Positions 1 to 37,179 of a DNA stretch of 37,179 nucleotides are shown here, in pieces. Position numbers and translations under genes: made by a program. Every line of letters begins with the position of its first letter. Position 1 is the stretch's first letter. Location: NCBI GenBank assembly GCA_030446465.1, contig JAUJNI010000003.1, positions 136,868 to 174,046 on the forward strand, written 5' to 3'. The notes under the pieces were generated by a model that had not been told where the DNA came from, made no database searches, and saw only the letters and a list, made by a program, of their open reading frames with translations. The DNA comes from Actinomycetota bacterium (GTDB lineage: Bacteria; Actinomycetota; CADDZG01; WHSQ01).

Positions 1-116
1 GATGTTGATTTGGCCCCGGTGACGGGGGCCCGGCCAACAATGGACGAAGAGCAGGACGTCCGATGTTGATTTGGCCCCGGTGACGGGGGCCCGGCCAACA
101 ATGGACGAAGAGCAGG
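1..116. repeat. 55-bp perfect direct repeat, two copies
   Basis: Positions 1-55 and 62-116 are identical, separated by 6 bases. Each unit holds a GC-rich inverted repeat: GGCCCC and GGGGCC in the first copy at 12-17 and 25-30, nested near TTGGCC/GGCCAA. The second copy ends 15 bases from the stop codon of the minus-strand phosphodiesterase gene, so the hairpin could end that transcript, although no T-run follows. An exact short duplication right at the window edge could also be an assembly effect. Confidence 0.85.
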
Positions 117-130
117 GAGCAGGCGAGGCT

Positions 131-1720
131 CTACTCGATGTAGCCAAGGTCCTTGAGATGAGCCGCGACCGCGGCGGCTTCGTCGTCGGAGTAGGCGCCT
201 CCCGAGGCGCGCGTCGCCCGCTCTTCGGTGGACTGGACGGGATGCCGGTCGAGCCAGGCGCGCTCGACCGCCTCCTCTATCACCCGCCCGTCGAGCCCGG
301 CGGGCACGGGTTGCTCGAGCAGCGCAAGAGCCGTGGGACACACGTCGTAGAGATCGAGCTTCTTCGAGCTCCCCGAGGCGATGCGAGGGCCTGCTGCGAC
401 GAAGATGCCCTCGGGCCTGTGGTCGGCGGACCAGGCCTCGTTCACTCCGGCGAGCGACGCAGGAGGGGCCACCAGATCGGCCGAGGGGCCGCGCGCCGGC
501 GCCACCCGGTATCCGGCCGACCACGAATCGAGCATTAGGTCGGGGGCAAGTTGCGAGGCCGTGCCCTGGTAGATCTCGTCGCGCCGGTAAGCGGCTGCGA
601 ACACGGGCCCGCCCGTTGCCGGATCCCGAAGATCCAGCAGCTTGTCACTGAGCTCCTCGAGCAACCCTGGGGCGGCGGCCTCGTCGACAACACCGTCGGG
701 CTCACGGCCCCGAAGGTTGAGCCACAGGTCCGAGTGGAAGCCCAGAAAGGCGTTGGTCTGGGCCCAGTCGAACGCGCCCAGTTGGCCGGTCAGGGTGGCC
801 CCCACGGCGGTGCGGGCGATGGTGGGGGCGATGCGCCTCCCCAATCGGCGAACCGAAGGAGGGAACTTCCACGCGAGATCGACCACGGAGGGGCGTCGTT
901 TGGTCCCGTAGGCAGCGTAGCCCTCGCGGGCGAGCCACCCCCCCAGGTTGACGTCCCCCTCCAGGGTGCCGGCGCCGTGATCGCTGACGACCATGAAGTC
1001 GGTTTGCGGCCACGCCTCGAGCAGCGCTCCGGTAGCCCGGTCCATGGCCTCGTAGACCTGGTCGACCGCCGACGCAAGGGGGTGGTCGGTGCCCCTGAAG
1101 CGCCAGAAGAAGTGTTGCGCTCGGTCGACGTGGGGCCACACCGCGATGAGGCAGTCAGCTCCGGTTGCCTCGGCGAACCACGGAAGGGCCTCTGCCTGTG
1201 CCTCGAGGCCCCGCAGCAAGTCGTCTAGGAAGCTCTCGAGCGTGGAGTGTGGCGCCCTGTCGATCAGGTCCTCTAGCGGCCACCGTTCGGCGAGCTCGTC
1301 CTGGACGCTCGAGGGATTGCAAAAGCGGCTTCCCGGCGGTGCGCCGTATCCGGCGACCATCGCTCCTTCGAGCGGTGTCGGCGGAAAGGTCATCGGCACG
1401 TTCCACACCCCGCAGCGGACCGTGGAGGTGAGCTCCCACAGCGCTCGAGCCTGGCGATCTCGCGAAGAGAAGTAGCGGCACCCGTAGGCCCCCGGCGCCC
1501 GGTACCACGAGCCAAAGATCCCGTGCCCGCCGGGGTTGAGACCGGTGAACGCGGAGGTCCAGGCCGAGTCTGTCATCGGGGGCCAGGTCGAGTGAAGCGG
1601 CGCCCGCCAGCCCCTGCCCATCAACGAGCTGAAGGCAGGCAGACGGCCCTCCGCCGCGAGTGGATCGATGACGTCGAAGGTCGCCGAATCCCACCCAAGG
1701 ATTACGAGGGCCGGCCCCAT
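131..1720 (-). CDS. Alkaline phosphatase superfamily phosphodiesterase / nucleotide pyrophosphatase-like protein
   Basis: This 529-residue protein belongs to the type I phosphodiesterase/nucleotide pyrophosphatase branch of the alkaline phosphatase superfamily, metal-dependent hydrolases of phosphoester or pyrophosphate bonds. Visible metal-site blocks are GWDSATFD near the N-terminus, the STWPPMTDSAWTS nucleophile region followed by TGLNPGGHGIFG, VDRAQHFFW, VVSDHGAG and ADHRPEGIF near the C-terminus. I chose the start at MGPALVILGWDS; the frame stays open 30 codons further upstream, but that part overlaps the preceding gene and is not family-like. No signal peptide is apparent, so it is probably cytoplasmic. 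It lies 7 bases after the secreted-protein gene in a three-gene leftward unit headed by the MauE-like gene. The substrate is unknown. Confidence 0.85.
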   Translation of the reverse strand: MGPALVILGWDSATFDVIDPLAAEGRLPAFSSLMGRGWRAPLHSTWPPMTDSAWTSAFTGLNPGGHGIFGSWYRAPGAYGCRYFSSRDRQARALWELTSTVRCGVWNVPMTFPPTPLEGAMVAGYGAPPGSRFCNPSSVQDELAERWPLEDLIDRAPHSTLESFLDDLLRGLEAQAEALPWFAEATGADCLIAVWPHVDRAQHFFWRFRGTDHPLASAVDQVYEAMDRATGALLEAWPQTDFMVVSDHGAGTLEGDVNLGGWLAREGYAAYGTKRRPSVVDLAWKFPPSVRRLGRRIAPTIARTAVGATLTGQLGAFDWAQTNAFLGFHSDLWLNLRGREPDGVVDEAAAPGLLEELSDKLLDLRDPATGGPVFAAAYRRDEIYQGTASQLAPDLMLDSWSAGYRVAPARGPSADLVAPPASLAGVNEAWSADHRPEGIFVAAGPRIASGSSKKLDLYDVCPTALALLEQPVPAGLDGRVIEEAVERAWLDRHPVQSTEERATRASGGAYSDDEAAAVAAHLKDLGYIE

Positions 1721-1727
1721 CCGCCTT

Positions 1728-2273
1728 CTAGGTGCGTGGCTTGCCGTTGGGTTCCGTGACGGCAGTATCGTTCGGCGCGCGATCGAAGCAGACCCTGCGA
1801 CAGCGATCACCGGTCAGCATGGTCTGGACCTTCCACCGGTAGGTCAAACGCTGAGGCCCGCCGAGGTACATCCTCGACAACGGCACCCTTACCGTCAGGC
1901 TGCGCCGGTTCGGGCGCCACTCCTTGAGAGGGGTTATGTAGGTGTCCGCGTACTTCTGGCGGTCGCGCCACAGGCTTCCGAGCATCTTCCGCCCGTCGGA
2001 TCGAACCAGCGCGTAGTAGTCGAAGCGCTTACCCCCGAAGGTGTCGAAACGGACCAAGAAGTAGCCACGGTCCCAGATGCCCTTCGTGCGCCACCGGCAG
2101 CAGGTGACGATGTGGAAGCCGGGTCGATCAATACCGAACCTTTCGACTTTTCGAACGTCGAGGTCGCCCCTCGTGTCGTTGGGGTCAGGGATGCCGGCGA
2201 GCCCCGCGAGGGCGGGCGCGGCCAGTACAGCAATCGAAACGATTGCAGTGAGAGCGATCCGGGCCCTGCTCAT
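1728..2273 (-). CDS. Secreted protein of unknown function
   Basis: This 181-residue protein starts with a clear Sec signal peptide (MSRARIALTAIVSIAVLAAP, cleavage probably after ALA). The mature part begins with PDPNDTRGDLDVRKV and then looks like beta-strand-rich extracellular sequence, with FLVRFDTFGG and DYYALVRSDG. There are two CC/CxxxC-type cysteine groups (TCCRW and CRRVC), so it may be disulfide-bonded. Its start codon overlaps the stop codon of the upstream MauE-like gene in an ATGA junction, which fixes the start and implies translational coupling. A much longer open frame continues upstream but only as a shadow of other genes. I do not recognise a function. Coupling to a MauE-like gene hints at oxidative folding, which is inference. 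Confidence 0.8.
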   Translation of the reverse strand: MSRARIALTAIVSIAVLAAPALAGLAGIPDPNDTRGDLDVRKVERFGIDRPGFHIVTCCRWRTKGIWDRGYFLVRFDTFGGKRFDYYALVRSDGRKMLGSLWRDRQKYADTYITPLKEWRPNRRSLTVRVPLSRMYLGGPQRLTYRWKVQTMLTGDRCRRVCFDRAPNDTAVTEPNGKPRT

Positions 2274-2803
2274 GACTGCCTCCCTCGAAAAGCGTTTGCG
2301 ACCTGGCGAACCATCCACAACGACAAGATCAACCCGAGGCCGACCAGAGTAACCGGAAGAACATCCTCGATGGATAAGCCGCTCAGCTCCTGAACCACCC
2401 CTTCTTGCGTGCCTGAGAGCAGCACGGCAGCAGCAAGAGCTGCCAGCACCCCGTTTCGGATCAGCATCAGGCGGTAGTCGCGCGCCTCGGTCCGTCCGAA
2501 GCACCCGCACGGCAGCTTGTCTCCCTGCAGCGACCGGGCCCGGATGATGGCCATGGAGAACACGGCGACCAGCGCCACTGCGAGAGCCGCCCCCGACTTC
2601 AGGGGGCCGGCCAGCAACAGCACCGTAACCACAATCTCCGCCACGGGCAGTCCGACGAGGGCAACTGGATGAAGCGAGCGCGGGATCCGGTAACCGTCCA
2701 GCGCGGCCCCCCAAGCCTTGAACTGGACGAGCTTTGCCGCGGCCGCCCATGCAAAGGCACAGGCCAGCACGGCGGCCGCTAGGGTGCTTGCAGTAGTCGG
2801 CAT
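2270..2803 (-). CDS. MauE-like (DoxX/MauE superfamily) integral membrane protein
   Basis: This 177-residue protein has about four hydrophobic segments and resembles MauE, the membrane protein needed for maturation of methylamine dehydrogenase. The motif LPCGCFGR at residues 98-104 carries the Cys-x-Cys pair typical of this family. MauE and MauD are thought to act in disulfide formation in the exported light subunit. The gene heads a leftward unit and is divergent from a MauD-like gene 94 bases away, so the two probably share a control region. A TAGGAT hexamer 9 bases before the ATG could be a -10 box giving a nearly leaderless mRNA. MauE-like proteins also occur outside mau loci, so the substrate is not certain. 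Confidence 0.8.
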   Translation of the reverse strand: MPTTASTLAAAVLACAFAWAAAAKLVQFKAWGAALDGYRIPRSLHPVALVGLPVAEIVVTVLLLAGPLKSGAALAVALVAVFSMAIIRARSLQGDKLPCGCFGRTEARDYRLMLIRNGVLAALAAAVLLSGTQEGVVQELSGLSIEDVLPVTLVGLGLILSLWMVRQVANAFRGRQS

Positions 2804-2897
2804 GGCCGGTGAATCCTAAGAGCCGCGGTAGCCTGTGGCCCGACGTTTCTGGTCGATGTCCGGAGCTCGGGCATCGAGTCCTCGAGCGGAGGTGCCG

Positions 2898-3482
2898 GTG
2901 GAGGATTGGTGGGCGGTCTCTTATATCGCCCTGTGGTTGCTCGTCGTGACGTTGTGCGTAGTGGTCGTCGCGCTGGCGCGCCAGATCGGCACCCTGCACC
3001 TTCGGCTCGGCCCCCGAGGCGCGCTCGAGATGGACGATGAAGGACCTCCTCTCGGCGAGGGGCTGATCCCCATCGAAGCAACCGATCTCGACGGCCGCCC
3101 GGTTGCGTTGGGGGGCCAGGGCGTCCCACAGCTCCTGTTGTTCGTCTCTCCCGGTTGCCAGGTGTGCGAGACGGTGCTTCCTTCCATTGCTGCGGTTGCG
3201 GAAGCCGCGGGGATGAGGCCCTTCGTCGTGACCGATCTCGACGCCACCGAGACGGCGTTGTCGTTCTCGCATAGAGGACTGAGCGCGCCCGTCGTTGCCT
3301 CCCCCGAGGCTGCGCGCGCTTACGCCATCCCCGGTACTCCCTACGTTGTTGCGCTCGACGAGCTGGGCGTGGTCAGAGCCAAGGGCACAGTGAACAACCT
3401 CGAGCAAATGGAGGGTTTGGTCGATACTGGTAAGAGGCGCGCGGAAGAAGCAACCAAAGGAGGCGTACAAGTCGATGCTTGA
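2898..3482 (+). CDS. MauD-like membrane-anchored thioredoxin-fold protein
   Basis: This 194-residue protein has an N-terminal membrane anchor (about residues 8-28) followed by a thioredoxin-like domain with the active-site motif CQVC at residues 87-90, as in MauD (CPVC-type motif). A cis-Pro loop is visible in PGTPYVV. The start is a GTG at 2898, supported by GGAGG at 2888-2892 five bases upstream; the frame is open further upstream but without a ribosome site. It would act outside the membrane as a thiol-disulfide oxidoreductase or isomerase. Its end overlaps the start of the next gene, a Tat-exported Cys-rich protein, which is the likely client. Confidence 0.85.
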   Translation: MEDWWAVSYIALWLLVVTLCVVVVALARQIGTLHLRLGPRGALEMDDEGPPLGEGLIPIEATDLDGRPVALGGQGVPQLLLFVSPGCQVCETVLPSIAAVAEAAGMRPFVVTDLDATETALSFSHRGLSAPVVASPEAARAYAIPGTPYVVALDELGVVRAKGTVNNLEQMEGLVDTGKRRAEEATKGGVQVDA

Positions 3483-4005
3483 AACAGTCACCGAGCGAGC
3501 GTCGATCGGCCTCGCCGAGAGGACCAGCAGGCGGTCCTTCCTCGGGCGCATGGGCCAGGGGCTCGTGGCGCTGGTCGGGGGGTCGATGGTCGCCGTCGCT
3601 TTGAGGCCCGAGAGGGCCGAGGCCTATCACATCTGTGGTCACACCTACACGACCGGGTCCTGCCCCCACCCCTATTCGCCTCAGAGCAGAGTCGACAAGT
3701 ACGGCTATCCCCTGCATCCGGTGTACGGATATCCCGTCGATGACAGGGGCAGGATCTACAAGTCCCACACGCAAACGCGCCACAAGATGTGCCAGCAACT
3801 CGTGCCGATTCGCTACCCCTACACCGGTAATCCCACCCAGGGGGGCGGCTGGAACCGCTGCTGCGGCGGTCGCATCCGCCGCATCTACGACTGCTGCTCC
3901 TACTCCGACACGCGCATCAACGGAGACGGAGCCGTCACCGGCTACTGCCACCACGGCAGGAAGGTCTTCTGCATCGGCTACAGGGACCTCAACACTCGCT
4001 GTTGA
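3475..4005 (+). CDS. Tat-exported cysteine-rich protein, methylamine dehydrogenase light-chain-like
   Basis: This 176-residue protein has a twin-arginine signal (SRRSFLGR, Arg19-Arg20), a hydrophobic stretch and a likely AEA cleavage site at residue 50. The mature part is about 126 residues, close to the light chain of methylamine dehydrogenase, and holds ten cysteines (54, 63, 106, 129, 130, 140, 141, 158, 166, 176). It sits directly after MauD and near MauE, as mauA does in mau loci. There is only one mature tryptophan (Trp126), so the tryptophan tryptophylquinone cofactor, which needs two, cannot form. It is either a distant light-chain relative with no or another cofactor, or an unrelated disulfide-rich protein using the same maturation pair. 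The start overlaps the MauD stop by 8 bases. Confidence 0.7.
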   Translation: MLETVTERASIGLAERTSRRSFLGRMGQGLVALVGGSMVAVALRPERAEAYHICGHTYTTGSCPHPYSPQSRVDKYGYPLHPVYGYPVDDRGRIYKSHTQTRHKMCQQLVPIRYPYTGNPTQGGGWNRCCGGRIRRIYDCCSYSDTRINGDGAVTGYCHHGRKVFCIGYRDLNTRC

Positions 4006-4076
4006 GCACGTTCGTTCTTGCAACGCTGGTCGTCGCCTCTGTCGTCGCGGGGATCTCAACGCTCTTCGGCCCCTGA
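4002..4076 (+). CDS. Possible 24-residue hydrophobic membrane peptide
   Basis: A TTG at 4002 overlaps the stop codon of the Cys-rich protein in a TTGA junction and opens a 24-codon frame, MSTFVLATLVVASVVAGIST followed by LFGP, ending at TGA 4074-4076. The product would be one transmembrane helix. The spacing fits a coupled gene between the Cys-rich protein and the next membrane protein, 9 bases before the latter. No separate ribosome site is visible, and a chance frame cannot be excluded at this size. Confidence 0.35.
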   Translation: MSTFVLATLVVASVVAGISTLFGP

Positions 4077-4085
4077 GGCCTCTCG

Positions 4086-4676
4086 ATGGTGGAGACCATC
4101 ACCCCCGTGGTCCACGGTGGCAGCTCCCGTCGATACTGGTTCAGCGTAGCCCTCCACACGCTTGGGGCGACTGGCTCGGCCGCGCTTGTTGGAGCGGCCC
4201 TCGGAGGAATCGGCGCGCTCGCCGGCGCTCCCTGGGGCCAGGCGGGGCTCGTCGTCCTCGCAGTCGTCGCGTTGATCTACGCGGCGCGGGAGGGGCTCCG
4301 GTTGCCCATCCCCTTGCCGGATCGCCACGCCCAGGTGCCGGACTGGTGGCGGACCTTTTACTCGCCGGGAGTTGCCGCGTTCCTCTACGGAGCAGGCCTC
4401 GGCGCGGGTTTCTTCACCTTTTTGTCGTTCGGCACCTACGTCGCTGTGGTCGCCGGTGCGATGGCATCGGGGAGCCCCCTGGTGGGCGCGGCCCTCTGCA
4501 TCCCGTTCGGGGTTATGCGCGGCCTATCCGTCACGGTGTCCCGTTCGGCGAGATCGGAAGACGAGGCCGAGACAATCATGAACCGGCTCGACGAGCTCGG
4601 CTCGACGAGCGCGCCCCGTTTTGCCAACGCAGCCATGCTGGTGGTGGTGGGGGCCGCCGCTCTGGCGGGGATCTGA
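4086..4676 (+). CDS. Polytopic membrane protein of the mau-like cluster
   Basis: This 196-residue protein has about four or five hydrophobic segments, including ALVGAALGGIGALAG, AGLVVLAVVALIYA, AAFLYGAGLGAGFFTFLSF and a C-terminal AMLVVVGAAALAGI. The middle segment recalls the CcdA/DsbD membrane electron carriers, but only one cysteine is present (ALCIPFG), so a CcdA-like thiol relay is unlikely. It is the last gene of the rightward unit after the MauD-like and Cys-rich proteins and ends 32 bases before the first copy of the 51-bp palindrome. I do not recognise a specific function; a role with the exported Cys-rich protein is inferred from position only. Confidence 0.7.
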   Translation: MVETITPVVHGGSSRRYWFSVALHTLGATGSAALVGAALGGIGALAGAPWGQAGLVVLAVVALIYAAREGLRLPIPLPDRHAQVPDWWRTFYSPGVAAFLYGAGLGAGFFTFLSFGTYVAVVAGAMASGSPLVGAALCIPFGVMRGLSVTVSRSARSEDEAETIMNRLDELGSTSAPRFANAAMLVVVGAAALAGI

Positions 4677-4708
4677 GCCCGTTCGTAGCGCCCACCACAG
4701 CCGTTTCT

Positions 4709-4759
4709 CTTTCGCCGCTGCATGGTGTGCGCTATGCGTACGGGATGCAACAGAGAAGA
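4709..4759. repeat. 51-bp palindromic element, copy A
   Basis: This is the most diverged of four copies. It keeps the TGCA arms, the central GCGC-TAT-GCG hairpin and the right outer arm AGAGAAG, but its left outer arm reads CTTTCGCC. The start codon of the following AbiEi-DUF559 gene lies inside it (ATG 4722 or ATG 4734). Orientation is the same as copies B and C. Confidence 0.8.
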
Positions 4760-5666
4760 CCGAGAGCGGGTCCTCGCAGGCCTCTGCGCCCGCCAGTACG
4801 GGGTGCTTACACGAGAACAAGCGCACACTGCTGGGTTCACCGATTCGGCCATCAGGACGCGAGTCGAACAAGGCCGGTGGGAGATCATCCTCCCGCGCAT
4901 TCTTCGGGTCACGACCGTCCCGCGACGCTGGGAGCAAGACCTCATGGCTGCGTGCCTTTGGGGTGGGCCGCCAACCTGCGCGTCCCACAGGGCGGCCGCG
5001 GCGCATTGGGAACTTGCAGGAATCACTCGAGCGGTGGTGGAGATAACGTGCGAGCGCTCGCAGCGATGCCCCGACGGGATAAAGCTTCACGTCGTTCCGG
5101 TGATGCCTCGCTGCGACCTGGCGACGCTGCGAGGGATCCCGGTCACCAACGCCGCCCGGACGCTCGTGGACCTTGCCGCAGTGGTCGACGAGGAAACGCT
5201 CGAGATTGCTCTCGACGATGCTCTTCGACGGCGGCTGACATCAGTCCCTCGGCTGCGGTGGCGAATCGAGGAGCTGTGTGGGAAGGGCCGGACTGGTTGC
5301 AAGGCCCTGAGACGGTTGCTGGAAGTGCGGGGGCCGGGCAACGCGGTTCCCGAGAGCGTGCTCGAGACCAAGTTCCGGCGCCTGTTGCGCAACGCCGGCC
5401 TCCCACCGCCGGTCCTTCAGCACCCGGACGTGCCTCACCGGCGCGCACCGGGCCGGCTCGACTTCAGCTATCCCGACAAACGGATAGTCATGGAAGTGGA
5501 TGGGCGTCGCTGGCACTCAGGACGCCTACCGAGCATGCGCGATATGCGCAAGTCGAACTCGCTCAACATTCGCGGCTGGATGGTCCTGAGGTTCACGTGG
5601 GAGGACGTCCTCTACGAGGGGGCCTGGGTGGCGCAGCAAGTGCGGGCGGCAAGGGAGGCAGCGTAG
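4722..5666 (+). CDS. AbiEi-type winged-helix plus DUF559 (Vsr-like) nuclease-fold protein
   Basis: This protein of up to 314 residues combines an N-terminal AbiEi-antitoxin-like winged helix (about residues 15-65, LCARQYGVLTREQ and RVEQGRWE) with a C-terminal DUF559 domain of the very-short-patch-repair endonuclease fold (from about residue 220). The latter shows GRLDFSYPDKRIVMEVDGR, RRWHSG and GWMVLRFTWEDV, with candidate catalytic Asp and Glu in LDF and MEVDG. Actinobacteria carry many such proteins; some are annotated as type IV antitoxins, but no AbiEii toxin gene is next to it. All plausible starts (ATG 4722, ATG 4734) lie within palindrome copy A, since the next in-frame GTG at 4803 would cut the winged helix. 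Palindrome copies flank the gene on both sides, which suggests a mobile or selfish unit. Confidence 0.8.
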   Translation: MVCAMRTGCNREDRERVLAGLCARQYGVLTREQAHTAGFTDSAIRTRVEQGRWEIILPRILRVTTVPRRWEQDLMAACLWGGPPTCASHRAAAAHWELAGITRAVVEITCERSQRCPDGIKLHVVPVMPRCDLATLRGIPVTNAARTLVDLAAVVDEETLEIALDDALRRRLTSVPRLRWRIEELCGKGRTGCKALRRLLEVRGPGNAVPESVLETKFRRLLRNAGLPPPVLQHPDVPHRRAPGRLDFSYPDKRIVMEVDGRRWHSGRLPSMRDMRKSNSLNIRGWMVLRFTWEDVLYEGAWVAQQVRAAREAA

Positions 5667-5676
5667 GCCGCTAATT

Positions 5677-5727
5677 CCTTCTCTGCTGCATGAGGTGCGC
5701 TATGCGCGCAGGGTGCAATGAAGAAGG
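5677..5727. repeat. 51-bp palindromic element, copy B
   Basis: The copy has left outer arm CCTTCTCT, inner TGCA arms and the central GCGC-TAT-GCGC hairpin. Its right outer arm reads GAAGAAGG, with two mismatches to perfect pairing. It lies 10 bases after the DUF559 gene and 33 bases before mntA. Confidence 0.9.
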
Positions 5728-5764
5728 CAGTGGGATAGCCGGCCCACGTACCATGAGGGCGTGA
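5690..5764 (+). CDS. Possible 24-residue leader peptide starting inside the palindrome
   Basis: An ATG in copy B opens a short frame, MRCAMRAGCNEEGSGIAGPR followed by TMRA. Its TGA at 5762-5764 overlaps the GTG start of the MntA-like gene in a GTGA junction. The first 13 residues correspond to the N-terminus of the DUF559 protein, because both are read from the same frame of the repeat. It could be a translational coupler or a chance frame. Confidence 0.25.
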   Translation: MRCAMRAGCNEEGSGIAGPRTMRA

Positions 5765-6189
5765 ACAACAACTTGATCGAGATGCTCAAGACCGGCTCCT
5801 CGGCGGCTTTCGAAGGGTCGGAGGTATTGTTTGCCTTCCTGTTTGGGTCTCAGGCCACGGGCTTGGCCAGGCAGGGCAGTGACGTAGACGTCGCCGTCTT
5901 CCTCGAGGGCTTCAATCGACCAGAGTTCGCCCTCGATGCCACGTTGGAGTTGACGAACGAGCTGGCGAAGGCGTCCCGCATAGGGCGACTCGACTTAGTA
6001 GTGCTCAACGTCGCACCCCTGGCCCTGCGAGGGAGAATCCTTAAAGAAAGAGTGGTCATCTACTCGAGAGACGAACCCGCACGCGTGCGTTTCGAAAGCG
6101 TGGTGATGAGAGAGTTTTTCGACTTCGATCTCCATGCCAGGGCGCTCGACAGGGAGTTCCTCTTGGATATCAGCGAGGGGCGACGCTGA
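5761..6189 (+). CDS. mntA: MNT-domain nucleotidyltransferase, MntA-like antitoxin
   Basis: This 142-residue minimal nucleotidyltransferase has the signature GS-x10-DxD at residues 29-43 (GSQATGLARQGSDVD) and a third acidic residue at Asp78 (RLDLVVL). In type VII toxin-antitoxin systems MntA transfers AMP to a tyrosine of the HEPN toxin and so neutralises it. The start is GTG 5761; a TACCAT hexamer at 5749-5754 ends 6 bases upstream and could be the -10 box of a leaderless transcript. The HEPN gene follows with no gap, as expected for a toxin-antitoxin pair. The pair sits between palindrome copies B and C. Confidence 0.88.
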   Translation: MNNNLIEMLKTGSSAAFEGSEVLFAFLFGSQATGLARQGSDVDVAVFLEGFNRPEFALDATLELTNELAKASRIGRLDLVVLNVAPLALRGRILKERVVIYSRDEPARVRFESVVMREFFDFDLHARALDREFLLDISEGRR

Positions 6190-6612
6190 ATGGTCGATCC
6201 CGCACGAGTCCGCACCCTGCTCGACCGGTTGCAAGAAGAACTAACCCATCTCCAACGACTAGCAGCGTCCCCAAAAACCAGGACCGGGAACAACCCGGAC
6301 ATCCTCGCAGCGATCAAGTACCGCTTTGTCGTCGCCATCGAGACATGTATTGATGTGGGACAGCACATCATCTCCTCAGAAGGGTTGAGGAGCCCGGCGG
6401 ACTTTGCAGATGTCTTTGTCGTCTTGGGTGAAACCGACTTCCTGACACCTGACGCCGTTCAGCCGCTCCAACAGATGGCTCGGTTTCGCAACCTCTTAGT
6501 GCACGGCTATCTTCGAGTAGACGACTCCAGGGTGCTCGAGATCTTGAGTTGCAACCTCGGAGACTTCGTTCGCTTCAGACGTGAGATTGCCAAGAGTGCG
6601 CTTCAGGGTTGA
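6190..6612 (+). CDS. hepT: HEPN-domain (DUF86/HepT-like) ribonuclease toxin
   Basis: This 140-residue, all-helical protein carries the HEPN RNase motif R-x4-H-x-Y as RNLLVHGY: Arg100, His105 and Tyr107. HepT toxins cleave RNA, and the motif tyrosine is the residue AMPylated by MntA. The ATG follows the mntA stop codon directly, so the genes are translated together. Homologous pairs occur widely on bacterial chromosomes and mobile DNA, in both stress and phage-defence settings. The gene ends 8 bases before palindrome copy C. Confidence 0.9.
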   Translation: MVDPARVRTLLDRLQEELTHLQRLAASPKTRTGNNPDILAAIKYRFVVAIETCIDVGQHIISSEGLRSPADFADVFVVLGETDFLTPDAVQPLQQMARFRNLLVHGYLRVDDSRVLEILSCNLGDFVRFRREIAKSALQG

Positions 6613-6620
6613 GCTCCGGG

Positions 6621-6671
6621 CCTTCTCTGCTGCATGGGGTGCGCTATGCGCCCAGGGTGCAATAGAGAAGG
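6621..6671. repeat. 51-bp palindromic element, copy C (most symmetric)
   Basis: From the outside in, the element pairs CCTTCTCT with AGAGAAGG (8 bp), has a 2/2 mismatch (GC/AT), pairs TGCA with TGCA, has a 6/6 asymmetric block (TGGGGT versus CCAGGG), and pairs GCGC with GCGC around a TAT loop. The total is 51 bases. It lies between the convergent hepT and UDP-xylose synthase genes. There is no T-run, so it is not a standard intrinsic terminator. Confidence 0.92.
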
Positions 6672-6678
6672 CCGGAGG

Positions 6679-7611
6679 TCAGGTCCAGGCCCCCCTGGCC
6701 CACTCGAGGGTCCTTGCCAGTCCCTCTTCCAGGGTGACGTGAGGCTCCCACCCGAGGGCTTCGCGCGCCAGCGAGATGTCCGGGCAACGCAGCTCGGGGT
6801 CGTCGATTGGTCGGTCGGTGAAGACGATCTCCGAGCCGCTTCCCGCGAGGTCGGCGATGAGCTTGGCAAGCTCCAGCACCGTGACCTCGTGGGGATTGCC
6901 GAGGTTCATCGGGCCCGTGCCTTCGGCGTTCAGGAACCGCCAAATGCCCTCGACGAGGTCGTCCACGTAACACAGGGACCGGGTCTGCGATCCGTCACCG
7001 TGCACCGTCAGGGGCGCACCCGCGAGCGCCTGATCGATGAAGTTCGGAACCGCCCGCCCATCACGCCGGCGCATGCGAGGTCCATAAGTGTTGAAGATGC
7101 GCATCACCTTGACGGGAACTCCGTGGGCGCGCTGATAGGCCATGGCGGCGGCTTCCGAGAAGCGCTTGGGTTCGTCGTAGACGCTGCGGGGGCCGATGGG
7201 GTTGACGTTGCCCCAGTAGCTCTCCGGCTGAGGATGGACCTTGGGGTCACCGTAGACCTCAGAGGTCGAGGCGAACAGAAAGCCGGCCTCCTTCCACCGG
7301 GCAAGATCGAGGCAGTTGAACGTTCCAAGAGAACCAACCTGAAGCGTCTCGATGGGATGGTCCAGATAGTCCTTGGGGGACGCCGGGGATGCGAGATGCA
7401 ACACCCAGTCGACATCTCCCTCGATCTCCATGGGTCGCGTGACGTCGTACGACTCCAACCTGAAGCGCTCGTGCTGACGGAGCCCGGCCACATTCGCCGT
7501 CGCGCCGGTCAGCATCGAGTCGAGGCAGAGCACGTGCCAGCCCTCGGCCACGAGGCGCTCGCAGAGGTGGGAGCCGAGAAAACCGGCCCCCCCGGTCACG
7601 ACCGCTCTCAT
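6679..7611 (-). CDS. uxs: UDP-glucuronate decarboxylase (UDP-xylose synthase)
   Basis: This 310-residue short-chain dehydrogenase/reductase converts UDP-glucuronate to UDP-xylose with bound NAD. The NAD-binding motif GGAGFLGSH is at residues 7-15, STSEVYGDP near 115-123, and the catalytic YDEPK with Tyr145 and Lys149. The block [10 protein letters not shown] is typical of UXS proteins. Length matches bacterial and plant soluble UXS. It lies 20 bases after UDP-glucose dehydrogenase, which makes its substrate, so the two form a two-step operon from UDP-glucose to UDP-xylose for a glycan or glycoside. Its 3' end faces palindrome copy C. Confidence 0.9.
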
Positions 7612-7631
7612 GCCGGATGCGCCACTAAACG

Positions 7632-8948
7632 CTATGGCTCAACCGGTGGCCTGCCGGTCGGGTGGTAGCTCAACCCGGCGGCGACTACCTGGTCCGGCTC
7701 AAAGATGTTCCGGCCGTCGACCAGGATGGGATAGGCGAGCGCATCCCTCACCCGGACGAGGTCGAGCTGCTTGAACTCCTCCCACTCGGTGCAGACGACC
7801 GCGCAGTGAGCCCCGGAGGCGGCGTCGTAGGGGTCGGGGGCCAGCTCCAGCTCCGGTAGCTCGCCCTTGGCGTTGGCGGCAGCCTCGGGGTCGTAGCCCA
7901 CGACCGTGGCCCCCTCCTCTCGAAGCAGCCGAGCCAGCGCCAGCGGCGGAGAGAACCTGATGTCGTCGGTTCCCGGCTTGAACGAGAGGCCCAGAAGGGC
8001 TACACGCTTGTCCTCGAGGTTCCACAGCGCCTCTCTGATCTTGTCCACCACCGCGGTCACTGCCTCCTGGTTGATGCGGGCGATCTCAGACAGCAGTGGA
8101 AAGTCGTAGCCCAGCCTGCCGGCCAAACGCTGGAAGGCCTGGATGTCCTTGGGGAAGCAGTAGCCGCCGTAGCCGAGCCCTGCGTTGAGGAACGCCCGGC
8201 CGATTCGAGGATCGGATCCCATCACGTCGGCGACCGCGACGACGTCTGCGCCGGCCCGCTCGCAAATCCGAGCAAGGGCGTTGGCGTAGGAGATCTTGAG
8301 CGCCAGGAAGGCATTGCAGGCGTGCTTGGCCAGCTCGGCGGTCTGGATGTCGGTCTCGATGATGGGGTGCCCCTGCGCCACGAACGTGGCATACAGGCGT
8401 CTCATCACCCCGAAGGCATGGTCGGTTTCCGCTCCGATCAAGATGCGATCGGGGTGCAGGGCGTCCTCGATGGCATGGCCCTCCCTCAGGAACTCTGGGT
8501 TAGAGACCACCTCGAGCCGACCGCCCAGGTCAGGCCGCTCCCGCCGCAGTGTCCGCTTCAGGCTCAGCGACGTGCCTGCGGGAACCGTGGACTTCTCCAC
8601 CACTACAGCGGGACCTGTGGCATGCCTTGCCACGTCTCGGGCCGCCGCCTCGACCGCCACCAGGCTCGCCTCTCCCGAGGCCCTCGCCGGGGTGCCGACG
8701 CACACGAACACCACATCGGCATCCGCCACCGCTGTGGCTGCGCTACAAGAAAAGCTGAGGCGACCCGACTCCGTCGTTTGGTGAAGAAGCTCCTGCAAAC
8801 CGGGTTCGAAGAAAGGCGCTTCCCCGCGTTGGAGGTCAGCAATCTTCTGCGCCTCGGAGTCGGTGCCGGCGACCTGGTGCCCGACCTCTGCGAGAGACAC
8901 ACACGTGATGAGCCCCACATGTCCGGTGCCGATCACTCCAACTCGCAT
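7632..8948 (-). CDS. ugd: UDP-glucose 6-dehydrogenase
   Basis: This 438-residue enzyme oxidises UDP-glucose to UDP-glucuronate with two NAD+. It starts with the Rossmann motif [10 protein letters not shown], has [11 protein letters not shown] and NPEFLREG, and ends its catalytic block with [10 protein letters not shown], where Cys264 is the catalytic thiol. I chose ATG 8948 over GTG 8957 because GGAGGT stands 7 bases before it and the protein then begins MRVGVIG. It is the first gene of the UDP-xylose operon and is divergent from groEL. A TATGCT hexamer at 9005-9010 on the minus strand may be its -10 box, with no clear -35. Confidence 0.93.
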
Positions 8949-9045
8949 GCAGTCCACCTCCGGCCGGCGCCCCCTTCCGGCGCTGATTCATCCCTGGCTC
9001 TTGGAGCATAGGAGCAAGCAACCGGTCCGTCGACAGATCGCGCGT

Positions 9046-9074
9046 TTGCGACCTCCGGCGGCGTGAGCTATCTT
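9046..9074 (+). promoter_or_regulatory. groEL promoter (-35 TTGCGA, -10 TATCTT)
   Basis: TTGCGA at 9046-9051 and TATCTT at 9069-9074 are separated by exactly 17 bases, a standard housekeeping sigma factor layout. The -10 box abuts the CIRCE operator, so repressor binding would cover the transcription start. Confidence 0.7.
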
Positions 9075-9100
9075 TAGCACTCAGAGCCATAGAGTGCTAA
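9074..9100. promoter_or_regulatory. CIRCE operator (HrcA-binding site)
   Basis: The element is a perfect match to the consensus: TTAGCACTC at 9074-9082, a 9-base spacer, and GAGTGCTAA at 9092-9100. CIRCE is the site of the heat-shock repressor HrcA, here 26 bases before the groEL start codon. Confidence 0.97.
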
Positions 9101-9123
9101 GAGTCGCATTAACCAGGAGGTAG

Positions 9124-10744
<1,621 letters not shown>

Positions 10745-10768
10745 GCCCCGCTGCAGCTCCACGGATCA

Positions 10769-10800
10769 CAAGAGGCCCCCGGTTTCCCGGGGGCCTCTTG
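10769..10800 (+). terminator. Intrinsic terminator-like hairpin after groEL
   Basis: A perfect 14-bp stem (10769-10782 with 10787-10800) encloses the 4-base loop TTTC, 24 bases after the groEL stop. The stem is very GC-rich. There is no long T-run, as is common in high-GC actinobacteria. Confidence 0.85.
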
Positions 10801-11019
10801 CAGTGCGAGGCTTGGTCGTCGGACTGCAGCATCTTTCAGTGGCCCACACGATTTGCATTCGCAGGCTAGAATCACCGGGCACAACAGATGGGGGATGTCT
10901 CTCTTCCTGTAAGCCGTCGGAAGTTTCATTTGCTTGTGGAGCAGGAGACGCTTCCGCGGCGTTGAATTACCCTGCGTAGTCACGATGTATCGCTCCGTCA
11001 AGACCCGCCAGGAGGCTCC

Positions 11020-12007
11020 GTGAAGGACAGGATCGCCAGACCCAGGCTCATGATCGTCATGGCAAGCGCCTCAACTCTTGCCTTTTCTGTGCTGTGGGCC
11101 GGGACCGCCATCGCGGGTGGGGGCAACGCCATCTCTCACCGATACCGCCGACGACAAGACCTCCACGGTGACCCAGACGACGACCGATACCGCTGACAAG
11201 ACCACCTCCACGGTGACCCAGACGACGACCGATACCACTGACAAGACGACCTCCACGGTGACCCAGACGACGACCGATAAGACGATCTCCACGGCGACCC
11301 AGACGACGACTCAGAAGGTGGACGACGTCGTGAAGACGGTCGAGGACACGGCGGATGGGGCCGCCGAGTCGGTGGGGTCGGCAACTGGGGCCGCCAAGCA
11401 GACGGTGACCAACGTGACGAGCGGCGCCAACTCGGCTGTGAAGGATGTCTCGAACACCGCCGCAGAGACCACCGCTCCACTCACCGATACCCAACAAAAG
11501 GCCCCTACCGGCACCCCTCCCACTTCATCGACCACATCCTCTTCTCCACAGAGGGCCCCTCAGACCGCTCCTCGAACCACCTCTTCCTCGAGCCCTTCTG
11601 CAACGACGCAAACAACCACGCAACGACGCCCCGTCCCCGCGGCCCCTCCAAGCAAGAAGGTGAAGTCGACGCGGCCCGCAAAGGAGCGGCTGAAGACGGC
11701 CGAGCGGACGGACGACTCGAACAAGGTGGCCAGCAGCGGGAACCTCATTGGTGCCCGCACCTTCTTGAACGAGCGCGTAAACGGACAACAAAATGCGGGA
11801 GGCACAGCCGATAACTCGAATCAGGAGCCGGCCGGCGGCCTGCCCTTCACCGGCCTAAACATCCTGGTGTGGCTGATGTACGCGGGGATGCTCGTGGGTA
11901 CTGGGGCGCTCCTCATCGGAGGGATCAGCCTGAGGCCGGGCCCGAAGCTGAAGGCGCTCCTCAGATCGCGAAAGGTGCGTCCCGCGGAGGTTCTCCAGGC
12001 CGGATAA
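11020..12007 (+). CDS. LPXTG-type cell-wall surface protein with Thr-rich repeats, frameshifted after the signal peptide
   Basis: A GTG at 11020, with GGAGG at 11011-11015, opens a frame encoding a signal peptide (MKDRIARPRLMIVMASAST, then a hydrophobic stretch ending GTAIAGG). The rest of the protein is in the next frame, joined near the G-run at 11118-11124; removing one G gives a 328-residue product continuing GGATPSLTDTADD. The mature part has 14-15-residue Thr-rich repeats (TSTVTQTTTD-type), a Ser/Thr/Pro-rich stalk, and the sorting signal LPFTG followed by a hydrophobic helix and basic tail. A sortase would link it to peptidoglycan; no sortase gene lies in the window. Function is unknown; the composition suggests a wall-spanning stalk. 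Confidence 0.75.
11156..11310 (+). repeat. Tandem repeats of about 45 bp inside the LPXTG gene
   Basis: About three and a half units encode K-T-(T)-STVTQTTTDTADK-like blocks. The third unit is shortened by three residues and the fourth has ISTATQTTTQ. Such repeats can vary in number between strains. Confidence 0.8.
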
Positions 12008-12017
12008 TGGCCTAACG

Positions 12018-12635
12018 GTGAAGAAGCTCCTCTCACTTGCCACGCTCGGCAGAATAGCGGTGATCCTCTTGCTGGCTGCCGTCTTTGCTACGGCCCTGAC
12101 CCAACAGACCATCAACAACGGCCTCTTGAGCCGCGGTCAGTTGCCCGTCAACGACGATGCCAACCAGCAAGATCAGGAAGAGCAACCGCCGCTCGATGTT
12201 GCACTGCAAACGAAGGTAAACCACAAGGCCCACTACTCCTTCGGCTACCCGAGGCGGTGGAAGGCGGCTACTGAAGGGACTCTGTCAAGGATCACAAGCC
12301 CGGACCGCAAGGTAGTGATTTCCGTGGGGCTTGCGCCGGCCGGAGACATCTCTCGGGCCTCGTCGAATTTCTTGAGGTTGCTGCAGGGAAGCTACGACCG
12401 TTTGCGTGTAAGGGAGCAAGAGGACGTTGTCGTTCGGCAATCGCCGGCCGTCCGACTGGCAGGTACTGCGGTCAACCAGCACAACGTCTCTCTCAAGTTC
12501 GAGGCCGTGACGCTTGGCGCCGGGTCACGCAATTTCACCATCGCTGCCTTCTATGACCCAAGAACGAAGGTGCGCAGGGTAGGGAGAATGGTGGATGCCG
12601 TGGTTTCGTCTTTCAGGCTCATCGCTCCCGCCTGA
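12018..12635 (+). CDS. Membrane-anchored protein with a PsbP/DUF1795-like domain
   Basis: This 205-residue protein starts at GTG 12018, 10 bases after the LPXTG gene, so the two are probably co-transcribed. Residues 12-28 (IAVILLLAAVFATALTQ) form a signal anchor. An acidic linker (NDDANQQDQEEQPP) follows, then a domain with FGYPRRWKAATEG, ITSPDRKVVISVGLAP and a final helix DAVVSSFRL. This pattern resembles the Mog1/PsbP-like fold seen in actinobacterial lipoproteins and DUF1795. No cysteine for lipidation is present. Function is not known. Confidence 0.7.
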   Translation: MKKLLSLATLGRIAVILLLAAVFATALTQQTINNGLLSRGQLPVNDDANQQDQEEQPPLDVALQTKVNHKAHYSFGYPRRWKAATEGTLSRITSPDRKVVISVGLAPAGDISRASSNFLRLLQGSYDRLRVREQEDVVVRQSPAVRLAGTAVNQHNVSLKFEAVTLGAGSRNFTIAAFYDPRTKVRRVGRMVDAVVSSFRLIAPA

Positions 12636-12653
12636 ACAAGCGAGGGCACCCGG

Positions 12654-12815
12654 CTAGCGGGTCTCGCGGTGCGCGGTGTGGAGACGGCACCAGCGACAGT
12701 ACTTCTTGAGCTCGACGCGCTCGCGGGTGTTGTGCCGGTTCTTCTCGGTTATGTAGTTACGGCGTTTGCACTGGGTGCACTCGAGCGTTACGTGGACGCG
12801 CCGGTCGCTGGCCAA
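12654..12815 (-). CDS. rpmG: Ribosomal protein L33
   Basis: A 53-residue protein starting at TTG 12815 reads [20 protein letters not shown] and continues to a TAG at 12654-12656. It has the two CxxC pairs of zinc-type L33 (Cys13/16 and Cys40/43) and the typical [19 protein letters not shown] block. GAGG and TGAGG lie just upstream of the TTG, and an in-frame stop a few codons further up rules out a longer form. It binds 23S rRNA in the large subunit. In many actinobacteria rpmG lies beside tRNA-Thr/Met and secE-nusG; here two other genes separate it from the tRNAs. Confidence 0.93.
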
Positions 12816-12881
12816 GACCTCACCTCATCGGGAATCGATAGTCAGCCAGCGATTATAGCGAGGAGCTAGCTCACCATCTCC

Positions 12882-13574
12882 CTAGCCCTCGCACATGGGG
12901 ACCTTCACTCTGCCCCCCTGAGGGTCGACGCAGGCCAGCTCGCCTTCGGGCCCCGACGCGTAATAGGTGCCGACGAAGTTCCCTATTGCGAAGGGGTCTA
13001 TGCCGTTGCAAGTCTGCACCGCGCCCCACGCCGAGAGCGCGAAAGGCACGTCCATATCGGGGTACTCGACGACTATCAGGGACTTGTAGCCCTCCTGAAA
13101 TAGTGCGTTGAAAGCCTCCCCTACCTGCTGGGTCTGCTCCTCGGAGAGGTTGTTGGTCCATCCGATGACCGCGCCGTGCTCGAGCGAATGGACCAGCCGG
13201 CCAAGCGGCTGAGGCTGGTCGTAGATCGCCCCCACCTCGACGACCTCCGAGGAGTGGTCTCCGCCGGCTGGGGGGTTGGTGCTGTAGTCCCCAGGCGTGA
13301 GCTCCTTATTGACGTGTTGCTCGGAGGTGATCTTGACCTCCTCTATGTCGGAGCACCCCCCGCCGGGGGAAGCGGAGACCTCAGCAGTCGGCTCCTCGGT
13401 CGGCTCCTCGGTCGCCTCAACGGTTGGCTCCTCAGTCGGCTCCTCAATCGCCTCCGGCTCTTCCTGCGCGTCATCCCGCGGCGCCGCATCCTGCTCCCCC
13501 TCTCCTCCACAGGCCGAAACCACTAGCGCAACGACCATCACCGCAACGAGCAGTCGACGAAGAGAGATGTTCAT
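12882..13574 (-). CDS. DUF3105 lipoprotein
   Basis: This 230-residue protein begins MNISLRRLLVAVMVVALVV followed by the lipobox SAC, so it is a lipoprotein. An acidic, repeat-like linker rich in EEPT units follows. The C-terminal domain has STNPPAGGDHSS and RLVHSLEHGAVIGW, the conserved NPP...H and HxLEHG blocks of DUF3105. Two further cysteines near the end (QTCNG, LACVD) may form a disulfide. I chose the start at 13574 because it gives a complete lipoprotein signal. DUF3105 has no firmly known function; the conserved His residues suggest a metal or ligand site. Confidence 0.85.
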   Translation of the reverse strand: MNISLRRLLVAVMVVALVVSACGGEGEQDAAPRDDAQEEPEAIEEPTEEPTVEATEEPTEEPTAEVSASPGGGCSDIEEVKITSEQHVNKELTPGDYSTNPPAGGDHSSEVVEVGAIYDQPQPLGRLVHSLEHGAVIGWTNNLSEEQTQQVGEAFNALFQEGYKSLIVVEYPDMDVPFALSAWGAVQTCNGIDPFAIGNFVGTYYASGPEGELACVDPQGGRVKVPMCEG

Positions 13575-13666
13575 GTCGTCCTCCGGTCCTAGCGGTGGCT
13601 CGAGCCACATGGAAGGCAGAAAGGATAGAGGACGACGTTCCTAACCGAAGCGGTGGTGCGCGCGGG

Positions 13667-14047
13667 TCAGCGCGTCTGAGGTCTCAGGCGTTTGAGCAAA
13701 CCCCGGTCGCGCGTGGCGAAGCCGGTGCGACCCTTGGGCCCCCAGTCGATTCGGGGAGCGGGAGCGAAGGCAAAGATCGGGTCGTCTTGCTGCGTCTCTG
13801 TGATGTCCTCGAGCTGCGTCCACACCGGACCCGTCGGGTCGTCACTGTGGGAGTCAAGCGCCGTAACGACATGCGTCGTCATTACCTGATCAGGCGGTGC
13901 GAACGCGAAGCGCTCAGGCTCCCGAGGATCGGGGGCGGCGGGGTCCGGCGAGTCGCCCGTCAACCGATGCCCGAGCATGCAGTAGCCGTCGACGTCGACG
14001 ACGTCGGCTCCACACCTCGAACACCAGCAAAGGGGTTGCTTTCCCAC
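13667..14047 (-). CDS. Small zinc-ribbon protein of unknown function
   Basis: This 126-residue protein starts at GTG 14047 and opens with a zinc-ribbon-like block, CWCSRCGADVVDVDGYCMLGH. The remainder is Pro/Asp-rich with FAFAPPDQV and IFAFAPAPRIDWGPKGRTGF, which look like conserved short motifs in a mostly disordered chain. It is in the same direction as, and 49 bases after, tRNA-Met. I do not recognise it; position next to tRNA and rpmG is the only hint. Confidence 0.6.
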   Translation of the reverse strand: MGKQPLCWCSRCGADVVDVDGYCMLGHRLTGDSPDPAAPDPREPERFAFAPPDQVMTTHVVTALDSHSDDPTGPVWTQLEDITETQQDDPIFAFAPAPRIDWGPKGRTGFATRDRGLLKRLRPQTR

Positions 14048-14096
14048 GACATGTTGTCGGCTATTTGGACCGACAAGTTGAGGGGAAAGGCGGGCC

Positions 14097-14171
14097 TGGT
14101 AGCGGCGGGTGGACTCGAACCACCGACTCGGCGATTATGAGCCGCCTGCTCTGCCCCTGAGCTACGCCGCC
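14097..14171 (-). tRNA. tRNA-Met (CAT)
   Basis: The cloverleaf folds completely. The acceptor stem is GGCGGCG at 14165-14171 with CGCCGCT, including a G-U closing pair. The anticodon loop is CTCATAA with CAT at 14137-14139. The T-loop is GTTCGAGTC and CCA is encoded at 14097-14099. The loop is of elongator type; a lysidine-modified tRNA-Ile with the same anticodon is a minor alternative. Confidence 0.92.
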
Positions 14172-14194
14172 ATGGAGCCGCTGCCGGCTCCGAG

Positions 14195-14267
14195 AGCCCC
14201 CTCACGGAATCGAACCGTGGACCTTCTCCTTACCATGGAGACGCTCTGCCGTCTGAGCTAAGGGGGC
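14195..14267 (-). tRNA. tRNA-Thr (GGT)
   Basis: The acceptor stem is AGGGGGC on the plus strand at 14261-14267, paired with 14196-14202. The anticodon GGT is at 14232-14234 in an ATGGTAA loop closed by TCTCC/GGAGA, and the T-arm carries GGTTCGATTCC. The 73 bases encode no CCA. It lies 23 bases upstream of tRNA-Met in the same direction. Confidence 0.93.
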
Positions 14268-14284
14268 AACCAGGTGATGATACT

Positions 14285-14309
14285 GCCCAACGGAACATCG
14301 CCGTTGGGC
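14285..14309. other. 9-bp inverted repeat between tRNA-Thr and the dehydrogenase gene
   Basis: GCCCAACGG (14285-14293) and CCGTTGGGC (14301-14309) form a perfect 9-bp stem with a 7-base loop. It stands in the divergent region before tRNA-Thr and 60 bases before the dehydrogenase start, so it could be an operator or a leader hairpin. Confidence 0.4.
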
Positions 14310-14369
14310 GAGGGATTCGTCGACGTGGAAGAGCTACAGCTCGAGCCAACCGATCGGAGGACCACCCTG

Positions 14370-15554
14370 ATGAAGGCAGTCGTGTGGCACGGCAAGCGAG
14401 ATGTCCGAGTCGACACCGTTCCGGATCCGATCATCCAAGAACCGACCGATGCGATCGTGCGCATCACCTCCAGCGGCATCTGCGGCTCGGACCTCCACCC
14501 CTATGAGGTCCTGGTGATGTTCATGGAAGAGGGGGACATCCTCGGCCACGAGCCCATGGGCATAGTGGAAGAGGTCGGGTCGGAGGTCGCCCACATCGCT
14601 GCGGGCGACCGCGTGGTCATACCGTTCAACATCTCGTGCGGACACTGCTTCATGTGCGACCGTCAGCTCTACGCCCAGTGCGAGACGACCCAGGTCCGGT
14701 CGGAGGGCAAGGGCGCCGCTCTCTACGGCTACACCAAGCTCTATGGCAGGGTGCCGGGGGCCCAGGCCGAGTACCTCCGAGTTCCCCAGGCGCAGTTCGG
14801 CCCCATCAAGGTGCCCGAGGGCCCGCCCGATGACCGCTTCGTCTACCTGTCCGACGTTCTTCCTACGGCATGGCAGGCGGTCGTGTTCGCCGACATTCCC
14901 GACGGTGGCAGCGTGGCGGTGTTCGGGCTCGGTCCCATCGGCCAGATGTGCGCTCGCATAGCGATGCACCGCGGCGCGGGACGGGTCATCGGAGTCGATC
15001 TCGTCCCCGAGCGCCTCGAGATGGCCCGCCTTAGTGGAGTGGACGTGCTGGACCTCAATGAGTACGACGACATCGGCGATGCGGTCCGGGGATTGACAAA
15101 CGGCCGCGGCGCGGACTCCGTTATAGACGCAGTGGGCATGGAAGCACACGGTTCTCCCATTCCGCAGGCAATGCAAAAGGGGGCCTCCCTCCTTCCCGAT
15201 CCTCTGGCGCAAAAGATGATCGAGAGGGCAGGAGTGGACCGGCTTGCAGCGCTGTGGGCCTCGATCGACGCGGTGAGACGTGGGGGGACCCTGTCGCTCA
15301 GCGGCGTCTACGGTGGAATGGCGGATCCTCTTCCCATGCTCGACCTGTTCGACAAGGGCGTCCAGATCCGTATGGGCCAGGCTCATGTCAGGCGCTGGGT
15401 CGACGACATCCTTCCGCTGCTTGCAGGTGATGGGGACCCGCTGGGCGTCGACGACTTCGCAACCCACCACATGCCCCTCGAGGAGGCGCCGCTCAGCTAC
15501 GAGATCTTTCAGAAGAAGCAGGAAGGGGCTATCAAGATCCTTCTCCAACCCTGA
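14370..15554 (+). CDS. Zinc-dependent alcohol dehydrogenase, formaldehyde-dehydrogenase-like subgroup
   Basis: This 394-residue medium-chain dehydrogenase/reductase has the catalytic zinc residues in SGICGSDLHPYE and GHEPMGIVEEVG, the structural zinc cluster C-x2-C-x2-C-x7-C (SCGHCFMCDRQLYAQC), and the NAD-binding GLGPIGQM. The long insertion before the C-terminal half resembles the glutathione-independent formaldehyde dehydrogenase group. The start at 14370 is backed by GGAGG at 14356-14360; an open stretch of 32 codons upstream overlaps the tRNA leader and is not family-like. A terminator follows directly. The substrate cannot be read from sequence. Confidence 0.88.
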   Translation: MKAVVWHGKRDVRVDTVPDPIIQEPTDAIVRITSSGICGSDLHPYEVLVMFMEEGDILGHEPMGIVEEVGSEVAHIAAGDRVVIPFNISCGHCFMCDRQLYAQCETTQVRSEGKGAALYGYTKLYGRVPGAQAEYLRVPQAQFGPIKVPEGPPDDRFVYLSDVLPTAWQAVVFADIPDGGSVAVFGLGPIGQMCARIAMHRGAGRVIGVDLVPERLEMARLSGVDVLDLNEYDDIGDAVRGLTNGRGADSVIDAVGMEAHGSPIPQAMQKGASLLPDPLAQKMIERAGVDRLAALWASIDAVRRGGTLSLSGVYGGMADPLPMLDLFDKGVQIRMGQAHVRRWVDDILPLLAGDGDPLGVDDFATHHMPLEEAPLSYEIFQKKQEGAIKILLQP

Positions 15555-15575
15555 CCGCAGGCCCCGCGGTCAGGG
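15549..15575 (+). terminator. Intrinsic terminator after the dehydrogenase
   Basis: CCCTGACCGC (15549-15558) pairs perfectly with GCGGTCAGGG (15566-15575) around a 7-base loop, and ATTCCTTT follows. The stem overlaps the dehydrogenase stop codon. Confidence 0.8.
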
Positions 15576-15602
15576 ATTCCTTTAGTCCTCCCTCCGGAAT
15601 TC

Positions 15603-17498
15603 CTCGTTCTGGCTAGGGCCCTCAGCGTCATCATTACGGAGCGCGCCGTCTCGGATGCCGGAACAGCTGCTCACCTAGTGGCAGACCTGGGCGTTCGGGG
15701 GGCAGCTGTCGCCCACCAGTCTCCAGAGGGGACTCAGCCAGGAGCGGGTGAAGCGGCTGGATAGGAGCATCAAAGAGGGCCGCTTTGGCGCGCAGGTGGC
15801 TCTCATCAAGATCTGGGATCGGACAGGACGCATCGTCTACTCCAACAAGAGCAAGGAGATCGGACGAAGGTTTCCGATCTCCGGTGACCTAAGGGAAGCG
15901 CTCGATGGCGACGTAGCGAGCGAGCTGAGCAAACTAGAGGATCCCGATAATGCCGTGGCAAATCAACGGTTCGGCCAACTGCTCGAGGTGTACGTGCCTC
16001 TTCGCTTTGGGGGAGACGAGAAACCTAAGGGCGCCGTCGAGCTCTACCTGCCTTTTCAACCGGTAGCAGCCGTGATCCGAGAGGACACGCTGAAACTGTA
16101 CGCACTGCTGTTCGTGGGGCTTTCGGTGCTCTACGCAATCCTCTTCCGTGTAGTGGCGCGGGCATCGCGCAAGCTGACCCGTGCCGCGGCGGAGAGGGCT
16201 CACCGGCGCTGCACGACGCCCTGACCGACCTGCCTAACCGGGCGTTGTTTCGCGACCGTGTCCAGGAAGCGATTGCGGCCGCCGAACGGAATGGCACCGC
16301 GGTCGCAGTGATGATCATGGACCTGGATAGGTTCAAGGAGATCAACGACACCCTCGGTCACCACAACGGCGACGAGCTCCTGTGCAACGTCGGCCCCCGT
16401 CTGGAGCGCGCGGTACGGACCTCCGACACCGTCGCTCGTCTTGGAGGTGACGAATTCGGGCTGTTGGTGCCAAACATCACCGACCGCTCGGTCGCAGAGA
16501 GAATCGCTCGAAGAGCCGTCGAATCACTCGAGGCCCCGTTCGAGATACAAGGCCTGAATCTCGAGGTCGAGGCCAGCATCGGCGCCGCTTTCTTCCCGGA
16601 TCAGGGGACCGATGTCGATACGCTGCTGCAACGTGCGGATGTTGCCATGTACACCGCTAAAAGAGGGCACTCAGGTTACGTGGAATATGCAACAGAGCAC
16701 GACGCCTACTCGTTCACACGGCTCCGCTTGATGACCGAGCTTCGCCAGGCGATGGACAACGACGAGCTGGTGATCCACTACCAACCAAAGGCGGCGCTCC
16801 CCACTGGGAAGGTCACGAGTGTCGAAGCGCTCGTCCGCTGGCAGCATCCGGAACGTGGCTTGATCCCGCCGTGCGACTTCATACCGGCCGCAGAGAACAC
16901 CGGCGCCATCAAGACTCTGACACTCGACGTCATCGACAAGGTCTTGTCCCAGTCCTACGCGTGGCGCAATGGGGGCATCAGGCTGAAGGTGTCGGTGAAC
17001 CTCTCGGCCCGTTGCTTGCTTGATGTGGAGCTGCCCGCAACTATCTATCAGCTCCTGAGGAAGTGGGAGGTGCCTCCTTCGACGCTTCAGTTGGAAGTAA
17101 CCGAAAGCAGCATCATGGCGGATCCTCCACGCGTCCAGACCGTGCTCGAGAAGTTGCGCTCGCTGGGCATTGAGATAGCGATCGACGACTTCGGAACCGG
17201 CTACTTCTCGCTCAGTAACTTGAAGAACCTTCCCGTGGACGAGATCAAGATAGACAAGCTGTTCGTCACCAGAATGGCGGCGGACCATCACGACGCCGCG
17301 ATCGTTCAGTCGACGATCGACCTCGCTCGCAACCTCAACTTGAGGGTGGTGGCAGAGGGCGTCGAGACCAAGGACGTATGGGAGCGACTGTCCGAGCTTG
17401 GCTGCGACCTTGCACAGGGCGCCTACATCGGCTGCCCTTCAGAGCCCGATGAGCTGCTTGATCTATTGGCCAAGCGGCGCGTGGAGCGAATCGCGTAG
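15603..17498 (+). pseudogene. GGDEF-EAL (cyclic-di-GMP synthesis/hydrolysis) protein, 5'-truncated and frameshifted
   Basis: Three frames together encode one membrane-bound cyclic-di-GMP protein. The first piece (from about 15603) reads LARALSVIITERAVSDAG, the start of a periplasmic sensor domain. One extra base in the G-run 15697-15702 moves to the frame of QLSPTSLQRGLSQERVKRLD and IGRRFPI, ending in a membrane helix (LYALLFVGLSVLYAILF). A missing base near 16207 moves to the third frame, which has LHDALTDLPNR, a GGDEF variant GGDEFG with intact RLGGDEF, then an EAL domain with EALVRWQHPERG and DDFGTGYFSL. The first membrane helix and a start codon are missing, because the dehydrogenase terminator lies immediately upstream. 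The EAL part, which appears intact, begins at about residue 175 of the 16245-17498 frame. A true pseudogene is likely, but sequence error may explain the frameshifts. Confidence 0.75.
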
Positions 17499-17515
17499 GC
17501 GACAATGACAGCTCC

Positions 17516-18292
17516 ATGGCGACATCGAACACCACAGACGACGAGACGCTCACAAAGGTGTCCGCCTGGATCGGGGCCGCCCGGCGGGTAATGGCCCTGA
17601 CCGGCGCCGGGATCTCCACGGATTCCGGCATCCCCGATTTCCGAGGCCCCCAGGGACTGTGGACGACCAACCCGAAGGCCGAGAGGCTTTCTCACCTCAG
17701 CTACTACATGGCCGACCCAGAGGTACGGAAGGTCGCGTGGCGCACACGACTCGAGCATCCGGCATGGCGAGCGTGCCCGAACGCCGGTCACGTTGCGCTC
17801 GCTGACCTCGAGAGGAAAGACAAGCTCCACACCCTGGTCACCCAAAACATCGACGGCCTGCACCAGATGGCCGGCAGCTCGCCCGACATCCTGATCGAGA
17901 TCCACGGAACCTTACGGGAGGTCGTGTGCATGAGCTGCAATGAGCGAGCTCCGATGGAGCGCGCACTCGACCGGGTCCGTGCCGGCGAAGAGGACCCGGC
18001 CTGCCGTAGCTGCGGAGGTGTCTTGAAGTCGGCCACGATCTCGTTTGGGCAGAGCCTCGTGCAGGAAGTCCTCGAGCGGGCCATGCGGGCCGCCGAAGAT
18101 AGCGACGTCTTCCTTGCCATCGGCACGTCGCTGAGCGTCTACCCCGCCGCCTATCTCCCCAATCGGACACTGGCTGCCGGGGGGCGCCTCGTGATCTTCA
18201 ACCAGGAGCCCACTTCCTACGATGCCCGGACAGACGCGGTCATCAGAGAGCCGCTGGGCAGTTCGCTCCCGAAGCTCGTAACGCTGATTTGA
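17516..18292 (+). CDS. cobB: Sirtuin, NAD-dependent protein deacylase
   Basis: This 258-residue protein is a Sir2-family deacylase, removing acetyl or other acyl groups from lysines with NAD+. The motifs are complete: GAGISTDSGIPDFRG (about 30-44), TQNIDGLH (109-116), catalytic His130 in IHGTL, and a zinc ribbon with Cys138/141 and Cys163/166. SFGQSL and GTSLSVYPAA complete the NAD site. It begins 17 bases after the GGDEF-EAL gene and ends 1 base before palindrome copy D, which separates it from the convergent tRNA-Tyr. Confidence 0.92.
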   Translation: MATSNTTDDETLTKVSAWIGAARRVMALTGAGISTDSGIPDFRGPQGLWTTNPKAERLSHLSYYMADPEVRKVAWRTRLEHPAWRACPNAGHVALADLERKDKLHTLVTQNIDGLHQMAGSSPDILIEIHGTLREVVCMSCNERAPMERALDRVRAGEEDPACRSCGGVLKSATISFGQSLVQEVLERAMRAAEDSDVFLAIGTSLSVYPAAYLPNRTLAAGGRLVIFNQEPTSYDARTDAVIREPLGSSLPKLVTLI

Positions 18293-18293
18293 G

Positions 18294-18344
18294 CCTTCTC
18301 TGTTGCACCCTGTGCGTATAGCGCGCACCCTGCAAGAGAAAACG
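18294..18344. repeat. 51-bp palindromic element, copy D (inverted)
   Basis: This copy has the same 51-base length as A-C but lies in the opposite orientation. Its reverse complement keeps GCGCGCTAT, CAGGGTGCAACAGAGAAGG and TGCA arms. It fills the gap between the sirtuin stop and the encoded CCA of the convergent tRNA-Tyr, 6 bases away. Confidence 0.88.
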
Positions 18345-18350
18345 AAGATC

Positions 18351-18436
18351 TGGTGGCGGGAGAAGGATTTGAACCTCCGTAGGCATTAGCCGGCGACTTT
18401 ACAGGCCGCTCCCTTTGGCCGCTAGGGTATCCCGCC
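18351..18436 (-). tRNA. tRNA-Tyr (GTA)
   Basis: This is a class II tRNA with a long variable arm. The acceptor stem is GGCGGGA/TCCCGCC, the anticodon GTA is at 18400-18402 in a CTGTAAA loop, the T-arm carries GGTTCAAATCC, and CCA is encoded at 18351-18353. Confidence 0.95.
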
Positions 18437-18443
18437 AGGTGTC

Positions 18444-18471
18444 GGCTCCAGCAGACAAACGACCTGGAGCC
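18444..18471 (-). terminator. Inverted repeat upstream of tRNA-Tyr, possible end of the M23 transcript
   Basis: GGCTCCAG (18444-18451) pairs with CTGGAGCC (18464-18471) around a 12-base loop. It lies between the M23 peptidase stop and tRNA-Tyr, both on the minus strand. There is no T-run, so the terminator role is a guess. Confidence 0.3.
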
Positions 18472-18542
18472 TCGAAGAGGATATCCGATCCGTTCTTTGC
18501 TCCGTGAGCGGCGACTATCGCCGTCCCAGGCGAAAAGAAGCC

Positions 18543-19938
18543 TTAGTCGCCGGTCTCCGACAGAGGCGACAGGCTCTTAACCTTGCCGCTGCCGTGGCCG
18601 GTCTCCTCGAGAATGGCATCGAGTTGCGCCTTCGGGCTGCCGGGGGCCGGGATCCTCTTGCGGAGGGTGCCCACGACGTCTTTGGCTGCAGGATCGAAGG
18701 CGGTGTCGAAAAAGTCCTTGGACACGCCGGTGACAAGCGTCGCGCTGGCCACTTCGAAGGCTCCGGGTGACCGACGTGCGACCTTCGGGACAAAGGCGTC
18801 GCCGAAGCGCCGTTGCGCCGTCAGCGCGCCGTTCTCCTTTTCGAGCTTGTTCTGCCGGTGGTACACGACCTCGAGCGATTTGCCCTGAGCTTGGCGAAGC
18901 CATCGCACGAGGTAACCCATTGGGTCTTTCGCCTTGCCGTCCACACCCTGATACCACCCAAAGTGAACGTGGCTTGGGGTCGTGATGGCGTTACCTGTGT
19001 TGCCGCAGAACCCGATGATGTCACCGGCTTCCACCTGGCTCCCCTCGGGGAACTCCTCGTTGTTCCAGTCGGACAGGTGCGCGTAGTACCAGTAGCTGCC
19101 GTCCGGGCGGAACAACCGAGCGACCCGGCCCCCGAGCAAGCCGTCGCCATACTCGACGACTCCCGCCTCCGACGCCAGGACAGGATCACCGTAGGTGCAA
19201 AAGACGTCTTGTCCCTCGTGAGTGCGGACGATAGGGCCTGGGCCGTAGCGCGGAGCACCCCAGGTGTTCGTCCACGCTGCCTTCCCACCGATGATGAACG
19301 GCGCGTAGACCTTCTTCATGATCTTGGACATCGGCATGCCGAGCGACCGCAGCTCGTTGGCGATGGCGACCAGCTTCTCGCTGTTGAACGCCCCTTGCGG
19401 AGTAAAGGTGCCTACGAAAGTCGGAAGCTCGACCTTTCCCTTGCCGTGCCCCACCGCCTTCTTCTTGGCTTCACGCGGGCTCTTTCGGTCGTTGCCGCTC
19501 TCGTGGGGGCTCTTGTCCGTCTCGGTTGGATCTCCGGCCTTCTGCTTTCCCGCGTTGGTCACCTTGTCGATGGTGTCCCCAACCGGATCATTGCTGTTGC
19601 CACCGCCGTCGTTCCCACCGTTGCCGCCGTCGTTCCCACCGTTGCCGCCGTCGTTCCCACCGTTGCCGCCGTCGTTCCCACCGTTGCCGCCGTCGTTAGC
19701 CGCCGTTGTTACCGCCGTTACCGTTGTCGTCGTCATCGGGCGGAGGAGGGGTCGGCGTCTCTTTGGGGGTTGGAGGGTCCTTGGGCGTGGGGCTCTGCAG
19801 CGGGTTCGGGAGTGTGGGCGTCGGAAGCACCTGAGCAACTGCGTCGGGCACGACGTTTCGCACCGCAGGGCGCGGCAGCACGATGGTAGCCACCAGTAGC
19901 ACCACTATCGCCAGCGCTATGCGTGCTGCTCTTCTCAC
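18543..19938 (-). CDS. Secreted M23 (LytM-type) metallopeptidase, frameshifted in a Gly-Asn repeat
   Basis: A GTG at 19938 starts a signal peptide or anchor (MRRAARIALAIVVLLVATIV) and a Pro/Thr-rich linker. This frame stops at 19696 within a Gly/Asn/Asp repeat. The rest continues in another frame after one extra base near 19697; the repaired product is 464 residues. The C-terminal half holds an M23 peptidase domain with zinc ligands in THEGQD (HxxxD) and HVHFG (HxH), plus YYAHL. M23 enzymes cut peptide cross-links of peptidoglycan. The MSKIMKKVYAPF block before the domain and the long C-terminal tail are specific features. The repeat makes true length variation or a sequencing slip plausible at the break. 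Confidence 0.82.
19611..19694 (-). repeat. Four perfect 21-bp tandem repeats in the M23 gene
   Basis: Four identical 21-base units (19611-19631, 19632-19652, 19653-19673, 19674-19694) encode Asn-Asp-Gly-Gly-Asn-Gly-Gly. A degenerate copy carrying the frame break follows. The units probably form a flexible linker to the peptidase domain. Confidence 0.9.
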
Positions 19939-20281
19939 CTTAGGACTTTCCCCTCGATCCGCCGGCAGACATCACAGCGTGATGTTCCCAACACCCTCCG
20001 ACGCTATCCATCCCACATTCGCCGGGAAACCACCAAACCCTGCGGAGCCAACCCCACTCTTTTCTGAATATCGGGCCCCTGCCCTCTGAGCTTGACCGAC
20101 CCGGACGGCGACCGCCAACTATAGCGGTAAGCGCGGGTGAAGAATACCTGGTCACCGCACTAATTCGAGGCCTCGCCGAGGTGCTTGCGTCGGTCACAAA
20201 GCTGGCCGGACGGGATATGTGGCATCGGTAACAAACGCCCCTTTCGGGAGGCAGAGCAAGCTAGTAGCCTGGACCACCACG
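19939..20281. other. 343-base gene-free region with a short operator-like palindrome
   Basis: This is the divergent region between the M23 peptidase and the nucleotidyltransferase genes. The only clear structure is ACATCAC-AGC-GTGATGT at 19969-19985, a perfect 7-bp dyad 31 bases before the M23 start. I looked for a cyclic-di-AMP riboswitch, common before such hydrolases, and did not find its conserved blocks. A TATAGT hexamer on the minus strand at 20118-20123 could be a -10 box. Confidence 0.4.
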
Positions 20282-21214
20282 ATGGAGGCCGTCTTGTTCT
20301 GCGCGGGCCGCGGCAAACGCCTGAGGCCCCTCACCGACGAAGTGCCGAAGCCCGCGGTTCCCTTGCTCGACGTCCCTCTTGGGGCATGGGCCCTCGCAGG
20401 GCTTCTCCGGAACGATCTCAGCGTTCTGATCAACGTGTCTCATCTCGGACACCTCGTGACCCCTGCCCTCAGTGCGGTTGGCGAATTCGAGACGCTGATC
20501 GAGGAGCCAGAGGCATACGGCAGTGGCGGGACGGTCGTGGCGATCAGGGACCGGGTGAGAGATCGGCTCGTCACTACCAACGGCGACGTCCTCAGCGGCC
20601 TCGAAACCGGCGAGCTGCTCGCCACACACCAACGGCAAGGAGCAGATGCAACGGTCGCGGTCAGCCGCGTCGACCGTGGCGGCGACTTCGAGCTCTCGGG
20701 CGGGATGGCAAAGTCCTTCATCGACCGCCGTCATGACCCCGACGCGCCCGGGGGCGTCTTCATCGGTACTGCGGTGTTCGAGAAGGCGGCCCTGGACCTC
20801 CTGCCCGACCGGCGTCCGCTGGGCCTCGGCGAGTCCCTGCTAAAGCCTTTGGCGAACTCGGGACGCCTGGCGGTCCATGTCCACGACGGTTATTACCTCG
20901 ATGTCGGGAGCTTCGAGGGTTACCTCGAGGCCTCCATCGACGTCCTGGAACAAAGAGCGCCAAAGAGCCCGAAGCCCCCGCCGGGTGAGGTCATCACGGT
21001 CGACGGGGGACATGCGTACGTGGGCCCAGGAGCGAGCGCCGACATGGAGTCCCTGGGGCAGGGGGCCGTTGTGCTATCCGGCGCGAGGGTGGATCCGGGC
21101 GCTCGCATCGAGCGCGCCGTCGTGTGGCCCGGTGAGCACGTGCCGGCAGGGACCGAGGTGAGCGACTGCGTGTGGGCCTTTGGCCGGGCACACCGGGACC
21201 CTCCGCCTACCTGA
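20282..21214 (+). CDS. NDP-sugar pyrophosphorylase (sugar-1-phosphate nucleotidyltransferase) with C-terminal left-handed beta-helix
   Basis: This 310-residue protein opens with the signature AGRGKRLRPLTDEVPKP of sugar nucleotidyltransferases, which join NTP and sugar-1-phosphate to NDP-sugar plus pyrophosphate. TTNGDVLSG carries the likely metal-binding Asp. GGVFIGTAVF and DVGSFEGYLEA are typical later blocks, and the C-terminal hexapeptide repeats (GPGASADM, LSGARVDPGARI, VVWPGEHVPAG) form a short left-handed beta-helix. I chose ATG 20282, which starts MEAVLFCAG; an ATG at 20219 would add 21 non-conserved residues. Mannose-1-phosphate or glucose-1-phosphate may be the substrate; it is not decidable here. 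It is convergent with nuoN, one base apart. Confidence 0.85.
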   Translation: MEAVLFCAGRGKRLRPLTDEVPKPAVPLLDVPLGAWALAGLLRNDLSVLINVSHLGHLVTPALSAVGEFETLIEEPEAYGSGGTVVAIRDRVRDRLVTTNGDVLSGLETGELLATHQRQGADATVAVSRVDRGGDFELSGGMAKSFIDRRHDPDAPGGVFIGTAVFEKAALDLLPDRRPLGLGESLLKPLANSGRLAVHVHDGYYLDVGSFEGYLEASIDVLEQRAPKSPKPPPGEVITVDGGHAYVGPGASADMESLGQGAVVLSGARVDPGARIERAVVWPGEHVPAGTEVSDCVWAFGRAHRDPPPT

Positions 21215-21215
21215 G

Positions 21216-22718
21216 CTAGAAGATCGACCTGTCGGCGAGGTCGCTGATCAACGGCGGGTAGATGAAGGCTGCGAACAGGACGAGTGCGGCCAGTCCCATG
21301 GCGGCCCGCATGAGGTAAGGGACCTCGACGGGCTCCCGTATCTCCGGAGCCTCGAAGAACATGCGCTTGACCACCGCGAGGTAGTAAAACGCCGCGATGA
21401 CCGCGTTGAGCCCCATCACCACCGCCAGCCAATAGACCTCGGCGTTGATGGCGGCAAGGAACACGAACAGCTTGGCCCATGCCCCCGCCATCGGCGGCGC
21501 TCCGGCAAGCGAGATCAGAAAAGCGGCGAGCATGACGGCGAGGGCAGGGCTTCTCTGCCACAGGCCCGAATAGTCGCTGATGAAGTAGGTCCCGCCCCTG
21601 CGCGCGAATGCAACTGCCGCGGCGAAGGCGCCCAGGTCCATGATTGCGTAGATGGCCAGGTAGATCAGAGCCGAGGCGAACGCCTGCCTGTTCGTCTGCG
21701 GCGAGCTTGGATCGATCAGCGCGAAGGCGACCAGCACATAACCCGACTGGGCAATGCCGGAGTAAGCAAGCAGGCGAATGATGTGTTGCTGTCGCAGCGC
21801 GATCAGGTTGCCTACCGTCATGGTGAGTGCCGCAAGCACGGCAAAAGCAGGTCGCCAGTTGTCGGCCACGTCGGGAAAAGCCTGGAACATGAGCACCAGC
21901 AAGCCGACGAAGCCGCCTATCTTCGAAGCGGTCGACAAGAACGCCGCAACCGGAGAAGGCGCCCCCTCGTAGGTATCGGGGGCCCAGAAATGAAACGGGA
22001 CGGCAGAGATCTTGAAGGCGAAGCCCACGACGACGAAGAAGACGCTCAGCACGATGATCGGGTCATCTCCCGATCTGCCGATCGAGCTTCTGATGGCGTC
22101 GAGCTTCGTTGCACCGGTTGCCCCGTAGACGAGCGACATCCCATAGAGCATCACGGCGGAGGACATGACGGAGAACAAGAAGAACTTCAGCGCGGCCTCG
22201 TTTGACCTCGCATCGCCCTTTCGAAGCGCGGTCATGATGATTGCGGGGATGCTGATCAGCTCTATCGCAATGAAGAGTGAGACGAGATCACGGGCACTGG
22301 ACATCACCACGCCCCCGAGCAACGAGGACAGCATCAAGAAGTAGTACTCGCCTTGATAGGGATGGCCCGCTCTAAAGTAATGAAACGAGATCGCCAGGAT
22401 GATCAGTCCAATGACACAAAAGAGGCCCTTGAAGAGGAGGGCAAAGGTGTCGATCTCGAAGGTCCCCCCCAGCGTGGTGGTCTCAACGCCGGACAGAGAG
22501 ACAACGGCCGCCAGCGTGCCGATGATCCCGGCTGCGGACAGCGGCATAGCAACCCACTTCGCCCCGCGCGGAACAAAGAGGTCGGCGACGAGAACCAGGC
22601 ATGCGGCACCGGCAAGCACCAGCTCCGGCGCAAGCGCGTGCCAGTTCACCGACGGTTGAGCTAGCTCCTGCGCTAAAGGCACGTCATGCCGCCCTGACAT
22701 GAAGCCGTCCACAACCAT
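21216..22718 (-). CDS. nuoN: NADH-quinone oxidoreductase subunit N
   Basis: This 500-residue polytopic protein is one of the three antiporter-like proton-pumping subunits of complex I. About 14 membrane helices are visible, with the conserved LFIAIELISIPAIIM helix (the channel Glu) and the lysine-bearing block RSNEAALKFFLFSVMSSAVM. It is the last gene of the nuo operon, 30 bases after nuoM, and ends tail-to-tail with the nucleotidyltransferase gene without a visible terminator. Confidence 0.93.
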   Translation of the reverse strand: MVVDGFMSGRHDVPLAQELAQPSVNWHALAPELVLAGAACLVLVADLFVPRGAKWVAMPLSAAGIIGTLAAVVSLSGVETTTLGGTFEIDTFALLFKGLFCVIGLIILAISFHYFRAGHPYQGEYYFLMLSSLLGGVVMSSARDLVSLFIAIELISIPAIIMTALRKGDARSNEAALKFFLFSVMSSAVMLYGMSLVYGATGATKLDAIRSSIGRSGDDPIIVLSVFFVVVGFAFKISAVPFHFWAPDTYEGAPSPVAAFLSTASKIGGFVGLLVLMFQAFPDVADNWRPAFAVLAALTMTVGNLIALRQQHIIRLLAYSGIAQSGYVLVAFALIDPSSPQTNRQAFASALIYLAIYAIMDLGAFAAAVAFARRGGTYFISDYSGLWQRSPALAVMLAAFLISLAGAPPMAGAWAKLFVFLAAINAEVYWLAVVMGLNAVIAAFYYLAVVKRMFFEAPEIREPVEVPYLMRAAMGLAALVLFAAFIYPPLISDLADRSIF

Positions 22719-22748
22719 CTGGGAAGCAACCGTGTCGACGAGCTTTCA

Positions 22749-24263
22749 CTAGCCGAAGAGGCCCACGAGGTCCCGAACTGCATCAGAGGTCACGCCGAGC
22801 ACCAGGTTCGGGTAGAACCCGCCCACTACGATGAGGACCAGAAGCGGCGCCCACGCGACCCACTCGAGCCCGTGGACGTCGGAGATCCCCGTGCCGGCGG
22901 CAAACTTCTCCGGCACGCGCCCCAGATTGACTCGCTGGATGGTCCACAACAGGTAACCCGCGGTTAGAACGGTCCCGATCCCGCCTCCGACCATGAGGAC
23001 CCGGAACAGCTCCTCGCTCAGCCCGGCCCCCGGCTGGTAGCTACCGAGCAACGCCAGCATCTCTCCCCAGAAACCGGCCAGCCCGGGAAGCCCCAGGGAG
23101 GCAATGGCCGCGTAGGCGAAGACGGAGCCGAACTTCGGGATCTGCTGCAGCACGCCACCCAGGGCGGATATCTCACGCGTGTGGTAGCGCTCGTGCATGG
23201 AACCCGCCAGGAAGAACAGCATTCCGGTGATGAGACCGTGCGCCACCATCCCAAAGATCGCACCGTTGATGCCACGGTCGGTGAGAGTGGAGATACCGAG
23301 CATGACGAAGCCCATATGGCCGACCGAGGAGAACGCGATCAGCCGCTTGAGGTCGGTCTGAGCGAAGCAACACAGAGACCCGTAGATGATCGATATCACG
23401 GCAAGGATGCCGATCAGCGGAGCGAAGGTTACCGCGGCATCCGGCAGGATCGGCAGGGCGATCCGGATGAAGCCGTACGTCCCCAGCTTCAGCAAGATCG
23501 CGGCAAGCAAGACAGACCCCACGGTGGGCGCTTCGGTGTGCGCGTCTGGGAGCCAGGTGTGGAACGGCCACATGGGTACTTTGACGGCGAAGCCAATGAA
23601 CAGGCCAAGGAACACCACGTTCTGGAAAAGCTCCGACCCGCCGCTGTCTCTCAGCGCCAGCATGTCGAACGTTTGACTACCGCTTTGCAGCCACAGTGCC
23701 AGGAAACCAAGCAGCAAGAAGATGGAGCCGAACAGTGTGTAGAGGAAGAACTTGACCGCGGCGTACTCGCGCCGGGGGCCGCCCCAGATCCCGATCATGA
23801 AGTACATCGGGACGAGGACCAGCTCGAAGAAGATGAAGAAGAGCACCAGATCCAAGGCTATGAAGCTCCCGTTCATCCCCGTTTCGAGCAACAGCACCAG
23901 CGCGAACAGCGCTTTTGCCTTTCCGGGGGCCGGCACGTGCCACCACAGATAGATAGTGCACAAAAAGCACACGAGGGCGGACAGAACCAGCAACGGCAGC
24001 GACAACCCGTCGACACCAACGTGATAATTGGCCCCGATCTGCGGAATCCACCTCTCGTTTACGCCGAGCTGAATGCGGTCGCTGTGGCCGTAGTCGAACG
24101 CGACCACCACCGCCAGAGCAGCCAGCAGGGTGCCACCGGCGAAGAGGCTGCCCACCAGCTTCACTAGCCCCTCGCGAGCAGAAGGCAGGAACAGCAACAC
24201 GATCGCACCCACCAGCGGCAGAAACGTCGCAACCGTCACGGCCCAGTCCTCAACCCAACTCAT
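22749..24263 (-). CDS. nuoM: NADH-quinone oxidoreductase subunit M
   Basis: This 504-residue antiporter-like proton-pumping subunit has LVLFFIFFELVLVPMYFMIG with the key Glu, WPFHTWLPDAHTEAPT, and the helix-breaking regions typical of NuoM. It lies 18 bases after nuoL and is followed by nuoN, the usual order. Length and motifs are normal for the family. Confidence 0.95.
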   Translation of the reverse strand: MSWVEDWAVTVATFLPLVGAIVLLFLPSAREGLVKLVGSLFAGGTLLAALAVVVAFDYGHSDRIQLGVNERWIPQIGANYHVGVDGLSLPLLVLSALVCFLCTIYLWWHVPAPGKAKALFALVLLLETGMNGSFIALDLVLFFIFFELVLVPMYFMIGIWGGPRREYAAVKFFLYTLFGSIFLLLGFLALWLQSGSQTFDMLALRDSGGSELFQNVVFLGLFIGFAVKVPMWPFHTWLPDAHTEAPTVGSVLLAAILLKLGTYGFIRIALPILPDAAVTFAPLIGILAVISIIYGSLCCFAQTDLKRLIAFSSVGHMGFVMLGISTLTDRGINGAIFGMVAHGLITGMLFFLAGSMHERYHTREISALGGVLQQIPKFGSVFAYAAIASLGLPGLAGFWGEMLALLGSYQPGAGLSEELFRVLMVGGGIGTVLTAGYLLWTIQRVNLGRVPEKFAAGTGISDVHGLEWVAWAPLLVLIVVGGFYPNLVLGVTSDAVRDLVGLFG

Positions 24264-24281
24264 CTGCCACTACCCCTTCCA

Positions 24282-26288
<2,007 letters not shown>

Positions 26289-26298
26289 CGCCAGTGTC

Positions 26299-26604
26299 TC
26301 ACCACTTCATCAACGAGAGCTCGCCGACGTCGGTGTCCTGACTATTCCTGTAGATGAGAATCACGATCGCCAGTCCCACGCCAACCTCCGCGGCTGCTAC
26401 CGCTATAACGAACAAGGCGAAGACCTGCCCGTCCAACCCCGCCTTCTCGAGCAAAGCAGAGAACGCGACGAGATTGATGTTGACCGCATTGAGCATGAGC
26501 TCGATCGACAAGAGGACGAGCACTGCGTGACGCCGGGCTAGGACTCCGTAGACCCCAATAGAGAACAACAGCGCCGACAGGACGAGGAAGTAGCTAATCG
26601 GCAT
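26299..26604 (-). CDS. nuoK: NADH-quinone oxidoreductase subunit K
   Basis: This 101-residue protein has three membrane helices. The conserved glutamates of the proton channel lie in LLSIELMLNAVNINLVAF and in AVAAAEVGVGLAIVILIY. The start overlaps the nuoJ stop by 11 bases. Confidence 0.94.
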   Translation of the reverse strand: MPISYFLVLSALLFSIGVYGVLARRHAVLVLLSIELMLNAVNINLVAFSALLEKAGLDGQVFALFVIAVAAAEVGVGLAIVILIYRNSQDTDVGELSLMKW

Positions 26605-27121
26605 TGTGGCCCTCGACCTCCTCGTCCTTGCGTGCGACGACGATGGCGCCCACTAGCGCCGCAAGCAGCAACATGGACACCACCTCGAAGGGAAGAATGT
26701 ACGCGGAGAAGATCACCTCGCCCAGACCGCCGGCCTTGGTCCCTACCGTTCGAGCGAAGTTGACGTCCGTACCGTCAAAAGCTCGAACCATGATGTAACT
26801 GGTAACCCCAAAGAGAGCGCCGGCGACCACCGCGGCCAGAAGTCGTTGGTTGTTGTCGAAGTGGGCTTTGCCGATGGGGGCCCGAGTCAACATCAGACCG
26901 AACAACATCAACACCACGATGGCACCGACGTACACCAGCACCTGGACCCACGCGACAAACTCTGCGAACAACAGCACATAAAGCGCCGCGGCCCCCATCA
27001 AGGTCCCGACCAGGTAGAGAGCTGCGTGCACCACGTTGCTAGACGTGACCACCCTCAGCGCCGCAAGCGACATGGCGACCGCGAAGACCCAGAAGACGAC
27101 CTCCTGCCAGATCTCAGCCAT
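26594..27121 (-). CDS. nuoJ: NADH-quinone oxidoreductase subunit J
   Basis: This 175-residue protein has five membrane helices with the conserved block [20 protein letters not shown] and [11 protein letters not shown] of NuoJ. I chose ATG 27121 ([11 protein letters not shown]), because the frame upstream lies inside nuoI. It overlaps the nuoI stop by 8 bases, so expression is coupled. Confidence 0.94.
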
Positions 27122-28430
27122 CGGTCCTGTCCTCGTCTGCGGTGGGGGCCACGGGGCCAGGCTCCGGCGCGGGCCCCTGTGCCTCGGGGGCGCCACTTGG
27201 CTCGGGCTCGGTTGGCGTGGCTTGTGGGGCGCTCTGCACCGGCGCCGTCGCGGGGGCAGGCGTGGCGGTTCTGGCCATACCTCGTTCCGCCTTCACTCGA
27301 GCGACCTTGGCGCGGGCCTCGGCGACCTGGGGGGACGATCCCCTGCTCGCCTGCTCTTGCAGCACGCGCCGGTAGGCGGCTTCCGGGTCCTCGGCCACGC
27401 CGGCCGGTTCAGTCGAGGGGCGCGCGACGGGGGCTTGCCCGCCCAGGTTCCGAAGCCCTGCTTGCGAAACCGGCTCGGCGGCGGTCACGGCCGGCTCGGC
27501 AGCAACGGAAGGGGTCTTCTGGGGCGGCTGGCCCTCAGGAGCCGAAGTTGCATCCGACCCCACCTGGGCGGTGTCGGCCGGCTGAGTGACGCTCTCGGCG
27601 GCGCGGCCGGCGCCAAGCGTGACCTCGGGCTCGGGTTGAGTGGTGGCCCCCGGCAGGCCCTGTGCCGCCTTGACCTCGGTGTCGAGGCCGGGAGCGGGCT
27701 GGGCGTCTTCTGGGCTCGTCTCCCTTTTTTGCTCTTGCGGGGGAAGAGAGGAAGCAGGGCGCGCGGGCTCGGTCGTGAACGATCCTTCCCGCGGCGCCGT
27801 TGCCGCCTGCTCGGGTCGAGCCTCCACCGCCGAAGACGTCAGGTTGGCCGGACGGGCGCCCGTGGCCTCGACCGTCGCGCTCGCCGCAGCGGCAGCAGGT
27901 TGACCGGGCAGGTCCGCCCCCTGCTCGAGCTCCGGTGGAGGAAGCACAGTCGTCATCCAATCCGCGAGCCTCTCCTTCTCATGAGTGAGCTGACGGATGT
28001 CGTACTCGGAGTATTCGAACTCGCGGCTCCAGAAGAGCGCGTCGTAGGGACATACCTCGACGCAGATGCCGCAGTACATGCACAACGAGTAGTCGATGGC
28101 AAACCGGTCCAGCACGTTGCGCTTGCGCGGCCGGCCCCCCGCGCGCTTAGGAGGCAGGGTCTCCTTATGCGAGTCGATGTAGATGCACCAATCCGGGCAC
28201 TCGCGGGCACAGAGCATACACACGGTGCAGTTCTCTTCCTTGAGGGCGATCACGCCTCTGGTCCGGGGCGGAAGATCCTGTTTCTCGTCCGGGTACTGGA
28301 TGACGGTGTTGTGCTTGAACAGATGCTTCAGCGTTACCGCCATGCCCTTCAGAAGACCGAGACCGAAGCCGGACTTTCTTGCGTCGCTTAGCTTTCTCGC
28401 GTCGCTGAGCTTCCTCTCGTCAACCGCCAT
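27114..28430 (-). CDS. nuoI: NADH-quinone oxidoreductase subunit I with a long disordered C-terminal tail
   Basis: The first about 165 residues are a normal NuoI with two 4Fe-4S cluster motifs, [11 protein letters not shown] (Cys68, 71, 74, 78) and [11 protein letters not shown] (Cys117, 120, 123, 127), which pass electrons towards NuoB. About 270 residues of Ala/Pro/Glu/Thr-rich, low-complexity sequence follow, so the protein is 438 residues against roughly 160-230 in most bacteria. One stretch near residues 347-387 ([26 protein letters not shown]) is predicted helical and basic. The N-terminus repeats RKLSDA. ATG 28430 has GGTGA 5 bases upstream; GTG 28439 is the alternative. The frame is unbroken, so the tail is real coding sequence. 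Confidence 0.92.
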
Positions 28431-28445
28431 GAGGGTCACCGCCCA

Positions 28446-29447
28446 CTAGACGTAGAGGACCCATGCGCCCATGGCGAGAACCAGCACCAGGCTCACCGGG
28501 ATGAGGAACTTCCACGCGAACTTCTGGAGCTGGTCCTCTCTGACGCGGGGGAAGGTCGGACGAATCCACAGGAACAAAAAGATCATGAGGGCGAATTTGA
28601 GCCCAAACCAGATGACTCCGGGAACAACCTCGAGCGGCGACCACGGGATTATGGGCTTGTACCCGCCGAGGAACAGAGTGACGCCGATGCCGGCAAAGGC
28701 GACCATGTGGCCCATCTCGGCAAACATGTGGCTGAAGATGTAGCGCATGCCGGTGTACTCGGTGAACGGCCCCGTGATGATCTCGGACTCCGCGACCGGC
28801 ATGTCGAAAGGAACGCGCGTCATCTCGGCAACCGCCCCTGTGGTGAACACGAGAAAAGCTATGAGGCCGATGCCGGGCGGCCAGATAGCGAAGGGGAAGT
28901 TCTGCTTTTCAACGATGTCGATAACCGACAGAGAGCCCGCGTACATTGCAACCACAGCCGCGGAAAGGACGATCGGAAGCTCGTAGGCGATGAGCTGCGC
29001 AGCGGAGCGAAGGGCCCCAATGAGGGCGTACTTGTTGGCGGACGACCAGCCCGCCATCAGTACTCCGATCGTTGATATGGACCCAACGGCCAGGAGATAG
29101 AAGATCCCCACGTCCAGGTCCTCGACGATCAGATTGCGGTCTATCGGGATGACCAGATAGATCATCAGGACCGGAACGAAGATGGCGGCCGGCGCCAGGC
29201 TGAAGACCTTGCGGTCGGCTGCATCTGGAACGATGTCCTCCTTGTAGAGGAACTTCAGCCCGTCGGCGAGCGTCGTCGCCCACCCGTGGAACCCGCCCGG
29301 ATACATCGGCCCCAGGCGGTGCTGCAAGTGGGCCATGACCTTGTGCTCGGCGTAGCCACCCGCCAGCGCCCCTACGGGAACGATGGTGAGGATCACCAGC
29401 ACTTTGACGAGAAGGATCTGCCACGCGGTGAGTGCGATCTCAGGCAT
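28446..29447 (-). CDS. nuoH: NADH-quinone oxidoreductase subunit H
   Basis: This 333-residue protein with about eight membrane helices forms part of the quinone pocket. Conserved blocks are HRLGPMYPGGFHGWATTLAD, FLYKEDIVP, TRVPFDMPVAESEIITG and YTGMRY. Its ATG overlaps the nuoD stop by one base (TGATG). The gene that should precede it in a 14-gene operon, nuoG, is absent. Confidence 0.95.
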   Translation of the reverse strand: MPEIALTAWQILLVKVLVILTIVPVGALAGGYAEHKVMAHLQHRLGPMYPGGFHGWATTLADGLKFLYKEDIVPDAADRKVFSLAPAAIFVPVLMIYLVIPIDRNLIVEDLDVGIFYLLAVGSISTIGVLMAGWSSANKYALIGALRSAAQLIAYELPIVLSAAVVAMYAGSLSVIDIVEKQNFPFAIWPPGIGLIAFLVFTTGAVAEMTRVPFDMPVAESEIITGPFTEYTGMRYIFSHMFAEMGHMVAFAGIGVTLFLGGYKPIIPWSPLEVVPGVIWFGLKFALMIFLFLWIRPTFPRVREDQLQKFAWKFLIPVSLVLVLAMGAWVLYV

Positions 29448-30604
29448 CAGCGATCGATGTCTCCCAGCACGAAGAAGAACGAACCAAGGATCGCAATCAT
29501 GTCGGACACGAAGGTATCGCGCAGCACGTGGCCCAAGGCAGAGACGTTGTTGTAGGAAGGCGTCCTGATCTTCAGTCGATAGGGCCGCCGGTCCCCATCC
29601 GAGATGAGATACATCCCGAGCTCGCCCAGCGAGTTCTCGGAGCGGACGTAGATCTCACCCACCGGGGCCTGAACGACGCGCGGCACCTTTCCCATGACGG
29701 GCCCTGAAGGAAGCCCTTCGAATGCCTGCTCGACGATCTTGGCGGACTCGACCACCTCGTGGACCAGGACCCAGAAACGGTCGAAGCAGTCGCCGTTGGG
29801 GGCCGTTGACACTTGGAAGTCGAACTGGTCGTAGACGAGGTACGGCTCGTCCTTTCTTACGTCGAAGTCGATGCCTGAGCCCCTTGCAATGGGGCCCGAC
29901 ACCCCATAGCTGTAGGCGACCTCCTTCTCGAGCACGCCGACACCGATCGTCCGCTGCTTGAAGATCTCGTTCCCGAGCAGGAGGTTCTCGTAATCGGGAA
30001 GCCGGTCGATCACCTGGCGCACGCCCTTTAGGGCCTGAGCTATGAACCCCCTCGGTACGTCCTCCTTGAGGCCCCCTGGCCTGAAGAAACCAAAGTGCAT
30101 GCGCCCCCCGGTCGCGGCTTCCATCGCCATCTGAATGTCCTCACGCTCTCGGAATGCATAGAAGGTCGGAGTGATCGCCCCAAGCTCCGCTCCAAAGGAC
30201 GCGAAGAACATCAGGTGGTTCAAGATGCGATTCAGCTCGCACATGATCACTCGCAGGTATTGGGCTCTGGGGGGCACCTCGATCTCCATGAGGCTCTCGA
30301 CCGCCATCGCCAGCGGAAGCTCGTTCTGGATGTTCGAGAGCCAATCCATTCGAGACACGAGGTTCGTGATCTGCCGGTAGTCCCGTTGCTCGACGAGCTT
30401 CTCGTAGCCCCGGTGCATGTAGCCGATCACCGGCTCGGCATCCACCAGCTTTTCCCCGTCGATGGTGGCAAGGAGCCGAAAGACGCCGTGCGTCGCAGGG
30501 TGTTGGGGCCCGACGTTGAGCAGCATCTCCTCGGTGACGAGCCGGCCGCTGGAGATCTCCTCTGCTACCTCCGAGGCATCTCTAACCCCTGGGGCGACCG
30601 CCAC
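29447..30604 (-). CDS. nuoD: NADH-quinone oxidoreductase subunit D
   Basis: This 385-residue subunit, related to the large subunit of NiFe hydrogenases, shapes the quinone site. It has NVGPQHPATHGVFRLL, GYMHRGYEKLVEQRDYRQ and the C-terminal RTPSYNNVSAL. The start is GTG 30604, whose first base is the last base of the nuoC TAG stop. GGGAGG stands 6 bases before it. The open frame extends 75 codons upstream only as a shadow of nuoC. Confidence 0.95.
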   Translation of the reverse strand: MAVAPGVRDASEVAEEISSGRLVTEEMLLNVGPQHPATHGVFRLLATIDGEKLVDAEPVIGYMHRGYEKLVEQRDYRQITNLVSRMDWLSNIQNELPLAMAVESLMEIEVPPRAQYLRVIMCELNRILNHLMFFASFGAELGAITPTFYAFREREDIQMAMEAATGGRMHFGFFRPGGLKEDVPRGFIAQALKGVRQVIDRLPDYENLLLGNEIFKQRTIGVGVLEKEVAYSYGVSGPIARGSGIDFDVRKDEPYLVYDQFDFQVSTAPNGDCFDRFWVLVHEVVESAKIVEQAFEGLPSGPVMGKVPRVVQAPVGEIYVRSENSLGELGMYLISDGDRRPYRLKIRTPSYNNVSALGHVLRDTFVSDMIAILGSFFFVLGDIDR

Positions 30605-31143
30605 TATCTGCCTCCCGCCGCGGCCTCGTCTGGGTCCTTCGCGCCCGGCCACTCCTTGATGAGTCGACTGGGGAGCTTGAAGGACTTCAACAATGGATGC
30701 CCCTCGAAGTCCTCGGGCAGATAGAGGTTTGTCAGATTGGGATGGCCCGAGAAGTGGATCCCGAACATCTCCCTGGTCTCTCGCTCGTGCCACGAGGCCC
30801 CCCAAAAGACGCCGGTGAGCGTCGGGCACACCGGCGCCGCGGGATTGACGGGCACGTGGATGTTGACGTGGAGAACGTGGTCGGGGGAATAGAGGTGCAC
30901 GAGGACCTCTAGCCCTTGGCCCTCGTCGCCGAATTCGCTTCGATCAACCGCCGACAAGAAGGTGAAGAAGCGGCACGAGAGCCCCGGGTCGTCCCGCAGG
31001 ATGGACGCGACCTCGACCAGGTGCTCGGGGGCGCAGGCGATGTCTACTTGACCGAAGTTGACCTGCGGCTCGACCGCCTTGTCGCCGAGAGCGGCCTGCA
31101 CTCGACCTAGCGCGTCTTGTGCTGCGACTTTGGTTGCAGGCAT
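30604..31143 (-). CDS. nuoC: NADH-quinone oxidoreductase subunit C
   Basis: This 179-residue peripheral subunit has the 30-kDa-subunit signature SWHERETREMFGIHFSGHP, with LTNLYLPEDFEGHPLLKSF after it. I chose ATG 31143 (MPATKVAAQDALG), 14 bases after nuoB. It is separate from nuoD, not fused to it as in Escherichia coli. Confidence 0.95.
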   Translation of the reverse strand: MPATKVAAQDALGRVQAALGDKAVEPQVNFGQVDIACAPEHLVEVASILRDDPGLSCRFFTFLSAVDRSEFGDEGQGLEVLVHLYSPDHVLHVNIHVPVNPAAPVCPTLTGVFWGASWHERETREMFGIHFSGHPNLTNLYLPEDFEGHPLLKSFKLPSRLIKEWPGAKDPDEAAAGGR

Positions 31144-31157
31144 TACCGAAGCCCCAC

Positions 31158-31688
31158 TTAGATGCCTCCCGCGAGTCCCGGCTCGGGGATGTGGGGAATG
31201 ACCGAATCGTGGCCCTTCCACTTCTCCGCGATGTTCTCACCCGCGATCTTCTGCTGGAGGCGAATGACCCCTTCCAGCAGAGCCTCCGGGCGCGGCGGGC
31301 AACCAGGGACGTAGACGTCGACGGGGACGATCTGATCGACTCCCTTGGTCACGGAATAGGAGTCCCAGTAGGGGCCCCCGCAGTTGGCGCACGAGCCCAT
31401 AGAGATCACGTATTTGGGCTCGGGCATCTGGTCGTAGATCCGCTTGATGGGAGCGGCCATCTTGTCCGTAACGGTGCCCGCGACGATCATAAGGTCGGCT
31501 TGCCGCGGGGATGCGGGGAAGGGAATGACCCCGAAGCGGATGATGTCGAACTTGCTGGCTATGGCGGCGCCCATCTCGATTCCGCAGCAGGCGAGACCGA
31601 ACTGCAGCATCCACAGCGAGTACCTGCGGCTCCAGTTGAGCAGCCAGGACACCGGCCCAGGCAGCTTGACCTTCTCGATTACAGCCAT
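31158..31688 (-). CDS. nuoB: NADH-quinone oxidoreductase subunit B
   Basis: This 176-residue subunit holds the terminal 4Fe-4S cluster N2 next to the quinone. The ligands are Cys34-Cys35 in LACCGIEMG, Cys100 in GSCANCGG and Cys130 in [12 protein letters not shown] 31688 ([12 protein letters not shown]) lies 10 bases inside the nuoA end, so the genes are coupled. Confidence 0.95.
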
Positions 31689-32047
31689 TCCAGTACCTTC
31701 TTTTTCACGGCATAGAGGAGAGCGAAAGCCAGGATGGCAATGAAGATGACCATCTCGATGAAGGCCTGGGTGCCCAGGCGCTCGAAGACGACTGCCCACG
31801 GGAACAAGAAGACCGCCTCGACGTCGAAGACCACGAACAGCAGGGCGAAGAGGTAATAGCGCACGTTGGTCTGGGACCAGCCGCGGCCGATCGGGTCGAT
31901 CCCCGACTCATAGGTCGTGTACTTGTCCTTGGCGGGGACGTTCGGGCGAACGAGCTTCGCCAGCGAGAGCGTCCCGAACACGAGCGCCACTCCCACCACC
32001 GCGAAGATGCCGATGGTCACGTACTGGCCGAAGTATCCGTCAGGCAC
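31679..32047 (-). CDS. nuoA: NADH-quinone oxidoreductase subunit A
   Basis: This 122-residue protein has three membrane helices and the NuoA blocks [32 protein letters not shown] and WAVVF. I chose GTG 32047, with AGGAG about 12 bases upstream, because it gives the usual length; the longer open frame is non-conserved. It is the first gene of the nuo operon. A 172-base region separates it from the epimerase gene and probably holds the operon promoter. Confidence 0.93.
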
Positions 32048-32204
32048 CTTGTAGCACCGCTCCTGTGTGGTCGACAGGTCTGGAGGGTGAGCCGGGTGCA
32101 CCACCTCTGGGCACCCGCATGCCCTCTGACGCTCCTCTTGGATCAGGCCCAACGACCCCAGAACCGCCGGCTTGACGCCGAGTCCTCGAGCCGCAAAAGC
32201 CCTG

Positions 32205-32224
32205 GTTAGGTGCCAAAACCTAAC
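32205..32224. promoter_or_regulatory. Iron-box-like inverted repeat upstream of nuoA
   Basis: GTTAGGT (32205-32211) and ACCTAAC (32218-32224) flank 6 bases. The half-sites match those of DtxR/IdeR iron boxes, but the spacer is 6 rather than 7, so the match is imperfect. It overlaps the epimerase stop codon about 160 bases before nuoA. A weak terminator hairpin for the epimerase transcript is the alternative. Confidence 0.3.
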
Positions 32225-33323
32225 ACGCAGCCGTCTGAATCCGAGGCTTCGTTCCCTCGTGAAGAGACCCCGCCCCCGGTCGTAGGGATGCCCCTGCCAG
32301 CTCCTCCATGCCCACCTCAAAGGGCACTTCGGCGCGCCAGCCGAGAGCCTGTGCCGCCTTGTTGGGTGATGCAAAGACATGCCTCACATCGCCGAGGCGA
32401 TAGTCACCGGTGACCGTGGGCTTCGGCCCCCCGGCCCCCATAGCCGCGGCCAGAGCGGCGGCCATCTCGCCAACCGAGTGCGGCTCGCCGCTTGCGATGT
32501 TGAAGACGCCGGGCACCGGACGCTCCGATGTGAGCGCAAGTAGGTTCGCCCGAGCCACGTCGCGGACGTGTACGAAGTCACGCCGTTGTCTCCCATCCTC
32601 GAAGACCCTCGGGGCCCTGCCGGCTGCGAGGGCGCTTCGAAAGATGCTGGCGACGCCCGCATAAGGGGTGTCGCGCGGCATCCGGGGGCCGTAGACGTTG
32701 TGGTAGCGAAGAGAAGTCACATCGACGCCGGCCACGCGGCCGAAGATGTGGCAGAGGTGCTCCTGATGGAGCTTCGTCGCGGCGTAGACGTTTCGTGGAT
32801 CGGGCGGTGTGCTTTCGGTGAGCGCCTCGGGCGCAAGGGGGTTCTCACAACCCGGGCAAGAGGGCTCGAACAGCCCCCGGTCCAAGCGTTCGCGTGTCCT
32901 TGGCGGGGGCCGCACCGGCCCATGCGTGGGACAGGAGTAAGCCCCCTCTCCGTAGACGACCATGCTGCTCGCCAGCACGAGCCTTCCGGAGAACCCGGTT
33001 GCGTCCAACGCCTGAAGGAGGGTTGCGGTGGCCACATCGTTGTTGGCAACGTAGGAGACGGTGTCCCCGAACGAGGTGCCGAGCCCCACCATCGCGGCCT
33101 GGTGACAGACATGGTCGACGTCTGCAACCACCGTTTTCAATCCAGCGAGATCCTGGAGATCCATCTGCAGGAACGTGGCCTGAGGGTTCAGGTATCCCGG
33201 GCTGTCACGGTGAGCCGCCGGCAGAAGCGCATCCAGCGAGACCACCTCCCACCCGAGATCGACGAGCTGGTCGACGATGTGAGAGCCGATGAAGCCGGCT
33301 CCTCCTGTGACGAGGACCCTCAC
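32220..33323 (-). CDS. NAD-dependent sugar epimerase with Cys-rich insert, dTDP-L-rhamnose 4-epimerase-like
   Basis: This 367-residue extended SDR protein starts at GTG 33323, in a GTGA overlap with the histidine kinase stop. It has GGAGFIGSH at residues 7-15, ASSMVVYGEG, and the catalytic pair Tyr180/Lys184 in NVYAATK. Between them lies an insert with CPTH (Cys131, His134) and CPGC (Cys156, Cys159), which looks like a zinc site. Such an insert is typical of a group that includes dTDP-L-rhamnose 4-epimerases, so that is the best guess. It closes an operon with a two-component system and a membrane glycosyltransferase-like gene, which suggests a glycan-building role. Confidence 0.82.
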   Translation of the reverse strand: MRVLVTGGAGFIGSHIVDQLVDLGWEVVSLDALLPAAHRDSPGYLNPQATFLQMDLQDLAGLKTVVADVDHVCHQAAMVGLGTSFGDTVSYVANNDVATATLLQALDATGFSGRLVLASSMVVYGEGAYSCPTHGPVRPPPRTRERLDRGLFEPSCPGCENPLAPEALTESTPPDPRNVYAATKLHQEHLCHIFGRVAGVDVTSLRYHNVYGPRMPRDTPYAGVASIFRSALAAGRAPRVFEDGRQRRDFVHVRDVARANLLALTSERPVPGVFNIASGEPHSVGEMAAALAAAMGAGGPKPTVTGDYRLGDVRHVFASPNKAAQALGWRAEVPFEVGMEELAGASLRPGAGSLHEGTKPRIQTAAC

Positions 33324-34552
33324 CGTTCGGAAACGGTCGAGTCGCCGATGGGCAGCTTGATCGTGAAGTGACAGCCGGCCCCCTCGTTGCGAACCGATAT
33401 CTCTCCGGCATGGGCCTCGACGATCCCTCTGGCGATCGCCAGTCCGAGGCCGGTGCCTCCATTGGCGCCCGGGGTTCTGGCGGCCTCGCCCCGAAACGCC
33501 GTGTCGAAGACACGATCGATGTCGGTGTACGGAATGCCGCCGCAGCTGTCCGCAACTTCGACGTACGCGTGCTCCTCCTCCACACCGGTTTCGACCCGAA
33601 CGGTGCCGTCGCTCGGCGTGTGGCGTATGGCGTTCTCCAAGAGGTTTCTCAGCACCCGCGTTACCTCTGGGGCGGAAACCGCGAGCTCGGGTGCATCCCC
33701 CCGTAACCGGCCCTCGAGTCGAACGCCCTTGGCGTCGGCCACTCCCGACGCGGCGGCGAGCGCATCCGACACCAGGTCTCCAAGAGAGACGCTCTCCATC
33801 TCGAGTCTCAGTGCGCCCGCATTGATGCGACTCAGCTCGAAGAGGTCGTCGACGAGCACGGCCAAACGATCTATCTCCAACCGCATTGCCCTGTGGTAGC
33901 GACCGACGACTGCCGGGTCGTCGACCACCCCGTCTTCGAGCGCCTCGGCCATCGCCCGGATCCCCGCAAGAGGAGTTCTCAAGTCGTGACTGACCCACGC
34001 GAGCAGCTCTCTGCGCGACGCCTCGAGGGCTCGCTCGCTGGCGCGAGCTTCTTCCAGACGTTGCGACATGTCCTCCAGCTCGCGCGCCAGCGACTCGAAC
34101 TCTCCTGCGGCGGGACGTTGCAGAGAGGGGGTGAAGTCGCCGTCGCCTATGCGTCTCGCCGCGTCGGTCAGCGACCGGCTCGCCCGGGCAACACGGTCCC
34201 CGAGCACGAGAGCGATCAGGATGCCAATCGTGCCTGCGGCCACCAGCACGACGGCCAGCGCGGTGATGTCCTTTGGAGGTGACAGAAACATCGCATCGGC
34301 GGCCGCGGCCGCTCCCGCCGCCACAGCCAGCACCGATGTGGTCGCGACGACGCTGGCCTGGACTCCTATCGAGCATCGGCGGCACAGCGCGAGGATCCCG
34401 GCCCCCACCAGACCGGTGACGACTGCGCCGCCCGCTGCGTAGGCAACCAGCTTTAAGGCCTTCGCGGCGCCCATCTCGACCAAGAGCGCCACGACCACTA
34501 CCGCGACGATGCCGGAGAGAGTGATGATGAGCGGTCCTGCAGCCCGCCTCAT
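33320..34552 (-). CDS. Membrane sensor histidine kinase with HAMP domain
   Basis: This 410-residue kinase has about four membrane helices in the first 118 residues with very short extracytoplasmic loops, so it may sense a membrane or intramembrane signal. A HAMP-like linker follows (residues 120-170, GDRVARASRSLTDAARRIGDGD). The H-box is WVSHDLRTPLAG with His189; the N-box is RVLRNLLENAIRHT; the ATP-lid motifs are DSCGGIP and GGTGLGLAIARGI. It overlaps the response regulator by 4 bases (ATGA) and the epimerase by 4 bases (GTGA). Confidence 0.92.
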   Translation of the reverse strand: MRRAAGPLIITLSGIVAVVVVALLVEMGAAKALKLVAYAAGGAVVTGLVGAGILALCRRCSIGVQASVVATTSVLAVAAGAAAAADAMFLSPPKDITALAVVLVAAGTIGILIALVLGDRVARASRSLTDAARRIGDGDFTPSLQRPAAGEFESLARELEDMSQRLEEARASERALEASRRELLAWVSHDLRTPLAGIRAMAEALEDGVVDDPAVVGRYHRAMRLEIDRLAVLVDDLFELSRINAGALRLEMESVSLGDLVSDALAAASGVADAKGVRLEGRLRGDAPELAVSAPEVTRVLRNLLENAIRHTPSDGTVRVETGVEEEHAYVEVADSCGGIPYTDIDRVFDTAFRGEAARTPGANGGTGLGLAIARGIVEAHAGEISVRNEGAGCHFTIKLPIGDSTVSER

Positions 34553-35262
34553 GGGTCGAACCTGTACCCGACGCCCCAGACGGTGATCACTCGCATGGGT
34601 TGCGCGGGATCCTCTTCGATCTTCTCCCGTAGTCTTCGCACGTGGACGGTCACGGTTGACTTGTCACCGTAGACGTAACCCCAGACACGCTCCAGCAGGT
34701 CTTCGCGTGTGAACACCTGACGAGGATGCCTCATCAGAAAGGACAGCAGGTCGAACTCTATCGCCGTCAACATCACCAGCCGGTCGCCCAACCGCACCTC
34801 GTGCGCGGTCGGGTCCACCACGAGGTCTCCGGCCACCATGGGCTCCTGGCTTGCCGCAGCGGACGAGAGGGGGCCGCTCGCCCTTCGCAGCACCGATCGC
34901 ACCCGTGCCATCAGCTCCCGGGGAGAGAAGGGCTTGGTGATGTAGTCGTCGGCCCCCAAATCGAGCCCCATGACGCGGTCGCTTTCCTCTCCGAGCGCAG
35001 TGAGCATGATGATCGGAACGGGCGTCTTGGCCCTCAGCTGCCGGCTCACCTCGAGTCCGTCGATGCCGGGCAGCATGATGTCGAGGATCACCAGATCGAA
35101 GCCCTGAGTCGCTCGCTCGATCGCCGCCCGGCCCTCGTTCACGATCTCCACCCCGAAGCCCTCGCGGCTGAGATAGCGACCGACTACGTCGGAAACCGTC
35201 TCGTCGTCCTCGACTACCAGCACTCGAGCGGAGACCTGCGAGGACTCCTGTGGTTTTCTCAC
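34549..35262 (-). CDS. OmpR/PhoB-family response regulator
   Basis: This 237-residue regulator has a receiver domain with acidic pocket VVEDDE, phospho-acceptor Asp61 in LVILDIMLPGIDG, the conserved Thr in IIMLTALGEE and Lys in DDYITKPFSP. A winged-helix DNA-binding domain follows (AIEFDLLSFLMRHPRQVFTR, VHVRRLREKIEEDP, WGVGYRF). I chose GTG 35262, which overlaps the stop of the preceding gene in a GTGA junction; GTG 35265 is possible. Its partner kinase follows with 4-base overlap. Target genes are unknown but probably include this operon. Confidence 0.92.
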   Translation of the reverse strand: MRKPQESSQVSARVLVVEDDETVSDVVGRYLSREGFGVEIVNEGRAAIERATQGFDLVILDIMLPGIDGLEVSRQLRAKTPVPIIMLTALGEESDRVMGLDLGADDYITKPFSPRELMARVRSVLRRASGPLSSAAASQEPMVAGDLVVDPTAHEVRLGDRLVMLTAIEFDLLSFLMRHPRQVFTREDLLERVWGYVYGDKSTVTVHVRRLREKIEEDPAQPMRVITVWGVGYRFDP

Positions 35263-36608
35263 CACGGCGATCTAACCCCCACTTGCAGAACCAGCGCAGT
35301 CAGCGCCTGAGCGCCCAAGAGCCAACGACGGCGCCTTGCAGCGAGGACGGACGTGGCCACGATCAGCCACGGAACGAAAGGCAGCCAGATCCGCTCGACC
35401 TCCCCCTTGGAGAGACCGCTCAGGTCCGCCAGTACCACCGACAGGACGGCGGTGCCGCACAGTAGCCACACCCTGGCGTCCTTGAGCCGGACCAAAGCGA
35501 CTGCGAAGGCAGGGCCGAGAACAAGAGCCAGCGCCGCCAGGTTGGAGACGAAGAAGGGGGCCAGGGGCCTGTTTCTCGCGACTCCCACTCTGTAGCGCTC
35601 GAGGGTGGACGCAAGCCCGTCCCACCACCAAAAACCGCCTGCCGCGAACAGGGCCACCACGATGATGACTGCGGCCGCGCCGATGAGAAGCGGGCGAACC
35701 CGACGGCGGGCAAGGGCAACCGCGAGCACGACGGCGCCGAGGGGCGCGATCCCGTACGACAAGAACAGCCCGGCCCCGAGGAGCGCGCCGCCTCCGACGG
35801 CGCAAAGATCGCCGGCGTGATCCGACCTCGATGTTGCAACCACCATCAAGGCCACGCCCCACGCGCTTACGCCCATGAAGAGCGCATCGGCAGAAGTGGC
35901 GACCCAGACGGCCGCCGGCACCAGCACCAAGAAGGGAGCACACGCCCTCGCTCGGTCCTCGCCGGCAAGATTGCGAACCGCGACCAGAGCCGCGGCCGAA
36001 GCCGAGGCGCCAACGCCTATGACGAGGGCAGCCGCCCACGCGGCGCCTCCCAAACCCACGCGGTCGAGTGCCACCAGAAGCAAGATCATGCCGGGCGGAT
36101 GGCCCTGGGCGTGAATGGAGTAGCTCGCGAGGGTTTGGTCGTAAGTGCTCAAGAAGCCTTGCAGGGACTCCACGGCCGGGAGGTTGACGAGGTAGTCGTT
36201 GGAGTTGCGCAGCGGAGCCGTCAGCGCGTCGGCGCCGTCGACGAACGATAGGGCGACGGCCCACAACGCAAGCCCTGCGACGCTGTAGAGCAACGCTCCT
36301 CGCCACGTCAGCCTCCGCGCCAGTCGGGGGCCCAGCATTACGACTGCGAGCGCAAAGGCAGCAGCGGGCAGAACCCTCCAGGAAAGACGCAAATCGAAGT
36401 CACCGAACAACGGTGGAGCAAGAAGCTTCGTTTCGTGCGACTCGTTGACGCGCCCGACCCACAGGTGACCGATCAGGATCAGCCCTACCCACACCGCAAG
36501 GGCCAACCAGTCACTCCGTCCCAGAGAGCCCTCGCCGGTGGTTGCCTCGTCACGGCGGGATGAAGTGGGCCCCGTCCGTGCCAAGACCGAGCGCGCCGTG
36601 GTCGACAT
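35259..36608 (-). CDS. Polytopic membrane protein, probable GT-C-fold glycosyltransferase
   Basis: This 449-residue protein has about ten or more membrane helices after a short cytoplasmic N-terminus. An acidic loop after an early helix (SFVDGADALTAPL) and the block YSIHAQGHPPGMILLL are typical of actinobacterial polyprenyl-phosphate-sugar-dependent membrane glycosyltransferases. I chose ATG 36608 (MSTTARSVLART); 65 more open codons upstream overlap the divergent promoter region. It heads the four-gene operon. The donor and acceptor are not identifiable, and other polytopic roles are possible. Confidence 0.7.
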   Translation of the reverse strand: MSTTARSVLARTGPTSSRRDEATTGEGSLGRSDWLALAVWVGLILIGHLWVGRVNESHETKLLAPPLFGDFDLRLSWRVLPAAAFALAVVMLGPRLARRLTWRGALLYSVAGLALWAVALSFVDGADALTAPLRNSNDYLVNLPAVESLQGFLSTYDQTLASYSIHAQGHPPGMILLLVALDRVGLGGAAWAAALVIGVGASASAAALVAVRNLAGEDRARACAPFLVLVPAAVWVATSADALFMGVSAWGVALMVVATSRSDHAGDLCAVGGGALLGAGLFLSYGIAPLGAVVLAVALARRRVRPLLIGAAAVIIVVALFAAGGFWWWDGLASTLERYRVGVARNRPLAPFFVSNLAALALVLGPAFAVALVRLKDARVWLLCGTAVLSVVLADLSGLSKGEVERIWLPFVPWLIVATSVLAARRRRWLLGAQALTALVLQVGVRSPW

Positions 36609-36713
36609 GGACAAGGAGACTACGAGGGGGGGGCGTAGAACGGCATCTCGGGCATGGAGGCTTCTGCAGTCTGTAAGGAAATCGATTGGTGCGCAGGCCG
36701 GCACCAGACTAGC

Positions 36714-37179
36714 GTGACCGGGATGCCCGACGTCGTTCTTCCCGTACTGAACGAAGCGTTGGCTCTGCCATGGGTTCTCGACCGCCTGCCTAATGGTTAC
36801 CAACCCATCATCGTCGACAACGGATCGACCGACGGATCTCCGAACATCGCTCGGGCGCTGGGTGCGACCGTTGTGTCCGAGCCTCGACGCGGCTTTGGAG
36901 CGGCTTGCTATGCCGGTTTGCTGGCAGCGTCTTCCGAGATCGTCTGTTTCATGGATTGCGACGGGTCACTGGATCCGCGCCGGCTCCACGACCTTGCCCA
37001 CCCTGTGGCTGCAGGAGAGTTCGACCTCGTGCTCGGGGAGCGAAAGGCTCAGCGCGGGGCATGGCCGCTGCACGCTCGCATCGCGAATCGATACCTTGCG
37101 CGCACGGTTCACCGGCGCACCCGAGTGCAGTTGCCCGACCTCGGCCCGATGCGAGCGGCGCGCCGCATCGATCTGCTCG
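36714..37179 (+). CDS. Family 2 glycosyltransferase, partial at window end
   Basis: The open frame runs to the window edge, giving the first about 155 residues of a GT2 enzyme. It shows DVVLPVLNEA, PIIVDNGSTDGS for nucleotide binding, and the metal-binding DxD-type motif FMDCDGSLDP, followed by LGERKAQRG. The best fit is the dolichyl/polyprenyl-phosphate sugar synthase-like group. The start is GTG 36714 or ATG 36723 in the same frame. A TAGCGT hexamer at 36710-36715 stands 7 bases before the ATG, which would fit a leaderless transcript. It is divergent from the membrane glycosyltransferase-like gene. Confidence 0.85.
   Translation, partial: MTGMPDVVLPVLNEALALPWVLDRLPNGYQPIIVDNGSTDGSPNIARALGATVVSEPRRGFGAACYAGLLAASSEIVCFMDCDGSLDPRRLHDLAHPVAAGEFDLVLGERKAQRGAWPLHARIANRYLARTVHRRTRVQLPDLGPMRAARRIDLL

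Follow-up and report, generated by a model that had tools for sequence, protein, structure and literature searches.

Dispersed palindromes have so far been tied to HUH transposases: REP elements and their RAYT (TnpA-REP) transposases together make up 'REPtrons' (PMC3116915, PMC3733652, PMC8266576), and a dedicated enzyme is said to be missing from some REP classes (PMC3733652). Inverted repeats are also bound by the known AbiEi antitoxins, in their own promoters (PMC7319586). A search confined to the openly accessible literature, with subscription literature outside its scope, returned no paper that ties DUF559 proteins to palindromes or REPs. Here we describe an islet in which a gene for an AbiEi-DUF559 protein lies between two copies of a palindrome. 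We propose, at a probability of roughly 0.6, that it is a single unit of a small system that is mobile or once was, in which the nuclease copies its matched palindrome to new sites. This reading builds on the pairing of gene and palindrome, its specificity, the dispersal of the palindromes, their presence and absence at one locus, the concerted change of the two ends, and the folds of the protein; binding, cleavage and protein-driven copying of the palindrome would be the enzyme's part in it.

The window, the whole stretch of 37,179 nt that was analysed, belongs to a genome of 2.76 Mb in 6 contigs and contains four copies of a 51-nt palindrome. Copy A (4709-4760, + strand; 75% identical to copy B by repeat search) marks the 5' end of a nuclease unit and corresponds to a covariance-model match of 71 bits at C1:141571-141631. 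The gene itself (4722-5666, +) encodes a protein of 314 aa with AbiEi and DUF559 domain matches; its start candidates are the ATGs at 4722 and 4734, and the start codon lies within copy A. Copy B (5677-5728, +; 75 bits) follows 11 nt after the stop codon and closes the unit that copy A opens. Outside the unit come an MntA-like nucleotidyltransferase antitoxin (5761-6189, +; Pfam Polbeta, 3.4e-17) and a HepT-like RNase toxin (6190-6612, +; Pfam HepT-like, 3.7e-25). Copy C (6621-6672, +; 92% identical to B, 78.8 bits) stands alone 9 nt past the HepT stop codon, between the convergent HepT and epimerase genes. Copy D (18294-18345), on the opposite (-) strand and scoring 70.5 bits, is likewise solitary and lies between a convergent SIR2 gene and tRNA-Tyr. 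Repeat search, open reading frames and domain matches thus agree with the preliminary description on the order of the islet (A, nuclease, B, MntA-HepT, C) and on the shared orientation of its palindromes. Elsewhere in the window, short tandem repeats occur inside open reading frames of probable secreted or repeat proteins (11138-11315, 13367-13450 and 19582-19741).

In the AlphaFold model of the window protein (pLDDT 92, pTM 0.87), the N-terminal half is AbiEi-like and DNA-binding in type, and the C-terminal half is a nuclease of the Vsr/EDxHD type. PADLOC matched AbiEi at 3e-32. Foldseek returned the AbiEi antitoxin 6y8q (E 1.2e-5) and the catalytic domain of the homing endonuclease I-Bth0305I (3r3p; probability 1.00, TM 0.74), and a profile search gave 3hrl (2e-13), 3r3p (1.9e-5), 6y8q and, weakly, Vsr. 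Among 55 sequences, D247 and D274 are invariant and E215, E258, D260 and H265 are conserved in at least 90%. The protein therefore has the C-terminal fold and the conserved acidic and histidine residues of I-Bth0305I and Vsr, but differs from both in its AbiEi-like fusion and in being bracketed by whole palindromes, with no intron or split site; no mismatch-repair context was seen. Its N-terminal fold is that of AbiEi from type IV AbiE systems (6y8q), whose known members bind inverted repeats at promoters. However, the present protein has a nuclease half of its own and dispersed repeats, and no match to an AbiEii toxin partner was found among its neighbours in the window. The REP transposase family Y1_Tnp (PF01797) gave 0 matches in the window's genome and was positive in 5 of 14 control genomes, which rules out a RAYT as the enzyme.

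The palindrome family of the window extends through its own genome, with 12 places recovered by the covariance model, 8 of them strong. A sequence pattern of the family found 6 genome matches versus 0 for the reversed control, and on these two counts the palindromes are not a product of chance. Across the 12 copies the stem shows covariation, with 78.8% paired, a level reached by 0 of 500 shuffles. Copies other than A and B lie mostly just 3' of stop codons or between convergent genes, and outside the islet their neighbours are ordinary genes (SIR2 and tRNA-Tyr, a subtilase and an ABC ATPase, of which only the last two are named from reading translations). Pattern scans of genome contigs and viral contigs for the exact window palindrome gave no match, because every nuclease has a different palindrome, and in relatives the covariance model found weak look-alikes only. 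Some weak matches in the window's genome (G000) and in G002, at L030 near 1659-2195 and 4030 and at L035 near 6311, have common flanking sequence, as if at orthologous positions, and an open reading frame that looks LAGLIDADG-like by eye is close to those in G000.

The neighbouring MNT-type nucleotidyltransferase adjoins a HepT protein with an RX4HXY-type motif (RNLLVHGY), as in MntA-HepT; this is a standard toxin-antitoxin pair that stands by chance in the interval from B to the solitary copy C. The preliminary description had instead seen in the islet a palindrome-bounded accumulation of defence or toxin-antitoxin modules, akin to gene cassettes. Three same-orientation copies do enclose two modules here, as they would if small defence modules, whatever their kind, were joined to one another at palindromes and built up like cassettes. 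Yet the other copies border ordinary genes rather than defence genes, mostly alone, and palindromes are missing at both of the only two HepT relatives found in the class, so that we find the cassette reading hardly credible. Integron attC sites are also palindromes beside small genes, but the present copies have no shared modular cargo and for the most part stand singly at the ends of ordinary genes. The palindromes themselves give no sign of integron-like behaviour.

What does recur is the association with DUF559 genes. The window's genome has six of these, the window gene included, and an unbiased search of 377 kb for palindromes placed other palindromes beside other members. One paralogue is flanked on both sides by doublets of a different palindrome; another has a palindrome across its stop codon, its 5' flank being at a contig edge; a decayed paralogue has inverted palindrome copies at both ends, and another, also decayed, carries a palindrome 3' of its stop codon. 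At the remaining paralogue, L044, the end repeat is weak (own-end match 9.5). For the three clear units the 5' flank matches its own 3' flank with scores of 21, 43.5 and 17, and cross-matches between units reach at most 11.5. A second palindrome family in this genome has 12 matches, 10 of them in five doublets exactly 72 nt apart, and a third has 35 half-matches, many as doublets 61-63 or 72 nt apart; the reversed control gave 0 in each case. The third family forms tandem copies with a 61-nt period (CGTCCATTGTTG...) at window positions 1-116 and also flanks the DUF559 gene at C1:605-895. REPIN-like doublets with the exact 72-nt period flank a DUF559 gene and also occur by themselves (L045 3919-5165; C4:391945, C4:469661 and C6:77468).

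Within the class, DUF559 genes often have one and the same palindrome at both ends, the palindrome differing from gene to gene; at one gene in G006 the two copies are identical over 51 nt. We fetched 80 named loci from Acidimicrobiia, Micromonospora, Mycolicibacterium, Pseudonocardia, Catellatospora, Kribbella and others, together with one planctomycete assembly, and most show this pattern with palindromes of about 50-60 nt. Flanks were compared by a strict alignment with a score of at least 16, in place of a gap-tolerant one that picked up too much noise in GC-rich sequence (8% of controls scored 60 or more). By this measure a repeat is shared by the 5' and 3' flanks of 50 of 79 named AbiEi-DUF559 genes and 12 of 26 class genes, versus 3 of 423 control genes (Fisher 2e-44 and 3e-14, respectively, values that overstate certainty because related species are not independent). 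The positive genes span many genera. Among phage DUF559 genes only 1 of 47 scored, and that match is a mis-called frame of 19 aa. About a third of the AbiEi-DUF559 genes are without a shared end repeat; the seed proteins were picked close to the window protein, and these fractions are therefore not those of all DUF559 proteins, 16 diverse members of which gave an alignment too divergent for scanning. Own 5' and 3' flanks match at 16 or more in 62 of 95 units, versus 140 of 8930 comparisons between units. The suggested link between DUF559 genes and palindromes, including their co-occurrence across genomes, is thus strong, general and gene-specific. In G021 (L036 near 2194) a palindrome has the half-sites TGTTTCAC and GTGAAACA, which we take to be the halves of parS, separated by 13 nt; this is probably coincidence.

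The palindromes could instead be bidirectional terminators or stabilizers of mRNA 3' ends, which double as AbiEi-type operators at the nuclease gene and were spread by recombination or by some other enzyme. Solitary copies do lie mostly within about 90 nt 3' of a stop codon or between convergent genes, some fold far better than shuffled sequences (copy C, z -5.2), and AbiEi proteins autoregulate through inverted repeats. However, terminators do not need to share sequence, whereas these families are sequence-specific and matched to a nuclease; palindromes are present at the 5' ends of nuclease genes too; control genes of the same genome rarely have paired copies (2 of 283); and dozens of near-identical copies require a copying process. 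Gene-specific families and 5' copies rule out plain terminators as the whole answer, and we consider the wider form of this explanation unlikely. If the nuclease is the copying agent, as we propose, its AbiEi-like half would probably bind the gene's own palindrome, and its Vsr/EDxHD-type half would probably nick or cut that palindrome or a hairpin formed from it. Cutting would then let the palindrome alone, a doublet, or the gene between two copies enter new intergenic sites by copying. Most dispersed copies would settle just 3' of genes, where a hairpin should do little harm and may act as a terminator, and copy C may be one such settled solitary copy.

This lifestyle resembles that of REPs and RAYTs in several respects. 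Palindromes are intergenic and dispersed, often at gene ends and sometimes as doublets; an enzyme gene is flanked by its own repeat, a layout that the preliminary description had likened to a REP next to its RAYT and that is seen here; several enzyme-specific families share one genome; and an IS-like gene is seated in one palindrome copy. Each nuclease lineage is matched to one palindrome family as a RAYT is to its REPs, the two enzymes being unrelated. Against these likenesses, the enzyme here combines AbiEi with a Vsr/EDxHD nuclease rather than being an HUH Y1 transposase, the palindromes measure about 50-60 nt versus 20-40 for REPs, and the GTAG tag of REPs is not conserved in two palindrome alignments read by eye. 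Since the enzyme fold differs and two defining features of REP systems, the Y1 transposase and GTAG, are absent, the elements are not members of that group. We judge it slightly better than even that they are actinobacterial mobile elements of a new class, in which an AbiEi-fused Vsr/EDxHD-type nuclease recognises a palindrome private to it and copies this either by itself or within a palindrome-gene-palindrome unit, an enzyme of a different fold taking the place of the HUH transposase. The islet type has the look of small mobile DNA of a kind not yet described, run by an enzyme unknown in such a role. The AbiEi-DUF559 genes, a common and unexplained family annotated as endonuclease or antitoxin, thereby gain a candidate substrate in the palindrome at their own ends, which makes their biochemistry directly testable, and scattered actinobacterial palindromes gain a possible origin. 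These data suggest that mobile DNA may be the proper home of many genes now classed as AbiEi defence antitoxins.

Dispersal is most extensive in Micromonospora. The half-palindrome TTGATCATGRRGTTRNYG occurs 10-134 times in each of ten Micromonospora genomes and 0 times in seven other actinobacterial genomes, for a load of roughly 5-67 palindromes per genome. Nineteen copies align as 61-mers, in which 21 outer pairs are 97.5% paired with changes on both sides present, and 16 of 17 solitary copies examined lie just downstream of a gene. The full unit is often found between purA and purD (gene names from translations). A role in defence or addiction would suit the AbiEi domains found in phage-defence toxin-antitoxin systems. 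The nuclease would then act on an invader's hairpins or cruciforms, cutting them, or would damage cells from which it is lost, with the palindromes as its control or marking sites. The Micromonospora unit, however, stands alone between its neighbours purA and purD with no partner toxin gene seen beside it, and such a role leaves the dispersed copies unexplained; we give it a very slim chance.

We searched 81 genomes with the joined ends of purA and purD. Among the junctions read, 6 genomes are without a palindrome, 7 have one palindrome and no gene (one of these decayed, and one in which part of the nuclease leader is left), and a further 7, together with eight named-species loci, have the full palindrome-gene-palindrome unit; these are counts of states, and change could have run in either direction. 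G087 looks like gene loss, so a lone palindrome can be what a lost unit leaves behind. At the divergences of these purA-purD sequences, no target-site duplication was readable. Empty, palindrome-only and full states at one locus would also be expected if the AbiEi-DUF559 gene were a free-standing homing endonuclease gene that invaded older palindromes and left one on each side; its nuclease half resembles the I-Bth0305I domain, and doublets are possible targets. But with a different palindrome at each paralogue, many older families would have had to arise independently; homing as a rule interrupts its site, whereas both copies here are whole; and the 5' and 3' copies change together. We regard homing as quite unlikely. 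Across 15 full units, the 5' and 3' palindromes within a genome are 0.80 identical, versus 0.65 for orthologous palindromes between species (permutation p 5e-5), and the two ends therefore change in concert, though gene conversion without the nuclease could be an alternative source of this. M. qiuiae has a second unit of the purA-purD unit's family at another site. One further Micromonospora palindrome copy is interrupted by a gene whose product has the rve integrase core (L246 1637-2740), an arrangement that recalls insertion sequences seated in REPs.
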